From contig CALVDX010000001.1 in the NCBI GenBank assembly GCA_944326425.1, forward strand, positions 1-64,000: a stretch of 64,000 nucleotides of DNA, written 5' to 3'. This document shows, piece after piece, positions 1 to 64,000 of the stretch. Numbering within the stretch: the first letter of the stretch is position 1; the number at the start of each line of letters is the position of its first letter. The stretch is from Candidatus Gastranaerophilales bacterium (GTDB taxonomy: Bacteria > Cyanobacteriota > Vampirovibrionia > Gastranaerophilales > Gastranaerophilaceae). The translations under genes and the position numbers were made by a program. The notes beneath the pieces were generated by a model. The model had not been told where the DNA came from and did not search any database. It was given only the letters and a program-made list of their open reading frames with translations.

Positions 1-255
1 CTTTTGTACTACGGATATAAAGACGTAAAATTTCGTTTACGGGATTACAATCCGCCGATACACAACCGGATATCCGCGTTTAACGCCCGAGTATGCAACG
101 CCCGTGACGAACCGCATTTGTTTGTAGATAAACGTTGTAAATGGCTGTTGTATAACATAAACAATTTGAAGTACAAAGAAGGCAGCCGAATAGTGGATGT
201 ACCGACGATAACCAGTCATCATGACCTGCAAAACAACGATTGTCAATCTCCTTAG
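1..255 (+). pseudogene. Possible C-terminal fragment of a phage terminase large subunit
   Basis: An open frame enters from the left edge of the window and stops at 255. The stretch from about NPPIHNRISAFNARV through LFVDKRCKWLLYN to NNLKYKEG resembles, from memory, the C-terminal nuclease part of large terminase subunits, which often have a Cys/Lys-rich C-K-x-L motif followed by a YKEG-like segment. It then ends without the usual His/Asp-rich tail, so it may be truncated or decayed. Only the end is visible and no other phage gene follows, so this is tentative. The base composition is richer in GC than the AT-rich DNA that follows. Confidence 0.35.
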
Positions 256-787
256 ACAGTAATGCGATTGAAACTGCCTTTGTTAAGCAATTTTAGTCTG
301 CTTAACGAGAGGCCGGAGATTAGTTTTGCAGGTATGACGTCTGACGTCTTTTTGTGTGGTGAAAGCATGCTCTTTTGATATAATAGATGCATTCTTAACC
401 TTTATATGTATTGATGATTGATGATTATGATATGAGTCACTATAGTGTATTGAGTTTATACAAATTGAGGGGGTAGTATTATGAATGCTCAAATACTTTG
501 TTTTTTCTGTTTTACACCAATTTGTCATTTGTATAATATTCCCCCTGTATGTTTCTACTACTCATATAATTATAATAAAACATTAATTAATTATTTTATG
601 TATATTTAAAGTGTACATTAATAATACATTATAATTTTATTATATGCAATGTTTTTATAATTATTAACAAAAAAACTATTAATACTTTACTACCAATTTT
701 GTTTGTATAATGTTTACTTTAATAATTATACATATATTTATTGTACGATGCATTAATCTGTAGCATAAAAAATCTTATTATAATAAA
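256..787. other. AT-rich gene-free stretch with two small inverted repeats
   Basis: No convincing coding frame is present. A TTAAGCA/TGCTTAA inverted repeat lies near 287-308, and a GACGT-CTG-ACGTC hairpin followed by TTTTT lies near 334-352. The second could act as a terminator for the rightward frame upstream. From about 530 the DNA is very AT-rich. A TATAAT hexamer at 706-711, inside the imperfect dyad GTATAAT/ATTATAC (705-731), is a possible promoter or operator for the XRE gene at 788. Confidence 0.4.
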
Positions 788-1117
788 ATGAATAAAATTA
801 AAAAACTTTTGGGAATAAAGATAAAAAATATACGTTTAGCATATGGCCTTACACAAGATGGCTTTTGTGAAAAAATAGGAATAGAGATTCCAACGCTTAG
901 TAATATAGAAAATGGAAAAAGTTTTCCGTTAACATCTACTTTGATGAAAATTATAGAAGAATTTAAAGTCGAGCCTAATGAATTGTTTAATTTTAGTTAT
1001 TTAGAAAATGAAGAATTATTAGACAAGCGCTTTTTAGAAATTTATAATAAATTACCTTTAAGTAAGAAACAATACTTATACAGGCTTGTCAACTTTTTAT
1101 TTGAGTTAGGAAAATAG
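788..1117 (+). CDS. XRE-family helix-turn-helix transcriptional regulator
   Basis: The 109-residue protein has a Cro/CI-type helix-turn-helix in about residues 10-65: an I-R-x-A-x-G-L-T-Q helix, then a recognition helix reading IPTLSNIENGKS, as in many XRE repressors. The remaining about 45 residues are a short charged tail that could dimerise. The start ATG lacks a clear Shine-Dalgarno sequence. The gene stands alone between an AT-rich gap and a convergent 5'-nucleotidase gene. A TATAAT inside a dyad about 80 bases upstream would fit autoregulation, but that is inference. It could be a remnant of the element suggested by the terminase-like fragment. Confidence 0.8.
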   Translation: MNKIKKLLGIKIKNIRLAYGLTQDGFCEKIGIEIPTLSNIENGKSFPLTSTLMKIIEEFKVEPNELFNFSYLENEELLDKRFLEIYNKLPLSKKQYLYRLVNFLFELGK

Positions 1118-1142
1118 AATTACGCAAGGTACAAGTTTCTAT

Positions 1143-2684
1143 CTAATCAATTATCTTTAATCTGCCGACCTGATTAATTTGAACAGGTTCTTTTTTCTCT
1201 TTCAGGTATTGGCAAACCATTATATCTTTGTCATAGGGATAGATTTTATATGCTTGATTGATTTTATCGAGCATGGGGATATCATCCCCGCCCATTGTTA
1301 TGAACTCGTCAGCCGCAACTTTATAAATTTTATTAGGATCCGGGTTATTTATATCAATAGGAATAATATTTCCTTCTTTATCAATGAAGTTCATTTCTAC
1401 AAGCTCTTTTTTGCTCTTGCTTACAGTGTAATTAAGACCGGACACTGCATATAATCCGGGCTTATGGCTGGCTCTTGAAAGAGTTCTTTTTGTAACAAGC
1501 TTGAAAGCATCAACCAATTCTTTTTCGGTTACAGGAACTACTGTCATATCGTCAGAAAACGGTGCAATGTCTTTTACGTCACGATTATTTATATGCCCAA
1601 CGTGAAAATAGTTTCTTATTCCCGAGTTGTTCCATAGTCCTATATCAGCCCCGGTTACTTCTCTTATTGCATCGCAGACAAAATTTGCGTGAGGGTTTTC
1701 GGAAATGTAAATATTTTCCGGCGGATCCATGGCTTCGCTTACTTCTCCTACAATTTCCGCTTTGCCTAAGACCTGATTAAATATATATTCATGGACATAG
1801 CTTTTGGGGTAATTGTGTGTACTATGAATGTTATTTTGCGCTTTTTTTATAACACCGTCTTTATCAAATTCAAGGTTCAACAAACCAAAATTGTGCCCGT
1901 CTTTGCCGGCTTGTGTTATTATAACGGGCTTGCCCGACGGTGAGTAAATCAGATTTTCACCTTCTTTAATGTCTTTAAGTAATTCATGTGTGTGTCCGCC
2001 GATAATTACATCTATACCGTCGATTTTTTCTGCGATATCTTTATTCTTGTTATGTCCGAGGTGTGACAGCAGGAATATTTTATTTATGCCGTCTTTTGTA
2101 AATTTGTCAACCTGATTTTTTATCTTTTGTAATGTTACATAGTAATTGTCTACTTCGCAGTCTTTGATATATTCAGGGTTAGTTACCCGTTCAAAGATAT
2201 CGTTTGGGCAGGCTCCGATTAAACCAATTTTTTGCCCGTTTACTTCTATAATTTCTGCCGGTTTTAAGAGATCATTTAAATCTGTTTTATCAGCCCTTGT
2301 CGGCTTTTCCCGGAAATTAAGCGCGAGGACTTTGGTTTTATGGTTACGATTCAGATCACAAAAATCATCTGTCATAGTATCCATTTCATGGTTTCCCATG
2401 GCTCTGGCTGCAATTTTTGCAAACTCCAGAAACAAAACAGTTGCGGCATTTGACTTGTGGTTTTTTTCATTACCAATCTGGTCGTCGCCGCCCGAAAACC
2501 TGATATCCCCTTCGATTCCGGACAAGATTCTAAGCTGATTATTTGTTTGTCCATGCCCGTCATTTATATAACCAACAGAGAGTTGGAAATTATCTTTATC
2601 TTTCTTTTCTCCAAAACCGTATCTTTGCATTAATTCCTGTGATTTGAAATTTGGAGTATTATTTATATTATTAAATCTTATCAT
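1143..2684 (-). CDS. 5'-nucleotidase / metallophosphoesterase (UshA-like), apparently without signal peptide
   Basis: The 513-residue protein has the two domains of the UshA/5'-nucleotidase family. The N-terminal calcineurin-like metallophosphoesterase carries NDGHG (41-45), GNHE (97-100), SHLGH (207-211) and GGHTHE (229-234). The C-terminal domain (about 310-510) has NNSGIR and a substrate-clamp-like APFSDDM, with TMGGDDIP near the end. Relatives are usually exported, but here the N-terminus is polar (MIRFNNINNTPNFKS) and I see no signal peptide, so a cytoplasmic role or another export route is implied. A promoter TTGTAA-N18-TATAAT (minus strand, 2764-2735) reaches into the ruvA 3' end, suggesting separate transcription. 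Confidence 0.85.
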   Translation of the reverse strand: MIRFNNINNTPNFKSQELMQRYGFGEKKDKDNFQLSVGYINDGHGQTNNQLRILSGIEGDIRFSGGDDQIGNEKNHKSNAATVLFLEFAKIAARAMGNHEMDTMTDDFCDLNRNHKTKVLALNFREKPTRADKTDLNDLLKPAEIIEVNGQKIGLIGACPNDIFERVTNPEYIKDCEVDNYYVTLQKIKNQVDKFTKDGINKIFLLSHLGHNKNKDIAEKIDGIDVIIGGHTHELLKDIKEGENLIYSPSGKPVIITQAGKDGHNFGLLNLEFDKDGVIKKAQNNIHSTHNYPKSYVHEYIFNQVLGKAEIVGEVSEAMDPPENIYISENPHANFVCDAIREVTGADIGLWNNSGIRNYFHVGHINNRDVKDIAPFSDDMTVVPVTEKELVDAFKLVTKRTLSRASHKPGLYAVSGLNYTVSKSKKELVEMNFIDKEGNIIPIDINNPDPNKIYKVAADEFITMGGDDIPMLDKINQAYKIYPYDKDIMVCQYLKEKKEPVQINQVGRLKIID

Positions 2685-2758
2685 ACAGACACCTTCATAG
2701 AGTTTAAATCAAATGAAGATTTTTTTTTGCCCTGATTATAAGAAATCTTAACGAAAAT

Positions 2759-3364
2759 TTACAAAGATAAAATTGTTAATACGGCCCTTAATACTTCTTC
2801 CTGAGTTTCTCCTTGTTTTACGGAAACTTTTTTAAATGCATCCTGGATTTCTTTATCTTCATATCCGAGTGATTGGAGAATAGAGACCGCTTCCCCGTAT
2901 TCTGCAGGAATATGTGAGTAGGTTTCTGCAACATTTCCTGCAATACTCACTTTCATTAGTTTATCTTTTAATTCAAGTATAATTTTCTGTGCAAGCTTTG
3001 GTCCTACACCTTTTGCTCTTGTTAGTTCTTTATAATTTTGTGACTGTACAAGAGAGATTAATTCATACAAATCAAATTCTCCGAGAAGGGTAAGTCCCAT
3101 TTTGGTGCCGACTCCTGACACAGAAGTAAGGATTGTAAATATATCACGGGTTTCGCGGTTTAAAAAACCGCATAAATACATTGTATCCTCTTTATGTATC
3201 AGGGAAACAAAAATTTTCATTTCGCTGTTTTTATCCGGCAGTTGTTCATAATCACTTGATGGAAGTTCCAGCCGGTAGCCTATACCGTTATTATCAATCG
3301 TGAGGAAGCACCCCTTTTCGGTTTTTCGTTTATCATCCAACAGTCCTTTAATATAATCGAACAT
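2759..3364 (-). CDS. ruvA: Holliday junction branch migration protein RuvA
   Basis: The 201-residue product matches RuvA in length and layout. It has an N-terminal OB fold beginning MFDYIKGLL, two helix-hairpin-helix motifs (TSVSGVGTKMG near 80 and RAKGVGPKLAQK near 115), and a small C-terminal domain that in the family binds RuvB. RuvA tetramers hold the Holliday junction while RuvB pumps DNA. The gene starts 12 bases after mutS ends on the same strand, so the two probably share a transcript. A GGAG Shine-Dalgarno precedes the ATG. No ruvB or ruvC is visible. Confidence 0.96.
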   Translation of the reverse strand: MFDYIKGLLDDKRKTEKGCFLTIDNNGIGYRLELPSSDYEQLPDKNSEMKIFVSLIHKEDTMYLCGFLNRETRDIFTILTSVSGVGTKMGLTLLGEFDLYELISLVQSQNYKELTRAKGVGPKLAQKIILELKDKLMKVSIAGNVAETYSHIPAEYGEAVSILQSLGYEDKEIQDAFKKVSVKQGETQEEVLRAVLTILSL

Positions 3365-3376
3365 CTATTTGCTCCG

Positions 3377-5965
3377 TTACTCCTGTATTTGTCCGAATAG
3401 TGACAATTGCGGTACTGTTCCCGCTTCCTCCAGGGCTTTTTTCTTGCCGGCGAGGTTTTTAGCCATATCTCTCTGCATTCTTGCCATTAAATCTTCAGAG
3501 CGTTTAATTACACTATTAGGAAGTCCTGCCATTTTTGCCACCTGTATTCCGTAACTTCTGCTTGCGCCGCCTTGAACAATCTTTCTTAAGAACTCAATTT
3601 CTCCATTTTGTTCCTCGACTGTAACTCTAAAGTTTTTAATTTGCGGATAGTTGTTTGTCATGACATTCAATTCATGATAATGGGTTGCAAAGATACACCG
3701 TGCCTTAATCTTTGTTGCAATAAACTCTGCAACAGACCATGCAATTGCTACCCCGTCATAAGTACTAGTGCCGCGTCCGATTTCATCTATCAGTATAAAG
3801 CTTTTATCGGTTGCAAAATTTAAAATATAGGCGGTTTCGCTCATTTCAACCATAAAAGTAGAACGGCCGAAGGTTAAATCATCACTGGCTCCGACACGGG
3901 TAAATACTTTATCAACTATACCGAGTCTTGCATAGTCAGCGGGGACGTAAGATCCTATCTGGGCAAGAATTACTATCAGGGCATTTTGCCGCATATATGT
4001 TGATTTCCCTGCCATATTAGGACCGGTTAATATCATAAGCTGTGTTTTTTCGGTGGTGTTAGCGGTTAATTCCAAATCATTACTTACATAGGCTCCAAGA
4101 GGCAAAATTCTCTCTACAACCGGATGTCTGCCGTTTTTTATCGAAAACTCCAGTGTTTCATCTACCTCGGGTTTTACATAGTTGTATTCAACCGCAACAT
4201 TTGCAAAAGAGAGGAGACAGTCAAGCTTTGCGATTGCTTCGGACAGGTCGCGTATTATGTCTACATACTCTTTTGTGTATACTCTAAAATCAGCAAAAAG
4301 TTTTTTCTCCAGTTCTACAGACTTCACCTGAGCTGAAAGAACATCGTCCTCGTGCTTTTTTAATTCCGGTGTAATATACCGTTCGGCATTAGCAAGAGTT
4401 TGCTTTCTGACATAGAAATCGGGTACTTTTTGTGCATTTGCGTTTGTTACTTCAATATAGAAGCCAAAAACTTTATTGTAATCGACTTTTAAAGTACTGA
4501 TTCCTGTTTTTTCCCTTTCTTTGGCTTCAAATTCCGAAATCCATTCTTTCCCTTTAGTTAATAAATCCCGGAAGTAATCAAGTTCTGCATTGACGCCATG
4601 GCGCAGCATTCCGCCTTCCTTCATCGAGAGAGGTGCATTATCATCAATTGTTCTTAAAATAATATCATATAAATCTGTGATTTTTTCTCTGTAGTGGAGT
4701 ACGTTGTCAAGAACGGTAATTCTTGCCTCCATTACCGTATCGAAAAGTTCAGGAATAACGGCAAGCGAATTCCGTAAGTTTAGATAATCTCTGGGTGAGC
4801 CGCTTTCATTACTCAATTTCGTTGAAAGCCGCTGAATATCATAAAGTTCTCCAAGGAGTCTTGTTAATTTATCCCGTGTATCATAATCATTTATTAATGC
4901 TTCTACTACATTTTGCCGTTCTTTAATTAAATCAACACTCTTAAGCGGCTGGCAAATCCAGTTTTTTAAAAGCCTTGCGCCCATATTTGTTAGAGTCTTG
5001 TCTATGGTCCATAAGAGTGTTCCTACCCTGCTTTTATCGCGCATAGATTCTACAAGTTCAAGGTTTCTGCGTGTTGCAGTATCTAAAAGTAAAAAGTCTG
5101 ATAACTCGTAGGTTTTAACAATATCAAACTTAGGCAGACGTCCTTTCATGTTTTCCCAAACATAAGCCAGAACGGCGGATGCTGCCCTGTATGCCAGCTT
5201 GTACTCATTATAGCCTTCCCAGGCTTCTGAAAATGAAGGATATACACTTTTTAAATTATTTAATGCAAATTTTTCTTCAAATACTTTAGCAGGAACCTTT
5301 GAGCAATTATAAAGAGAAGTAATATCTTCTGGCAGATTTAAAACTTCTTCCGGAACAATTTGAAACGGCTGAAGTTTTTGGTTGGCAGACGGGCCGATAA
5401 CTTCTGCCGGATGTATCCTTGCAAGTTCTGTTCTGACAACGCTCAAATTTCCCTGTGTGGCTTTGAACTCCCCTGTTGAAATATCGGCATATGCAAGCCC
5501 CCATTTGCCTTTTTCTTCAAAAACAGCACAAATGTAATTGTTGGTATTATTCTCTAAGTAATCACCTTCAATAATGGTACCGGCGGTAATAGTTCTTACA
5601 ACTCCGCGTTTAACGATTTCACCTTTAGCTACATCTTTCGGATCCTCTAATTGTTCACAGATAGAAACCTTGCGGCCTTTTTCTATAAGTTTTTGCAAAT
5701 ACCCGTCAACAGCTTTTACCGGTATTCCTGCAAGCGGCACCCGTCCGTATACTTTGCCGGCATCGCGTCCTGTGAGTGCGATTTCCAAATCTTTTGACAG
5801 TGTTACTGCATCTTCAAAGAACGTTTCATAAAAATCTCCAAGGCGGTAAAGAAGTATAGTTCCCGGATTTTCGCGTTTTATTGTTAAATACTGCTGCATT
5901 ACCGGAGTTGTATCTTCAAAATTGACGTCGGCAGAATTAATATAGTTGATTTCATTTTTTATCAT
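3377..5965 (-). CDS. mutS: DNA mismatch repair protein MutS
   Basis: This is a full-length MutS of 862 residues when started at the ATG at 5965. The mismatch-reading Phe-X-Glu motif is present as DFYETF (44-49). The C-terminal ABC ATPase has Walker A GPNMAGKST and Walker B ILIDEIGRGTSTYDG. The frame stays open 37 codons further upstream, but that extension would overlap the divergent gene at 6006 and does not resemble MutS, so the internal ATG followed by IKNEIN is preferred. It forms the first gene of a mutS-ruvA operon. MutS dimers detect mispairs and recruit MutL, which is not in the window. Confidence 0.97.
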   Translation of the reverse strand: MIKNEINYINSADVNFEDTTPVMQQYLTIKRENPGTILLYRLGDFYETFFEDAVTLSKDLEIALTGRDAGKVYGRVPLAGIPVKAVDGYLQKLIEKGRKVSICEQLEDPKDVAKGEIVKRGVVRTITAGTIIEGDYLENNTNNYICAVFEEKGKWGLAYADISTGEFKATQGNLSVVRTELARIHPAEVIGPSANQKLQPFQIVPEEVLNLPEDITSLYNCSKVPAKVFEEKFALNNLKSVYPSFSEAWEGYNEYKLAYRAASAVLAYVWENMKGRLPKFDIVKTYELSDFLLLDTATRRNLELVESMRDKSRVGTLLWTIDKTLTNMGARLLKNWICQPLKSVDLIKERQNVVEALINDYDTRDKLTRLLGELYDIQRLSTKLSNESGSPRDYLNLRNSLAVIPELFDTVMEARITVLDNVLHYREKITDLYDIILRTIDDNAPLSMKEGGMLRHGVNAELDYFRDLLTKGKEWISEFEAKEREKTGISTLKVDYNKVFGFYIEVTNANAQKVPDFYVRKQTLANAERYITPELKKHEDDVLSAQVKSVELEKKLFADFRVYTKEYVDIIRDLSEAIAKLDCLLSFANVAVEYNYVKPEVDETLEFSIKNGRHPVVERILPLGAYVSNDLELTANTTEKTQLMILTGPNMAGKSTYMRQNALIVILAQIGSYVPADYARLGIVDKVFTRVGASDDLTFGRSTFMVEMSETAYILNFATDKSFILIDEIGRGTSTYDGVAIAWSVAEFIATKIKARCIFATHYHELNVMTNNYPQIKNFRVTVEEQNGEIEFLRKIVQGGASRSYGIQVAKMAGLPNSVIKRSEDLMARMQRDMAKNLAGKKKALEEAGTVPQLSLFGQIQE

Positions 5966-6005
5966 AGTTATAATTTTACAATAAGGGTAGACTGGGGCGC
6001 AAGTA

Positions 6006-6617
6006 ATGTTTAGATTAATTAAAATAATATTTAATGCTGTAATTTTAGTTCTGGCAATAATTGGTTTTAATACCATAGGCGGTCAGAAATATGTGGATGC
6101 GCTTGTTAAAAACGTATCATCATTTATCAGGGATAATGCACAGGAAAGTGCAAAAGAGATAGGTGATTTTTCTAATGTTGATAAAGAGTTTGAAATAAAT
6201 AATACGTTTAAAATTTTAGGTTATAAAGGTGTTTTATCCGCACATAAGGCTTCCGGTCAAAGGCTTCTTGTTCTTAACACAGGGAAAAAGCAACTTCTTT
6301 CACAAACAGATATTCAAAGTAAAGATATTGCAGATAAGCTTAAAGACATATTTACAAAAACAAAATATCAGGCAGTTACTATAGAAGAACTTAAGGTTAC
6401 GGAACGCGGCATGATTACTGCAAAAGGTAAAAATGTTCCTTATGCTAAATTTGATGCAAAGATTTCCAAACTGCCGGTAAAGGATTATACCGGCATGATT
6501 GCTGTTATTACAACTAAGAGCGGTAATAATGAGATTTTAGCAGCGGTGAATGAGAAGAAGAAGTATTCCCAGCTTTTAACTAAGGAATTTTTTTCAAAGA
6601 TACAGGAAAATGGCTAA
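6006..6617 (+). CDS. Membrane-anchored protein of unknown function
   Basis: The 203-residue protein has one N-terminal hydrophobic segment (about residues 4-24, IIFNAVILVLAIIGF) and then a Lys-rich soluble part, so it is probably anchored in the inner membrane facing the periplasm. I recognise no family. The gene is divergent from mutS with only 40 bases between the starts, so their promoters overlap. It may be a lineage-specific envelope protein. Confidence 0.7.
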   Translation: MFRLIKIIFNAVILVLAIIGFNTIGGQKYVDALVKNVSSFIRDNAQESAKEIGDFSNVDKEFEINNTFKILGYKGVLSAHKASGQRLLVLNTGKKQLLSQTDIQSKDIADKLKDIFTKTKYQAVTIEELKVTERGMITAKGKNVPYAKFDAKISKLPVKDYTGMIAVITTKSGNNEILAAVNEKKKYSQLLTKEFFSKIQENG

Positions 6618-6644
6618 AAAATACTTTTCCCTGTCAACAATTGG

Positions 6645-7127
6645 TTATTTCCCGTCATATTCGTAGCTATATAAGTTTTGTGTATTATTTTCAAAATCAA
6701 TCCGGTCACCGGCGTTGAGATAAACTTTGTTTAGTTTAGAAAATCTTTCGCCGGAAATTTCTTCACCCACTATTATTCTGTCATTATCAGTATTTTGTGT
6801 ATTTTCTCCAAGATTGAATGTGTTGCGCATTGTTTCTTTACCGTAAATCCTGAATACATCCTGAGATCCTTCTACTCCTGTAATATCGGAAAATAGCAAA
6901 TTATGTAAAGTTACAGAGCTGTCATCATTTAAAAATACAGATGCTCCGCTTGCATTATTGGCGGGAATAGCGGTATCATTTGCATATATTTTAACACCGT
7001 TATTAAGTGTTACTACATAAATATCTTCGCGTTTATGATACTCTCTGATTTTAATTTTTTCAAAATTTTTAATATCCTTTGTTTGGAATTTTATACCGCC
7101 GTAAGTAATATAATCCTTTTCGCTCAT
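6645..7127 (-). CDS. Orphan 160-residue protein behind an HLR1-like promoter
   Basis: The protein is acidic, has no signal peptide and no membrane segment, and belongs to no family I recognise. Its sequence (NNGVKIYANDTA, SVTLHNLLFSDITG) looks like a beta-rich soluble protein. A GGAG Shine-Dalgarno precedes the ATG at 7127. Upstream on the same strand is a TGTAA-N6-TGTAA repeat (7217-7202) and an ACTTTATTATA segment (7162 down), the same arrangement seen before several other orphan genes here. A shared regulator is inferred. Confidence 0.65.
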   Translation of the reverse strand: MSEKDYITYGGIKFQTKDIKNFEKIKIREYHKREDIYVVTLNNGVKIYANDTAIPANNASGASVFLNDDSSVTLHNLLFSDITGVEGSQDVFRIYGKETMRNTFNLGENTQNTDNDRIIVGEEISGERFSKLNKVYLNAGDRIDFENNTQNLYSYEYDGK

Positions 7128-7148
7128 GATTTCTCCATACTCGTCTCT

Positions 7149-7217
7149 TACTATAATAAAGTTTTTTTAATGCTAAAAATTTACTTTTTTCGCTGCAGAT
7201 ATTACAACTTTGTTACA
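7149..7217 (-). promoter_or_regulatory. HLR1-like direct repeat (weaker copy) and -10 region
   Basis: On the plus strand the site reads ATTACAAC-TTT-GTTACAAA (7201-7219), two TTACA half-sites 11 bases apart instead of 10, so it is an imperfect HLR1 match. About 47 bases from its centre toward the gene at 7127 lies ACTTTATTATAGTA (7162-7149, minus strand), resembling the ACTTTATATA blocks downstream of the sites at 34986 and 35337. The expected transcript start is about 20 bases before the ATG. Confidence 0.4.
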
Positions 7218-7222
7218 AAGCT

Positions 7223-7260
7223 GAACACCTGATTGAAACAATTGTTTCAATCAGGTGTTC
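7223..7260. repeat. 38-bp perfect palindrome between flgC and the orphan at 6645
   Basis: The arm GAACACCTGATTGAAA is followed by CAATTG and then the exact reverse complement of the arm, giving a 16-bp stem with a 6-base loop. It lies 28 bases beyond the flgC stop codon, so it could end the leftward flagellar transcript before the next promoter. It lacks a clean T-run on either side, so a dimeric-protein binding site or an RNA 3'-end stabiliser is also possible. Confidence 0.7.
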
Positions 7261-7287
7261 TCAATATTATCTTATTAAGAAATAATC

Positions 7288-7731
7288 TTAGCTTCCTATG
7301 TTCAGGGCTGTTTGTGCCATTGATTTTGAAATAGTTACCAGAGCAACGTTTGCTTCATAAGCTCTTTGTGCGAGAATGGCATCAGCCATATCGACCATGG
7401 CATTTACATTTGAGGAACGTATATAACCGTTGGCATCAGCATCCGGGTGCCCCGGAGCATAAATTCTGTCTCCCGGAGTAGGATCCTCAACGCATCCGTT
7501 CATTACTACTCCGCCCTGTAAATAAGGAAGTGTTCCTATACCAAACACATCGTTTTTCATTACGTTTAACAAGCCGTGAAAGGATATATCTTCACTTGCA
7601 TTCAATACAGGAATGCGCCTTACATAATTGGGCGTATCGATATTTGCAATGTTTTTTGCGTGAATATCAAGCCTTAATCCATGCGCTTTAAGTGCATTTT
7701 TACCGATGTTAATTGATTCCATTATACTCAT
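7288..7731 (-). CDS. flgC: Flagellar basal-body rod protein FlgC
   Basis: The 147-residue product has the FlgC layout: an N-terminal rod segment with NIANIDTPNYVRR (27-39) and a C-terminal segment SNVNAMVDMADAILAQRAYEANV followed by the closing amphipathic helix. It forms part of the proximal rod of the flagellar motor together with FlgB. It is the last gene of a leftward four-gene rod operon and starts five bases after flgB ends. Confidence 0.95.
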   Translation of the reverse strand: MSIMESINIGKNALKAHGLRLDIHAKNIANIDTPNYVRRIPVLNASEDISFHGLLNVMKNDVFGIGTLPYLQGGVVMNGCVEDPTPGDRIYAPGHPDADANGYIRSSNVNAMVDMADAILAQRAYEANVALVTISKSMAQTALNIGS

Positions 7732-7736
7732 AAGCT

Positions 7737-8090
7737 CTAACCTCCGCCTACATTAAGAACTGTCCGCATCTCCGTAACAAGATTTGTCATTCTTTTTGTT
7801 GCCATTGTGTAATAAATCATGTTTTTCTGGACTTCTGCGAGTTCCTGTGTTATATCTATTTCTTCCTCGCGCCGGTCCTCAATCATTCCCGAGGGCCCCA
7901 GTTTTGTAGAAAGCTTTGTTTCCAAAGGACTGTTCATACTGCCAAGATACATACCAAAATCTATGTCGCGTCTGACATACCCCGGTGTATCCATATTGGC
8001 AACATTAGAAGTTAATGCCCTCTGTCTCTGCGAGACCAGGTCCATCATTAAATTTACTTTTCCAAATGAATCAAGTGCCGTAAATGTCAT
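7737..8090 (-). CDS. flgB: Flagellar basal-body rod protein FlgB
   Basis: The 117-residue protein carries the family motif SNVANMDTPGYVRRDIDF (28-45) and a C-terminal helix with NMIYYTMATKRMTNLVTEMRT. It builds the proximal rod directly above the MS ring with FlgC. It sits between the FlgG-like gene and flgC in the same leftward transcription unit. The 118-base gap upstream (8091-8208) holds short hairpins, including AAGGG-TGCAG-CCCTT, but no clear terminator in the operon's direction. Confidence 0.94.
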   Translation of the reverse strand: MTFTALDSFGKVNLMMDLVSQRQRALTSNVANMDTPGYVRRDIDFGMYLGSMNSPLETKLSTKLGPSGMIEDRREEEIDITQELAEVQKNMIYYTMATKRMTNLVTEMRTVLNVGGG

Positions 8091-8208
8091 CGTTTATCCT
8101 TTCTTTTTTGAGGCCGGATAGGGAAAAATTTCCCCTGCTTATTATTTTTAAGGGTGCAGCCCTTTGTATTTTATTATGGTTTTATGGAAGTAAATATTTA
8201 TTTCCCAC

Positions 8209-8922
8209 CTATTCTCTTATATTAATTGCCTTGTTGTACATATCATCTGCAACTTTCATAAGGTTTAAACTTGCAATCATAGAAGCATTAAGCCTTAACA
8301 TCTCATTAACCTCATCAAACACATTTGTATTTGAAGTTTCAATCTGGTGCTGAACAATATAATTATGTTCCCCGATTAATCTTGGCGGGCCGGATTCTTC
8401 TGTCGGCACCATTTTATTGTTATGCCCCTGATCCAAGCTTTCGGGCGAATCAAATTCCACGATAGGAATATGCCCGATTAATGCCGGTTCTGAGCCTGCA
8501 TAATCATAACTGTACACATCTCCGTTAGGTGAAACTGTAAATTTATAGCAGTTAGCCGGAATTTGTATGCCGTCACCAACCAGCCAGCCGTCGCCTGTCA
8601 TCAGGTATCCGTCCTGACCTCTTGTAAAAGCTCCGTCACGCGTATATTGAATTTCTCCCTCAGGAGATATGACAGGGAAATAACCGTGCCCGTTAATTGC
8701 CAGATCATAAGGGTTATTAGTGACAAGTAAATCTCCCTGACGTGCGTCTGTCCTTAATACACCGGTTAAGTATCCATCTTCTCTCAGCATTTGTTCAAAC
8801 TTGGTTACTTTATATGCATTTGTCTGATAGTTGGATACATTGTTTGCTACTTGTCCCAAACGTTCAAACTGATATGTTGCGCAATTTATATTTTTTCTTA
8901 TGATTGCCTGTAAACTATACAT
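8209..8922 (-). CDS. Flagellar rod protein, FlgF/FlgG family
   Basis: The 237-residue product has the FlgG-family N-terminus (LGQVANNVSNYQTNAYKV), the central repeats GHGYFPVISPEGEIQYTRDGAF and a C-terminal rod segment ending in MKVADDMYNKAINIR. The typical N-S-T-x-G motif is altered to N-Y-Q-T-N-A-Y. It is shorter than many FlgG proteins (about 260) and nearer FlgF in length. It follows another FlgF/FlgG paralogue by ten bases, so together they probably supply the two rod subunits. I cannot assign F or G with certainty. Confidence 0.9.
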   Translation of the reverse strand: MYSLQAIIRKNINCATYQFERLGQVANNVSNYQTNAYKVTKFEQMLREDGYLTGVLRTDARQGDLLVTNNPYDLAINGHGYFPVISPEGEIQYTRDGAFTRGQDGYLMTGDGWLVGDGIQIPANCYKFTVSPNGDVYSYDYAGSEPALIGHIPIVEFDSPESLDQGHNNKMVPTEESGPPRLIGEHNYIVQHQIETSNTNVFDEVNEMLRLNASMIASLNLMKVADDMYNKAINIRE

Positions 8923-8932
8923 AATTTACTCC

Positions 8933-9631
8933 TTATGATACTGAGCCAAGTTTGCTTATTACGTTTTGTAAGTTGTTGTTTTGCATAATAAATATTTGCC
9001 TGTTTGCTTCAAAGTTTCTGACAACAGGTTTAACTTGCAAAAACTCATTTTGAAGCGAAACGTTAGAATATTCATTATATCCTTGTTTAACATCAGGATT
9101 TAAAACAGCCATACCGTTAGAATCTACGACTCCGATGACTCCGCATTCTTCCATTTGCCGGGTCTCGGGATTAAACACACTAACCTTACCGCGTGTATTT
9201 ACAACTACTTCATCCGGGGAACGCGGGATAATGGTTAATTGTATAGGGACTCCGCTGTCGGATAATACAGGATTATCTTCAAGATTTAATAAATTGCCGA
9301 ATTTGTCATATTTAAACCGTCCGTCGCGTGTTAAAACGATACCATCCGGAGTTGCAATTTGAAAATATCCGCGGTTTGCAATTGTTATATCAAGGGGATT
9401 GCCTGACGAAATAATACGTCCCGGCTGGTCATCTATTGTAGAAGATAAACCGTGTACGCCTAAGAATTCAGTAAATGAAGAAACAACAGGTTCACGCCGC
9501 TGGTATCCGACCTTATCGAATCCGTTAACATTTTCCGTCGTTATTTGTAATATGCTGCTTTGCAAATGCATTGCTCTTATTGATGCCCTGATTCCGGGTT
9601 CACAAAATCTGACACCGCCGTTTATCTTCAT
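8933..9631 (-). CDS. Flagellar rod protein, FlgF/FlgG family (second paralogue)
   Basis: The 232-residue product contains the family core NRGYFQIATPDGIVLTRDGRF and ends with a rod-type amphipathic helix (VRNFEANRQIFIMQNNN). The N-terminal motif reads TTENVNGFDKVGYQRREP, a divergent version of the A-N-N-x-A-N-x-x-T-x-G-[FY] signature. It is first in the operon flgF/G, flgF/G, flgB, flgC. About 165 bases upstream lies a minus-strand TATAAT (9808-9803) with an HLR1-like site centred 41 bases further back, suggesting that a response regulator controls this rod operon. Confidence 0.9.
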   Translation of the reverse strand: MKINGGVRFCEPGIRASIRAMHLQSSILQITTENVNGFDKVGYQRREPVVSSFTEFLGVHGLSSTIDDQPGRIISSGNPLDITIANRGYFQIATPDGIVLTRDGRFKYDKFGNLLNLEDNPVLSDSGVPIQLTIIPRSPDEVVVNTRGKVSVFNPETRQMEECGVIGVVDSNGMAVLNPDVKQGYNEYSNVSLQNEFLQVKPVVRNFEANRQIFIMQNNNLQNVISKLGSVS

Positions 9632-9940
9632 AGTTATACCTCTTTTTTATTATTAAATCGGATGTTTTTTGAGTTTGCTTAATAAATTCAAATAAAATCA
9701 TCCATTTAATGTAGTATTAATTACTTAATAATGATTTTTTCTTTGTCAATTTTCGCGAGGGTTTTAATTCAATTATTTTTCTTTTGTCCGGAGAATCGAC
9801 GTATTATAACGTTTATCCTGAAAAAAAATATTATTTGCTTGTTACAAAACTTTACAAATTGTGCAAAAAAGGCAATTCCCAAACCTCAAAATACTTTATA
9901 TACATGTAGGTTAATAAAGGTTAGTACAGGTAGGTAGAAA
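9632..9940. promoter_or_regulatory. Divergent promoter region with a perfect HLR1-like site
   Basis: This 309-base region separates the leftward flagellar rod operon from the rightward orphan at 9941. At 9841-9858 the plus strand reads GTTACAAA-AC-TTTACAAA, an exact match to the cyanobacterial HLR1 consensus. Leftward, a TATAAT lies on the minus strand at 9808-9803. Rightward, ACTTTATATACATGTA lies at 9893-9908. Both potential transcript starts would sit about 50-60 bases from the centre of the one site, so it could control both genes. The leftward leader of the flagellar transcript would be about 165 nt. Confidence 0.55.
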
Positions 9941-10447
9941 ATGTTTTTGCTATTGTATAGACAGATGTCTTTAATAAGACAGCGAAATAGCTTAATAAAG
10001 CAATTGATGGATGAAAAGCAAGAGCTTTATGACATTCAATCATACGCTGCTACCTTAGGTCAGGGGAGATTGACGCCGGCATCAATTGCATCATTGCCGG
10101 GGTCTGTATTTGGTGATGGTTTCAGGTTTATGAATATGAGCAATCAGTTTGCTCTTCAATCTGCTGCTCAGAAATTCAGTATTTTTGAACAGGCCGGAAT
10201 GATGCCTCAGGGGGGGACACCTGCTCAAACACAGCAAATGAGAAGGTATTACTTTAACTGTTTTGCGGAACAAGCCTTCCAGCAAATGAGAAAAAGTAAA
10301 GAAATAGAATTGAATAAAATGGAAAAAGAAATTGATTTGCGCTCAGCAAGGATTCAACAGCGGCTGCAGGCAGTTGAAGCTGAATTAGACAGTGTAAAAG
10401 GTGCAGTAGAACAGAGATCTTCGCAAGACGCACCTAAGTACGCATAA
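9941..10447 (+). CDS. Orphan coiled-coil protein divergent from the flagellar rod operon
   Basis: The 168-residue protein has a Met/Leu-rich start, a Gln-rich middle and a long charged C-terminal helix (KSKEIELNKMEKEIDLRSARIQQRLQAVEAELD...) that should form a coiled coil. I recognise no family. AGGTAG six bases before the ATG at 9941 supports this start over the internal ATG at 9965. Sharing the HLR1-containing divergent promoter with the rod operon suggests a motility-linked or co-regulated role, which is inference. A rho-independent terminator follows at 10491. Confidence 0.7.
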   Translation: MFLLLYRQMSLIRQRNSLIKQLMDEKQELYDIQSYAATLGQGRLTPASIASLPGSVFGDGFRFMNMSNQFALQSAAQKFSIFEQAGMMPQGGTPAQTQQMRRYYFNCFAEQAFQQMRKSKEIELNKMEKEIDLRSARIQQRLQAVEAELDSVKGAVEQRSSQDAPKYA

Positions 10448-10490
10448 ATAGTGTAGAATGTTGATGAATGTGTAGTATACCTTTATTAAG

Positions 10491-10529
10491 AAACTCTCTT
10501 TTAGGATTTCTCCTGAAAGAGTTTTTTTT
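10491..10529 (+). terminator. Rho-independent terminator
   Basis: AACTCT/AGAGTT arms plus an inner AGGA/TCCT pair form a hairpin followed by eight T residues at 10522-10529. It ends the transcript of the orphan at 9941. It directly abuts the stop codon of the convergent methyltransferase gene and may work for both directions. Confidence 0.85.
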
Positions 10530-11394
10530 ATTTCTTTGCACAAATCAGGACTGCGTTTGTTTTTAAAGATATTTCTTTTCCTGTAAGGAAGTTTTCAACA
10601 TCTTTCATAAATTTATTAACGACACTTTCCGGGAAATACATAAGGAATCTTTCTTTTGTGCATTTTGTTGTCGGGGATGGCGGGGTTGTAAACCAGGCAG
10701 GAATCATTTCACGTTGTACAACGTACTTTGATTTGACTACCTGTAAATTGACTTCCGGATTTTCAAAGCCGGCTTCTTCAAGGTTTTTCTTTAAGGTTTT
10801 GTCGTCAAAGTTAAAGAGCGGATCAAGCGGGTCTTTTGAAAATTCTTCTTCTGCCGCTTTAAATTCGTCATATCTGTCTATGAATTCCGGGTGAAGTAAT
10901 TCCCAGTATTTTGTATTAGAACGGATAATCGGTTCAAAAGCGCAATACAGCCCGCCGTGTCTAAGTACTCTGTAAACTTCATTTATGGCAGCCTGTTTAT
11001 CTACAATATGTACCAGCACTGAACGCATAAGCGCTTTAGTGACGGTACATTCATTAAGAGCAATATGTTCACACTCAGATAGAAGAAATTCATATCCTTC
11101 AGTAATATCATTTTTTTCAAGAAATTCTTTGCAGCTGTCGAGACAGTCCTGAAACTTGTCCGAGAATATAACTTTGCCCTGACATTTTTGCATTTCGAGG
11201 GCTTTCATTCCCAAAAGTCCTGTTCCTGTTCCTATGTCAAGTACTACATCATTTTGTGTTATTTGGGCATAAGTAAGGATTACATCCCGTACTGCTTCAA
11301 GCCATTTCATGTTTTGGGCTTTCATCTCGTCTGTGAGAGCCGAAAATCTTGTTTCATTTAACCATTGCGACCAGTTTTGACATATTGGTTTCAT
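10528..11394 (-). CDS. Class I SAM-dependent methyltransferase
   Basis: The 288-residue protein has motif I VVLDIGTGTGLLG (about 48-60), an acidic post-I residue in VIFSDK, and a Methyltransf_11/25-like fold with EVYRVLRHGGLYCAFEP near residue 150. It should transfer a methyl group from S-adenosylmethionine, but the substrate is unknown. It is the last gene of the leftward nadK-to-tsaB operon, two bases after tsaB ends, so it is transcribed with tRNA-modification genes. That makes an RNA or cofactor substrate thinkable but unproven. Confidence 0.85.
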   Translation of the reverse strand: MKPICQNWSQWLNETRFSALTDEMKAQNMKWLEAVRDVILTYAQITQNDVVLDIGTGTGLLGMKALEMQKCQGKVIFSDKFQDCLDSCKEFLEKNDITEGYEFLLSECEHIALNECTVTKALMRSVLVHIVDKQAAINEVYRVLRHGGLYCAFEPIIRSNTKYWELLHPEFIDRYDEFKAAEEEFSKDPLDPLFNFDDKTLKKNLEEAGFENPEVNLQVVKSKYVVQREMIPAWFTTPPSPTTKCTKERFLMYFPESVVNKFMKDVENFLTGKEISLKTNAVLICAKK

Positions 11395-11396
11395 AC

Positions 11397-12029
11397 TTAA
11401 TTCCTCTTGATTGTAACCGGCGGCGGCTGGATATATAACGGCTTAAGGTGCTGCCAGATATCATTTGCCCCGGGTGTTTTTTCTGATATTATTTCAAACA
11501 GGACTTTACCAAGCGGTAAATTTTCTTCCTGATATGATAATACACTACTTCCGACATCTTTGTATCGTTCAAATAATGTGTTATCTGTTATAATGTTACG
11601 ATTTTTTGCTATGGTATCTATTTCGTCAAGTAGTAATGCCCCGACAAGTTTTTCATCCCAAACATAGCACATGTTTTTACGTGCATCAAGTATTACTAAA
11701 GGTTTTTCCTGCTTTGATGCTTTTGCAAGAATTTCCAGTGAAGAGACGCCGAAAACGTTTGCTCCTGTATCCTGCGCCATGACGCGGGCAACAGTTACCC
11801 CCGCTCTTATACCGGTAAAACTTCCCGGGCCGATGTTTACGCCGATAATATTAATATCTTTTGGTGTCTTACCATTCTTTTTAAGTATTTCCGCAATTGT
11901 AGAAATTAAATACGCGGAGTGGTAATTTTTTTCATCAGATTTTATTTCTACTGAATCAAGGATATTTTTATTTTCTCCGAGAACTATATATGTCTTATCA
12001 AGACTTGTATCAAAACTAAGCGTTAACAC
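11397..12029 (-). CDS. tsaB: tRNA threonylcarbamoyladenosine biosynthesis protein TsaB
   Basis: The 210-residue product begins MLTLSFDTSLDKTYIVL and contains NIGPGSFTGIRAGVTVAR (about 67-84), the YeaZ/TsaB signature. TsaB pairs with TsaD and TsaE to install t6A at position 37 of ANN-decoding tRNAs. The start is a GTG overlapping the end of tsaE by 14 bases, so translation is probably coupled. TsaD is not in the window. Confidence 0.94.
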   Translation of the reverse strand: MLTLSFDTSLDKTYIVLGENKNILDSVEIKSDEKNYHSAYLISTIAEILKKNGKTPKDINIIGVNIGPGSFTGIRAGVTVARVMAQDTGANVFGVSSLEILAKASKQEKPLVILDARKNMCYVWDEKLVGALLLDEIDTIAKNRNIITDNTLFERYKDVGSSVLSYQEENLPLGKVLFEIISEKTPGANDIWQHLKPLYIQPPPVTIKRN

Positions 12030-12492
12030 AGTTCAATTCCTCTATTATATTTTTGTAGGTGTCTCCTTTGCAGGAAAATTCGTAGCATCTTGAATCGTCA
12101 TCAGAGTATGTTACATTTATTTCTATTCTGTCAAACGGCAGCGCGCCGGAATCAAATTCAGCCCACTCTACCAGTGTAATTTTTTTACCGGAGGTGTACT
12201 CCCTTAATTCATCTTCTATTGTTGAAACTCCTGCATTCTCAAGCCTGTATAAGTCAAAATGGTACAACGGAAGTTTTGCACTGTGATACTCGTTAAGAAT
12301 AACAAAACTCGGGCTGGTAACTTTTTCAGTGACACCGAGTGCGGCTGCTAGCTTTTTTACAAATGCTGTCTTACCTGAGCCGATTTCACCGTACAGGCAA
12401 ATAAAAGCACCGTTTTGTATAAGCTTTGCAAAATCTTCTGCCAATTTTGCAGTATCATCAAGTGTTTTACAAATTCTTTTATACGTTTTCAT
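12016..12492 (-). CDS. tsaE: tRNA threonylcarbamoyladenosine biosynthesis ATPase TsaE
   Basis: The 158-residue protein has Walker A GEIGSGKT (35-42), the family motif VTSPSFVILNEY and LYHFDLYRLE, and the W-A-E segment LVEWAEF. TsaE is the ATPase that recharges the TsaBD complex for t6A synthesis. The gene overlaps both the diguanylate cyclase gene upstream and tsaB downstream by 14 bases, an arrangement favouring translational coupling. Confidence 0.95.
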   Translation of the reverse strand: MKTYKRICKTLDDTAKLAEDFAKLIQNGAFICLYGEIGSGKTAFVKKLAAALGVTEKVTSPSFVILNEYHSAKLPLYHFDLYRLENAGVSTIEDELREYTSGKKITLVEWAEFDSGALPFDRIEINVTYSDDDSRCYEFSCKGDTYKNIIEELNCVNA

Positions 12493-13897
12493 TTATTTCA
12501 ACCCTGTTCCTTCCGTTTCTTTTTGCCTGATAGAGGGCTTCATCCGCCTTTATGTATAATTCTTCCGGTTTTGAACCCGGTGTATATTGAGCAGCTCCGA
12601 TGCTTACGGTGATTTTTAAAACGTGTTCTTTTTCATCGATCATAACCGGAACTTCGTGTTCTTCAATTCCTTGTCTAACACGTTCAGCAACCTGACGAGC
12701 CTGTTCTAAATCGGTGAAAGGCAGCAGGGCGCATATTTCTTCCCCGCCGTATCTTGCAGGAATATCCGATTCTCTTAAAGTTTTTTTGACTGTATCGGCG
12801 ACTTCTTTCAGTACTAAATCTCCGACGGCATGTCCGTATGTATCATTAAAAGATTTAAAGAAGTCAATGTCAAGCATTATTACAGAGAGCGGGTGTTTTT
12901 GGCGCTCAGCTTGCGAAGTTTCCTGTTTTAATCGGACTTCAAGCTGTCTGCGGTTGTTTAATCCGGTCAGCGCATCAAGTGTTGCGTACTGCAGAACTTC
13001 AGAATATGAATTGGCCCTGTTGATTGTTATTGATGCCTGTTTGGTTAATTGTTCAAGATAGTCAATTTCGCGGGGTTTTAATCTTTCTGACAAGCTCTTT
13101 GCAATAATGCAGCCAAGCAGATTATTTTCTGTTGTCATTGCAAAAGCTCCGAGTTTACCGTCATCAGACAGAAGGTAGGTGGATTCGCTGTCAAGCTGCT
13201 GCATTAGTACTTTTGCCCGCTCATCGTTACAGGATTTAGGCCAAAGAAGGTCAAATTTATCATCGTGGCGCAGGAAAATATAAATAAGATGATCTTCTAT
13301 AAATCTGTCAAGCATTTCTCCGATTAGGGGGATAATGTATGTTAATTCATACTGGGTCTCAATTATTTTTGCGATACTTTTCATTGAGTCATAAAATTCA
13401 ACATTTGTATGCATTTTTTCATCGAGAACAGTGTTTTGAATTTTTAAAGCTATTATTGATGAAAATATTTTCATTACGTGCAGAAAAGAGAGCATAATTT
13501 GTGTTTCTGATTTGAAAATAATTTCTATAACTCCGCAAATATCGTCTCCTTTGTAGATAGGTAAAGCAAGACTTTTTATTTTAATACCGATTTCTTCTAT
13601 ATTTTGCGGTAGTTTGTAAGCTTTCTGATTAATAATAAAGTCATTAAACCAGAATTCATCAATCATATTGTTGTATTCGACTGCCGTTTCATCCTCATAG
13701 ATTTCCTGCAGCGGTTTCATATCGGTAAAACAGTCGCGAAGAACTTTGGTATTGTTGTCCAGCAGAAAAATATGAAGTTTTTCCAATTCCCCGAACAGAC
13801 TGAATTCTGCTTTAATATTCTCTTCAATTCCGTCCAGCGGTTTGTCGGAATTTATTAAACGGGTTATATTTTCTAAAAATTTTATATAATTAATCAT
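12479..13897 (-). CDS. GGDEF-domain diguanylate cyclase
   Basis: The protein of about 472 residues has an N-terminal sensor region (about 1-290, possibly GAF-like) and a C-terminal GGDEF domain from about 300. The active-site loop is GGEEI and the inhibitory RxxD site is present as RESD just before it, so it should make cyclic di-GMP from two GTP and be product-inhibited. Three ATGs in a row open the frame. GGAG lies seven bases before the third (13897), so that start is preferred. It overlaps the TPR gene upstream and tsaE downstream. No membrane segments are obvious, so it probably senses a cytoplasmic signal. Confidence 0.93.
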   Translation of the reverse strand: MINYIKFLENITRLINSDKPLDGIEENIKAEFSLFGELEKLHIFLLDNNTKVLRDCFTDMKPLQEIYEDETAVEYNNMIDEFWFNDFIINQKAYKLPQNIEEIGIKIKSLALPIYKGDDICGVIEIIFKSETQIMLSFLHVMKIFSSIIALKIQNTVLDEKMHTNVEFYDSMKSIAKIIETQYELTYIIPLIGEMLDRFIEDHLIYIFLRHDDKFDLLWPKSCNDERAKVLMQQLDSESTYLLSDDGKLGAFAMTTENNLLGCIIAKSLSERLKPREIDYLEQLTKQASITINRANSYSEVLQYATLDALTGLNNRRQLEVRLKQETSQAERQKHPLSVIMLDIDFFKSFNDTYGHAVGDLVLKEVADTVKKTLRESDIPARYGGEEICALLPFTDLEQARQVAERVRQGIEEHEVPVMIDEKEHVLKITVSIGAAQYTPGSKPEELYIKADEALYQAKRNGRNRVEINENV

Positions 13898-14939
13898 CAT
13901 CATTCTCCAGGAAAATTATTTCTCCGGCACATTTCTTGAAATTGTTAAGGATAGCTTTATCAAGTTCTTCTGTCGGGACGAGTTTCCCGCCGACATAGGT
14001 ATAACTGTATGAGTACATCGGTTCATCTGTTAAGTGTTCTATTACATTTTCTTCACTGAAGATTAAGAGTCTGGTTGCTTCGTTAAGCAGATTAAATACG
14101 TATACTGCCTGATTAGTCGCATTAGGGTCTTCTGAAATTATCAGAGCGGCTTTTTGAAATTCATCCAGTGATTCCTTGTAATAGTGGAGTTGTCTTAAAA
14201 GTACTGCTAAGTTGTAGTGGGCTTCAAAACTCATAGGAGAATATTCTATTGCTTTACAATAGTTTATTGCTGCATTAGTGTAATCTCCGTTAACGTGGTA
14301 GGCGAGTCCCATATTGTAGCTGTTAGCGTAATCTTTTTTTAGATATTTTTGTGCCTTTTTGTAGGACTGGATTGCTTTTTCTACAAATTCTCCGGCAAGG
14401 TGTCTTTTTTCGTCCGGCAGATAAATTGATTTTAACCGAAAAGCCAGTCCTCTGTTATAGTATGCAACCCCGATGTTTTCTTTTGTACTTTTTTTGTTGT
14501 TATATACTTTGGGGATGTAGAGAGTTCTGTATTTGTTTTTTATTATTGCATCATACTGTTCAATAGCGGAGTCGAAGTCTCCTAAGTCCTCCGAGTAAAC
14601 AATGCCGAGATTCATTCTTGCAAGGATGTACTTGGGGTTGTTTTTAATGGCCTGCTGGTAAGCTTCAATGGCTGCAAAATAATCTTCGTGTACAGCATAA
14701 ATATTACCGAGATTAAACCAGGCTTCATAGTGTTCGGGATAAAGTTCAAGTCCCTTTTTGTAATAGTAAAGGGTCTTTTTCATATTATTTTTAAAATAAG
14801 CTTTGTCGCCTTTGTAAATATAATAAACTCCCTGTGCGTGATGGAACTGTTCCTCCAGAAAGCCCCATCCGAAAAAGCAGGCAATAATAAGGAGTATAAG
14901 AACGAGTATAAACAGTAGTGTTCTAAATCCGCGTTTCAT
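13890..14939 (-). CDS. TPR-repeat protein with N-terminal membrane anchor
   Basis: The 349-residue protein starts with a basic residue cluster and one membrane helix (LLFILVLILLIIACFFGWGF, about 8-27) followed by several tetratricopeptide repeats with the usual W/Y-x-x-L-G-x-x-Y pattern (AWFNLGNIYAV, ARMNLGIVYSE, SYNMGLAYHV, AHYNLAVLLR). TPR arrays bind other proteins. It lies between nadK and a diguanylate cyclase gene in one operon, so it may scaffold an envelope process linked to cyclic di-GMP. That link is inference. Confidence 0.85.
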   Translation of the reverse strand: MKRGFRTLLFILVLILLIIACFFGWGFLEEQFHHAQGVYYIYKGDKAYFKNNMKKTLYYYKKGLELYPEHYEAWFNLGNIYAVHEDYFAAIEAYQQAIKNNPKYILARMNLGIVYSEDLGDFDSAIEQYDAIIKNKYRTLYIPKVYNNKKSTKENIGVAYYNRGLAFRLKSIYLPDEKRHLAGEFVEKAIQSYKKAQKYLKKDYANSYNMGLAYHVNGDYTNAAINYCKAIEYSPMSFEAHYNLAVLLRQLHYYKESLDEFQKAALIISEDPNATNQAVYVFNLLNEATRLLIFSEENVIEHLTDEPMYSYSYTYVGGKLVPTEELDKAILNNFKKCAGEIIFLENDDD

Positions 14940-14984
14940 AAAAATTATTATACCAGAATAATACAGATAAGTTAACGGTTTACA

Positions 14985-15770
14985 CTAATTAATGCAGGGG
15001 GATACACCCCAGAATAATTTTTCCCGCAAAACGTTATAAAAATTATTATCATTAAGGAATGCAAGTTTTATTTTACAGCCGGATTTTTTAATTGTGACTT
15101 TGTTAGAATTTATTTTTAGGTCGCATCCGTCTGCAGCAACTGAGAGCGGGCAATCGTCGGAGTGTATTGTTAATATTTCGTTGTCCGGAATTACAAGAGG
15201 ACGGGCCGTGAGTGTGTGAGGGCAGATAGGTACTATCGTGAATGCTTCAACCGTAGGCGCCAGTATCGGGCCGCCTGCTGACAAGCAGTAAGCAGTCGAA
15301 CCTGTCGGGGTTGAAATTATAAGCCCGTCGGAAATATATTCACAAACAGGTGCACTGTTTATTTCCAGCCCGAACTTTGCGGCTCTTGTGCTCTGGCAGC
15401 TTTTTACTACAAAATCATTTAGAGCAATATGTCCGTTGCATTCAAGCCCTATTCTTTCTTCTATCTTATATTTTCCTTCTGTGATATCTTTTAATATTAG
15501 TGAAAACATATAAAGGTCTGCTTGAGACAAAAATCCAAGCCTGCCAAGGTTTACCCCCATAACCGGAATATTCAGCGGAGCATAAAATTTTGCAACATTA
15601 AGAATAGTTCCGTCACCGCCTATTGCAAATACAAAATCGAAATCTTTGCCCAGGTTTTCTGAATCAGATATTACATATTGTGCATTGCTTGATTTTAATC
15701 CTGTTTCAAGAATATGGATAATTTCCTGAATATTATTAATATATTTATTATAAACAGCGCAGATTTTCAT
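14985..15770 (-). CDS. nadK: NAD kinase
   Basis: The 261-residue product has the diagnostic GGDGT (51-55), VNLGRLGFL and the NAD-binding loop STPTGSTAYCLSAGGP. It phosphorylates NAD to NADP. Length and motifs fit the PpnK/NadK family. It is the first gene of a leftward operon running through the TPR protein, diguanylate cyclase, tsaE, tsaB and a methyltransferase. No strong Shine-Dalgarno is visible before the ATG. Confidence 0.95.
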   Translation of the reverse strand: MKICAVYNKYINNIQEIIHILETGLKSSNAQYVISDSENLGKDFDFVFAIGGDGTILNVAKFYAPLNIPVMGVNLGRLGFLSQADLYMFSLILKDITEGKYKIEERIGLECNGHIALNDFVVKSCQSTRAAKFGLEINSAPVCEYISDGLIISTPTGSTAYCLSAGGPILAPTVEAFTIVPICPHTLTARPLVIPDNEILTIHSDDCPLSVAADGCDLKINSNKVTIKKSGCKIKLAFLNDNNFYNVLREKLFWGVSPCIN

Positions 15771-15846
15771 AAACTGATTTTAGCATAAAAACTAAAATTA
15801 ATTTATATTACAAAATATTAAGCAAAAAATTTAATGAATATTACAA

Positions 15847-15908
15847 TGTAACAAAATGTAAATTAAATTTATATTTTGCTGTAACAGAGTTATAATGCCA
15901 TGTATGAT
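15847..15908 (+). promoter_or_regulatory. HLR1-like site and possible -10
   Basis: The reverse complement of 15845-15862 reads TTTACATT-TT-GTTACATT, an exact HLR1 match (on the coding strand TGTAA at 15847 and 15857). A TATGAT at 15903-15908 lies 49 bases from the centre, the same geometry as the site at 26030. A second hexamer, TATAAT at 15891, gives a closer alternative, and TATAAT at 15970 a later one. The orphan at 16038 lies downstream, and nadK is divergent. Confidence 0.5.
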
Positions 15909-16037
15909 ATGATGGGATGGGATGTTATTCTTTTGTTAAAGTTTTTTAGAAAGCTGCCGTTATACATTGTATAATCCGCACCGGTTATGCCGTAAGGATT
16001 GAGTATTCTTTATAGTAAATAGAAAGGACGGTAATTT

Positions 16038-16307
16038 ATGGGAATTTCAAGACTCCACATCAACATTTTGAAGCGGGACATGCAAAACACTCCGAAACTG
16101 CCAAAACCAGATGAACTTGCAGCAGAACGCACTCAGGTTCCGGGGAAACCAGATGAACCGGCAGAACCTCAGGTTCCGGGGAAACCAGCAATTGATGCTG
16201 ACGCCGTTGCAGAATATCAGGCGATGATTTTTAAAGAAATTATTACCAAAAATTTTGAAGAGTCTAATAAAGATATTGCTCAAACATTTGAAGAGTTTAA
16301 TAAATAA
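16038..16307 (+). CDS. Small orphan protein with a Pro-rich repeat
   Basis: This 89-residue protein has no recognised family. Its middle carries the repeat QVPGKPDEPAEP followed by QVPGKP, encoded by an exact 21-base direct repeat (16132-16152 and 16168-16188). The C-terminus is an acidic helix with two similar NFEESNKDI/TFEEFNK segments. AAAGGACGG precedes the ATG as Shine-Dalgarno. A terminator hairpin follows, so it is a monocistronic unit with an HLR1-like site upstream. Confidence 0.7.
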   Translation: MGISRLHINILKRDMQNTPKLPKPDELAAERTQVPGKPDEPAEPQVPGKPAIDADAVAEYQAMIFKEIITKNFEESNKDIAQTFEEFNK

Positions 16308-16321
16308 TAATATTTTGCCTA

Positions 16322-16352
16322 AAATACCGCCATTTATATAATGGCGGTATTT
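16322..16352. terminator. Bidirectional terminator
   Basis: AAATACCGCCAT and ATGGCGGTATTT form a 12-bp perfect stem with a short AT loop. It sits between the stop codons of the rightward orphan (16307) and the leftward transporter gene (16359), so it can serve both. Confidence 0.85.
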
Positions 16353-16358
16353 GATTGC

Positions 16359-17639
16359 TTAAAACTTAATCAGTATTCCGACAATTGCTGCAGACATATA
16401 GCAGGTGAGTGTGCCGCAGATTAATGCTCTTAGAGCGAGTCTTGCGAGGTTTTTTCTTTGATTGGGTGCAAGTTCTCCGATACCGCCTATTTGAATAGCA
16501 ATAGAGCCGAAATTCCCGAAGCTGCATAACGCAAAACTTGCCAGCATAAAGCTTTTTGGTGATAAGGTGTCTGCAATGTGTGTTAAATCAACAAAAGCGA
16601 CCATCTCATTTAATACGATTTTTGTCCCCATCAATGCACCGACAGTAGAGCATTCATTTATTGGAGTACCTATAATCCAGGCAAATATGGCAAATATTTT
16701 ACCTAAAATCATATTTAAAGACAGATGCTGAAAATCAAATCCGAGAACAGGCGCTGTAAGGTGAAATATTTTATAAATAAATAATCCGATACCGCCTAAA
16801 ATATAGTCAATCATTGCAACGAGTGCAACCAGCGCAAGAATCATTGCGGTAACACTTATTGCGACTTTCATACCTTCCGATGCACCGCTTGAAATCGCAT
16901 CAAAAACATTGATGTGTGTTCTGCGTTTGCTTATTCTTATTGCATCCTTAGTTAGCGGTGTACCTGTTTCAGGATAAACAATTTTTGATATTATCATGGC
17001 CCCCGGCGCTGCCATAAGAGAGGAGGCAAGGATATAAGGTGCAGGTATACCCATTCCAATGTAAATTGGCATCATTGCCCCTGATATGCAAGCCATACTT
17101 CCGGCCATTGAGGCTAAAATTTCAGAACGGGTCATTTTTTCAAGGTACGGCTTAATCATAATTTGTGCAACGATTTGTCCTACAAAAGAACTTGCAACGT
17201 TGGAAAGCGCTTCAGCACCTGAAACCTCCATTACTTTGTTCATCGCTCTTCCTAAGAAAGAAACAACCCGCTGCATTATATTGTAGTAATAAAGAATATT
17301 TACCAGTATCATCATAAAAATATTTGATGCGATTAACTGGAGGGCAAAGATTCTGTTTTTACTGCCAAACAGCTTATCAAATATATCTGTATCCATCAAT
17401 CCGCCAAAAACAAAGTGTCCGCCAATGTATGCAAAATCCAGAATTTTTTGGATACAGTGCCCGAAGAACATAAATATCTGCTGCCCCACAGGTACTTTAA
17501 AAATAAATACGGCGAGTAAAATTTGCAGAATAAAACCGGTAATAATTGTTTTGTAATTGATTGCTTTTCTGTTGTTTGACAGAGCAAAAGCAATTGCAAA
17601 AATTATAATAATACCGAATATTCCAAAAAATCTTTCCAT
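16359..17639 (-). CDS. Concentrative nucleoside transporter (NupC/CNT family)
   Basis: The 426-residue protein is a polytopic membrane protein with the CNT layout: VGQIVAQIMIKPYL (the G-Q-x-x-A-x-x-x-I-K-P motif) in the first half, and the second-half signature GTPINECSTVGALMGTKIVLNEMVAF. It should import nucleosides coupled to a Na+ or H+ gradient. AAGGCGGC before the ATG is a good ribosome site. The gene is transcribed alone. Substrate range cannot be read from the sequence. Confidence 0.93.
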   Translation of the reverse strand: MERFFGIFGIIIIFAIAFALSNNRKAINYKTIITGFILQILLAVFIFKVPVGQQIFMFFGHCIQKILDFAYIGGHFVFGGLMDTDIFDKLFGSKNRIFALQLIASNIFMMILVNILYYYNIMQRVVSFLGRAMNKVMEVSGAEALSNVASSFVGQIVAQIMIKPYLEKMTRSEILASMAGSMACISGAMMPIYIGMGIPAPYILASSLMAAPGAMIISKIVYPETGTPLTKDAIRISKRRTHINVFDAISSGASEGMKVAISVTAMILALVALVAMIDYILGGIGLFIYKIFHLTAPVLGFDFQHLSLNMILGKIFAIFAWIIGTPINECSTVGALMGTKIVLNEMVAFVDLTHIADTLSPKSFMLASFALCSFGNFGSIAIQIGGIGELAPNQRKNLARLALRALICGTLTCYMSAAIVGILIKF

Positions 17640-17834
17640 AATGCCGCCTTAATTTTATGTATGTTAAATATATTATGTGTACAAGTTTATCATGAACACA
17701 TTTAAACTAAACCGGCGGAATTTAGTAAAATCCTGCTATTACAGTTATTAAAGGAAATATTTATATTTACAAAACTTAATTTCCCGCTCCGAAAAAGTTA
17801 AAAAAGGGGATATTGTGGTATATAATTAATATAT

Positions 17835-18053
17835 ATGTATATCGTCAAAAATTTAAAGGATTTTAAACTATCGGAGAAACAAAAAGTTTTTGCCGGCTAT
17901 ATAAAGGATCGCGTGGATTCGTTTGTTTGCAATGAAAAAATAACAAACCGTGCGGCGATGCGTAAGTATTTGCTGCGGGATAATGATTTTGTAATCTATT
18001 CAACAGCAGTGGCCGACCCTGCGCTGCTTGTTCCGAGATATAAGGCAGGTTGA
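17835..18053 (+). CDS. Small hypothetical protein
   Basis: A 72-residue soluble, basic protein with no family I recognise, upstream of the PFL-family gene and on the same strand. A TATAAT at 17821-17826 lies only nine bases before the ATG, so the message would be almost leaderless. No good -35 box or Shine-Dalgarno is visible. The frame could be chance, but the amino-acid composition looks protein-like. Confidence 0.5.
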   Translation: MYIVKNLKDFKLSEKQKVFAGYIKDRVDSFVCNEKITNRAAMRKYLLRDNDFVIYSTAVADPALLVPRYKAG

Positions 18054-18061
18054 CCTTTTTG

Positions 18062-18090
18062 TTGATTAAATACTGTTAAAATGTTATAAT
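18062..18090 (+). promoter_or_regulatory. Sigma-70-type promoter giving a near-leaderless PFL transcript
   Basis: TTGATT (18062-18067), a 17-base spacer and TATAAT (18085-18090) form a near-consensus promoter. The expected start, about seven bases downstream of the -10, lies only about five bases before the ATG at 18102, and no Shine-Dalgarno is present. Confidence 0.7.
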
Positions 18091-18101
18091 CCACCTATAC
18101 T

Positions 18102-19463
18102 ATGTTTGATAAAGAGAAAGTACTAGAAACCATTGATATGATAAGGCTTCACAATTTCGATATCCGGACTGTGACCTTGGCAGTAAGTCTCCGCGATTGT
18201 ATTAGTGAAGACATTACACGAGTGTGTGATAAAATAGCGTTTAAGCTTAAGTCCTATGCCGAAAATCTGGTAAATTATGCTTCAATTATCGAAGATAATT
18301 ATTCTATACCTATTGTAAATAAAAGAATTTCGGTTACACCAGTTTCTATACTTGCAGAAAGTGCACTTGAAAAAGATTATTTGAAAATTGCTAATACCCT
18401 TGATAAGGTAGCCGAGGATTTAAATATAGATTTTATAGGCGGATATTCTGCTCTGGTTGAAAAAGGGTTTACCTCAGGAGACAGGGCATTAATCGAATCT
18501 ATTCCTGAGGCTTTAAGTACAACCTCGAGATTGTGTTCCTCTGTTAATGCAGGTTCTTCAAAGGCGGGCATTAATATGGATGCTGTTCTTGAAGTAAGCA
18601 GGATAATTAAAGAAGCTGCTGAATTAACCTCGGACAAAGACGGATTAGGTGCTGCAAAATTTGTTTGTTTTTGTAACTCTGTAAGTGATAATCCTTTTAT
18701 GGCGGGTGCATACTGCGGATACGGGGAGCCGGAATGTGCTTTGAATGTCGGTGTTTCCGGTCCGGGAGTTGTAAAAAATGCAGTGGCGCAGCTTCCTAAA
18801 GATGCAGATTTATCGGAGCTGGCTGTAAGAATTAAACAAACAGCATATAAGATTACTACTACCGGAGAATTAGTAGGCAGGGAGCTTGCACAAATGCTGG
18901 GGGTTCCGTTCGGTGTGGTTGACCTTTCTTTAGCGCCTACACCCAAAGTTGGTGATAGTGTTGCTGAAATTTTTCAGGCGATGGGCTTGGAACATGTCGG
19001 GGCGCACGGAACAACGGCGGCACTTGCAATGTTAAATGATGCAGTAAAAAAAGGCGGTATAATGGCAAGTTCCAACGTAGGCGGTTTGTCCGGCGCATTT
19101 ATTCCTGTATCAGAGGATGCGGGTATGATTGAGGCCGCAGATAAAGGTTATTTAACCTTTGATAAATTAGAAGCGATGACATCTGTCTGCTCGGTAGGGC
19201 TTGATATGATTGCAATACCCGGTGATACTCCCGACACTGTTATTGCAGGTATGATTGCCGATGAAATGGCTATTGGTATGATAAATAAAAAGACTACGGC
19301 TGTAAGAATCATTCCTGTCCCGGGAAAGACGGTCGGCGATAAAGCTGTTTTCGGGGGGCTGCTTGGAGAAGCCCCTATAATGGATGTTGGAAATTTAAGT
19401 TCGGCAGATTTTGTAAACAGGGCAGGACATATTCCTCCTCCGCTGCATAGTTTAAATAATTAG
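18102..19463 (+). CDS. PFL family protein (DUF711, UPF0210)
   Basis: The 453-residue protein matches the UPF0210/DUF711 family, which is structurally related to pyruvate formate-lyase and anaerobic ribonucleotide reductase barrels but has no settled function. Recognisable stretches include ETIDMIRLHNFDIRTVTLAV at the start and FGGLLGEAPIMDV near the end. It is common in anaerobes. It is followed 12 bases later by a small gene with a strong ribosome site. In other genomes the partner upstream is usually a small ACT-domain protein; the 72-residue gene here does not look like one. Confidence 0.93.
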   Translation: MFDKEKVLETIDMIRLHNFDIRTVTLAVSLRDCISEDITRVCDKIAFKLKSYAENLVNYASIIEDNYSIPIVNKRISVTPVSILAESALEKDYLKIANTLDKVAEDLNIDFIGGYSALVEKGFTSGDRALIESIPEALSTTSRLCSSVNAGSSKAGINMDAVLEVSRIIKEAAELTSDKDGLGAAKFVCFCNSVSDNPFMAGAYCGYGEPECALNVGVSGPGVVKNAVAQLPKDADLSELAVRIKQTAYKITTTGELVGRELAQMLGVPFGVVDLSLAPTPKVGDSVAEIFQAMGLEHVGAHGTTAALAMLNDAVKKGGIMASSNVGGLSGAFIPVSEDAGMIEAADKGYLTFDKLEAMTSVCSVGLDMIAIPGDTPDTVIAGMIADEMAIGMINKKTTAVRIIPVPGKTVGDKAVFGGLLGEAPIMDVGNLSSADFVNRAGHIPPPLHSLNN

Positions 19464-19475
19464 TTAGGAGATTTT

Positions 19476-19790
19476 ATGGCAAGTTTTAGAGAATTAGAAA
19501 ATAATTTAAAGTCATATTTAATTGATGTGCAGTCTGACGCGCACAACATTAAGACTATGCAAGCCTCCAGATATAATAATATAAGAATACAAATGGAGCC
19601 CAGAAAGTTACAATCTCCGCACTTTACTGTGAAAATGGGGATGTCGGAAGCGACATTTGATTTGGCATCCTGCGAAAAGTTAAGCGGGGGGCTCGGTTTT
19701 GAAGAAAGATTTATTCATCGCTGGTATGAGCGCTCAGGAATCAAGGCTAGGTTAGAAGAGTGCTGGGAAAGTGAAATAACCCGCATGTAG
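19476..19790 (+). CDS. Hypothetical protein downstream of the PFL-family gene
   Basis: The 104-residue protein is soluble and of unknown family. A good Shine-Dalgarno (TTAGGAGA) precedes the ATG. It probably shares the PFL transcript. Its stop codon at 19790 directly abuts the stop codon of the convergent ATPase gene at 19791, leaving no room for a terminator between the two. Confidence 0.7.
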   Translation: MASFRELENNLKSYLIDVQSDAHNIKTMQASRYNNIRIQMEPRKLQSPHFTVKMGMSEATFDLASCEKLSGGLGFEERFIHRWYERSGIKARLEECWESEITRM

Positions 19791-20744
19791 TTAATAGTTA
19801 AAGCAGCTTACATAGTGAAATGGCGAGACTTCAAGTAAAGATGGTGTTTGTGCAGTGCAGACACCATTTATACATTTTTCACACCTGGGGTTAAAACGGC
19901 ATCCTTTAATGTTTTCAAATATAGACGGCGGAGCGCCGGTTATTGTGTAAAGTTTATCTTTACTGCTGCCGGGTAAAGCTTTTAAAAGTGCTTTTGAATA
20001 CGGGTGGAGCGGATTTCTGAAAAATTCTCTGTTTTGTGCATTTTCAACAATATTCCCTGCATACATTACTGAAACTTCATCTGCATATTGTCCGATAAGG
20101 TTTAAATCGTGTGTAATAACCAGTATACTAGTATTAAACTTGTTTTTTATCTCATCTAAAAGTGACATTATTTGTGCTTGAATTGTAACATCGAGAGCGG
20201 TTGTCGGTTCGTCAGCGATAATGATTCCAGCATTAAGCACCAGTGCAGTTGCAATAATTACCCGCTGCTTCATACCGCCTGAAAGTTCGTGGGGGTAAAG
20301 AGTCATTTTCTTTTTTGCTTCAGGAATTTTTACTAAATCAAGGAATGTAACCGCCTGATCTACAGCCTCCTGCTTTGAAATATTTTTGTGGCATAGTATA
20401 GCTTCTGTAATCTGGTCGCCGATAGTGTATAAAGGGTTTAGCGATGTCATCGGGTCCTGAGGGATTAAAGCTATTTTTGCCCCTCTTATTTTTCGCATTT
20501 CTTTTTCTGAGAGTGAAAGAATATTTTGTTTTTCAAAGATTATTTCACCTGATTTAATTACTGCATTTTTAGGCAGCAGCTTTATAATACTCATTGCAGT
20601 AATGGTTTTTCCGCAGCCGGATTCTCCGACTATCGCGTGCATTTGTCCGGGTTTTAACTTTAACGATACATCAAATAGAGCAGGTCTGTAACCTTCTTCC
20701 GTCATAAATCCTAAATTCAGATTTTTAATTTCTACGTGGTTCAT
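19791..20744 (-). CDS. Oligopeptide-type ABC transporter ATP-binding protein (OppD/DppD-like)
   Basis: Started at the ATG at 20744 the protein has 317 residues. It shows Walker A GESGCGKT (40-47), LSGGMKQR, Walker B IIADEPT and the OppD/DppD C-terminal Cys cluster (CRFNPRCEKCINGVC), preceded by NPLHPYSKALL. The frame is open 30 codons further, but that part overlaps the upstream gene's end. These ATPases normally pair with OppF and membrane permeases for peptide or nickel uptake. None is adjacent, so its partners must lie elsewhere. Confidence 0.9.
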   Translation of the reverse strand: MNHVEIKNLNLGFMTEEGYRPALFDVSLKLKPGQMHAIVGESGCGKTITAMSIIKLLPKNAVIKSGEIIFEKQNILSLSEKEMRKIRGAKIALIPQDPMTSLNPLYTIGDQITEAILCHKNISKQEAVDQAVTFLDLVKIPEAKKKMTLYPHELSGGMKQRVIIATALVLNAGIIIADEPTTALDVTIQAQIMSLLDEIKNKFNTSILVITHDLNLIGQYADEVSVMYAGNIVENAQNREFFRNPLHPYSKALLKALPGSSKDKLYTITGAPPSIFENIKGCRFNPRCEKCINGVCTAQTPSLLEVSPFHYVSCFNY

Positions 20745-20770
20745 TTGCTCTATTATAATTAAATATTGAA

Positions 20771-22363
20771 TTAATTTAATCCCTCTTTTATGCGGTTTAA
20801 TCTTTCGCAAACTCTTTTTATTGTGTCGTCCCACATATCCTGATGTTTGTTTTGATAAACCTCTATACTACCGTACCAATTAGTCGCGGCACCTCCTTTC
20901 AGGTCATACCAACGGTATTCCGGATATAGGTTAAAAAGACCAAGAGTTTGTTTGCCTAATGCGCCTGCAAGGTTGAGAACAACATTGTCTGCAGAAATAA
21001 TAAGATCAAGTCCCGTAATTGCTTTTGCTGTATCGCTAAAGTTATTAAATTTGCTCCCTAAATCAATCAGACGGGAATCCTTAATAATTTCTCCGCCGGC
21101 TTGGAGCGAGTAAAACTGAATATCATCAATATCCAGTAGCGGTATAAGAGCATCGAAAGGTATATCTCTTGCTGATTCTTTTGATTTTTCGTTTCCGTGC
21201 CATGCAATACCGACTTTGAGTTTTTTATTTGTAATAAAGTTTTCTGCCGCTGATGTCAAATACCCCTGCCTGTAAGGAAGGTTATCAGGATTTATATCCA
21301 TAAAAAGCGGTAAATCAACGGTCGTTGTAAAATAATCATAGTCAAGGTTATACAGCCCGAATTTTGTTGAATAAACTTCAACCCCTAAATTAGAATTGTT
21401 TATAAGATCAAACAGTTCCTCCTGTACTACAAAGTAGACTTTTGCTGCTTTTTTTGCAAGTTCTTTAACAAACCGTGCGTACATAATTGTATCGCCAAAT
21501 CCCTGTTCACAGTGAATAAGAAGTTTTTTATGTTCAACCGGTTCTCCCTGCCAGTATTTTGTTTTATCAAGAACAGCAGGAATAATTGATTTATCATTTC
21601 CTTCTTTTTCAAAACGGTGTCTCAGGTGCTTATACCCTTCTTTAAACTGTTTTTGATTAATCAGGAAACAGCCGTAATAGTAATAATCGGCATGCTCCGG
21701 AGAGAGTTTAAAAAGTTTTCGGTAATATTTTTCAACTTCTTCATATTCTCCGAGCCTGAACAGTGTAAAAATGACGTTTCTTATATATAAGCGTGTATTT
21801 TTTTTGAGGTTATGAGCCGTTAAAAAGTACTCCTTTTGCTTTTCTAATCGGGTATCCTTGTAATAAAGCGAATACAGGTGCCCGAGTATATTATAAACTT
21901 CATCATCCTGTGTGAATTTTGAAATAAACTCTTCAAAGTACTTGATAGCGCCCGGAATATCGTTTAATTTATGAAAATAAATATTTCCGATTTCTTTTAG
22001 TGCAAGCAGTTTATTTTCTGCTGATTTTTCATAACGTGACAAGAACTCTTTGCCTGCCTCCGGTTGGTTTAATTCTATAAGACAAATACCTGCCTGCTTA
22101 TATTCTTCCGGTTCAAGGGTAGTATTTTTGAATACATCAAGATATTGAAGGACTGCTTCGTTATACTTTTGGTCCTTAAAATCTTTTGCGGCATGCTCTT
22201 TTACGTATTCGATAAGATTTTGTTTGAGCTTTTCGGAAGGTAAAACAGAGCGCTTCATTATATCTTCATACAGATTAATAATATTTTCTTTGTTTCCGCT
22301 TAGCGCAAGCCCTGCGGCTATACCAATATTTATTCCTAATAGAACATCTTCAACATTTCTCAT
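20771..22363 (-). CDS. TPR-repeat / GT9-like glycosyltransferase fusion
   Basis: The 530-residue protein has an N-terminal half of TPR-like helical repeats (about 25-250) and a C-terminal half that resembles GT9/GT41-type glycosyltransferases: LLIHCEQGFGDTIMYARFV, LKVGIAWHGNEKSKESARDI and ISADNVVLNLAGALGKQTLGLF. Such TPR-GT fusions often glycosylate proteins, including flagellin. The sugar donor is unknown. The next gene on the strand, the OppD-like ATPase, starts 26 bases later and may be co-transcribed, without an obvious functional link. Confidence 0.8.
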   Translation of the reverse strand: MRNVEDVLLGINIGIAAGLALSGNKENIINLYEDIMKRSVLPSEKLKQNLIEYVKEHAAKDFKDQKYNEAVLQYLDVFKNTTLEPEEYKQAGICLIELNQPEAGKEFLSRYEKSAENKLLALKEIGNIYFHKLNDIPGAIKYFEEFISKFTQDDEVYNILGHLYSLYYKDTRLEKQKEYFLTAHNLKKNTRLYIRNVIFTLFRLGEYEEVEKYYRKLFKLSPEHADYYYYGCFLINQKQFKEGYKHLRHRFEKEGNDKSIIPAVLDKTKYWQGEPVEHKKLLIHCEQGFGDTIMYARFVKELAKKAAKVYFVVQEELFDLINNSNLGVEVYSTKFGLYNLDYDYFTTTVDLPLFMDINPDNLPYRQGYLTSAAENFITNKKLKVGIAWHGNEKSKESARDIPFDALIPLLDIDDIQFYSLQAGGEIIKDSRLIDLGSKFNNFSDTAKAITGLDLIISADNVVLNLAGALGKQTLGLFNLYPEYRWYDLKGGAATNWYGSIEVYQNKHQDMWDDTIKRVCERLNRIKEGLN

Positions 22364-22465
22364 AAGTAAGATTATATTCTACCCGGGATATTAATTCAAA
22401 ATGTAAACAAATTTTTATAAATCGTACACTCATGATATACTTATAGTTGTTTGGGAGGAAAAATT

Positions 22466-22861
22466 TTGAGAGCAGAAGATTATTACAAAGACGGGTTTTC
22501 TTGTTCTGAAAGTATCGTTAAGGAAGGAATAGATAGAGGCTTCTGCCGGCCTGACGTTCTGCCGGTTGCAACTGCATTTTCAAGCGGATTGAGTTCCGGG
22601 TGTTTATGCGGAGCGATAGCAGGTACACAGATTGTTATAGGAGCGCTTTACGGCAGGAGTAATGCTAAAGAAAATGTTCAGATAGCTAAAGATAAAGCAA
22701 AAGAGTTTGTTGGAGAATTTAAGGATAAATATAAATTTACCTGCTGTCGTACTTTATGCAAAGGACTCGAAGGAGAAGCCCGCAAGGCACATTGTATGGA
22801 AATGGTAAAGTTTTGTTCTCACGAGCTGGATAAATTAGTCGAAGTAAAGGTAGATGGATAA
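22466..22861 (+). CDS. C_GCAxxG_C_C family putative redox protein
   Basis: The protein of about 131 residues has the Cys pattern of this family: an early FSCSES, GCLCGAIAG near residue 47, then CCRTLC, HCMEMVKFC near the end. These proteins are thought to be redox-active, often near electron-transfer or transport genes. GGAGGA six bases before a TTG at 22466 favours that start over the TTG at 22451. It overlaps the formyltransferase gene by eight bases (ATGGATAA). Confidence 0.88.
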   Translation: MRAEDYYKDGFSCSESIVKEGIDRGFCRPDVLPVATAFSSGLSSGCLCGAIAGTQIVIGALYGRSNAKENVQIAKDKAKEFVGEFKDKYKFTCCRTLCKGLEGEARKAHCMEMVKFCSHELDKLVEVKVDG

Positions 22862-23795
22862 TAGAGCGGGATACAAAAAAAGAATACTGTTTGTCGGCAT
22901 ACCTGATATGGCGTATGTCGGTTTAGACGGGCTTTTGATGTCAGGGATTAATGTAGTCGGTGTTTTGGGTCCTAAAAAACGCCATCCTATGTATTATAAT
23001 TTTAAACGGTTTGTTGTTGCGAGAGGGTTAAATTTTATAGAGTATGACGAACTGGATGAGACTGAATTGATAGAGACAGTAAGGGGATTGAATGTCGACC
23101 TTGCTGTTGTATGTTCGTTTAATTATAAAATTCCAAAAGTTCTTTTAGAAGCTGTAAAAGACGGTTTTATAAATGTTCATCCGTCGCTTTTACCGCTTTA
23201 CAGGGGCGGAAATCCTTATACAAATGTACTTTTGAATGGTGAAAATGAAACGGGTGTAACCATTCACTTTATGGATGAAGGGTTTGATACGGGTGATATT
23301 ATTATTCAAAAACGCTATCCTATTCATCCTAAATCAACAATGGGTACTTTGTTTAACGAATTAAATGTACTCGGGATAGAGCTTTTACTTCTGGTACTAA
23401 AAGAGTATGAAAAGAGAGAGCTGCCAAGAAAGAAACAGCCGGAAGGGAACTTTGTAAAAGGTAATACACTTCCGGAAGAAGCCCTGTATATAGATTATAC
23501 TAGAAGTGCGGAGGATATAGAGAGGTTTGTAAGGGCTTTAAATCCGTTTATTCTTGCCTCCACTATGTTTCGCGGAAACTTAATGAAGATTAGCAAAGTA
23601 GAAGTTGCCAGTGACACGCTCTGCATGCCGCATCCGCCGGGGTGTGTTTCTAAGATTGAGGATAATAAGTTTTTTATTGCGACATCGCGCGGGTTGATTG
23701 TTCCTACAGTGCTGCAGTTTGGAAACTTTTTTATCGGCGATTCTGCAGATTTTATCAGGATTGTTAACCCCAAAATCGGAGAGGAATTTAAATAA
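22854..23795 (+). CDS. Formyltransferase family protein (Fmt-like)
   Basis: The 313-residue protein has the formyltransferase catalytic triad in the expected positions: Asn107 and His109 in INVHPSLLPLYRG and Asp145 in GFDTGDI. It should transfer a formyl group from 10-formyltetrahydrofolate. The length fits methionyl-tRNA formyltransferase, but the N-terminal and SLLP-flanking sequence differ enough that a sugar-amine formyltransferase is possible. The dTDP-4-amino-sugar genes near 42 kb would offer a substrate, although they are not adjacent. It is coupled to both neighbours by short overlaps. Confidence 0.8.
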   Translation: MDNRAGYKKRILFVGIPDMAYVGLDGLLMSGINVVGVLGPKKRHPMYYNFKRFVVARGLNFIEYDELDETELIETVRGLNVDLAVVCSFNYKIPKVLLEAVKDGFINVHPSLLPLYRGGNPYTNVLLNGENETGVTIHFMDEGFDTGDIIIQKRYPIHPKSTMGTLFNELNVLGIELLLLVLKEYEKRELPRKKQPEGNFVKGNTLPEEALYIDYTRSAEDIERFVRALNPFILASTMFRGNLMKISKVEVASDTLCMPHPPGCVSKIEDNKFFIATSRGLIVPTVLQFGNFFIGDSADFIRIVNPKIGEEFK

Positions 23796-24613
23796 TGGAT
23801 AAATTGTATTTTTTGACTGCCGGCATGCCTTTAAGAACGGGTAATAAAGGTTATGACAGAGCGTTTGAAATCCTTGACGAAATGGGATTAGACGGACTTG
23901 AACTGGAGTTTGTCCGCGGGGTAAGGATTAGCGATAAGAGCAGGGAAAGCGTAAAGAAAACTGATAAAATAATTACCGCGCATGCTCCGTTTTATGTAAA
24001 CCTTAACGCTGCGGAACCTGAGAAGGTTGAGGCAAGTGTTCAGAGGATAATAGAAACTGCAGAGGTCGCAAATGAACTCGGCGGGTATAGTATTACGTTC
24101 CATGCCGGATATTATCTCGGTCAGGAAAAGGAAGAGGTTTATGATAATATTTCAAAGCAAATAAAAATTATAACAGAGGCTCTTGAAAAATCCGGCAATA
24201 AAATCTTTATCAGACCGGAGACTACCGGAAAAGCTACACAGTGGGGCGATGTTGATGAGATTGTGAGACTATCCCAAGAGTATGAAACTGTTTATCCGTG
24301 TGTGGATTTTTCGCATCTGCATGCCAGATATGCAGGAACTATGAACACTTATGATGAATTTTGTTTAGTGTTTGAAAAAATCGGCAATGAACTTGGAGAA
24401 TTTGCGCTTAATAATTTTCATGCGCATATTGCAGGAATTGAGTATACTGCCAAGGGCGAACGCCAGCATTTAAATCTTGAAGAATCCGACATGAATTACA
24501 AGGATTTGTTGAGGGCATTCAAAGCTTTTGATGTTAAGGGTGCAGTAGTTTGCGAAAGCCCTAATATAGAGGACGATTGTAAACTTTTAAAGGAATATTA
24601 TTTAAGTTTGTAG
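23795..24613 (+). CDS. Endonuclease IV-like / AP endonuclease-family TIM-barrel protein
   Basis: The 272-residue protein keeps the metal ligands expected of the endonuclease IV fold in order: His in ITAHAPF, His in TFHAGYY, Glu in IRPETTGK, Asp and His in PCVDFSHLHAR, His in NNFHAHIAG, Arg-x-His in ERQHLNL and Glu in VCESPN. It may cut DNA at abasic sites, or be a xylose-isomerase-like relative. TAATG overlaps the previous stop, so it is the third gene of a coupled operon. Confidence 0.85.
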   Translation: MDKLYFLTAGMPLRTGNKGYDRAFEILDEMGLDGLELEFVRGVRISDKSRESVKKTDKIITAHAPFYVNLNAAEPEKVEASVQRIIETAEVANELGGYSITFHAGYYLGQEKEEVYDNISKQIKIITEALEKSGNKIFIRPETTGKATQWGDVDEIVRLSQEYETVYPCVDFSHLHARYAGTMNTYDEFCLVFEKIGNELGEFALNNFHAHIAGIEYTAKGERQHLNLEESDMNYKDLLRAFKAFDVKGAVVCESPNIEDDCKLLKEYYLSL

Positions 24614-24708
24614 AAATTTTAATGGATTTTGCCCATCGGTATTATAGCGGATAATTATTGTTACTGTCATCCTTAACATTTTTCACTGCTGTCCAGGATA
24701 AATTATTT

Positions 24709-24928
24709 TGTCATGCTGAACTTGATTCTTGCTCACTCGCGTTAAACAAGCCTGCGGGCAAAGGCTCACGCTTTGCCCTCCGCTCTCTGCTCGTTCGCGC
24801 TTCAGCATCTTACTAACTTGGCGCTATACTGGGGGGGCGGAAAATTCACCATTTTTCGACACCTTACGGGCTGGGTTCGCTTTCGCTCACACGGCGCCAT
24901 TCCGTAAATCTGCAAATTCGGGATGACA
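24709..24928. mobile_element. MITE-like intergenic element, 220 bp
   Basis: The ends TGTCATGCTGAA (24709-24720) and TTCGGGATGACA (24917-24928) are inverted repeats with two mismatches. The inside is clearly GC-richer than the surroundings and contains a GGGCAAAG/CTTTGCCC hairpin and a G7 run. It has no open frame of note. TGTCAT...ATGACA-ended elements of this kind are common non-autonomous repeats in bacterial intergenic DNA. Only one full copy is in the window. Confidence 0.6.
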
Positions 24929-24931
24929 TTG

Positions 24932-24979
24932 TTATATGAATAATTAATGTAAAATTATTCATATAATAGTCCTTTTTTT
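24932..24979 (+). terminator. Hairpin with T-run, probable terminator
   Basis: TTATATGAATAAT and ATTATTCATATAA form a 13-bp AT-rich stem, followed after a short gap by seven T residues (24973-24979). It sits just before the ddh stop codon and may end the rightward formyltransferase operon. Confidence 0.55.
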
Positions 24980-24987
24980 ATTTAACC

Positions 24988-25974
24988 CTAGAGCATTTGG
25001 GCACGGAGTTCTTCGCCGGATTTGGGGCTTAAATATGCCGGCGCGATATCAAATACGGTTTTACAGCCTGTTGCTCCTTCTTTGTTCAGCCTGAAAGCGG
25101 CTCTTGCGTATGCGACAAGAACACTTGATGTGAATTCAGGATTTGAATCAAGTTTCAGACTGTATTCAATAATATGATTATTTTCGTTGTGCCAGCCTGT
25201 CTTTCCTGAACGTAGTACAAACCCGCCGTGCGGGATTTTGCTGTGTTTTTTTATCAACTCTTCTTCAGATATAAAGTGGACGGTTGTATCATAGTCTGCA
25301 AAATAGTTTGGCATGGTTTTAATTTCATGTTCAACTACTGCGGGGTCTGCATCAGGCTCTAAAACGACAAAACATTCTCTTGTGTGTTTTTCTCTTGTTG
25401 TTAAATCAGGGTTTTCGCCGTTTCTTACTTTTGAGAGTGCAGTTTCAACCGGTATGGTGTATTGCTTGGCGTCCTTTACCCCTTTTATCCGTCTTATGGC
25501 ATCGGAGTGTCCCTGACTGACTCCTTTGCCCCAGAAGGTGTAGTCTTTTCCGTTTGGGAGTATTGCGTTGGCGTACATTCTGTTAAGCGAGAACATCCCG
25601 GGATCCCAGCCCACGGAAATTATTGCGGTTTTATTTCCTTCTTTTGCTGCAAGGTCTACGTTCTTAAAATGTTCGGGAATTTTAGCGTGCGTGTCAAAAC
25701 TATCTATTACATTAAAAAGTTTTGCAAACTTGGGTGTTTGCCCGGGCAAATCTGTGGCGGAGCCGCCGCATAAGATCATTACATCAATTTTATCGATCCA
25801 GTTATTTATATCGGCAATATTTATTACACTTACATTTTTGTTTTTAGGGGTTAGGCTTTCAGGATTTCTTCTGGTGAAAATTGCAGCAAGTTCCATGTCC
25901 GGATTCTGGTTAATAGCGCATTCAACGCCTTTACCTAAGTTCCCGTATCCTAAAATTCCGACTTTTATCCCCAT
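24988..25974 (-). CDS. ddh: meso-Diaminopimelate dehydrogenase
   Basis: The 328-residue protein starts with the NADP-binding IKVGILGYGNLGKG and continues with the family stretches ISVGWDPGMFSLNRMYAN, TFWGKGVSQGHSDAIRRI and GFVLRSGKTG. It makes meso-diaminopimelate in one step from tetrahydrodipicolinate, feeding lysine and peptidoglycan. Length and motifs are typical. AAAAGGAGAG precedes the ATG. The gene appears monocistronic. Confidence 0.95.
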   Translation of the reverse strand: MGIKVGILGYGNLGKGVECAINQNPDMELAAIFTRRNPESLTPKNKNVSVINIADINNWIDKIDVMILCGGSATDLPGQTPKFAKLFNVIDSFDTHAKIPEHFKNVDLAAKEGNKTAIISVGWDPGMFSLNRMYANAILPNGKDYTFWGKGVSQGHSDAIRRIKGVKDAKQYTIPVETALSKVRNGENPDLTTREKHTRECFVVLEPDADPAVVEHEIKTMPNYFADYDTTVHFISEEELIKKHSKIPHGGFVLRSGKTGWHNENNHIIEYSLKLDSNPEFTSSVLVAYARAAFRLNKEGATGCKTVFDIAPAYLSPKSGEELRAQML

Positions 25975-26029
25975 AATTTACTCTCCTTTTTTACTTTATA
26001 ATAGCATTTCTTGATAAAGTAATCATTGT

Positions 26030-26092
26030 TGTAAATTTTTGTAAAAACAAGGGGGTAAAAACAACAAATAAAATCTTTAGGATTGTTATGAT
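26030..26092 (+). promoter_or_regulatory. HLR1-like site and possible -10
   Basis: The reverse complement of 26028-26045 reads TTTACAAA-AA-TTTACAAC, matching HLR1 except at the last base. On the coding strand TGTAA stands at 26030 and 26040. TATGAT at 26087-26092 is centred about 50 bases downstream, followed by the orphan gene at 26121 with its Shine-Dalgarno. The divergent ddh gene could also be affected. Confidence 0.5.
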
Positions 26093-26120
26093 AAAGGTAA
26101 AACAAAAGGAGTTTTTAATA

Positions 26121-26558
26121 ATGCCTGTTGTAAATAATGTAAGTGTTTCTGATTTTTCTGCAAAAACTAAGAATATGAATAATAATATTGCACAAACTCA
26201 TGCGTTTTTATCTAACCCTTTAGCGGACGCTTTTGTCTGGGGCGGTATCGGTGCGGCTGCTGGTGCAGGATACGGGTTGTACTCGCAGCATAAGCTGCTG
26301 AAAGATAAAACGCGGGTTGATAGCGCAATTGAGGGAATAACAAGCCAGATAGAAGCTTATAAAAAATGTAGCAAAAATACGAGAAAGCTGGAATATTCGC
26401 TTAAATGTTTAAAAAATAACAAAATTAATTTAAATTCAGTAAAAAACTGGGCAATTGCAATCGGTATAGTAGCTTTAGTTCCGCAGTTGATTTGTAATAC
26501 GCTTATGTGGGCAGGTAAAAAGGGTTACGATAAAATAACCGGAGCGGAAGATAATTAA
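26121..26558 (+). CDS. Orphan protein with two predicted membrane segments
   Basis: The 145-residue protein has a short polar leader (MPVVNNVSVSDFSAK), a glycine-rich hydrophobic stretch (FVWGGIGAAAGAGYGLY, about 35-51) and a second one (WAIAIGIVALVPQLICNTLMWAG, about 112-134) around a charged middle. No family is recognised. AAGGAG before the ATG at 26121 fixes the start, although the frame is open 11 codons further. An HLR1-like site lies upstream and a terminator follows. Confidence 0.7.
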   Translation: MPVVNNVSVSDFSAKTKNMNNNIAQTHAFLSNPLADAFVWGGIGAAAGAGYGLYSQHKLLKDKTRVDSAIEGITSQIEAYKKCSKNTRKLEYSLKCLKNNKINLNSVKNWAIAIGIVALVPQLICNTLMWAGKKGYDKITGAEDN

Positions 26559-26559
26559 A

Positions 26560-26584
26560 AAGACCGGAACATTGTCCGGTTCTT
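26560..26584. terminator. Hairpin between convergent genes
   Basis: AAGACCGGA and TCCGGTTCTT pair with one bulge across a six-base loop, just after the stop of the orphan at 26121 and just before the stop of the leftward DUF1893 gene. Confidence 0.6.
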
Positions 26585-26588
26585 AAGT

Positions 26589-27071
26589 TTATAATTTTTT
26601 AAAAATCTCGTACGCTTTCTCCGGGGAATCTACATTCTGAACTTTCTTTTCCATCGGGCATAAATCAGTTTGTGTCTGATTCATGATATTATCGACGACT
26701 TCATCTGCCGAGTACTTAACGTGGAAAGCCTTAAAAACTTCTATAGCCGGTTTTGATATTACCGGAGTGTAAACCTTTTTAACTTTTCCGTAAACTAGCA
26801 GCAGTGCGGAAGCTCTGCCGATTTTTTTATCACCAACAATTGTAGCGTTTTCAAAAGTGCTGCCGCTTTCAAGATATCTTAAGAGCGGGCTTATTCCTCT
26901 ACCTTCGTAGCAGCTCATTTTATTATCTTCTATAACAACAAGAGAATGAGTTTTTAATTCCTCTCTCAAAACTTTTTCTGTATCATTTTTCTTTGCCTGC
27001 GCCGAGTTAAAAGCAAGAATTACAGCAAGACCGCAAAGTAAAGTACTTTTTATAAAGCTTCTTCTGTTCAT
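26589..27071 (-). CDS. DUF1893 protein with a twin-arginine-like signal peptide
   Basis: The 160-residue protein starts MNRRSFIKSTLLCGLAVILAFNSAQAKK, a signal peptide with a Tat-type RRSFIK motif and an AQA cleavage site near residue 26. The mature part matches DUF1893: YEGRGISPLLRYL, KKIGRASALLLVYG, PVISKPAIEVF and LCPMEKKV. DUF1893 proteins are small and, as I know them, usually cytoplasmic; the conserved Cys suggests a ligand or redox role, function unknown. Here it would be exported, possibly folded. Confidence 0.85.
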   Translation of the reverse strand: MNRRSFIKSTLLCGLAVILAFNSAQAKKNDTEKVLREELKTHSLVVIEDNKMSCYEGRGISPLLRYLESGSTFENATIVGDKKIGRASALLLVYGKVKKVYTPVISKPAIEVFKAFHVKYSADEVVDNIMNQTQTDLCPMEKKVQNVDSPEKAYEIFKKL

Positions 27072-27109
27072 AACATACCTCCATTTGATTATATTTTAAC
27101 ATGAAAGTT

Positions 27110-28081
27110 TTATTTGATTCTTTTAACTCTTTTAATTTTGAATTGTATACCAAGGATGGTAATTATTTTTTTGTCTTTTAAACCTGTATTTTTAACGGAA
27201 AAGATATTTCTTACCAGTGTTCTCACCCATCCTGTAGGGTAAAGGATATTAACCGGCAGGTATAAAAGGGATTTTAATTTGTATTCTGTTATAAAAGATT
27301 CCCAGGGGGTACCTTTTAATGCCTCAAAATAAGCCTTCCCCCAATGAGTTACATTAAGCGGTTTGTATAGTGTCCATGGCTTTTTAGGGCCGATAAAGTG
27401 CAGAATAACCGGATCTGAAATATTGCAGAATCTTTCTTGATTTTCTCTTTCAACCTGCGTATTATAGATATCGTCTATATATTTTATTCTGCCGGCGAGT
27501 ACCGAGTTAATAACATCCTGTTCGTGGCATTCAATTTTATCCTGATTTTCCGCAATCCAATTAAACATTTTTTCAACAATATTTTCGTTTCTCATTTGTT
27601 CGGCATTCATTAGTATTACACCGGCATTTATGTATTTATCCAGCCCGAGTCTTTTGGCGCTGTTTTTAGCCGCAACATCTTCAACCCCGAGTATAATATT
27701 GTTGTCAAAATCCTTATTATATAGTTCCCCGAGCGGTTTTCGCACTATAATATCGCAATCTAAATAAATTATTCTGTTTTCTGCAGGGATAATTTCCGGA
27801 ATTAAAATTTTATTATAAGTAGCAATAGAAATATGGTTACCTTTAAAAGTCATGCAATTTTTAAGTTTTTCAAAATCCGGTTTTACAAAAGTCAACCGGC
27901 ATGCATATTTGCTTTCAAACTCTTTTAATTTTGCCTGGTTTGTTTCGCTAATACCGCCGTCAATGATGTATATGTTAATAAACTCGTCTTTATTTTTGTT
28001 TTTCAGTACGGAAGCAATTGCGGCCCCCATGTGCTGCGCATAATTGTTGTCGCTGCTTAAACAGATTGCTATATTATTCAT
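27110..28081 (-). CDS. Family 8 glycosyltransferase
   Basis: The 323-residue protein has the GT8 layout: an N-terminal nucleotide-binding ALCLSSDNNY-like start, the metal-binding DCD (108-110) in RIIYLDCDIIVRKP, NAGVILMNAEQMR and the late HFIGPKKPW motif. It probably adds a hexose to a lipopolysaccharide core. The C-terminus is very basic (KIITILGIQFKIKRVKRIK) and may bind the membrane. A similar K-x-I-T-x-[LF]-G stretch opens the DUF115-like protein at 46467. Confidence 0.92.
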   Translation of the reverse strand: MNNIAICLSSDNNYAQHMGAAIASVLKNKNKDEFINIYIIDGGISETNQAKLKEFESKYACRLTFVKPDFEKLKNCMTFKGNHISIATYNKILIPEIIPAENRIIYLDCDIIVRKPLGELYNKDFDNNIILGVEDVAAKNSAKRLGLDKYINAGVILMNAEQMRNENIVEKMFNWIAENQDKIECHEQDVINSVLAGRIKYIDDIYNTQVERENQERFCNISDPVILHFIGPKKPWTLYKPLNVTHWGKAYFEALKGTPWESFITEYKLKSLLYLPVNILYPTGWVRTLVRNIFSVKNTGLKDKKIITILGIQFKIKRVKRIK

Positions 28082-28446
28082 TCTTAATTCCTTTTGTTTA
28101 TCAATACTTTTTATACAAAATGTAGTGATAATTCTATGTGTATATATTTTACCATAATTATACCTGTATGAACATGTTTACCTATTCTATATTGATATTA
28201 CCCAAAAGCTTATGTACAGTCGTTGCACTACATTTTGTATAAATTGTATGCTTATCTCCTGACATAATGAATTAATATAGGCGGGCATGCCCTGTATTCC
28301 TTTTAGCATTTACTGTTATTGGTATTCTCTGCTAATATAAAACAAAAAATGGACATTTTAACAAAATAGTTCATAATGTCTGATACAAATATTGCAGGAT
28401 TTGAAAATAAAACCGGTGTGCGGTAGAATACCAGAAGGAGGGTATA
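28082..28446. other. 365-base intergenic region with a long-range inverted repeat and the ctpA promoter
   Basis: TATACAAAATGTAGTG (28112-28127) is repeated exactly inverted as CACTACATTTTGTATA (28226-28241), 98 bases apart. The DNA between is AT-rich without a frame. The region also holds the promoter for ctpA at 28401-28429. Confidence 0.7.
28401..28429 (+). promoter_or_regulatory. Promoter of the ctpA-recJ unit
   Basis: TTGAAA (28401-28406), 17 bases, TAGAAT (28424-28429). The expected start near 28436 leaves a leader of about 11 bases, which barely contains the AAGGAGGG ribosome site (28435-28442). Confidence 0.65.
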
Positions 28447-29640
28447 ATGAAAAAAGTTTTATTATTAGCGGTTATTATTTCAGGACTTTTATCCGGCTCT
28501 GTACAGGCAGCAACACCTGATGAATTATATGATTGTGTATGGAAACTAATTAATAAAAAGTACGTTGACCCGACAAATAATTATCAGGACTGGTCTATAT
28601 GGAGGTATCGGTACAAAAACAAATTAAATACTTTTGATGACTGCTATGTGGCGATTGATACGATGCTGGCAAGTCTTAATGACCCTTATACACGATTTTT
28701 GGATGAAAAAGAGTTTAATGAAGAAACAACTTCAATAAAGGGATCTTTAAAGGGAATAGGAACACAAATAGGTATACGTGACGGTAATCTGGTTATTATA
28801 GCGCCTATAGAAAATTCTCCGGCAGAATTGGCGGGGCTAAAAGCCGATGATTATATCCTCGAAATTGACGGAAAAAGCACCAAGGGCATTTCAATAGATA
28901 AAGCTGCGGACAGGATAAGGGGTGAAAAGGGAACAACAGTGAGCCTTCTTATAAAACGAGGTGACGCAGAGCCAAAGCTTTACGTTATCGTGCGTGATGA
29001 AATTGAAATTAAATCCGTTTCTACCAAAATGCCGATAGAAACTCCAATGCCCGACGATATTCAATATATCAGGCTGAGTTCTTTCATTAGTAAAAATGCT
29101 TCAAATGAGATACAGACTATTTTAAGAAATTGCGGAGATAAGAAGGGTATAATACTTGATCTTCGTTCTAATCCCGGCGGTTTGCTTTCAAACGCAATTT
29201 CAATTTCTGACATGTTTCTTAACGGTGGTGTAATAGTAAGTACTGTCGACAGAGACAGATATAAAGATACAACACGGGCAACTTTTGCAAATCTAACTAA
29301 TAAGCCGCTTGTTGTTTTAATAAATAAGGGTTCTGCTTCTGCAAGCGAGATTTTAAGCGGAGCTTTAAAAGACAATCATCGGGCTGTTATTGTCGGTGAA
29401 CAATCATTTGGCAAAGGACTTGTTCAGGAGATAAATAAACTGCCGAATAGTACAGGTATGAATCTTACTATTCAACGTTATTTAACTCCCAGCGGATCAG
29501 ATATTAATAAGAAAGGTATTACGCCTGATGTAGTTGTAGAACTTACGGAAGAAAATGTTGAAGCTAAAAATGATGTACAATTAAAGAAAGCAATTGAAAT
29601 TATACAAGGGATGACATGTATATCACAAAAGAATGGATAG
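28447..29640 (+). CDS. Carboxy-terminal processing peptidase (S41, CtpA-like)
   Basis: The 397-residue protein has a signal peptide (about 1-21), a PDZ domain (about 95-185, KGIGTQIGIRDGNLVI...PAELAGLKADD), and the S41 catalytic core with the Ser in KGSASASEIL (about 297) and the Lys in GEQSFGKGLVQ (about 322). It should trim or degrade periplasmic proteins with exposed C-termini. It overlaps recJ by 25 bases, so the two are co-expressed. Confidence 0.94.
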   Translation: MKKVLLLAVIISGLLSGSVQAATPDELYDCVWKLINKKYVDPTNNYQDWSIWRYRYKNKLNTFDDCYVAIDTMLASLNDPYTRFLDEKEFNEETTSIKGSLKGIGTQIGIRDGNLVIIAPIENSPAELAGLKADDYILEIDGKSTKGISIDKAADRIRGEKGTTVSLLIKRGDAEPKLYVIVRDEIEIKSVSTKMPIETPMPDDIQYIRLSSFISKNASNEIQTILRNCGDKKGIILDLRSNPGGLLSNAISISDMFLNGGVIVSTVDRDRYKDTTRATFANLTNKPLVVLINKGSASASEILSGALKDNHRAVIVGEQSFGKGLVQEINKLPNSTGMNLTIQRYLTPSGSDINKKGITPDVVVELTEENVEAKNDVQLKKAIEIIQGMTCISQKNG

Positions 29641-31958
29641 CTCAGGACAAATTAGATAAAAATGAGCCGCTATTAAAGCGGCTTCTTGCTTTGCGGGGAA
29701 TTACGGGGGATGAGGAAATTCACGATTTCCTTAACCCGATGGAAATAACAATAACTCATCCTAACGCTTTCTGTGGAATGTCTGATGCTGCAGACAGGAT
29801 TATGAGTGCCATTGATAATAAGGAAAAAATTCTTATTTATGGTGATTTTGATGCTGACGGGGTTACTTCAACATCGCTGCTTTTAAGAACCTTAAGAGAG
29901 CTTGGTGCAGATGTTGACTATTATATTCCGGATAGAGAAAATGACGGACACGGGCTTAACACTAAGGCTCTTGTCAAAATAATGACAACAAAGAAGCCTA
30001 AACTGTTTATTACTTGTGACTGCGGAATAAGTAATGTTGAGGAAGTAAAATTTATAAAAAGTTTTCAAAAAGACGTAATAATAACCGACCACCACGAGGC
30101 GCCGGATGTTTTGCCGGATGCGCTTGCTATTATTAATCCTAAGGCGCCGTTTGCTCTGGATGAACGTTTGACTGCTTCACAGATTAATAATCTTACTGCG
30201 CTTGCCGGTGTGGGAGTTGCTTTTAAACTTGCACAGGCGCTGTTAGAAAGAGTAAATAAACTTGAATTTATATACGAAATTCTTCCTTATGTTGCGGTTG
30301 GAACAGTTGCTGATGTAGTTCCGTTAATAGGCGAGAACAGATACTTTGTATTAAAAGGTCTTGAGCTTATATCAGAGGGAAAACATTACGGACTGAAGCG
30401 GCTGCTGGAGTCTGCCGGGTATAATTTAGATAACGGGATAACTGCGGAACAGATAGCTTTTGGAGTTGCACCACGGATTAATGCGTCGGGCAGGCTTGAT
30501 ACTGTTGATGCTGCTCTTAAACTTATGATTTCTGATAATAAGCAGGAGATAGAACTTTCGCTTATAACTCTGGAAAATTTTAATAAAATCAGGCAGGAAC
30601 TTACTTCACAGACCTATGAAGAAGCTGTTGAAATGTTAAAAAACGGCGGAAATTATAAAAATGCAATAATTTTATATAATCCTAACTGGCATTTGGGAAT
30701 TATTGGTATTGTTGCCGCAAAGTTAGTGGAAACGTTCTATAAACCGGTGTTTCTGATGACGTACTCAGAAGAAACAAAGCAAGTCCGGTGTTCTGCAAGA
30801 AGTGTTGAAGAAGTTCCGCTGTATGATATGATATCCAATATTTCAGAATTATTGGACGGCTTTGGCGGTCATACAATGGCCGCGGGATTGTATTTTTCTA
30901 CGGAGAAAACCTCCTTAGAGGAAGTTGCAAAGGGGCTTTCTCAAACAATTGATGAATATCTGGACGGCGTGGAGTTGAAGCCTGCATTAAAAGTTGATAT
31001 GGAGCTTTCTCCGGATGATATTGATATAAATCTGATTAATGATATTTCCCGTCTTGAGCCGTTTGGCGCAGGTAATCCCCCGCCTGTTTTTGTAATGAAA
31101 AATTTGCAAATTAAACAAAAGAAACTAATGGGCGCAAACAAAGATCATTTAAAATTAACAGTTCAATCAGGAGAAAGAGTATTTGATTGTATAAGGTGGT
31201 CACAGGGTGATATTGCGCTTGCAAACGGCGATTATTTAGATATTGCATTCTCTCCGCAAATCAATGAATTTAACGGAAACATAAGTATACAGCTTATATT
31301 GAAAGATGTTCACTCTGAATATTTGAAGGCGGTTGAGGCTCCTGCTGTTAAAGTGTACGATCACCGGAAAAAGACAAATATTCTGAATATGGTTGAACAA
31401 TACGTTAATGAAGGAAAAATTAAAATAGAGGTTTTTGCTGAGGACAGATCGGTAATAGATGCATTAAAACCTTACCCGGGTCTTTCCTCCAGAGTGGTTT
31501 CAAGATTAAATGTTTCAAAGTGTGACGGACTTATGTTTTTTGACTACCCTGCGGATGAAAGCATATTTAATACTGTTATGGAAAAGGCATCACCTTCGGC
31601 AGTGCATTATATGAAATATGACGGATATAAGCTTGATGTGCCGAAAATTCTTAAAACCTTTACAGGCATGATGAAATATGCTGCAAACAATAAGAATGGA
31701 GAATTTAATATTTCGGGCTGCGCGGCATTTCTTTCTGTTTCGGAAACTCTTGTCCGTACGGCACTGGAGCTGTTTGCTGATACAGGGGTTATTACTGCTG
31801 ACGGGTTGGATAGTGATATTTGTTCGATTGAGTTTTTAGAACAGCATGCAGGAGAAAAACAGCTGGTATTATCGGAAAAATACAAAGAATTGATTTCAAT
31901 ATCCTCAGAAATAGAGGAATATCGAAAAAGGCTTTTAAAACAAGATTTGCAGCTCTGA
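29616..31958 (+). CDS. recJ: Single-stranded-DNA-specific exonuclease RecJ
   Basis: The 780-residue protein carries the DHH-family motifs YGDFDADGVTST (about 75-86) and TDHHEAPD (about 156), followed by the DHHA1 domain with SGRLDT upstream and GFGGHTMAAG. It degrades single-stranded DNA 5' to 3' in recombination and repair. It is longer than the E. coli enzyme because of a C-terminal extension of about 200 residues, as seen in many other phyla. The ATG lies within the ctpA 3' end. Confidence 0.94.
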   Translation: MYITKEWIAQDKLDKNEPLLKRLLALRGITGDEEIHDFLNPMEITITHPNAFCGMSDAADRIMSAIDNKEKILIYGDFDADGVTSTSLLLRTLRELGADVDYYIPDRENDGHGLNTKALVKIMTTKKPKLFITCDCGISNVEEVKFIKSFQKDVIITDHHEAPDVLPDALAIINPKAPFALDERLTASQINNLTALAGVGVAFKLAQALLERVNKLEFIYEILPYVAVGTVADVVPLIGENRYFVLKGLELISEGKHYGLKRLLESAGYNLDNGITAEQIAFGVAPRINASGRLDTVDAALKLMISDNKQEIELSLITLENFNKIRQELTSQTYEEAVEMLKNGGNYKNAIILYNPNWHLGIIGIVAAKLVETFYKPVFLMTYSEETKQVRCSARSVEEVPLYDMISNISELLDGFGGHTMAAGLYFSTEKTSLEEVAKGLSQTIDEYLDGVELKPALKVDMELSPDDIDINLINDISRLEPFGAGNPPPVFVMKNLQIKQKKLMGANKDHLKLTVQSGERVFDCIRWSQGDIALANGDYLDIAFSPQINEFNGNISIQLILKDVHSEYLKAVEAPAVKVYDHRKKTNILNMVEQYVNEGKIKIEVFAEDRSVIDALKPYPGLSSRVVSRLNVSKCDGLMFFDYPADESIFNTVMEKASPSAVHYMKYDGYKLDVPKILKTFTGMMKYAANNKNGEFNISGCAAFLSVSETLVRTALELFADTGVITADGLDSDICSIEFLEQHAGEKQLVLSEKYKELISISSEIEEYRKRLLKQDLQL

Positions 31959-32004
31959 CAAGAAAAAATTCGGACAAAAATTTTTACTCAAAAAATATTA
32001 CTAA

Positions 32005-32033
32005 TTGTTAAGATTTTATGTTTATGCTAGAAT
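32005..32033 (+). promoter_or_regulatory. Promoter of ppdK
   Basis: TTGTTA (32005-32010), a 17-base spacer and TAGAAT (32028-32033) precede the gene by about 50 bases. An AAAGGAG ribosome site lies just before the ATG at 32087. Confidence 0.65.
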
Positions 32034-32086
32034 TCATGCATAAAGTACTTTTCTGTATTACAATACGAAGAATAAAGGAGAATTAG

Positions 32087-34750
32087 ATGGCAGAGAAAAG
32101 AGTATGGCTCTTTAGGGAAGGTAACGCAAATATGCGTAATCTTCTCGGCGGTAAGGGCGCAAATTTGGCAGAAATGACCAATTTAGGGTTACCGGTTCCT
32201 CCGGGGCTTACAATCACAACCGAAACTTGTATGGACTACATCAATCATGGCAATCAAATGCCGGCAGGCTTGATGGATGAAGTAAAAGCAGCGTTGTTCG
32301 ATGTTGAATCACAAACAGGTAAAAAGTTCGGTGATTCTACAAATCCGTTATTAGTATCAGTTCGTTCAGGGGCAAGAATTTCAATGCCCGGTATGATGGA
32401 AACTATCCTCAACCTCGGTTTGAATGACGATACTGTCGAAGCGATGATTAGATTAACTAACAATCCGAGATTCTGCTACGATTCTTACAGAAGATTTTTA
32501 ACAATGTTTGGTTCTGTAGCATGGGAAATGGACAGACAAAAATACTTTGAATCAGAAGTAGAAAAAGTTAAGGAAAGAGAAGGCGTTAAGTCTGATACGG
32601 AAGTTTCAGCAGATGGCTGGAAATCTTTGATTCCTATCTACAAAAAGACGATCAAAGAAGTTACAGGCAAAGAATTTCCGCAAGATCCGTACGTTCAGCT
32701 TCAAGAAGCAATTGAGGCGGTATTCCGTTCCTGGAACATTCCGCGTGCGGTTGCTTACAGAAACATGAACAAAATCGATCACAATTACGGTACAGCTGTT
32801 AACGTTCAAACAATGGTATTCGGTAATATGGGCGACGATTGTGCAACAGGTGTTTCATTCACACGTAACCCTGCAACCGGTGAAAACAAATTCTACGGTG
32901 AATACTTAACAAACGCTCAAGGTGAAGACGTTGTTGCAGGTATCAGAACTCCAAAACCGATTGCTGAACTTGAAACAGAAATGCCTGACCTTTACAGACA
33001 ATACGTTGATATTGCTAAAAAACTTGAACTCGGTTACAAAGATGTTCAAGATATGGAATTTACTATTGAAAAAGGTAAACTCTACATTCTTCAAACAAGA
33101 AACGGTAAGAGAACTGCAGCCGCTGCAGTAAGAATTGCCGTTGAAATGTGCAAAGAAGGTATTATTGACAAAGAAAGAGCAATCCAATTGGTTGATCCGT
33201 ATGCAGTTAACCAAATTTTACTTCCTTGCTTTGATGCTAAGGCAATGGCTGAAGCGCACAAAATTGCTCACGGTGTAAACGCATCTCCGGGTGCTGCAGT
33301 TGGTAAAATCGTATTTGATACCGAAGAAGCAGCTCAAAGAGGTGCAGCAGGCGAAAAAGTTATTCTTGTAAGAATTGAAACCTGCCCGGATGATATCCAT
33401 GGTATGGCAGTTGCTCAAGGTGTTTTAACACTCAGGGGCGGTGCTACTTCCCACGCAGCAGTTGTTGCAAAAGGTATGGGCAAACCATGTGTTGCCGGCT
33501 GCGAAGATATGAAGATTGACCTTGAAAACGAAACATTAACAGGTGCTGACGGTACTGTTTACAAGAAAGATGATATTATTTCTTTAGACGGCGGTACCGG
33601 TGTTGTTATGGATGGCGCTGTTAAACTTGCTGAAGCAAAAATTGATGAAAACTTCACAACCTTCTTCAACTGGGTTGACGAAATTAAAACATTACATGTT
33701 GAAGCAAACGCGGATACACCTAAAGATATCGAAAATGCTAAGAAATTCGGTGCTGAAGGTGTAGGTCTCTGCCGTACGGAACACATGTTCATGGATCCTG
33801 ACAGACTTCCTTGGGTTCAAAAGATGATTATTGCAGGAACTCCGGAAGCAAGAAAAGAAGCATTAGACCACTTACTTCCAATGCAATACAGCGACTTCTA
33901 CGCAATGTTTAAAGCATTAGGTAATGATAAACCGATGACAGTAAGACTTCTTGACCCGCCGCTGCATGAATTCTTGCCTTCTAAGGAAGATTTGATTGCA
34001 GAAGTTGCAACACTAAAAGCACAAGGCAAAGATGCAAAAGAAAAAGAAGACTTATTGAGCATAGTTGAAGGTCTGTCCGAATCTAACCCGATGATGGGCT
34101 TAAGAGGGTGCCGTCTCGGTTTAACTTATCCTGAAATCAACGAAATGCAAGTAAGAGCAATTTTTGAGGCTGCTTGTGACGTTAAAAAAGAAGGTGTAAA
34201 CGTTAAACCCTGGGTAATGATTCCGCTAGTAGGTCACGTAAACGAACTTAAAGTTGCAAAAGAAACACTTGAAAGAGTTGCGGAAGATGTAATGAGAGAA
34301 AAGAATGTTTCTCTTGAATACAAGTTCGGTACTATGATTGAAATTCCGCGTGCGGCATTAACTGCTGACGAGATTGCAGAACACGCTGAATTCTTCTCAT
34401 TTGGTACAAACGACCTTACACAAATGACATTCGGCTATTCAAGAGACGATGCGGAAGGTAAGTTCCTCAAACGTTACGTAGAACAAAAGATACTTCCTGC
34501 TAACCCGTTTGAAACACTTGATACAAAAGGTGTAGGCTTATTAATGGAAATGGCTATGGAAAAAGGCAAAGCCGTTAATCCTTCACTTCTTGGCGGTGTT
34601 TGCGGCGAGCATGGCGGTGATCCTGATTCTGTTAAGTTCGCACACAAAATCGGACTTGATTATGTATCTTGTTCTCCGTTCAGAATTCCTCAGGCAAAAT
34701 TGGCTGCAGCGCAAGCTGTCGTTGAACAAAAATGCCTCGTTAAATGTTAG
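32087..34750 (+). CDS. ppdK: Pyruvate, phosphate dikinase
   Basis: The 887-residue protein is full length. It has the nucleotide-binding N-terminal domain (GGKGANLAEM, GARISMPGMMETILN), the swivelling phosphohistidine domain (GGATSHAAVVAKGMGKP, about 448-464) and the PEP-binding barrel ending in GGVCGEHGGDP (about 834). It interconverts pyruvate, ATP and phosphate with PEP, AMP and pyrophosphate, typical of pyrophosphate-using anaerobic glycolysis. Codon use is biased toward C-ending codons compared with neighbours, as in a highly expressed gene. A strong terminator follows. Confidence 0.97.
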   Translation: MAEKRVWLFREGNANMRNLLGGKGANLAEMTNLGLPVPPGLTITTETCMDYINHGNQMPAGLMDEVKAALFDVESQTGKKFGDSTNPLLVSVRSGARISMPGMMETILNLGLNDDTVEAMIRLTNNPRFCYDSYRRFLTMFGSVAWEMDRQKYFESEVEKVKEREGVKSDTEVSADGWKSLIPIYKKTIKEVTGKEFPQDPYVQLQEAIEAVFRSWNIPRAVAYRNMNKIDHNYGTAVNVQTMVFGNMGDDCATGVSFTRNPATGENKFYGEYLTNAQGEDVVAGIRTPKPIAELETEMPDLYRQYVDIAKKLELGYKDVQDMEFTIEKGKLYILQTRNGKRTAAAAVRIAVEMCKEGIIDKERAIQLVDPYAVNQILLPCFDAKAMAEAHKIAHGVNASPGAAVGKIVFDTEEAAQRGAAGEKVILVRIETCPDDIHGMAVAQGVLTLRGGATSHAAVVAKGMGKPCVAGCEDMKIDLENETLTGADGTVYKKDDIISLDGGTGVVMDGAVKLAEAKIDENFTTFFNWVDEIKTLHVEANADTPKDIENAKKFGAEGVGLCRTEHMFMDPDRLPWVQKMIIAGTPEARKEALDHLLPMQYSDFYAMFKALGNDKPMTVRLLDPPLHEFLPSKEDLIAEVATLKAQGKDAKEKEDLLSIVEGLSESNPMMGLRGCRLGLTYPEINEMQVRAIFEAACDVKKEGVNVKPWVMIPLVGHVNELKVAKETLERVAEDVMREKNVSLEYKFGTMIEIPRAALTADEIAEHAEFFSFGTNDLTQMTFGYSRDDAEGKFLKRYVEQKILPANPFETLDTKGVGLLMEMAMEKGKAVNPSLLGGVCGEHGGDPDSVKFAHKIGLDYVSCSPFRIPQAKLAAAQAVVEQKCLVKC

Positions 34751-34773
34751 GAATTATCTGAAAAGAAAAATTG

Positions 34774-34807
34774 AGCGGGCGGTGCAGTTTCTGCACCGCC
34801 CGCTTTA
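34774..34807 (+). terminator. Strong rho-independent terminator after ppdK
   Basis: GCGGGCGGTGCAG and CTGCACCGCCCGC form a 13-bp perfect GC-rich stem with a TTT loop, followed by TTTATTAT. Confidence 0.9.
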
Positions 34808-34985
34808 TTATAGGTTTTGCAGAGGAAAAATCGAAAATTTTACCCAAAAGTCGGTGGGGAAAAGATGCAGTTGTTAGTGTACACCTGCAATTGCTGCTCA
34901 GGAATAATAGCATTGCATTACTATATTTTTTATAAAGCTAACACTTCTTTATTTGAATTGCTTAAATAGCTTTTGGGTGTGTATA

Positions 34986-35055
34986 TGTAAACTTTTGTAA
35001 CGAACATGAGGTTTCTCTGAAAAATGATAATTTAAATGAACTTTATATATATGTA
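34986..35055 (+). promoter_or_regulatory. HLR1-like site and ACTTTATATA-type -10
   Basis: The reverse complement of 34984-35001 reads GTTACAAA-AG-TTTACATA, an exact HLR1 match. ACTTTATATATATGTA at 35040-35055 provides the -10 region. The centre of the HLR1 site lies roughly 60 bases before the expected start. The 60-residue gene at 35087 follows. Confidence 0.6.
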
Positions 35056-35086
35056 GCTTTTCTAATAAAACACAGGAGACGTTATT

Positions 35087-35269
35087 ATGACAATCGATGT
35101 TACTTCCTTAAATTATTCGGATGCCGTCAGGTATCTGGAAGATTATCTCTCGGAAGCTCCTATTTTTGGGCTTACTGAAGATGATTTTTACTGTATTTCT
35201 CTGGCATACAATTTGGACACATCTTGTATTGCAAAGGAAAATCAAAATCAAAATATTTATTTGATTTAA
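35087..35269 (+). CDS. Small orphan acidic protein (60 residues)
   Basis: This short protein has no family I recognise. An AGGAG ribosome site, an upstream HLR1-type promoter and a terminator right after the stop together make a complete gene unit, which argues that the frame is real. It is acidic in the middle (SEAPIFGLTEDDF), soluble and without signal peptide. Confidence 0.7.
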   Translation: MTIDVTSLNYSDAVRYLEDYLSEAPIFGLTEDDFYCISLAYNLDTSCIAKENQNQNIYLI

Positions 35270-35272
35270 AAG

Positions 35273-35298
35273 AGGCAAAGATTTAATCTTTGCCTTTT
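35273..35298 (+). terminator. Rho-independent terminator of the 60-residue orphan
   Basis: AGGCAAAGAT and ATCTTTGCCT pair perfectly over TTA and are followed by TTT. Confidence 0.85.
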
Positions 35299-35336
35299 CA
35301 ATTAATGTAATATAAGTGGAACGATTTATGCTTGAA

Positions 35337-35405
35337 TGTAAATTTTTGTAACAAATATTTTAAAACGCGCAATTTTGAGAGACAGATATACTTTATATAT
35401 ATGTA
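35337..35405 (+). promoter_or_regulatory. HLR1-like site and ACTTTATATA-type -10 (sRNA promoter candidate)
   Basis: The reverse complement of 35335-35352 reads GTTACAAA-AA-TTTACATT, an exact HLR1 match, and ACTTTATATATATGTA recurs identically at 35390-35405. The spacing (53 bases from first TGTAA to ACTTTAT) differs by one from the copy at 34986. No coding gene begins within 150 bases downstream. Confidence 0.55.
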
Positions 35406-35409
35406 AGCG

Positions 35410-35532
35410 ATAAATAATAAATAAGCATACAACTCCAAACCTTTCATACAACCTACACACTAACCTTCTACACATGAGGAATTATTTAAAAAGAATTCCA
35501 AACCTTTCTTCTCAAAAGAGAGGTTTTTTTTT
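35410..35532 (+). ncRNA. Candidate small RNA, about 120 nt
   Basis: Between the HLR1-type promoter (to 35405) and a rho-independent terminator (35501-35532) there is no plausible coding frame. The transcript would carry an unstructured C-rich middle with CCAAACCTTTC twice (35435-35445 and 35498-35508), plus ACCTAC and ACCTTCT. CCTTTC and ACCTTC are complementary to purine-rich ribosome sites such as GAAAGG and GAAGGT, so it could pair with mRNA leaders. Expression is inferred from sequence only. Confidence 0.45.
35501..35532 (+). terminator. Rho-independent terminator
   Basis: AACCTTTC pairs with GAGAGGTT (one G-U), a nine-base loop, and seven T residues follow. The nearest upstream coding gene already has its own terminator at 35273, so this one belongs to a separate transcript. 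Confidence 0.75.
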
Positions 35533-35605
35533 GCTCTAACTTTTATACGAAACTTTTTTATGTTAAGATAATGCCTGTTAAATAGAGTGTTTAGTGGTGT
35601 TTTGT

Positions 35606-36196
35606 ATGAGCGAAAAAGAAAAAATGCTTGCAGGTGATTTGTATGATACTACGGATACCGTTTTAAATAATGAACGACTAAAGTGTAAATCCCTTTGTTA
35701 TAAGTACAATATGCTTTCTCCTGAAAAAGCAGGAGAAAGAAGAGAGTTGTTGGCAAAAATTCTTGGCCGGACGGGGGATGATGCATACGTAATAGAACAG
35801 CCTTTTTGGTGTGATTACGGTTACAATATAGAGGTTGGTAAGCATTTTTATGCAAATCATAATTGTATTATTCTGGATCCTGCAAAAGTAAAATTTGGAG
35901 ATTATGTTTTCATAGGCCCAAATTGCGGGTTTTACACTCCCCAGCATCCTTTGGATGTTGAGACAAGAAACGGATTTTTAGAATATGCGTTTCCGATAAT
36001 CGTAGGGAATAATGTATGGTTTGGCGGTAATTGTGTTGTTCTTCCCGGGGTTACAATTGGTGATAACTCGGTTATTGCTGCCGGAAGTGTCGTAGTTAAA
36101 GACATTCCGGAAAATGTAGTCGCGGCTGGAAATCCATGCCGGGTAATAAGAGAGATTACACCGGAAGATAAGTTCAGGTTTTGTAAAAGGAAATAA
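35606..36196 (+). CDS. Maltose/galactoside O-acetyltransferase family (LacA/NodL/Maa-like)
   Basis: The protein of about 196 residues starts MSEKEKMLAGDLYD and has the left-handed beta-helix hexapeptides plus WCDYGYNIEVGKHFYANHNC, VFIGPNCGFYTPQHPLD (catalytic His) and NVWFGGNCVVLPGVTIGDNSVIAAGSVV. It acetylates a sugar hydroxyl with acetyl-CoA. The ATG at 35606 is preferred over the GTG at 35594 by comparison with relatives. It is placed before a nucleotidyltransferase gene, possibly in one unit. Confidence 0.93.
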   Translation: MSEKEKMLAGDLYDTTDTVLNNERLKCKSLCYKYNMLSPEKAGERRELLAKILGRTGDDAYVIEQPFWCDYGYNIEVGKHFYANHNCIILDPAKVKFGDYVFIGPNCGFYTPQHPLDVETRNGFLEYAFPIIVGNNVWFGGNCVVLPGVTIGDNSVIAAGSVVVKDIPENVVAAGNPCRVIREITPEDKFRFCKRK

Positions 36197-36240
36197 ATAT
36201 ATGGTCTGATATTCAGGTTTGCAAAGGAGATAGTATCAAA

Positions 36241-37023
36241 ATGAATAGTGTAGAAATTTTGGAGTTGATGGTTGAAGATTATAAATCTTTAGACGGGGTG
36301 ACAGCGATAGTTTTGGGCGGTTCATCAACGGCCAAAACATCTGATGACAGGTCTGATTTTGATATTTATATTTATACTGATAAAGAACCTGACGTTGCTA
36401 AGCGGACAGAAATTGCTGCTAAATATGCGGACTACTATGAGGTTGATAACCATTACTTTGAAACGGGGGATGTTTATACCCTTAGGGAAACCGGTAAACC
36501 TATTGATATTATGTACCGTTCTCCGGAATGGATAGAGGGCTGTATAAAACGGGTGTGGGAAGAAGGATGCGCGTCTATGGGATATACAACCTGTTTTGTA
36601 GACAATGTTAAAAACCCGAAAATCCTTTTTGATAAAAACGATTGGTTTAAAAATTTGCAAAAATCTCTGGACGCTCCTTATCCCGACAAACTTGCTGATA
36701 ATATTATAAAAAAGAACTTTACTTTTTTAAAAGATGCAATGTATTCTTATTTTGACCAATTGGCATCTGCTGTTAAGAGAAACGATTATGTAAGTATAAA
36801 TCATAGAATTGCGGCGTTTCTTGCAAGCTATTTTGATACACTGTTTGCATTGAACAGGGTTTTGAATCCGGGGGAGAAAAAACTTGTTGAATTTGCAAAA
36901 AATAATTGTAAAATACTTCCGGATAATTTTGAAGCTGATGTTAACGGGCTGGTTATTTCTTTACCAGATGAAAAACTATCTTATGCAGAGAGACTTGTCG
37001 CGAATCTGAGACGGTTATTATAA
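36241..37023 (+). CDS. Nucleotidyltransferase-fold protein (DUF4037-like)
   Basis: The 260-residue protein has the pol-beta type nucleotidyltransferase core: VLGGSSTAKTSDDRSDFDIYIY, where GGSS and the D-F-D pair form the catalytic motif, and a third acidic residue in KPIDIMYR. The C-terminal helical part resembles DUF4037. It could transfer a nucleotide to a small molecule or tRNA-like substrate; the target is unknown. AAAGGAG precedes the ATG. It converges with the L,D-transpeptidase gene one base away. Confidence 0.8.
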   Translation: MNSVEILELMVEDYKSLDGVTAIVLGGSSTAKTSDDRSDFDIYIYTDKEPDVAKRTEIAAKYADYYEVDNHYFETGDVYTLRETGKPIDIMYRSPEWIEGCIKRVWEEGCASMGYTTCFVDNVKNPKILFDKNDWFKNLQKSLDAPYPDKLADNIIKKNFTFLKDAMYSYFDQLASAVKRNDYVSINHRIAAFLASYFDTLFALNRVLNPGEKKLVEFAKNNCKILPDNFEADVNGLVISLPDEKLSYAERLVANLRRLL

Positions 37024-37650
37024 TTACTCTTTAATAATGACTATATCGCCGCGTTTGACTTCTTCTGCAAGCGCTTTAATAATTTCATTATCCATTCTTA
37101 CACAACCGAGAGAGGCATATTTCCCTATACTTGCCGGGTTGTGATTCCCGTGGATAAATTGCCCGGTGCTTCCTTTTTTGCCTGTTTCGGGGTCGAGGGT
37201 TTCAAGACAGATTATTTTCGGACCGTAATCCCATGGCTTTCTGTAGCGGCGTGTGTTTTCCGGAGCGGACTTGTATGGATAGCTTTCGACATGGGATACT
37301 ACTCTTACGCCGGTTTTTGTCGGGGTAGTTTTTTTACCGCTTGCAACCCTGTACGCCATTACGGCCTTACCATCCTCATTATATTTATATAGGACATTTG
37401 TCGATAGTTTTACGACGATGCGTGCGTTTTTTGCTTCTCCCTGAATCTTTATTTGCGGTGATGGAGCGCAAAGCATAATAGAGTCCTCCGCTGTTCCTGT
37501 TGGAGGAATATTTACGGCAGACGTTGAAAACGTGTCTTTTTGTAATGTTTCCGGATTGTTTTTTACTGCTTGTGCTGTAGCTGTAATACTTCCTGCGACT
37601 GCCATTGTTAACATTATTTGTCTAATATTTGGATGCAAAAATATTTTCAT
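37024..37650 (-). CDS. L,D-transpeptidase (YkuD domain), exported
   Basis: The 208-residue protein has an N-terminal signal sequence (to about residue 28, ending ATAQA) and a YkuD domain with FIHGNHNPASIGKYASLGCVRM, including the catalytic HxxxxxxxxxxxxSxGC(V)RM pattern. It would cross-link peptidoglycan or attach proteins to it. Its DAP substrate fits the presence of ddh. Confidence 0.92.
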   Translation of the reverse strand: MKIFLHPNIRQIMLTMAVAGSITATAQAVKNNPETLQKDTFSTSAVNIPPTGTAEDSIMLCAPSPQIKIQGEAKNARIVVKLSTNVLYKYNEDGKAVMAYRVASGKKTTPTKTGVRVVSHVESYPYKSAPENTRRYRKPWDYGPKIICLETLDPETGKKGSTGQFIHGNHNPASIGKYASLGCVRMDNEIIKALAEEVKRGDIVIIKE

Positions 37651-37687
37651 ATAATTGTTAAAACATGAACATAAAAAAATTTGCCTT

Positions 37688-37728
37688 TTTTAAAACGCAC
37701 ATTCTAAATTAGAGTGTGCGTTTTAAAA
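37688..37728. terminator. Strong bidirectional hairpin
   Basis: TTTTAAAACGCACA (37688-37701) and TGTGCGTTTTAAAA (37715-37728) are exact inverted repeats, with an inner CTAAATTAG. It ends the leftward transcript of the repeat protein at 37765. Confidence 0.85.
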
Positions 37729-37764
37729 TTTATTATTTTGTTTTTCAGCGGTGCTGCTTGCGGA

Positions 37765-38319
37765 TTATCTATGTCCTCTTTCAAAACTCTTTTGCCCGTT
37801 TTGTATGCTGCGGTGATATCCGTTATTTTGATATTTATGTTCCTTTTTTAAATCTTTTGTTTTTTGTTTTTGTTCTTTTTTTATGTTTTTAATATTTTGC
37901 TTATGATTTTTTTTATTAAATTGTTTGTTATTATCCCATTTTTTCATGTTCTGGTTATGGTGCTTGTGAGTATAGCTTCCGGGAGCTTGTTTGAGTCCAA
38001 AGTTTGGTTTCCCTTGTTCTCCTTTAAACTCCGGTCTGTGCTGTCCGTTCTCAAATTTTCTTTTGTCGGGGCCTCCTTTAAATTCCGGTCTGGCCTGTTT
38101 GTTCTCAAATTTTCTTTTGTCGGGACCGCCTTTAAATTCCGGTCTAGCCTGTTTGTTATCAAAGTTTTCTCTGTTAGGGCGGCCTTGTTTGTTGAGTATT
38201 TTTTCTTGAGTGTTATTGCTTGTTGTATTGCTGCTTTCTTCTGCGAAGGTTTGTGTATTAAAACCTATTCCGGTAATCAAAACACCGGCAATTAAAAGTG
38301 ATAACATTTTTCTTTTCAT
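37765..38319 (-). CDS. Exported basic protein with 18-residue tandem repeats
   Basis: The 184-residue protein has a signal peptide (about 1-26, ending in FAEE) and a low-complexity mature part. It contains about three tandem copies of an 18-residue unit (RPEFKGGPDKRKFENKQA) followed by a His/Lys/Asn/Gln-rich tail. No family is recognised. Highly positive charge suggests binding to polyanions such as LPS or teichoic-like polymers. AAAGGATA precedes the ATG, and a minus-strand TATAAT lies about 45 bases upstream. Confidence 0.75.
   Translation of the reverse strand: MKRKMLSLLIAGVLITGIGFNTQTFAEESSNTTSNNTQEKILNKQGRPNRENFDNKQARPEFKGGPDKRKFENKQARPEFKGGPDKRKFENGQHRPEFKGEQGKPNFGLKQAPGSYTHKHHNQNMKKWDNNKQFNKKNHKQNIKNIKKEQKQKTKDLKKEHKYQNNGYHRSIQNGQKSFERGHR
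38005..38165. repeat. 54-bp tandem repeat inside the exported basic protein gene
   Basis: The unit containing AAATTCCGGTCTGGCCTG and CAAATTTTCTTTTGTCGGG is repeated about three times with few differences, each unit encoding 18 residues. Copy-number change would keep the frame. Confidence 0.8.
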
Positions 38320-38749
38320 TCTTTGTATCCTTTCTTCTTAATTCCTGTTTTGCGCGCTATACTATTATAACGAAGTGAGAGAAAAAATGTTCAGTTTTTT
38401 ACAAGTTTCTTTATAGTTATAACAAATTATTATAAATGTGAGTCTATCGCTTTAAGAGCATGGGATTATTATAGAAATAAAGCTTTTTGTAGATGTAAAA
38501 GACGCTTATCCGGCCGTTTGTTTGATATTAAATTTTCTTAATAATTTGTGTATCTTAGTGAAAAATTATCTTTTTCTGATAATATGTTTATATATCACAT
38601 TTTGGATAAAATGTGTAAAAACATGGCTTTATTAAGAGTGGTAAATAGAGAAGTGATTATTGATATACTGCTAAAGTGTCAAATAATTAATAGAACGGGT
38701 TTCCCGGAAGTTTTTCCTGCTGTTTGGACAGCGGTAAGGGGTGATTGCA
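38320..38749. other. 430-base intergenic region, long leader of the glycan operon
   Basis: I see no convincing gene. A minus-strand TATAAT near 38360 would serve the leftward repeat-protein gene. Near 38596-38615 CACATTTT-GGAT-AAAATGTG forms an 8-bp hairpin without a T-run, possibly structure in the glycan-operon leader. AAGGGG lies before the first glycan ATG. Confidence 0.5.
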
Positions 38750-39625
38750 ATGGTTAAAGTATCTGTAATTCTCCCTGTATATAACTGTGAAAAATATCTT
38801 GAAAAATGTTTGGACAGCCTTGTTAATCAAACACTGCTTGATATTGAAATAGTCTGTGTCAATGACGGGTCTACTGATAATTCATTAAATATACTTGAAA
38901 AATATGCAAGACTTGACAATCGGGTGATTATTATTTCTCAGGAAAATAAAAAACAGGGTGCTGCACGAAACAGAGGAATGGCGGCAGCCTGCGGAGAATA
39001 TGTCGGGTTTGTTGATGCTGATGATTGGGTAGACTTAGATTATTATGAGAAGCTTTATATGGCAGCAAAAAAATACGATAGTGATATAGCCTTGGCTGCT
39101 AATATTCGTATAGGGCATGGCAGGACAAAAAAGCGGTTAAATATATCTTTAGAGAAATTTGTTACTAAGCTTCAGGATAAAATAGATATTTGCAATCAGC
39201 CGGAAAACCCTTGTCCTACTAACAAAATTTATAAAATGAGTATGCTTAGAAACTACGGAATAACCTGGCCTGAAGGTTGTTATTGCGAGGATAAATTATT
39301 TACTATTAAGGCTGTGTACTATGCAAATGGTATAACAGCAGTACCCGGGGTTAGTTACTATTACTATAGAAATCCGGATTCTACTGTGAAAAAACAGACC
39401 AGAAAACTCGAGGCACGAAAAGGAAAGCTAAAGGCTAACCGTGAGGTTTTAGAGTTTTTAAAACAGCATAATGCTGATATAAGAGACAAAGATTTCTGGG
39501 CTGTTATTGAAGAAAAATCATTATTTGGAGTTGCTTATTACCGTGTTCAGGAAAGTTTGCACACAATAAGAACAATGCTTCTGGGGATAAAAATTAATGA
39601 AAAACAAATAAAGGAGGATAAATGA
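38750..39625 (+). CDS. Family 2 glycosyltransferase
   Basis: The 291-residue protein starts MVKVSVILPVYNCEKYLEKCLDSL, with VNDGSTD (about 39-45) and the metal-binding DADD in GFVDADDW (about 87-90). It is a GT-A inverting transferase that adds a sugar to the surface glycan. AAGGGG nine bases upstream favours the ATG at 38750 over the GTG at 38741. It is the first gene of the rightward polysaccharide operon and overlaps the next by four bases (ATGA). Confidence 0.93.
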   Translation: MVKVSVILPVYNCEKYLEKCLDSLVNQTLLDIEIVCVNDGSTDNSLNILEKYARLDNRVIIISQENKKQGAARNRGMAAACGEYVGFVDADDWVDLDYYEKLYMAAKKYDSDIALAANIRIGHGRTKKRLNISLEKFVTKLQDKIDICNQPENPCPTNKIYKMSMLRNYGITWPEGCYCEDKLFTIKAVYYANGITAVPGVSYYYYRNPDSTVKKQTRKLEARKGKLKANREVLEFLKQHNADIRDKDFWAVIEEKSLFGVAYYRVQESLHTIRTMLLGIKINEKQIKEDK

Positions 39626-40389
39626 ACACTCCTTTAGTTACTGTATTATTAATAAGTTATAACCATGCAGATACTTTTGAAAAATCTATTCAGAGTGTAT
39701 TGAGTCAGAAAACAACGTTTCCTGTTCAAATTATTGTATGTGACGATGCATCAACAGACGGAACATTAGAAATAATAAACAAGTACAGTAATTTAGAAAA
39801 TGTAACCTGCATTTTACGGGATAAAAATGTCGGCGGACAGAAAAATATTTATGAGGCATTAAAACTTATTAATACAAAATATTTTGCAATACTTGAAACT
39901 GACGATTACTGGTGTGATGATACGAAACTTCAAACCCAGATTGATGTTCTGGAAAATAATCCGGATTGTTCGTTTTGCGCTCATAATACACTTGTGAATT
40001 ATACTTTTGAGGGTAAGACAAAGAAATTTCTTAATGGTGTAAAAACGGGTAAATTTACATTTCCGCCGCGGAAGATTACTAAAAAATATTACATAGAACC
40101 GCATACATCATCGCGGGTATGCAGAACTGAGGTTATGAATTTAGAGGAGATAAAGAATACATCAGTACTTTCTTCTGATATATCTTCAAATTTTTACTTT
40201 TTAACAAAAGGAAGTTTGTACTATATAGATAAATTTATGTCTGTGTATAATTATACCGGCCGGGGGATATATTCAGGTGTATCATCCTACAGACAGCGGT
40301 ATAACAGCGCATTGAGAATTAAGGAATTGAATGCAGCGTTCGGGTATAAATACAATAATTTACTTGCAAGATTTTTTCAACGAGACTGA
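39622..40389 (+). CDS. Family 2 glycosyltransferase, C-terminus cut off by a frameshift
   Basis: The 255-residue product has a normal GT2 start (VTVLLISYNHADTF), CDDASTDGT and the acidic LETDDYW. A paralogue lies at 48698 (336 residues). The frame stops at 40389, but the coding sequence continues in another frame from about 40378 to 40592. The switch lies at AGA-TTTTTT-CAA (six T at 40372-40377). One extra T would give a 323-residue protein whose stop overlaps the rmlB start as ATGA, like the other junctions of this operon. So it is probably a truncated or phase-variable enzyme. Confidence 0.85.
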   Translation: MNTPLVTVLLISYNHADTFEKSIQSVLSQKTTFPVQIIVCDDASTDGTLEIINKYSNLENVTCILRDKNVGGQKNIYEALKLINTKYFAILETDDYWCDDTKLQTQIDVLENNPDCSFCAHNTLVNYTFEGKTKKFLNGVKTGKFTFPPRKITKKYYIEPHTSSRVCRTEVMNLEEIKNTSVLSSDISSNFYFLTKGSLYYIDKFMSVYNYTGRGIYSGVSSYRQRYNSALRIKELNAAFGYKYNNLLARFFQRD

Positions 40390-40592
40390 ACCTTATTTTT
40401 TTCAAATATTTAAACCTTAAATATACAAAGAAGCCGGAACTGCTGGCGAAAATGTATAACGGTATATTAAAAGATTATGAGCGGAAGTATTTAAATAATC
40501 GGGAGAAAAAGCCGGTATTTTTGCTGGATTTGCCATTGAATAGAAAAACGTCATTAGTGTTTGAACTGAGAAGGGAGAAGGAAAGAGTATGA
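40378..40592 (+). pseudogene. Out-of-frame C-terminal part of the GT2 gene at 39622
   Basis: In the frame starting at 40380 the DNA encodes a normal-looking tail with segments KKPELLAKMYNGILKDYERK and REKKPVFLLDLPLNRKT, ending at TGA 40590-40592. It has no start of its own. It fits as the lost C-terminus of the preceding glycosyltransferase. Confidence 0.75.
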
Positions 40593-41569
40593 AATTACTT
40601 ATAACTGGCGGAGCCGGCTTTATTGGTAGTTGTTTTGTAAGACATATTTTGAATACTTATCCTGATTATAAAGTGGTAAATCTGGATGCGCTTACCTATT
40701 GCGGGAATCTGGAAAATTTGTCGGATATAGAACATAATCCTAATTACAAATTTGTATACGGAAATATTTGCGATAGAAAACTTGTCCGTGAAATTATAAG
40801 TGAAGTTGATTGTGTAGTGAATTTTGCTGCAGAGTCGCATGTTGATAATTCTATAAGGACACCGGAAATTTTTGTAGAAACAAATGTTCAGGGAACTCTA
40901 AATCTTCTACAGGCCTCGAAAGAACTCGGAATTGAAAGATTTTTACAGGTTTCTACTGATGAAGTTTACGGTACTCTTGGATGTGACGGGTATTTCTATG
41001 AAACAACCCCGCTTGCACCAAACAGCCCTTATTCTGCTTCCAAGGCAGGTGCTGATATGCTTGTCAGGGCTTATTATGAGACGTATAAGCTCCCGGCGTT
41101 AAACACAAGGTGTTCAAATAATTACGGCCCTTATCAGTATCCTGAGAAACTTATTCCATTTTTTATTTCGCGCCTATTGAAAGGTGAAAAACTTCCTGTT
41201 TACGGTGACGGGTTAAATGTTCGCGACTGGCTGTATGTTTACGATCATTGTAAAGCAATAGATGTTGTTCTGCATAAGGGCAGGCCCGGAGAAGTTTATA
41301 ATATCGGCGGGCATAATGAAAAGACTAACCTTGAAATTACCCGCTTAATACTGGAGAAAATGGGAAAAGATGACTCGTATATTGAATATGTACAGGACAG
41401 ACCGGGGCATGACCGCAGGTATGCAATATCAAACGACAAAATTACCTCTGAATTGGGCTGGACACCATCCGTGACATTTGAAGAAGGTATTTCAATGACA
41501 ATTGACTGGTATTTGACCAATCAGGAATGGATAGAAAAGATTAATTATAAGCGGGGGGTATTAGTATGA
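40589..41569 (+). CDS. rfbB: dTDP-glucose 4,6-dehydratase
   Basis: The 326-residue SDR enzyme has GGAGFIG (7-13), STDEVYG with the catalytic Thr-Asp-Glu (about 122-128) and YSASK (148-152), plus [17 protein letters not shown]. It converts dTDP-glucose to dTDP-4-keto-6-deoxyglucose, the shared precursor of rhamnose and 4-amino sugars. No RmlC or RmlD is in the window, so rhamnose is not the obvious product. Four-base overlaps join it to both neighbours' intended frames. Confidence 0.96.
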
Positions 41570-42435
41570 AAGGGATAATTTTAGCCGGCGGATCCGGTAC
41601 GAGATTGTACCCGACAACACTGGTTACTTCCAAACAATTGCTGCCGGTCTTTGATAAACCAATGATTTATTATCCGCTTTCGGTTTTAATGCTTGCCGGA
41701 ATAAAGAATATTTTGATAATTACAACCGAAAAAGATATGCCTGATTTTCAAAAATTATTGGGTAACGGGGAACGTTTCGGGATAAATTTATCTTATAAGC
41801 CCCAGACAAAACCAAACGGGCTGGCTGAAGCGTTTATTATAGGCAGCGATTTTATCGGTGATGATTGTGTGACGCTGATACTGGGGGATAATATTTTCTT
41901 TGGTCCGAGATTTTCAGGTACTCTAAAATATCGTACAAAGTTTATCGAAAAACATGGCGGTGCCTGTATTTTCTCATATCCCGTAAAACAGCCGGAACGG
42001 TTTGGAATCGTAGAATTTGATGAGAACGGAATTATTTCTATAGAAGAAAAACCGGCGGTGCCAAAATCAAATTATGCGGTAACAGGACTTTATATGTATG
42101 ACAATTCGGTTGTCGGGTATGCAAAGGCCTTGGAACCTTCGGCACGGGGCGAACTGGAAATAACAGATATTAATAATATTTATTTGAAAAATAAAAAACT
42201 AAGTATGGAGAAATTGGGACGCGGGTTTTCGTGGCTTGATACAGGTACACACCATTCTTTATTACAGGCAGGGCAGTACGTTCAAACTATTGAAGAAAAT
42301 CAGGGAATAAAAATGGCCTGTCTTGAAGAAATAGCGTTCAGGATGAAGTTTTTATCAAGAAATAAGATTTTAAACAATATAAAAGATGTAAAAAACAATG
42401 ATTACTATGACTATATTAGGAATTTAGTAAAATGA
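41566..42435 (+). CDS. rfbA: Glucose-1-phosphate thymidylyltransferase
   Basis: The 289-residue enzyme starts [18 protein letters not shown] with the pyrophosphorylase loop, and has [26 protein letters not shown] and [12 protein letters not shown]. It makes dTDP-glucose from glucose-1-phosphate and dTTP. It overlaps rfbB and the aminotransferase gene by four bases each. Confidence 0.96.
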
Positions 42436-43526
42436 CAGCAATAACAAGAGAAAAAATATTTGTAACAAAACCGTATCTTCCCCCGCGGGAGGAGTACAAC
42501 CGGTACGTTGACCGGATTTACGAAACGGGGCATCTGACTAATGAGGGGCCGCTGGTTAAAGAACTTGAACAAAAGCTGGCAGAGTATTTGGGTGTAAAGA
42601 ATTTCCAGTATGTAACCAATGGAACTATAGCTTTGCAGCTGGCTCTCAAAGCTCTGGGTATTGAGGATGGCGAGATTATAACCACACCGTTTTCTTATGT
42701 TGCAACTACTTCATCAATTTTATGGGAGAGATGTAAACCTGTTTTTGTAGATATAGAACCGGATAATTTTACAATTGATGTTACCAAAATAGAAGCGGCA
42801 ATAACACCGAAAACGAGGGCAATAATGCCAGTTCACGTGTTCGGCTATGCGTGTGATGTTGAAGGGATACAAAAGATTGCGGATAAGTATAATTTAAAAG
42901 TAATATATGATGCCGCACATGCGTTCGGCTCTGTTTATAAGGGAAAATCTCTGGTATCTTACGGTGATATATCAACATTATCATTTCATGCAACAAAATT
43001 GTTCCATACTGTAGAGGGCGGCGCGTGTATAGTAAAAGATGAGGAAGTCGCCGGAAAACTGGATTTGATAAAACGCTTCGGACATAATTGCGATAACCAT
43101 TACTGTTTAGGTATAAATGGCAAACAATCAGAGTTCCATGCAGCAATGGGGTTAGCTAATTTTAAACATATTGATGATATTATTGAAAAACGAAAAATTA
43201 TTTGCGGCTACTATGACCGGCTCCTTGACGGCAGACTGGGACGCCCGAAAATACAGGAAGGGTTGGAGTATAATCGGGCATATTATCCGGTAGTTTTTGA
43301 AACGGAAGAACAACTGCTGAGGGCTTTTGCTGCGTTGAATAAAGAGGGCATTTACCCGAGAAGATATTTTTATCCGAGTTTGAATAATCTTCCGTATTTG
43401 AAGGAAAGAAAAGTGTGTACGGTATCGGAGGATATATGCTCAAGGATAGCTTGCCTGCCCCTGTTTGTTGAACTTACGGCTGAAGAAGCAGGATTTATTG
43501 CAGAAATTATTGTGGAGGTATTATGA
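42432..43526 (+). CDS. DegT/DnrJ/EryC1 aminotransferase, VioA-like
   Basis: The 364-residue PLP enzyme has the internal aldimine Lys189 in [14 protein letters not shown], preceded by IYDAAHAFG. Its N-terminal part ([32 protein letters not shown]) and core are close, from memory, to VioA, which makes dTDP-4-amino-4,6-dideoxyglucose (viosamine) from the RmlB product. With rfbA and rfbB beside it, a dTDP-4-amino-4,6-dideoxyhexose is the likely product. The stereochemistry cannot be read from the sequence. Confidence 0.9.
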
Positions 43527-44242
43527 AAAAAATAGCAATAATGCAGCCGTATTTCTTCCCGTATCTGGGGTATTTTAGCTTAATAAAAAATACAGATTCA
43601 TTTATTTTGTTTGATACGGTTCAATTTATACGTCACGGTTGGATAGAAAGAAATAGAGTGTTAAAACAAAATGAAGGGTGGCAGTATATAGCGGTTCCCT
43701 TACAAAAACATTCTAGAGACACTTTAATAAAGGATATTAAAATTAATAATACTGAAAAATGGAAAGATAAAATATTTGCGCAACTGACTCATTATAAGAA
43801 AAAATCACCGTTTTATAAAGAGACTATTGATGTTTTAAAACAAGGATTGGATATTGATACAGACAGTATTACGCAATTGAATTATTCTACTTTAGGTGCA
43901 GTTTGTAAATATTTAGGAATTACATTTAATTGCCAAATATATTCTGAAATGGGTTTAATTATAGATACGGTCACCGCGCCGGATGAATGGGCGTTGAATA
44001 TATGTAAATCATTAGGGGATATTGATGAATATTGGAATCCAGAGGGCGGTGTCGAATTTTTTGAAACCAGCAAATATACAAATGCCGGTATAAATATAAA
44101 ATTTATTAAACATAATTTACCCTATTATTCACAAAGACGTGGAGAGGGAGTTTTTGAACCGGGGCTTTCAATTGTTGATGTGCTGATGTTTAACCCGCCG
44201 GAAAAAATCAGGGAAATGTTAGATTATTATGAATTAGTTTGA
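43523..44242 (+). CDS. WbqC-family protein
   Basis: The 239-residue protein starts [21 protein letters not shown] and has VQFIRHGWIERNRV and QLTHYKKKSPFY, typical of the WbqC-like family found in O-antigen clusters. Its chemistry is not settled; a role in modifying an amino sugar is often supposed. Next to a VioA-like aminotransferase it may act on the 4-amino group. Junctions overlap by four bases upstream and one base downstream. Confidence 0.9.
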   Translation: MKKIAIMQPYFFPYLGYFSLIKNTDSFILFDTVQFIRHGWIERNRVLKQNEGWQYIAVPLQKHSRDTLIKDIKINNTEKWKDKIFAQLTHYKKKSPFYKETIDVLKQGLDIDTDSITQLNYSTLGAVCKYLGITFNCQIYSEMGLIIDTVTAPDEWALNICKSLGDIDEYWNPEGGVEFFETSKYTNAGINIKFIKHNLPYYSQRRGEGVFEPGLSIVDVLMFNPPEKIREMLDYYELV

Positions 44243-45198
44243 TGGCAATAGATAGTAAAGGTGTTATGTTAAAGGAAATTGGCGGATATTTAGAACTTGA
44301 AATAGGATATCAGTATGACAATATTGGTAATAGTATTGCGCTTAATAGTGCAAGAAACTGTTTACGGTATGTGATTAGAGCTTTTAATATAAAAGAAATC
44401 TATGTACCGTTTTATACCTGTCCTGTTGTTTGGCAGGCTGTTGAGCAGGAAGATGATTGCAGTGTAAAATTCTATCATATTAACGAGTCTTTTATGCCGG
44501 TGGATGATATTAAAGAAGATGCTTATATTTTATATACTAATTACTTTGGAATATGTGCAAAAAATGTCAAAAATTTAGTAAAAAAGTATAAAAACTTAAT
44601 TGTAGATAATTCTCAAAGTTTTTATATGCCTCGCTATGGTATTGCATCATTTAATTCACTCCGAAAATTTTTTGGAGTTCCGGATGGAGCATTATTACAT
44701 ACTAAGCAAAAATTAGATGTTAATTTTAATAAAAGTACTTCCTGGCAAAGAAGTTTACATTTATTAAAACGATTAGATATATCGGCTGCATTCGGGTATC
44801 AGGATTTTATTGATAATGACGCAAGTTTAATTGGAGAAGACATAAAATTGATTTCAAATCTTACTAAAGCAATTTTTAATACTATTGATATTGCTAAGGT
44901 AAAAGAAAGGCGGCTCGAAAATTTCAAACATTTATGTATGGCATTAACTGGGATAAATAAGTTAAATATCGTATTAGATAGTGATGATGTTCCTCTTTGT
45001 TATCCATATATGGTTGATGAAGCTTTTTTGTTAAGAAAACGACTTATTGATAATAAAATTTATATTCCAATATATTGGGAAGATCAGCAAAAAGGGACTG
45101 TTGAGTATACTTTCAGAAATAATATTTTACCATTACCTGTAGACCAACGATATACGGTAAAAGATATGGATAGAATTTTGGAGGTTATAAATGGCTAA
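44242..45198 (+). CDS. DegT/DnrJ-type aminotransferase-like protein
   Basis: The 318-residue protein has the fold signs of the DegT family: ALNSARNCLRYVIRAFNIKEIYVPFYTCP at the N-terminus, YTNYFGICAKN, LIVDNSQSFY in place of DAAHA, and a Lys in NSLRKFFGVPDGALLH aligned with the PLP Lys. It lacks much of the C-terminal domain seen in VioA. It may be a divergent aminotransferase or a sugar-binding relative. TGATG couples it to the WbqC gene, so the ATG at 44242 is preferred. Confidence 0.75.
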   Translation: MAIDSKGVMLKEIGGYLELEIGYQYDNIGNSIALNSARNCLRYVIRAFNIKEIYVPFYTCPVVWQAVEQEDDCSVKFYHINESFMPVDDIKEDAYILYTNYFGICAKNVKNLVKKYKNLIVDNSQSFYMPRYGIASFNSLRKFFGVPDGALLHTKQKLDVNFNKSTSWQRSLHLLKRLDISAAFGYQDFIDNDASLIGEDIKLISNLTKAIFNTIDIAKVKERRLENFKHLCMALTGINKLNIVLDSDDVPLCYPYMVDEAFLLRKRLIDNKIYIPIYWEDQQKGTVEYTFRNNILPLPVDQRYTVKDMDRILEVING

Positions 45199-46465
45199 AA
45201 TAAATGTCCTTGTATTTCCCGCCGGCGAAATTAACTCTATCGAGTTACATGATGCTCTTTCTACATGTGTCAATATTGAACTATATGGTGCGTCTTCTAT
45301 TGATAGGCATGGAGAATATGTTTTCAAGAATTATATTCCGAATGTACCAATGATTAATAATCCGGATTTTCTTGAGAAATTTAATACAATTATAAAAGAT
45401 AAGAAAATTGATATAGTTTTTCCTACTCATGATACGGTCAGTGAATTTTTTGCTAATAATATTAATAAATTATGTACAAAGATTATTTGTGCTAATCAGA
45501 AAACGTCACAAATATGTCGTGACAAAAGAAAAACATTTGACCTTTTTTATAATGATGATTTTTGCCCCAAGATTTTTAACGATTTTAAAAACTTACCTGT
45601 TTTTATAAAGCCCAATAAGGGGCAGGGTAGTATCGGAGCTAAACTAATACAAAATAAGAAAGATATACCTTTTAATATAGATATAAATGAATATGTTATC
45701 TGTGAATATTTGCCTGGCGAAGAGTATACAGTAGATTGTTTTACTAATAGAAACGGCAGATTGCAAGCAATTCTTCCACGTTCAAGAAAAAGAATTTTGG
45801 CTGGCGTTTGCGTTTCCGGTCAGAATGAGAAATTGACAGATGAAATAAAAAAAATTGCAGATAAAATTAATGAGAAATTATGCTTTAACGGATTATGGTA
45901 TTTTCAAATTAAAAAAGATATTAATAATAAATTTAAGTTGCTTGAAATTTCTACAAGATGTGCTGGAACAATGTGTTTATCAAGGGCACTGGGCGTAAAT
46001 TTGCCTCTTTTGAGCGTGTATGATGCTTTGGGGTATAATGTCGAGGTCTTTGAAAATCTATACAATGTAAAAATGGATAGAACATTGATTTCAAGATATA
46101 AAATTAATTATGATTATAAAACAGTATATTTTGATTTTGATGATACTTTGATTATAGAAGGTAAAGTTCATTTACCGGCGGTTTGGTTTTTATATCAATG
46201 CAAGAATTTATGTAAAAAAGTTATTTTACTTACTAAACATGAAAAGGAAATTTATAAAAGCTTAGAGTATTATTGCATAGATAAAAATTTATTTAGTGAG
46301 ATTATCCATATTGCTCCTGATGATAACAAGGCTGATTATATTAATCCTGACGGGGCAATATTTATAGATAACGCATATCAGGAAAGGTATCAGGTATACA
46401 AGAAATACAATATACCTGTATTTGATGTAGACGGAATAGAAGTATTAATGGATTGGAGATGTTAA
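45191..46465 (+). CDS. ATP-grasp ligase fused to a HAD-like domain
   Basis: The 424-residue protein has an N-terminal ATP-grasp region (about 1-295: HDTVSEFFAN, PVFIKPNKGQGSIGAKL, EYLPGEEYTVDCF, KLLEISTRCAGT) and a C-terminal HAD-like domain (about 310-424: VYFDFDDTLII, VILLTKHEKEIYK, GAIFIDNAYQER). ATP-grasp enzymes join a carboxylate to an amine or thiol; here it may attach an acyl or amino-acid group to the amino sugar. The HAD part could be a phosphatase or transferase. It overlaps the previous gene by eight bases (ATGGCTAA). Confidence 0.85.
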   Translation: MAKINVLVFPAGEINSIELHDALSTCVNIELYGASSIDRHGEYVFKNYIPNVPMINNPDFLEKFNTIIKDKKIDIVFPTHDTVSEFFANNINKLCTKIICANQKTSQICRDKRKTFDLFYNDDFCPKIFNDFKNLPVFIKPNKGQGSIGAKLIQNKKDIPFNIDINEYVICEYLPGEEYTVDCFTNRNGRLQAILPRSRKRILAGVCVSGQNEKLTDEIKKIADKINEKLCFNGLWYFQIKKDINNKFKLLEISTRCAGTMCLSRALGVNLPLLSVYDALGYNVEVFENLYNVKMDRTLISRYKINYDYKTVYFDFDDTLIIEGKVHLPAVWFLYQCKNLCKKVILLTKHEKEIYKSLEYYCIDKNLFSEIIHIAPDDNKADYINPDGAIFIDNAYQERYQVYKKYNIPVFDVDGIEVLMDWRC

Positions 46466-46466
46466 G

Positions 46467-47312
46467 ATGAAACTTAAAGATTGTTTGAAACCGATTTTTT
46501 CAGTTACTAATGATTTAACTCGCAAACATAAAGTTATTACTTTATTTGGTTTCATAAAATTTAAACTAAAGCTTAATCCTATAGATGATATTGTGCGTGG
46601 CGGTCGCGATAGAATTATAAGCGAGTTGAAAGTAGTTGTTTCTGCTCAAAATTTACATGCAAAAGTTTTTCCTAAATATAAAAATATAAATTGCGGCAAG
46701 GAAGTAGTTCTTGTAGCAACAGGACCTTCTTTAAATGATTATATACCTATTGATGGTGCTATACATGTTGGGGTTAACAGGGCATTTATGTGTGATAAAA
46801 TTTGTCTTGATTATTTATTTATGCAAGATTACCTGGCTGTCAAAGATTATATAGAAAAATCTTTTAATTATAAAAATAAAAATTTAAAACGTTTTTATGG
46901 TATTATGCAACCCGAATTAGTTGACAATTGGGTTATTCCAGAATCTTGTGCTATAAGACATAGTGCTGAAAGATATTATGCGTGTTCTCCTTGGGATCCA
47001 AAATCGAGTAAATACAGCTATGATTACACTTATGATATCGCCAGCCTTCCGCTTGTGTGTCATGGTACTGTAGCGTTTACTGCAATGCAGTTTATTTTAT
47101 ATACTAATCCGGCAAAAATTTATTTAGTAGGGTGTGATTGTTCAAATAATGGTTATTTTAATGGTCCTCCAATATTTCAAATGGACCCCAAACGAATACG
47201 TTATTACTGGAATAAATTAAAGTATTTTGCAAATATGTATTATCCAGAAACAGAGATTATTTCAGTCAATCCGGTTGGATTGAAAGGATTGTTTAAAGAC
47301 ATATATCAGTAA
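46467..47312 (+). CDS. DUF115/MptE-like protein of the glycan cluster
   Basis: The 281-residue protein has VVLVATGPSLNDYIPIDGAIHVGVNRAF (about 76-103) and KIYLVGCDCSNNGYF, similar to DUF115/MptE-like proteins and to the Rossmann part of some sialyltransferases. Related proteins sit in flagellin and LPS glycosylation loci. The N-terminus has a basic hydrophobic stretch KVITLFGFIKFKLK that may touch the membrane. One base separates it from the ATP-grasp gene. Confidence 0.7.
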   Translation: MKLKDCLKPIFSVTNDLTRKHKVITLFGFIKFKLKLNPIDDIVRGGRDRIISELKVVVSAQNLHAKVFPKYKNINCGKEVVLVATGPSLNDYIPIDGAIHVGVNRAFMCDKICLDYLFMQDYLAVKDYIEKSFNYKNKNLKRFYGIMQPELVDNWVIPESCAIRHSAERYYACSPWDPKSSKYSYDYTYDIASLPLVCHGTVAFTAMQFILYTNPAKIYLVGCDCSNNGYFNGPPIFQMDPKRIRYYWNKLKYFANMYYPETEIISVNPVGLKGLFKDIYQ

Positions 47313-47380
47313 GTAAATAGGCATATTGATAATAATAAAAGAATATAATGGATAGTATAGCTAGAAAGGGTAAATTAATA

Positions 47381-48697
47381 ATGAAAGTGTATGCATTTGT
47401 ACCGGCAAAGGGAAGTAGTGAAAGAGTAGAAAATAAAAATAAAAGATTTTTGGACGGGGAGCGCCTTTATGCAAGAGCGTTAAAAATATTGTTGCAATGC
47501 AAAGAGATTGATAAAGTATTTCTTGATACGGATGCGGAGGACATGTATAAAGATATTGATTATTTGCCTGTAACCTTTATGAAACGCAATCCTACACTTG
47601 CCACTAACAAAACTGACGGGCATAAAATGTTTATGAATGAATTAAACTCATATCCAGATGCAGATATTTATGTTCAATTGTTGTGTACATCACCATTCAT
47701 TAGACCGGAAACTATTGATAATGCAATTAATATTTTAAAAAATGATAATAATTATGACTCAGCTGTATTAATGAAAAAAGATAAATTTTATTTTTGGGAA
47801 AATGGTAGGCCGACATATGATATTAATCATATTCCAAATAGTAAAGATTTACCTGAAACAATTATTGAATCAATGGGATTATATATAATCAGAAAAGATA
47901 CTGCAAAAAAATTAAATAGGCGTTTTGGAGATAAGCCATATTTAATATATGGTCAGTTGGAAGAACTAATTGACGTAAATACGCCGGAAGATTTGGAATT
48001 TGCAAGTATATACGCAAAAGGAGTAAGGCAGAAAGAAAATGAAAAATTACATTTAATGAAACATTTTATATCATCACCTGCATTATCTGATTTATTAGAC
48101 GATATGAAAATAGAAAAGGGCGAAGATTGTGGAGTTGTAATTAATAACTGGTGTTCCAATATCTCTGGCATAAAATTGTTAGGACGGGCGAATACCCTTC
48201 GGCTGCGAGCGTTAAAGGATGGAGAGGATTATAGAGGAATATATAAAGCGATTGATTCTTATAAGGGTATAGCCCAAAATGATATAATAATTGTAGAAAA
48301 TGAAATTAAGGATTATGCTTACTTTGGCGATTTAAATGCACGTCTTGCAATTAAAAATGGCGCCGCAGGCGTTGTAGTCGATGGAGCAACAAGAGATTTA
48401 AGGCAAACACAAGTATTAAATTTCCCTGTTTTTTGTAGAAATTATAGTGCTGCAGATGTTAGGCGGCGTGCAACTGTTGATTATATTAATAAACCAATAA
48501 AAATTGATAATAAAACTGTTAATCCGAGAGATTTGATTTTTATTGATGAATGTGCAATGGTTGTAATATATCAAAAATATGAGTCAGAAATCATTCAACG
48601 TGTTTTAAAAATAGTTCAAAATGAAAAAAATATAGTTAATGATATTATTTGCAACAAGTCAATAGATGAAATATTAGCTGTAAGAGGAGCTTTTTAA
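47381..48697 (+). CDS. Cytidylyltransferase (CMP-sugar synthetase-like) fused to an RraA-like aldolase domain
   Basis: The protein of about 438 residues has an N-terminal cytidylyltransferase domain (about 1-220: FVPAKGSSERVENKNKR, VFLDTDAEDM, QLLCTSPFIRPETID, VNTPEDLEFA) and a C-terminal RraA/HMG-aldolase-like domain (about 235-400: GIKLLGRANTLRL, FGDLNARLAIKNGAAGVVVDGATRDL). The N-part should activate a sugar acid with CMP; RraA relatives include class II pyruvate aldolases. The fusion suggests making and activating a 2-keto sugar acid. GAAAGGG upstream favours the ATG at 47381 over 47348. Confidence 0.87.
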   Translation: MKVYAFVPAKGSSERVENKNKRFLDGERLYARALKILLQCKEIDKVFLDTDAEDMYKDIDYLPVTFMKRNPTLATNKTDGHKMFMNELNSYPDADIYVQLLCTSPFIRPETIDNAINILKNDNNYDSAVLMKKDKFYFWENGRPTYDINHIPNSKDLPETIIESMGLYIIRKDTAKKLNRRFGDKPYLIYGQLEELIDVNTPEDLEFASIYAKGVRQKENEKLHLMKHFISSPALSDLLDDMKIEKGEDCGVVINNWCSNISGIKLLGRANTLRLRALKDGEDYRGIYKAIDSYKGIAQNDIIIVENEIKDYAYFGDLNARLAIKNGAAGVVVDGATRDLRQTQVLNFPVFCRNYSAADVRRRATVDYINKPIKIDNKTVNPRDLIFIDECAMVVIYQKYESEIIQRVLKIVQNEKNIVNDIICNKSIDEILAVRGAF

Positions 48698-49708
48698 ATG
48701 AAAGATATAGTATGTACTGTTATTTGCCTTACGTATAACCATGTTCTATATATAAAGCAGGCATTAGATTCAATTCTTGAACAGAATACCAATTATGGTT
48801 TTGTTATACATGTTTTTGATGATGCCTCAACAGATGGAACTTCTGATATTGTGAGAGAGTATGCGAAAAAATATCCTGATAAAATTATTCCGTTTATTGC
48901 TGAGTATAACCAAGGTGTACAAACGAATGCGTGGAATGCATATAAATCTGTTAAAACAAAGTACGTAGCTTTTTTAGAAGGTGATGATTACTGGTGTGAT
49001 AAGGAAAAACTAGAGCTGCAAATAAAAGCTTTAGAGGCACATCCGGAATGCAGTTTTTGTTCTACAAATAATATTCAATTAATTGTTAAAGAAGTAAACG
49101 AGACACTTACTTATAAGAATGGTCGTAAAGATATTAAAGAAGGAACTTATACGAAATCCATAATAGACTTTTCTGATGTAGAGAAAATTAGATGTGCGTA
49201 TACTACTCATCTGTCAACTCGATTAATACGAATGGATTGTGTTGATATGAATAATATAAAGCATAAAGAAGCATTTCTGTTTGATGTGGCACAGTTTTAT
49301 TACTTATTTAGCAAAGGTAAAATGTATTGGATTGATAAAGTCTGTTCCGTGTATAGAAAGGTTGGTGGTGTCTGGAGTGGTGCTAGTCCTGAAAGACGTT
49401 TAACAAATATATCCCGGGCGTTGTTGGATGTAAATGAAGAAACTAATTTTATCTTTCATCAAAAAATATGTTCACAATTGGTATTAATTATTTCATACTG
49501 GGCAAGTTTAGCGGCGAACGCAAATAACAAAATTGTTAAACAAAGTATAAAGCATATTGAAAAACCGGTTTCTGCAAATAAAAAGAATAGAAAATTAAAA
49601 AAAATATCTATAAAAAAAATGAGGCATTATTTTTTGCCGCCATTTCTGATTGATTTATCTCATATTCCTCGTGATGCAATTAGATATTTAAAACATAAAT
49701 TTATGTAG
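48698..49708 (+). CDS. Family 2 glycosyltransferase
   Basis: The 336-residue protein has the GT2 start (VICLTYNHVLYIKQALDSIL), FDDASTDGTSDIV and LEGDDYWCDKEKLELQ. It is a paralogue of the interrupted gene at 39622 (same spacing of motifs, similar YWCD block) and shows what that protein's intact length might be. The C-terminal 100 residues are basic. It starts directly after the previous stop and is last in the rightward operon. Confidence 0.92.
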   Translation: MKDIVCTVICLTYNHVLYIKQALDSILEQNTNYGFVIHVFDDASTDGTSDIVREYAKKYPDKIIPFIAEYNQGVQTNAWNAYKSVKTKYVAFLEGDDYWCDKEKLELQIKALEAHPECSFCSTNNIQLIVKEVNETLTYKNGRKDIKEGTYTKSIIDFSDVEKIRCAYTTHLSTRLIRMDCVDMNNIKHKEAFLFDVAQFYYLFSKGKMYWIDKVCSVYRKVGGVWSGASPERRLTNISRALLDVNEETNFIFHQKICSQLVLIISYWASLAANANNKIVKQSIKHIEKPVSANKKNRKLKKISIKKMRHYFLPPFLIDLSHIPRDAIRYLKHKFM

Positions 49709-49713
49709 GAATC

Positions 49714-49752
49714 AAACAGGAAGCTGCTTACACAGCGGCTTCCTGTTTTTTG
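49714..49752. terminator. Terminator overlapping the end of the convergent exporter gene
   Basis: AAACAGGAAGCTGC and GCGGCTTCCTGTTT form a stem with a seven-base loop, followed by TTTTT for the rightward operon. The right arm lies inside the last codons of the leftward ABC gene. Confidence 0.8.
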
Positions 49753-51509
49753 AACTGCATATCGTACAGCGCTTTGTATTTCCCGTTAGGGATAGCCATC
49801 AGTTCTTCGTGATTCCCGAGTTCTGCCAGTTTCCCTTCGTAAAGAACCGCAATTTTATTGGCATTTCTTACTGTTGAGAGCCGGTGTGCTATTACAAATA
49901 CGGTTTTGTCTTTCATCAGGTTGTCTATTGCTTTTTGAACAATTGCTTCAGCTTTGTTGTCAAGCGCGCTGGTTGCTTCATCAAGGATTATTATCGGCGC
50001 GTTTTTCAAAAAAGCTCTTGCTATTGCAACCCGCTGTTTTTGACCGCCGGACAATAGAATCCCTCTTTCTCCAATCTGGGTGTTTAGTCCGTCTTTCAGT
50101 GTGCTTACAAATTCATCCAGATAGGCCATTTTAAGAGCGTTATTTAACTCTTCCTCCGTTGCGTTTTCGTTGCCTAAAAGTATATTTTCTCTTATTGTTC
50201 CGGAGAAAAGGAAATTATCCTGAAACACAACAGCAATATTCTGGCGCAGCGAACGAAGCGTATAATCTCTAATATCCACATTATCAATCGTTATTGATCC
50301 GGATTTTACATCATAGAATCTTGGCAGCAGGTTAACAAGAGTAGTTTTGCCGCCGCCGGAATTTCCGACAAGTGCTATCGTTTCACCTTTGTTGATTTTC
50401 AGGTTAATTCCTTTCAGTACAGGAACATTTTTAACATATTCAAAACAAACATCTTTAAATTCTATATTTGTATGCCCGTTTTTAAGTTCAATAGCATCTT
50501 CTTTGTCACGGATTTCCGGTACTGAGTCAAGAACTTTAAAAATTCTTTCTATTGCATAAAATGAGAATTGTACAGCATTAAGGTTATTTCCTATGTTTTT
50601 AACAGGTGTATACAAAAGGATTAGGGCTGTAATAAAGGAAACAAAGTTACCGCTGGTAATCTGTCCCGACATAATAAGGTGCGACCCGTACCCGATTGCC
50701 GCTGCGATACCTACTGATACAATTACGTGCATCAGCGGTGACAACCACTGGGTTTTTTGAACCATTTTTATTCTAAGTCTGAAAATGTTTTGTAAGATAT
50801 CTAAAAATTTATTTGTTTCATTTGTTTGCAAGTTATATGAAATTATTGTCTTGTTCCCGTTAAATACTTCATTATATTCTGTAATAATTGAAGAGTCTGC
50901 TTTAACGGATTTATCCATAACGGATTTTATTCTTTCCTGAATCTTAGCAACAGGTGCGAACGCGCAGCCAAGAATAACAACCGCTATCAATGCAAGCTGC
51001 CAGGAATTATAGAAAAGAACGCATACAAGAGAGATTGAAGAAAAGATTCTCTGGGTAAATATGCTCAAATTGTTAAGTAATCCGTTGCAGGCAACGTCTG
51101 CCTGATTATTAAACTGATAAACAATATCTCCGGAATTACGTTTGTCAAAGAATGAGGTTGGCAAGGTCATAAGCTTTTTGAACATATCAATTTTCAGCCC
51201 GTTTGTAATCCGCATTCCAACCCAGGTGGAAAGGTATGCTGAAAGATATTTAAGCCCCCCTTGAATAGATGTAAAGGCGACAATTCCTAATGGTATATAC
51301 CAGGGCGAAGCGATGGATTTTTCAACCATAACCAAATCCATATAAGGTTTTAGGGCAAGGGCTATAACAGCGTCCAGCGAGCCTATCGGAATGCAGATAA
51401 GCATTGAGCAGAGTGCTCTGAACCAAACAGGTTTTACGTACGGCCACATACGCATATAGTTAATATAAACTCTTTGAGAAGTTACTTTATTTATAAGCGT
51501 CTTAAACAT
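49728..51509 (-). CDS. MsbA-like ABC exporter (lipid A / polysaccharide flippase)
   Basis: The 593-residue half-transporter has six predicted membrane helices (to about 330) and one nucleotide-binding domain with Walker A GNSGGGKT, LSGGQKQR and Walker B IILDEATSALD. It resembles MsbA/LipidA-core flippases. Being last in a run of LPS-type genes, it likely moves a lipid-linked glycan across the inner membrane. It starts one base after the WavE gene at 51511 ends. Confidence 0.92.
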   Translation of the reverse strand: MFKTLINKVTSQRVYINYMRMWPYVKPVWFRALCSMLICIPIGSLDAVIALALKPYMDLVMVEKSIASPWYIPLGIVAFTSIQGGLKYLSAYLSTWVGMRITNGLKIDMFKKLMTLPTSFFDKRNSGDIVYQFNNQADVACNGLLNNLSIFTQRIFSSISLVCVLFYNSWQLALIAVVILGCAFAPVAKIQERIKSVMDKSVKADSSIITEYNEVFNGNKTIISYNLQTNETNKFLDILQNIFRLRIKMVQKTQWLSPLMHVIVSVGIAAAIGYGSHLIMSGQITSGNFVSFITALILLYTPVKNIGNNLNAVQFSFYAIERIFKVLDSVPEIRDKEDAIELKNGHTNIEFKDVCFEYVKNVPVLKGINLKINKGETIALVGNSGGGKTTLVNLLPRFYDVKSGSITIDNVDIRDYTLRSLRQNIAVVFQDNFLFSGTIRENILLGNENATEEELNNALKMAYLDEFVSTLKDGLNTQIGERGILLSGGQKQRVAIARAFLKNAPIIILDEATSALDNKAEAIVQKAIDNLMKDKTVFVIAHRLSTVRNANKIAVLYEGKLAELGNHEELMAIPNGKYKALYDMQFKKQEAAV

Positions 51510-51510
51510 A

Positions 51511-52596
51511 TTATCCTTTTCTCCGAAATTTTTCTTTTATTAAATCAATTCCATAGGCGGCTAATGCCAGAGGAATTCCAATGAATATTTGTTCTAATTT
51601 TCCTGTCAGCGGGGTTGACGGTGCTAGTAATTTAGAACAATGTTTTTGCACTCTAAGGTAAGAATACCCCGGTTTATCATCTTCAAATATCGGCTTTGCT
51701 GCGGATATTTGGTAGTTATTATCACAGTATTTTTTGTATTCACTTTCGTATTTGTAGAAATTATAAAGTCCTATATAATGGTGTGGGTTTTTATTTTTAC
51801 TGAATATGTATTTATTCAAATAAATACCGGATTGTTCATAACCTAAGATAATAAAGTTATTAATAATGCACTCTCTGGATTTTTCTGTAAGCGACTCAGA
51901 AATATCAGCAGCATCGTTCATGTGTATGTCATTATAGTTTCTGGCAAAGCAGGAATAGCAGAAATATTGTTCCGGCGGGAATTTAAAGGTTGCTCCGCCG
52001 TATGGACTGATTTTGTTTTTATTTTCTGCGAGCGTAAAGTAGTCTGTAAACCCGGGCTCTTTGACGAGCGATGTATCTGCAAAATAGGTGATTAAGTCCT
52101 CTCTCAGCCCGAACAGCCACCAGTCAGAAACGTGGAAAGGTACAGGTATATTATTTTTTAATTTTTTGCATCTTATACAAAACCTTGTATAAAAAACATC
52201 TGCCAGAACTTTATGTCGAAAAAGGTTATAGTTATTTGTTCGTGCAGGGAATTTATCGAAGTATTCCAAGAACTTATCACCGGTAAGGATTAAGTCGCTT
52301 CTAAGTTTTAGTGCATATTTTCTGTTGGCCTTTTTTAAACCTTCCTGAGTTGATAAAAGCTGCCTGTTGAGGTTATTATAAAAGAGTTTTCTTTTAATAG
52401 GCATAACAGCGGTTCCGGGGTCCGGGCTTTTGACAAGGACATCATAGTCAAGCCCTGAAACATCATCTTCTTCCCAGGTAGATAGAATAATTTCAGCCTC
52501 CGGCAGGTATTTCCGGATACTATTAAGACATTGCGGAGTTTCAACGGAATTTATTTTCCCCTGTACAATGACGGAAATGTCCTTGCTGTTAATCAT
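51511..52596 (-). CDS. WavE-family lipopolysaccharide synthesis protein (copy 1)
   Basis: The 361-residue protein starts with DISVIVQGKINSVETPQCLNSIRKYLPEAEIILSTW and has LKLRSDLIL, FHVSDWWLFGL and FPPEQYFCYSC, the WavE pattern known from Vibrio LPS core loci. It is probably a GT-A glycosyltransferase. Two other WavE domains lie at 52691 and in the fusion at 57213, so the three may add successive sugars. The C-terminus is basic and may be membrane-bound. Confidence 0.9.
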   Translation of the reverse strand: MINSKDISVIVQGKINSVETPQCLNSIRKYLPEAEIILSTWEEDDVSGLDYDVLVKSPDPGTAVMPIKRKLFYNNLNRQLLSTQEGLKKANRKYALKLRSDLILTGDKFLEYFDKFPARTNNYNLFRHKVLADVFYTRFCIRCKKLKNNIPVPFHVSDWWLFGLREDLITYFADTSLVKEPGFTDYFTLAENKNKISPYGGATFKFPPEQYFCYSCFARNYNDIHMNDAADISESLTEKSRECIINNFIILGYEQSGIYLNKYIFSKNKNPHHYIGLYNFYKYESEYKKYCDNNYQISAAKPIFEDDKPGYSYLRVQKHCSKLLAPSTPLTGKLEQIFIGIPLALAAYGIDLIKEKFRRKG

Positions 52597-52690
52597 TCAA
52601 CTTTCCTCTTTTAAAAAAATCCTAAAGTTAAATCCAATATAACAAAAACAAACTACCTAATCTATACCCGGGTTGATATTTTACAAATGT

Positions 52691-53728
52691 TTATTTCGTT
52701 TTGAATATAGAAAAAAGAAAACCTACTAAATAAAAAATAATAGAAAAAAATTCTCCAATCCAAGATAGGATGTTTTTAAAAGGATATAGAAAGTTTATGG
52801 TGTGCTTGACCAGTTTATTTTTATAGTTTTTGTTTTCTTTTGATATTTTATATAAAGGATCACAGTATTTCTTATATTGCTTTTGAAAATGCCGGTATGT
52901 AATTAACCCTTGGATTTTTGTTTTATTTTTAAGCGCCCAGGAATGTTTTGGGGAATAAATACCAGATTGTTCATAGTCCAGAAAGATGAAATTGTTATAT
53001 AGAATGTTATTTGAGAGTTCTATATTTTGGGGGGTCCAGTCACTCCAGTCATCAAATTGCATATTAGGATAATGTTTTTTAACCCAGTTAACACAGAAAA
53101 ACTGTTCCGGTGCAAAACGCCATAACATAGATGAATATGGTAGACGGTTAGGATATTTAAAACTCCAGTTGCCGGCTTCCTCATCTGTTTGTTTGGGACA
53201 GCTGTTAAAGTACTCTTTTAAATCTTCAGTTAATCCAAAGAACCAAAAATCTGACGGGTGAAATGGTGTTGGAAGACTGTTTCCCGTTATATTACAAGAA
53301 TATTCTCTTGAATAAATAGAACTACACAAAACTCTATGCTTAAATATCTTGTATTCTTCATTCTGTTTATTAAACTTATCCCAGTATTTTAAGAAATTAG
53401 AATTATTAAGCACTAAATCAGAACGAAGTTTCAAACAATACTGACGGCTTGATTTTTGAACTCCACTTTTTGTAGAAACAAGCTGTCGATTAAAATTATT
53501 AATTGAACTTTTCTTATTGTATAATGCAAAATCATGCTTGTATCCGCCGGGATCTTGATTTAAAAGCAAAATATCATAGTCTAATCCTTCTGTCTGACTG
53601 CCTTCCCAAGTCGAAAGTATTATTTCAGCGTCAGGAAGGTGTTTACGTATGCTTTTTAAGCAAAGCGGAGTTAAAATTTGGTCTATTGCACCTTGGACAA
53701 TTACAGATATATTTTTTGTTTCTATCAT
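52691..53728 (-). CDS. WavE-family lipopolysaccharide synthesis protein (copy 2)
   Basis: The protein of about 345 residues has the same blocks: NISVIVQGAIDQILTPLCLKSIRKHLPDAEIILSTW, LKLRSDLVL, FHPSDFWFFGLTEDL and FAPEQFFCVNW. GGTGGGT before the ATG at 53728 favours that start over 53740. The C-terminus has a hydrophobic aromatic helix (IGEFFSIIFYLVGFLFSIF) that should anchor it to the membrane. Confidence 0.9.
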   Translation of the reverse strand: MIETKNISVIVQGAIDQILTPLCLKSIRKHLPDAEIILSTWEGSQTEGLDYDILLLNQDPGGYKHDFALYNKKSSINNFNRQLVSTKSGVQKSSRQYCLKLRSDLVLNNSNFLKYWDKFNKQNEEYKIFKHRVLCSSIYSREYSCNITGNSLPTPFHPSDFWFFGLTEDLKEYFNSCPKQTDEEAGNWSFKYPNRLPYSSMLWRFAPEQFFCVNWVKKHYPNMQFDDWSDWTPQNIELSNNILYNNFIFLDYEQSGIYSPKHSWALKNKTKIQGLITYRHFQKQYKKYCDPLYKISKENKNYKNKLVKHTINFLYPFKNILSWIGEFFSIIFYLVGFLFSIFKTK

Positions 53729-53900
53729 TTTACCCACCATATAAGTTTATAACTATTAAATATTATTTTAAATAAAGTTTTATTTTTCTTCTATTTATTG
53801 ATATTTGTATGCCCATTGTATTATCCTCATTTTTATCATCAAAGAAATTTTAGCAGTCCCCAGTTCTACTTTCAACTTGATAAAAACACATTATTAGTCG

Positions 53901-54869
53901 TTAATATCGTTTATCTTGAATTATTTTAAAATTTAATTCATCAATTTTTTTATGAACAAGAAAATAAGGTAAGATTTTTAATAATTCCCTTAAGAATTTT
54001 CTATATAAATTTCTTCTAATTTTTTCCGGTTTTTCTATTGATGCATCTTTTATTGCAGGAAGTTGTGAATAATTTTTTATGTCTCGTATCAGGTCATAAT
54101 CGGAAAACTGAAAGTACTTTAACTTGATTAATTCTATATTTAGCATTTTCCAATAAAACAAATATAGTATTTCCATTGAATAACTGTTTTTTATGCACCA
54201 TTCCTTGGTTAGTTTATTGCTAGATAAATCAATGTAAAAATTATTTATTTTATTCATTACATCAGGGAGTGCAAAAATAATTAAATCTATGCTGCATAAA
54301 AAAATGTCTGGCTCTATTGTTCCGCGACGAAACGGTATAGATGTAACAAATAAACCATTTTCCGGTGGTTTTAACCCATATCTTTCATAACAAATAATAA
54401 AATTTTTTATATTGAAAATTGTGTTAAACTTCAAGTCGGGTCTTGTTTGGATAATCCAATCATATATTATACTATTTTCATTTTCATATATTTTTCGTAA
54501 TTGATTTACCCGGTATTTACTATATGCTGAATTAATTATGGCCGAATATTGTCTTGGTACTGACATGAGAGATTCTATAATTTCAAAATCATTATCAATG
54601 ATTAATTGATCTTCCACTAATAATTTAGCAGGTTTATATAGCTCTTTAATTTCTTTAATATCTTTATCACTCAGTTTATATCCCCTCTTGTAGCCTTCTC
54701 TATTATGCCATGATTTTTCAGATGTATCAGATTCTGACCAGGTATGAATAAAAATATCAACTTCATATCCGGCTGCTCTTAAAGGATTAATACAGTTAGT
54801 AAATAAACTTTTATATGTGCTTTTATAACTTCTCATGTGACCACATAGTTGAATCGCAATTCTGGGCAT
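53901..54869 (-). CDS. Putative glycosyltransferase of the LPS cluster
   Basis: The 322-residue protein begins IAIQLCGHMRSYKSTYKSLF and has VDIFIHTWSESDTS and WIIQTRPDLKF. These blocks (an N-terminal G-H-x-R, H-T-W and R-x-D) recall polysaccharide-locus glycosyltransferases that share a GT-A-like fold with WavE, but I cannot name the family. It follows the GT8 gene by 11 bases. Confidence 0.65.
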   Translation of the reverse strand: MPRIAIQLCGHMRSYKSTYKSLFTNCINPLRAAGYEVDIFIHTWSESDTSEKSWHNREGYKRGYKLSDKDIKEIKELYKPAKLLVEDQLIIDNDFEIIESLMSVPRQYSAIINSAYSKYRVNQLRKIYENENSIIYDWIIQTRPDLKFNTIFNIKNFIICYERYGLKPPENGLFVTSIPFRRGTIEPDIFLCSIDLIIFALPDVMNKINNFYIDLSSNKLTKEWCIKNSYSMEILYLFYWKMLNIELIKLKYFQFSDYDLIRDIKNYSQLPAIKDASIEKPEKIRRNLYRKFLRELLKILPYFLVHKKIDELNFKIIQDKRY

Positions 54870-54880
54870 TTATTATCTCC

Positions 54881-55957
54881 TTATTTTGTCCAATGATCAA
54901 AATCTTTTTGTATTCTTCTTTTTCTTATCAGTTTAAAATATCTTATTATATCTTTAAATAATCTTGAAAAATCTTTTATTAAAACTACAACAGAATTTTG
55001 TTCTATATTTCGTTTTAATTCAGAAATATCTTTATTTTCATGTTTTAAAGCTTTTCTAAATTTATAGTAATCATCTTTATAAATTGTATGTTTAAGATAT
55101 TTCCAGTACTGATAATGAGAATGCAATATAGGAAAATTTTCAATTTTCCATGGCTTAAATATGAACGTATAGTGTAATATAACGGGATTATCCATTGCTT
55201 CCTGCTGTTCTTGTCTAGAATAAGTGCTAGAGTTATGATTGTCATAAGCGGCTGTAATTAAGTTAAATTTTAATGGTAAAATTAACTTCTTCCCCCTGCA
55301 TATTATATTTATAATATCCTGGTCTGTTTGGGTATACACTTTATAATTTAACTCTTGACTTAGTGCGAAAAACCTTTCCGGTATGTGCTCATCTCGTAGG
55401 TTTTTACAGTTTAATAGCAGAACTCCTGTATTAAAATAGGGGTCATACTGCCCCCCATACATTAGTGGCTTTAAGCTTTTAAAGGAAATACCATTATGCA
55501 CATCCTCAACTCCTCCGATATAGTTTGTACCCAAATCAATATTATAAAGTTCATACAATGATTTTGTGACTACAATATCACAATCTAGATACAATGCCTT
55601 ATCAATATCAATATATAATTCAGGTATTATAAATCTGTATAAAGCAGCTTGAGAATTATTAACAGCATCTTCTGCTTTAATGTCATTGAAACGATTTATA
55701 TCAATCTCTTCAAATTTATATGAAAAGGTTTTAATCTTTTGTAAATATTCTAAAGAGTCAAGCATTTCTTTGGTCGCTTGTTTACATAATATATAAAAAT
55801 TGAAAGTATCATCGGGGTGTGCATTTATTAAAATAGATGCAATGGAGACCGACAAGGGCTTGACTACGTTTTCATCTATTGCAAAAAAGATGTTATAATT
55901 TCTTGTAGGATTAACAACCTGAATTACTGGTTTATCATTAAAACATTTGTATGTCAT
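54881..55957 (-). CDS. Family 8 glycosyltransferase
   Basis: The protein of about 358 residues has the GT8 signs: NIFFAIDENVVKPLSVSIASIL, the DCD motif in ALYLDCDIVVTKSL, YFNTGVLLLNCKNLRD and a late LHYTFIFKPW. It probably adds a hexose to LPS. GGGAGGG before the ATG at 55957 and a four-base ATGA overlap with the upstream gene fix the start; the longer frame to 56005 lies inside that gene. Confidence 0.92.
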   Translation of the reverse strand: MTYKCFNDKPVIQVVNPTRNYNIFFAIDENVVKPLSVSIASILINAHPDDTFNFYILCKQATKEMLDSLEYLQKIKTFSYKFEEIDINRFNDIKAEDAVNNSQAALYRFIIPELYIDIDKALYLDCDIVVTKSLYELYNIDLGTNYIGGVEDVHNGISFKSLKPLMYGGQYDPYFNTGVLLLNCKNLRDEHIPERFFALSQELNYKVYTQTDQDIINIICRGKKLILPLKFNLITAAYDNHNSSTYSRQEQQEAMDNPVILHYTFIFKPWKIENFPILHSHYQYWKYLKHTIYKDDYYKFRKALKHENKDISELKRNIEQNSVVVLIKDFSRLFKDIIRYFKLIRKRRIQKDFDHWTK

Positions 55958-57216
55958 TTTCCCTCCCTTATTTTTTTTCGTAAACTCTTTATTGGAATTA
56001 AACATGATAGCAATTGTCGTATGACTTTTAAAAAGTGTTTCTTTTTGGGTACCTTTATTTGTTTAAGTTCATTTTCAATATTAAGTATTCTTACTTCTAA
56101 TTCATGTTTTACGTATTGTATGTAATTGTTTTGTATTTTGGGGTTGTTAATTTCCCAATCCCAGTAACAATCAAGAGAATTTCTTAAAACATTTGTTTTA
56201 TTGTCAAAGCTAAAATTTATACATTGCATAGTTTCTAATATAGGACTGAGAATATCAGCCCAAAAAGAAGGTGAAAAATAATCATTATTGATTAAAATAA
56301 AATCATTATCATTATTACCATCAGCCCAGTCATAATTTACAAAGTTGTGTGATATGGTATGTGTTTTTTTTCCAAAATACTTAGCTTCCACTAACGTCCC
56401 CGATGATAATGCCGCTACAGCTGCAATATTATCATTTGATATCATTTCATAAAAATTGCCACTTATTTTTTTGATATTTTTAAAATTATTTAAAAATATT
56501 TCATTTGGATGTGATGAGGTTGAGTATGGATGAGGTTTGTAATAAACATTTGGATATCTTTTTATCAATTCAGTAATCTCATCTTTAAAATCACCGAAGT
56601 TTATTATTTTTCCATTTTTTACAAGAGATAAATCCACATCTGATTGACCGCATAATAGCAAGCTATCGGCTTCAATATTCCCCAACCGTTGCTGCCATTC
56701 CCTTGTTGAATAATATGCCTTTAGCCTATTCGCATACAGATACAAAACGGATTCATCAATACGATATCGTTTTAATTCTTTTCGTATATCTGGATTGTTG
56801 GTCCTAAAAGCAAAATGTATATCATCCATGAACTTCAGAGCCGAGACATAAATATCGATATACTGAACTTGTGTCAAATCCATAAATTGTTTTAGAGCTC
56901 CACCAACCTGTGTTATTAATAGACAATCTTTAAAACATTTTGCAAAATAATCAACAGCTTCTTTAGTGTAATTACCGCATGCTATCGTAAGCCAGTTCTC
57001 AGTAGTGATTTCATTATAACCGCAAAGTTTGTAAAAATATTCTCGATCAAATATATTCTTATCGGCGCCCAGGGCTAATTCTGGCTCAAAGCTGGTTGCT
57101 AATTTTATTTGTTCTTTTAGATTATAGTATTCCCATTTTAAACTTCGGTCTGCAAAATAATAAGCATGCGGTTCAGTTCGTAACAGGTCTCCAATAAAAA
57201 TGATTTTTTTTATCAT
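55954..57216 (-). CDS. Capsule-type polysaccharide biosynthesis protein (KpsC/KpsS-like)
   Basis: The protein of about 420 residues has, from about residue 220, a Capsule_synth-like region with GQSDVDLSLV, FKDEITELIKRYPNVYYKPHPYS and AVAALSSGTLVEAKYFGKKT, where the KPHP block is typical. In capsule loci such proteins are beta-Kdo transferases; here it may add a sugar acid such as the one made by the fusion at 47381. ATGA overlaps with both neighbours support the ATG at 57216. Confidence 0.8.
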   Translation of the reverse strand: MIKKIIFIGDLLRTEPHAYYFADRSLKWEYYNLKEQIKLATSFEPELALGADKNIFDREYFYKLCGYNEITTENWLTIACGNYTKEAVDYFAKCFKDCLLITQVGGALKQFMDLTQVQYIDIYVSALKFMDDIHFAFRTNNPDIRKELKRYRIDESVLYLYANRLKAYYSTREWQQRLGNIEADSLLLCGQSDVDLSLVKNGKIINFGDFKDEITELIKRYPNVYYKPHPYSTSSHPNEIFLNNFKNIKKISGNFYEMISNDNIAAVAALSSGTLVEAKYFGKKTHTISHNFVNYDWADGNNDNDFILINNDYFSPSFWADILSPILETMQCINFSFDNKTNVLRNSLDCYWDWEINNPKIQNNYIQYVKHELEVRILNIENELKQIKVPKKKHFLKVIRQLLSCLIPIKSLRKKIREGK

Positions 57217-59111
57217 AGCAGTCCTCTTTTTTGTACTTTTATTCCTAAGCCACTGCAGGTACCACAAGGAGGATATGTTAACCTGTTGCAATTCCAATTT
57301 AGTTTTTCAGGGCTCTCCCATAATTCTTTAATAGTATGATCTTTTATATTTCCAAATGTTGGGGTCATATGCCAATTTAAATGGCATGCAGACAAATTTC
57401 CTAAGAAATCAAAATTTACAATTTTCATATATTGGTCACACTCACTTGCAGTTTCAAAACTTTGTAACTCTTTTTTGACTCCAGCAAAAGCATGTGCCGT
57501 AACATGGTTGACAAAATCAACACCGATTTCATCAAAAAATTTTTTAAATTCGGGGAATTGACCAGCATTAAGTTCATTTTCAGTGAAACGTACGCGTATT
57601 TCTGCAACGGCACCATGTTCTTTTTTATATACAACCATTGCTTTAATATTTTCGATTACCTGTTGCATATTCTTGTGTCCGTGTATTTTTTCATAAATTT
57701 CCGGATTGATGCTGTCAAATGATACGCTAAACTCTGTACAATTGTTCAATAATCTTCCTATATTTCTTTTATTCAATGCCAAGCCATTTGAATTAATTGA
57801 GATTTTATAAAAATGATGCTTTTTGTATGCATATTCAAAAAAATCTTCGATTCTATCATTCATTAAAGGTTCACCCATTGGACCGGACCAACTTAACCAT
57901 CTAACACTGTCATATTGACAAATATCATCAATTATTTTTTTGTATGTTTTAAAAGGCATTGTATGATTATTTTGATACTTTGTACTGATTTCTTTAACCC
58001 GGTCAGGGTAGTTTGAACGCCAGCAGAAACTGCAACAATTATTGCATAATGCAGTAGTATCGATAATTATGCCGTATGGGTCATGGATAAGTCTTTTTTC
58101 TTCCATAAATAATTTGGGCGTACTCAGGATAATTTTTCCAATAGTTTTCATACTGTACCCAACGACTGATCCTCCTTCAGATAACCAGTGTAAACTTTGT
58201 TTTAGGGGTTTTCTAAAAGCATCATAGTGTTTTTTTAATTTATTTTTGTACTTTTTTATCCCCAATATTTCAGATTTATCTATGAACCTAAGCGGCATTT
58301 TAAATTTTGGATCACAATATGTTTTGTAAAGCTCAAGATACTTTTTATATGTTAATAATCCTTCATAATTATGTATTGCATCAGGTTTTAATTCTTTAAT
58401 ACCGCATTCATTTTGTTCTATTATAATCAGGTTATTAACAAATGTTTTATAAGTTTCATCAATTAAATAAGGGCTGCAATGCTTATAACTTTTACATTTA
58501 CAATCTAGCCCGTGTTTTTTTAGAAACTCTATCCAGATATATTGTTCAGGCGGAAACTGCCATAATAAGCCATCATCGAAGTAGTTTGTGTCTTTTTCCG
58601 TTTGTAATCTTATATCATATATATCAAGGAGATCTTCTGTTAAACCGAACCACCACCAATCGGCAGGATGTAAGACAGCTTTCCATTTTAGTTCTGGATC
58701 CCGAACAAAAGCATTCCCCTGAACAACACGTTCTTTTAAAAATTTGTAGGACTCATTATATTTTTTAAATTTCCCAAAATATTTTATGAAATTAGTATTA
58801 ACTATTTCAAAATCCGTACGTATTTTTAATGCATATTTTCTACTTGCAACTTTTAATCCGTTTTTTGTAGATACTATTTGCCGGTTACAATTATTTGCGA
58901 TTGTTCTTTCCTTTGTTGTGTATGTAAAACCGGGGTCTTGATTTAATAACAAAACATCATAGTCTAATCCAGAGACATCCGAATCCTGCCAGGTTGACAG
59001 AATGATTTCAGCTCCCGGCAAATATTTTCTGATACTTTTTAAACATATATTTGTTTCATTTTTATAAATAGGGCCTTGTACAACTACTGATATATCTTTA
59101 GATTTTATCAT
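57213..59111 (-). CDS. WavE glycosyltransferase fused to a radical SAM/SPASM domain
   Basis: The 632-residue protein starts with a full WavE domain (about 1-330: DISVVVQGPIYKNETNICLKSIRKYLPGAEIILSTW, LKIRTDFEI, FPPEQYIWIEF). From about 345 a radical SAM domain follows, with a CX3CX2C cluster motif in ALCNNCCSFCWR (about 355-363), WLSWSGPMGEP and SINSNGLALN. A C-terminal Cys-rich part (CHLNWHMTPTFGNI and YPPCGTCSGL) resembles the SPASM auxiliary-cluster domain. One polypeptide thus carries a glycosyltransferase and a radical enzyme, which could transfer and then modify a sugar. Confidence 0.9.
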   Translation of the reverse strand: MIKSKDISVVVQGPIYKNETNICLKSIRKYLPGAEIILSTWQDSDVSGLDYDVLLLNQDPGFTYTTKERTIANNCNRQIVSTKNGLKVASRKYALKIRTDFEIVNTNFIKYFGKFKKYNESYKFLKERVVQGNAFVRDPELKWKAVLHPADWWWFGLTEDLLDIYDIRLQTEKDTNYFDDGLLWQFPPEQYIWIEFLKKHGLDCKCKSYKHCSPYLIDETYKTFVNNLIIIEQNECGIKELKPDAIHNYEGLLTYKKYLELYKTYCDPKFKMPLRFIDKSEILGIKKYKNKLKKHYDAFRKPLKQSLHWLSEGGSVVGYSMKTIGKIILSTPKLFMEEKRLIHDPYGIIIDTTALCNNCCSFCWRSNYPDRVKEISTKYQNNHTMPFKTYKKIIDDICQYDSVRWLSWSGPMGEPLMNDRIEDFFEYAYKKHHFYKISINSNGLALNKRNIGRLLNNCTEFSVSFDSINPEIYEKIHGHKNMQQVIENIKAMVVYKKEHGAVAEIRVRFTENELNAGQFPEFKKFFDEIGVDFVNHVTAHAFAGVKKELQSFETASECDQYMKIVNFDFLGNLSACHLNWHMTPTFGNIKDHTIKELWESPEKLNWNCNRLTYPPCGTCSGLGIKVQKRGLL

Positions 59112-59143
59112 TAAATAATCCTCCTTTATACTGACTTATTTAG

Positions 59144-59695
59144 TTAATTTATAGGATAATTTGTTATTAATGTCGCTAAAATATTTGCAATTACACTGAT
59201 ACCTAATGATTGTAAAAAAGTTGTAATTTTACTTAGTTTTTCATTTTGCGGTATATTTGCTTGCACAATACTTTCAAGTTCTTTAACCTTTTCTTCATCT
59301 AATTTATCCTTTATCAATAACCATAAATCCGTTTTTTGTATCTGGTTCATTGTATTGTTTTGCTCCTGAGTATTTGTTTGGGTAAATACGGGCGCTATTG
59401 TTGGATTTACTTCAATATGTAATTTATCCGAGGGCATATTTTTACTCCTTTCTTTTATATAAGAAGTTACGGCTTCTTCTCCTATATTTGTTAAAAATAA
59501 TGTTTCTCCGTGCCCCTCTTTGTACTCAAAAAATCCTTCATCATCCATTTGTTTTAAAGTATCATAAAAATTATCTTGAACTAATATATTAGCTTTTTCA
59601 TATGCAAAAATAAGCCATTTGTTATCAATATAGTGTCCTGCTCTTAGTTTATACTTTTCAAATATTTGTAAAATATATGCTCTTGTTTCATCCAT
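59144..59695 (-). CDS. Orphan protein with winged-helix-like N-terminus
   Basis: The 183-residue protein has an N-terminal half (about 1-85) that looks like a winged helix (NILVQDNFYDTLKQMDDEGFFEYKEGHGETLFLT), a Gln/Asn-rich linker, and a C-terminal helix-rich part ending in a hydrophobic stretch (SLGISVIANILATLITN). I do not recognise a family. Sitting inside the LPS cluster, one base after the cupin, it may be a regulator or membrane-tethered adaptor. Confidence 0.6.
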   Translation of the reverse strand: MDETRAYILQIFEKYKLRAGHYIDNKWLIFAYEKANILVQDNFYDTLKQMDDEGFFEYKEGHGETLFLTNIGEEAVTSYIKERSKNMPSDKLHIEVNPTIAPVFTQTNTQEQNNTMNQIQKTDLWLLIKDKLDEEKVKELESIVQANIPQNEKLSKITTFLQSLGISVIANILATLITNYPIN

Positions 59696-59696
59696 G

Positions 59697-60023
59697 TTAT
59701 TCTCCTAAGTATTTATCATTATTGGCGCCGGGATATTTGACAACTACGTTCTTTGTTCCGTCCTCAAGACACTCAAAATCAGTTGCTTCATTAGGCTCCA
59801 TAACCACAATATCACCGGCTTGATATTCAACGCCATTCATTTTAACGCGTCCGTTTACAATAACTGTTATTTCCGTTGCAATTTTATGGTAGTGCTTACC
59901 TTCGTAATCGCCTTTTTTATAACTCTTTACTGCAACTTCTACATCATTGGTTTTCAAAAGTGTCGGTTCAAAATTTCCGACAAACCACCCTTTTATCATA
60001 TCTTCTAATTTAGCAAATTTCAT
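59697..60023 (-). CDS. Small cupin-domain protein
   Basis: The 108-residue single-domain cupin has KHYHKIATEITVIVNGRVKMNGVEYQAGDIVVMEPNE, with two of the usual metal-binding His residues (HYH) and a Glu. It may bind or isomerise a sugar or a small acid. Its ATG lies inside the last codons of the acyltransferase gene (14-base overlap), so its translation depends on the reading frame set by the G12 tract upstream. Confidence 0.85.
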   Translation of the reverse strand: MKFAKLEDMIKGWFVGNFEPTLLKTNDVEVAVKSYKKGDYEGKHYHKIATEITVIVNGRVKMNGVEYQAGDIVVMEPNEATDFECLEDGTKNVVVKYPGANNDKYLGE

Positions 60024-61104
60024 AATTTAACCTCACTATATTCCAGTCAAATCCGATTATAACAAGGGCTTTACCCCCCCCCCCCATAGAACTTTTGTAT
60101 ATTTTTCTGCAAGGAACTTCTATCGCATGATATGCAGCAACTCCTAACAGTATGGAACATAAAAGATATAGTCCAACATAGGTATAGCCGTTAATTTGCT
60201 TGGTAATATGTAAAAATACTGCTGGAATTGTTTGCATAATATATATTGAAAAAGCATATTTACCAATTGAATAAAAATTTATACGATTTAATATCATTGA
60301 TAAGTATCCACAGTTATTTACAAACAGTACTACAATAGTTGAAAATATTATCATATATGAAATTAGATTTTGTATTGCTTGGGTTATTGGAACAAGTGTG
60401 AAGTATATAAGAATATATGCAAGAATAAAGACTTCAATTGCTGTAAATATGAGATGGCAAATTTTAGGTTTGCGAAAATTGGGATTATAAAAATGTAATC
60501 TGATAATAATACCAATACCGACACCAGCTAATCCTCGTAAAACACCTGTATTAAATACCTGGTATGCATTTATATTATGTCCGTATGCTCCATTCGTTAA
60601 AATAATTAATGATGCATAAATAATAATTGAAACAATAAAAGTAAATATTTCTTTATTTTTTATAAAATTTAATAAACAATAATAAAAACAGCATACCCAA
60701 AATAATACATACAAAAACCAACAAAACCCACAAAGAACTATGTTTTGATAAAATCCAACACTGTTTAACAGCATAAAATCCGGTAAAAGTTTATATAATG
60801 GTAGGTGAGAATGAAATATATTAACAAATATTGTTACTGTAAAAACAATTGGAAATAATCGTATTATTTTTTTTAGTGCAAACTTTTTAAAACTGATTTT
60901 GTTATATAGAATATTTGGTAAGAAAAAGCCTGCAATAATGAAAAATAACTCTACATAGTAGCCACCCGTTCTACAATATTTATAAATTTCACAATGTTTA
61001 TCAAGAAAATAAAAAGCATGAAACACCAGTATCAGAATTACACCTATAATCCTGAGCAATTCAATGGAATTAAGTTTTGAATCTATTTTCTGTACTTGCT
61101 CCAT
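60010..61104 (-). CDS. Acyltransferase family 3 membrane protein (OafA-like) with a G12 tract
   Basis: The 364-residue protein has about ten membrane helices and the family start NSIELLRIIGVILILVFHAFYF, with the conserved His near 30 and YYVELFFIIAGFFL. It should O-acetylate (or otherwise acylate) a surface sugar. Near its end the coding strand has twelve G in a row (plus-strand C at 60074-60085), translated as MGGGGK. Losing or gaining one G changes only the last residues and moves the stop codon about 50 bases away from the cupin start. Confidence 0.93.
   Translation of the reverse strand: MEQVQKIDSKLNSIELLRIIGVILILVFHAFYFLDKHCEIYKYCRTGGYYVELFFIIAGFFLPNILYNKISFKKFALKKIIRLFPIVFTVTIFVNIFHSHLPLYKLLPDFMLLNSVGFYQNIVLCGFCWFLYVLFWVCCFYYCLLNFIKNKEIFTFIVSIIIYASLIILTNGAYGHNINAYQVFNTGVLRGLAGVGIGIIIRLHFYNPNFRKPKICHLIFTAIEVFILAYILIYFTLVPITQAIQNLISYMIIFSTIVVLFVNNCGYLSMILNRINFYSIGKYAFSIYIMQTIPAVFLHITKQINGYTYVGLYLLCSILLGVAAYHAIEVPCRKIYKSSMGGGGKALVIIGFDWNIVRLNYEIC
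60074..60085. repeat. Homopolymer C12/G12 tract
   Basis: Twelve consecutive C on the plus strand lie in a 37 %-GC-like neighbourhood, inside the acyltransferase 3' end. With 12 G the frame continues into the cupin start; with 11 it stops after VKPLL; with 13 it stops at TAA right after the Gly run. Tracts of this length are typical of slipped-strand phase variation and also of assembly error. Confidence 0.85.
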
Positions 61105-61848
61105 TTATACCAGTGCTCCCTGTTTATCTTTTATCCCGTTTATATACTTATCCAAATCCTCAGGTGTACCTGTGCCGTGCATTTGGGTTTTGTCTATAGA
61201 ATAAATCCCAAATTTTTTACCTTGTTTAATCGCATAATTATAAACCGGAGCAACATAAAACTCGTTATTTACCCGTTCGTTTCTTACTATCATGTCAATC
61301 GCATTTTCTACAAAGTCTCTGCCTTTATTAAAATAATAAATTCCGACAGTCGCATTCTCTGAAATTACTTCTTTTTCCCTGATTTCTGTAATAAAACCGT
61401 CCTTATCCAGTTTTGCATAAGACCATTTTTTGTCGTTATCTTCAAAGCAAAGTACAGAACCGTCCAGCCCTCTGTTTTCACTGTCATTAATGTAATCTTC
61501 AATATTCATATCCACAATCTGGTCAGAGTTTGCGATTAAAAGCGGAGTGTCATTGTTAATCAAACGATGTGCGTGCAATACTGTGCAGGCTGCGCCTTCG
61601 GTCAGTTTGTCAATCAGAACAAATTCAACATTGTAATTCGCCTTAATCCAATTAACCGTTTCCTGTTCGTTGTTGTAATGTTCGGCTCTTGCAAGCAGAA
61701 TAAATTTTGCATTTTTCATATTCAGGTTGTCCAGAACATGGCATATCATCGGCTTGCCAAGTACATCGATAAACGGTTTTGGCTTTGTATATCCGGCTTT
61801 TGCAAACCTGGATCCGGCACCTGCCATCGGTATTACAATATTAATCAT
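61105..61848 (-). CDS. Sugar-phosphate nucleotidyltransferase-like protein
   Basis: The 247-residue protein starts MINIVIPMAGAGSRFAKAGYTKPKPFIDVLGKPMI, with the intact G-x-G-x-R pyrophosphorylase loop and Lys residues, followed by LIANSDQIVDMN (the Asp motif). It should activate a sugar phosphate or a small alcohol phosphate with an NTP. Its stop codon directly touches the acyltransferase start (TAAATG). The paralogue at 61960 lacks key loop residues. Confidence 0.9.
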   Translation of the reverse strand: MINIVIPMAGAGSRFAKAGYTKPKPFIDVLGKPMICHVLDNLNMKNAKFILLARAEHYNNEQETVNWIKANYNVEFVLIDKLTEGAACTVLHAHRLINNDTPLLIANSDQIVDMNIEDYINDSENRGLDGSVLCFEDNDKKWSYAKLDKDGFITEIREKEVISENATVGIYYFNKGRDFVENAIDMIVRNERVNNEFYVAPVYNYAIKQGKKFGIYSIDKTQMHGTGTPEDLDKYINGIKDKQGALV

Positions 61849-61879
61849 TTGTTATTCTCCTTTATTCTTCTATATTTTT

Positions 61880-61962
61880 CCTTCACCAGAATTTCTAAGT
61901 TCAGTTACGTTCACTAAGAAATTTTCCCCTCTCCCTCCTCGGTGCGAGGGGAAGGAGGGTTA
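61880..61962. repeat. Intergenic repeat with nested inverted repeats
   Basis: Between the two nucleotidyltransferase genes AATTTCTAAGTTCA and TTCACTAAGAAATT form an imperfect dyad, followed by a G/C-rich CCCTCTCCCTCC / GGGGAAGGAGGG hairpin. The composition differs sharply from the surrounding genes and resembles the REP-like CTCTCCCTC elements of many genomes. Confidence 0.55.
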
Positions 61963-62676
61963 TCCTCTTCTATGTGTAACGTAATCTTCATACATCTGGT
62001 AACTGGAAAATGTTAAGTAATCTTTTTTCGGTATTTCAAAAATTCCGATTTTTTTGTTGTTTAAAATCATTTCATTAAATGCTGCGCTTATGTAATAAAT
62101 TCCCTGAGTGTTTACGTTTTTTTCTATAACAGCAAAAGCCGCATTAACAAAGTCTTTACCGTGTTTAAAGTAGCAGCAGCCGGTAGAGGCAATATTAGAA
62201 ATCGGTCTTTTTTCGCTTGTTTGTACTACAAAACCGTTTTCATCAAGAAGTACAGAGCTGTATTTCGGATGAATAGCGTTTATGGTGACTATTCCGCCGT
62301 CAAGATTTCTTGTACGGAAGTCTTTGAGGGCAGGTGCAATATCAGTTTTAATTAACTGGCTTCCGTTCAGGATTAACAGTTCATCATCATTATTTATCTC
62401 GTCGATTGCAAACAGTGCCGAACATACCGCCCCTTTGGTATCTCCGGCAACTTCTATAATCTTGCTTTGCGGACAGAGGATTTTTAAAGTATCTCCCAGA
62501 TAATACTTATCCTGGTCCTCTTTTCTTATTATGCTGATAATATTGTCTCCGATATTTTTAAGAGATTCTATTGTTCTTTGAATAATAGGCTTGTTTTGAA
62601 TTTCAATTAAATATTTAGGGTATCCTTTTTCACTAAAATCACTGGCGGAGCCTGCCATTAAAATGATTATATTCAT
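61960..62676 (-). CDS. Nucleotidyltransferase paralogue with degenerate loop
   Basis: The 238-residue protein has the same fold as the next gene (KPIIQRTIESL, ELLILNGSQLIKTD, GCCYFKHGKDFV), but the P-loop reads MAGSASDFSEKGYPKYLI, without the G-x-G-x-R arginine, and the acidic motif is altered to NGSQ. It may be inactive or act as a partner for the active paralogue at 61105. Its ATG overlaps the HAD stop by one base. Confidence 0.85.
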   Translation of the reverse strand: MNIIILMAGSASDFSEKGYPKYLIEIQNKPIIQRTIESLKNIGDNIISIIRKEDQDKYYLGDTLKILCPQSKIIEVAGDTKGAVCSALFAIDEINNDDELLILNGSQLIKTDIAPALKDFRTRNLDGGIVTINAIHPKYSSVLLDENGFVVQTSEKRPISNIASTGCCYFKHGKDFVNAAFAVIEKNVNTQGIYYISAAFNEMILNNKKIGIFEIPKKDYLTFSSYQMYEDYVTHRRG

Positions 62677-63374
62677 TATCTTACCCCTCCTGTACTAATT
62701 CCTGCGGGAATTTTTATATCTTGCGGGGGATTATTTACGCTAAGCCCGCTTTCTTCTATTTCTTTAATTCTGTTTTTAATATTTTGATAAGTAACATCAT
62801 TTACTGTTTCAACTTTTAAAAGGTGAGCGCCGCTCGCAAGAGCTGCTTTTACACCGTTAGGATTATCTTCAACAACGAGGCACTCCTCAGGGCGCAGCCC
62901 GAATCTTTTTATTGCTGTTTGATAAATTTCGGGATCCGGTTTTGATTTTGTAACGTCCTGGTTAGAGAGTGTGAAATCCAGATATTTTTGTAAATCAGCT
63001 TTTTCCATCATCATGTCGATAGTTACTCTTACGGAGTTAGAAGCAAGAGCAAGTCCGTATCCTTCATTTTTAAGTTTGGAAAGTGCGTATTGATGGCAAA
63101 ACATTGGTTTACATTTCATATAAACGTGTTCCATTGTGTAAATTTGTTTCATGTGGTTTATAAATTTATGCAATCCCTGTGGCAGCCCCTTTTCAATAGA
63201 CAGCATTTCAAGTTTCTTTTTTGTCGGGAGTCCGTCAAAAGTTACAAGGTGGTCATATCTTGAAATTTTGAACCCGAATAATTCAAGAGCCTGGTTTAAT
63301 GCCTCGTAATGCCAGTCTTTTGCATCAATAAGGACACCGTCCATATCAAAAATTATTGCTTTAATCTTTGTCAT
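62676..63374 (-). CDS. HAD-superfamily phosphatase (beta-phosphoglucomutase-like)
   Basis: The protein of about 232 residues has IIFDMDGVLIDAKDWHYEALN (nucleophile Asp), LALASNSVR and SKPDPEIYQTAIKRFG with EDNPNGVKAALASGA, the HAD-IA pattern. It likely removes phosphate from a sugar or glycerol phosphate. AAGGAG before the ATG at 63374 favours this start over the longer frame at 63395. It overlaps the GDPD-like gene by 14 bases. Confidence 0.92.
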   Translation of the reverse strand: MTKIKAIIFDMDGVLIDAKDWHYEALNQALELFGFKISRYDHLVTFDGLPTKKKLEMLSIEKGLPQGLHKFINHMKQIYTMEHVYMKCKPMFCHQYALSKLKNEGYGLALASNSVRVTIDMMMEKADLQKYLDFTLSNQDVTKSKPDPEIYQTAIKRFGLRPEECLVVEDNPNGVKAALASGAHLLKVETVNDVTYQNIKNRIKEIEESGLSVNNPPQDIKIPAGISTGGVR

Positions 63375-63990
63375 TAAAAAACTCCTTTGCTTCATTAGGA
63401 TAATCTGTACAGACCATTATTCCGGGGACATTTTTATATCTGCCCCAAATCTTTTTGTATTCCCGTTTATGTAAGTCCGGTGAAACAATGCAGACTTGTT
63501 TGTTTTTGTTGAGAATTTCAGTAATTTTTTCTTCACCGAACCAGTCAGAATTGAAAGAATCCAGCCAAACTCCTTTTGCTCTTTCAAACAGTACAGGATT
63601 AGGTACAATGTCACTAATGCCGGTAAATACATTCAGCCCGAGCTTGTGCTGATAAACCATTTCCGGAATACTCATGTCAAACGTGAAATAGTTTGTATGA
63701 TTGTATTTTTCAAGCAGCCTTTTTATTTCATCTGCAAGTCCGTCGGCTTTAATATTTAGTGCAATCGGCAGGTTTCTTCCATTGAGCAGCTTAAGAAGTT
63801 CTTCAAAAGTCATTTCCCCGCCCTCCGGCATATTATGGGAAATAACTATTTCGCCTGTTACATCTCTTAAGTCTGTTTCTATGCCGAATCCGTTGTCAAA
63901 AGCCCGCTCAAAAGCGCGCTTTGAATTCTTTTCCTCTTCCTTTATCCACCATCCTCTATGTGCCAGGATTGTTATTAAGTCGTTTCCCAT
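63361..63990 (-). CDS. Glycerophosphodiester phosphodiesterase-like protein
   Basis: The 209-residue protein has the GDPD TIM-barrel signs: ILAHRGWW, FGIETDLRDV and IVISHNMPEGG (the usual H-D is H-N here). It would hydrolyse a glycerophosphodiester or act on a similar phospho-linked glycan. It lies first in the visible leftward operon; the transcript may begin beyond the window. With the HAD phosphatase and nucleotidyltransferases it may build a phospho-linked decoration. Confidence 0.88.
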   Translation of the reverse strand: MGNDLITILAHRGWWIKEEEKNSKRAFERAFDNGFGIETDLRDVTGEIVISHNMPEGGEMTFEELLKLLNGRNLPIALNIKADGLADEIKRLLEKYNHTNYFTFDMSIPEMVYQHKLGLNVFTGISDIVPNPVLFERAKGVWLDSFNSDWFGEEKITEILNKNKQVCIVSPDLHKREYKKIWGRYKNVPGIMVCTDYPNEAKEFFNDKD

Positions 63991-64000
63991 CTCTATAATA

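Follow-up and report, generated by a model that had tools for sequence, protein, structure and literature searches.

A large candidate RpaB/HLR1 regulon coupled to sigma-28 promoters in a non-photosynthetic relative of cyanobacteria

What would the HLR1 element, recognised in cyanobacteria by the light-stress regulator RpaB, be doing in a gut bacterium that is unable to photosynthesise? The question is raised by a 64,000-nt stretch of DNA (the window, in what follows) from a rumen-type Candidatus Gastranaerophilales, a member of the non-photosynthetic lineage beside cyanobacteria, whose genome assembly comprises 2.01 Mb in 40 contigs. Homologs of RpaA, RpaB and NblS in Melainabacteria were reported in 2013 and 2014, with no function given beyond 'another function' (PMC3787301, PMC4040986). 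A sequence-only reading of the window noted five pairs of TTACA half-sites and proposed that an RpaB-like regulon of orphan proteins, flagellar rod genes and an sRNA has been kept in this lineage. The observation is real, and it is far larger than that reading could see. The predicted sites, about 70 in number, and their likely targets give the 2013 question on RpaB and NblS homologs a concrete, testable answer, and open the role of RpaB in this bacterium to test; they bear on what was under the control of this regulator prior to oxygenic photosynthesis or in its absence, and they gather many uncharacterised gut-bacterial proteins, together with an apparently new sRNA family, into one testable set.

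HLR1 sites in the window and in the genome

All five TTACA repeats with a 10-base period were found where the sequence-only reading had seen them, and all are intergenic. Four of them match KTTACAWWNNKTTACAWW exactly, namely those at 9841-9858 on the plus strand and at 15845-15862, 34984-35001 and 35335-35352 on the minus strand. Pattern matching also bears out the single mismatch in the fifth (26028-26045, minus strand), which lies ahead of an orphan gene without Pfam match (26121-26558, plus strand), the start of which we placed at 26121, behind an AAAGGAG, in preference to 26088. The weaker site suspected near 7201 is a TGTAA-N6-TGTAA repeat at 7202-7217 (minus strand), with a period of 11 instead of 10, ahead of the orphan gene 6645-7127. 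The TGTAA-N5-TGTAA arrangement occurs five times in the window, each time in intergenic DNA, even though such DNA makes up only about 10% of it; all other spacings from N0 to N15 give seven matches in total, which are the period-11 site and six matches within genes. The expectation for an exact HLR1 in the intergenic DNA of the window, computed from base composition, is 0.004.

The TGTAA strand of the site at 34984 faces a gene for a small protein of 60 amino acids (35087-35269, plus strand), which has the ribosome-binding site AGGAG; a sister species carries a 97% identical copy (L198) adjoining its sRNA. Between site and gene lies a promoter block of a second type, ACTTTATATATATGTA, the presumed -10 region (35040-35055, plus strand), which recurs at many HLR1 sites. 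The site at 35335 lies ahead of a conserved sRNA, which has the same block at 35390-35405 (plus strand). At both sites ACTTTATA begins 47 bp from the HLR1 centre, inside the range of 46-48 bases that had been given for a block of the ACTTTAT(A/T) type. The TGTAA strand of the site at 9841 faces left, toward a flagellar rod operon (7288-9631, minus strand) in which Pfam recognises two FlgE/F/G-type genes (8933-9631 and 8209-8922), a Flg_bb_rod gene (7737-8090) and a rod gene with Flg_bb_rod and a C-terminal domain (7288-7731), so that this part of the proposed target set holds; a TATAAT -10 box for the operon, at 9803-9808 (minus strand), would place the HLR1 centre at about -53. Two arrangements had escaped the sequence-only reading. 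On the far side of the 9841 site there is a ACTTTATATACATGTA block of the ACTTTATATACATG type (9893-9908, plus strand), ahead of the orphan gene 9941-10447, and behind the 15845 site a TATAAT -10 box (15891-15896, plus strand; predicted HLR1 centre about -50) stands in tandem with a FliA/sigma-28-type promoter, TAAAGTTTTTTAGAAAGCTGCCGTTA (15937-15962, plus strand), followed by an orphan gene for 89 amino acids (16038-16307, plus strand).

We searched the whole genome for KTTACAWW-N2-KTTACAWW, with the same pattern reversed as control. Exact sites number 71 and exact matches to the control 10; when one mismatch is allowed, the counts are 126 and 47. The density of 35 exact sites per Mb is above that of the cyanobacteria sampled. 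The motif is almost wholly intergenic, and not equally common inside genes: at most six of the 71 sites overlap open frames of at least 100 amino acids, some of them merely at the 5' end of the frame, and 13 sites do so when frames of at least 70 amino acids are called mechanically. If the coding density of the genome equals that of the window, the probability of such placement by chance is negligible. A start codon follows in the TGTAA direction at a median distance of 82 bp (48 sites with a frame of at least 100 amino acids within 170 bp). The second N position of the consensus is nearly always A or T among the 68 sites that lie outside a repeated element, CCGGCAGTAAARCCTG; this element, which is not promoter-like, contains the other three exact matches (G000:C9:65570, C13:3847 and C19:3914). 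The 71 sites are not all independent, since some copies are duplicates (e.g. C16:42908 and C21:25929). Several of contigs C4, C16, C18, C21 and C25 end just behind combined HLR1-sigma-28 promoters, an indication that the assembly was interrupted by target genes that are nearly identical. From G000:C10:12360 onwards, one site is directly followed by a stretch of over 70 A residues, which is either an assembly fault or a real homopolymer.

Promoters behind the sites and their recurrence in related genomes

An alignment of the sequences that follow the 71 sites reveals promoter elements at fixed positions. In class A, a sigma-28 element of the form TAAAG..N..GCCG stands behind 24 sites, and two more fit by eye; TAAAG lies 17 bp past the 18-mer in 20 cases and 18 bp past it in two, and the remaining two, at 27 bp, are one helical turn further out. 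Class B, with about 15 sites that include those at 34984 and 35335 in the window, has the block ACTTTATATATATG starting about 38-41 bp past the 18-mer, often with CAATT at 17. Class C consists of about 10 sites with a TATAAT-like box 28-32 bp past the 18-mer, eight of which have a sigma-28 promoter further downstream, as at 15845. Behind about 17 of the 71 sites no promoter could be recognised, in addition to the three in the repeated element.

The coupling also emerges when the search is turned around. The sigma-28 promoter consensus is TAAAGTTT-N11-GCCGATAA, and elements resembling it number 49 in the genome against 17 for the control. Among 42 sigma-28-like elements with known upstream DNA, found independently of HLR1, exact TGTAA repeats stand upstream of 22, all of them spaced by N5; the spacings N0-N4 and N6-N11 do not occur. 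The distance from the end of the repeat to TAAAG is 18 bp in 17 of these and 19 bp in two; in the other three, at 28 bp (two) and 29 bp (one), the repeat is one helical turn further out. This fixed sigma-28 coupling is the most telling feature of the system, and lay mostly outside the view of the sequence-only reading.

In the E. coli aer promoter the G of the -35 element is at -28 (PMC2859248); if TAAAG occupies -32 to -28 here as it does there, the HLR1 centre would fall near -58 in class A, and it is predicted near -50 in class C. The predicted -10 and -35 elements thus place HLR1 at about -50 to -60, with starts guessed from sequence, within the -45 to -66 quoted for activation by RpaB in cyanobacteria (PMC13421787).

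Tandem ATGAT pentamers, in 2-13 copies, occur between the TATAAT and sigma-28 promoters of paralogous genes (G000:C17:12645, C5:106296, C2:27566, C2:79590, C2:104970, C14:13374 and C13:45188; 15904-15913 in the window), C13:45188 being an exception in that no sigma-28 promoter lies beyond the pentamers. Copy number shifts the distance between the two promoters in 5-bp steps, making the array a candidate phase-variation device.

Exact HLR1 sites are also in excess elsewhere in the family. Across a sample of 40 genomes from other genera their mean number is 20.6 against 3.0 for the control, and it is higher than the control in each of the 40; in 12 genomes of the genera g1, g15 and g21 the means are 49 and 3.7. 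The composite HLR1-sigma-28 element averages 18.1 copies in these three genera, with a range of 13-25 per genome and no hit in the control, and 2.75 elsewhere in the family, and is confined to this one group of genera. Dependence of the composite on flagellin was considered and rejected: genus g21 has no flagellin, yet keeps 13 composites, indicating that the element serves more than the filament alone, and genus g14 has flagellin but few composites. Behind composites in G206 and G192 there are homologs of target proteins of our genome. In another family of the class, five members have RpaB-like genes and none has an HLR1 excess; genome G212 has 11 HLR1 sites and no RpaB at the threshold used.

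The candidate regulator and alternative explanations

Only four proteins in the genome have an OmpR-type DNA-binding domain above the Pfam cut-off, and one of them, L031, is a true RpaB ortholog. It passes the NCBI equivalog model for RpaB (NF045944) with 357.3 bits against a cut-off of 330, and is 67-73% identical to cyanobacterial RpaBs (72-73% at best), as compared with at most 48% for the next OmpR-type proteins; it stays below the YycF model (NF040534, 224.6 bits against 340). Its recognition helix, DTRVVDVHISRLRSKL, is identical to that of Prochlorococcus RpaB and matches other RpaBs at 15 of 16 positions. Of 292 genomes from the phylum, 283 contain an RpaB match of this strength. L031 is 99% identical to the RpaB of the Candidatus Gastranaerophilales metagenome-assembled genome BRZ_RF__bin58, and several other close relatives come from rumen assemblies. 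Synechocystis RpaB carries a receiver cysteine, C59 (PMC4361706), at the place of which L031 has Thr. Of the RpaB/NblS pair that the sequence-only reading proposed to look for, the first member is present; the best kinase candidate, L118, has NblS as its best family (NF045911), with 326 bits against a cut-off of 1000, and is NblS-like, short of a confirmed NblS. L106 is FliA (TIGR02479, 233.7 bits against 189.6; NF005413, 217.3 against 201).

Taken together, these features make it probable that the repeats are HLR1 sites of the RpaB ortholog of this genome, which would switch on one large flagellar, orphan and sRNA regulon. An RpaB dimer would sit at HLR1 on a single face of the helix and touch polymerase just upstream of the -35 region at sigma-28, second-type and TATAAT promoters, the sigma-28 elements presumably being read by FliA. 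Polymerase contact at such promoters would mean that the regulon needs both a signal that leads to RpaB phosphorylation and the right sigma factor; light or photosynthetic redox is unlikely as the input, because the organism has no photosynthesis. The genes switched on would be those for the rod, flagellins, orphan families that resemble substrates of flagellar-type export, small proteins and the two-copy sRNA.

Each part of this reading has competitors. The binder could be one of the three other OmpR-type regulators in the genome (L032, L033 or L034), with RpaB doing something else, and relatives of OmpR and PhoB such as WalR do read similar TGTAA repeats. We consider this improbable: the recognition helices of these three share 7-9 of 16 positions with RpaB, none of the three exceeds the cut-off of any curated family in the models listed, and the period of the repeat is 10, as in HLR1, not 11, as in WalR or PhoB boxes. 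A somewhat better case, albeit still an unlikely one, can be made for RpaB binding the sites and mainly repressing, or merely keeping promoters poised, given that HLR1 close to the start represses in cyanobacteria (PMC13421787) and that the starts here are predicted from sequence. The predicted centre at about -50 to -60 is, however, upstream of the -35 element, and a fixed promoter spacing with one-turn steps is what is expected of contact with polymerase; activation by RpaB is therefore the direction we infer.

Two further explanations dispense with a regulator altogether. The repeats might be passengers of duplicated promoters of paralogous genes, as several targets are paralogous and some promoters are close copies (the tandem TATAAT/sigma-28 group and the duplicates at contig ends). 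Among the remaining sites, however, the resemblance is limited to HLR1 and the promoter elements, and does not extend to spacer and leader; one type of HLR1 site stands before three different promoter types, and HLR1 is kept in other genera before target proteins that are merely about 35-55% identical, all of which makes this account very hard to credit. Chance matches in AT-rich DNA draw on the window count with two mismatches, which is just mildly above shuffles (18 against 10); perhaps about 10 of the 71 sites did arise in this way. For the bulk of the sites chance is refuted by the exact count against the reversed pattern, the excess in 40 of 40 genomes of other genera, and the fixed sigma-28 spacing, and as a general account it can virtually be dismissed; gene-internal occurrence was rejected together with chance, on the count, the spacing and the intergenic placement.

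The preferred reading, of a regulon activated by RpaB, resembles the RpaB/HLR1 regulon of Synechocystis and Synechococcus elongatus in the 18-bp consensus, the orthologous regulator with the same recognition helix, the position of sites upstream of promoters at a similar (here predicted) distance, and the presence of an sRNA among the targets, as is PsrR1 in Synechocystis. It differs from it in lacking photosynthesis targets, with flagellar, orphan and export-like proteins instead; in the coupling of many sites to sigma-28 or another unusual promoter type; and in the Thr for the receiver Cys and the merely NblS-like kinase. The WalR/YycF box, TGTWAH-N5-TGTWAH with period 11, is likewise a direct TGTAA repeat for an OmpR-type regulator, whereas the period here is 10 and the regulator fails the YycF cut-off. 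That an activator can work directly on sigma-28 promoters from just upstream is known from CRP at aer and trg of E. coli (PMC2859248), and RpaB would do likewise here; the CRP system has two promoters and a centre at -49.5, as opposed to at least 24 promoters, an OmpR-type regulator and a predicted centre at about -58 or one turn further. Our literature search, restricted for the most part to openly accessible journals, found no paper joining HLR1 or an RpaB regulon with Melainabacteria, or describing sites or targets for the RpaB homologs there. Site and regulator were known already; what is new, as far as we could find, is the lineage, the target set, the sigma-28 coupling and the sRNA, and, to the same extent, the HLR1-sigma-28 unit would be the first instance of sigma-28 promoters coupled to a response regulator on a genome scale. 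More speculatively, RpaB may be an ancient partner of sigma-28 polymerase, with RpaB-FliA promoters controlling flagellar-type export and orphan cargo, even where there is no flagellin, and its role in photosynthesis recruited later by cyanobacteria; we regard this as a tentative and rather doubtful scenario.

As a side observation, the gene for the OmpR-type regulator L033 (G000:C5:34742-34960) sits between dnaA-like and dnaN-like genes.

The small RNA and the protein targets

The inclusion of an sRNA in the proposed target set holds up, as a conserved unit with a terminator is found behind the 35335 site and in several genera. In the window it is a transcript-like unit of 120-130 nt (35406-35534, plus strand, start approximate) that ends in a terminator hairpin (35500-35526, plus strand) and U tract, has a C/U-rich unpaired core, AACCTTTCATACAACCTACACACTAACCTTCTACACA, and a small stem, GGAATT/AATTCC, and folds better than shuffles (z -2.6). 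A second copy, 99% identical, is at G000:C6:57679; related copies occur in g1, g15 and g21, usually two per genome, and two other genera have its 3' half. Among the copies the core ACACACTAACCTTCT..ACACAYGAGGAATT is nearly invariant, and the terminator stem varies on both sides in a compensatory manner, still pairing in all 12 variants folded. An Rfam search gave chance-level matches only, to no family, PsrR1 included, and the sRNA probably represents a new family. Like the RpaB-controlled PsrR1 of Synechocystis, it looks trans-acting, with a C-rich unpaired core, and stands behind HLR1; unlike PsrR1, it has two copies and no Rfam match. Its complementarity to leaders of the regulon shows no enrichment over other leaders, although there are isolated long matches, such as one of 11 nt at C3:97969. 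A leader motif complementary to the core, AGGTTAGT, recurs behind second-type promoters (C2:20730, C2:62811, C3:97969 and 9914-9925 in the window), and is not significant overall.

Beyond the window, two flagellins are among the targets, as well as one AAA and one HD protein; a calpain-like match stays under the cut-off. For most of the target proteins Pfam gives no domain, which agrees with their earlier description as orphans. One family with many paralogs and no Pfam match combines an MGxxASQxRLLxLTxR N-terminus and a conserved C-terminal helix with a variable middle (L006, L016, L017, L052, L223, L228, L230, L231, L232, L238 and L244), and is found behind composites in all three genera. 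Its structural model, of modest confidence, has long N- and C-terminal helices round a variable beta middle. A comparison of this model with PDB gave no significant match, with flagellar filaments as weak top hits (E 0.05), on account of which we do not claim that these are flagellar proteins; with a model of such quality, export of the orphan proteins is put forward as a conjecture about their role as cargo. An EF-hand-like family (40% over 496 columns) also stands behind composites, as do others. Many orphan targets, among them L012, L020, L050 and the L031 flank, carry a short N-terminal motif resembling NFKG, SFKG or VFKA, which may serve as a tag for export or sorting.
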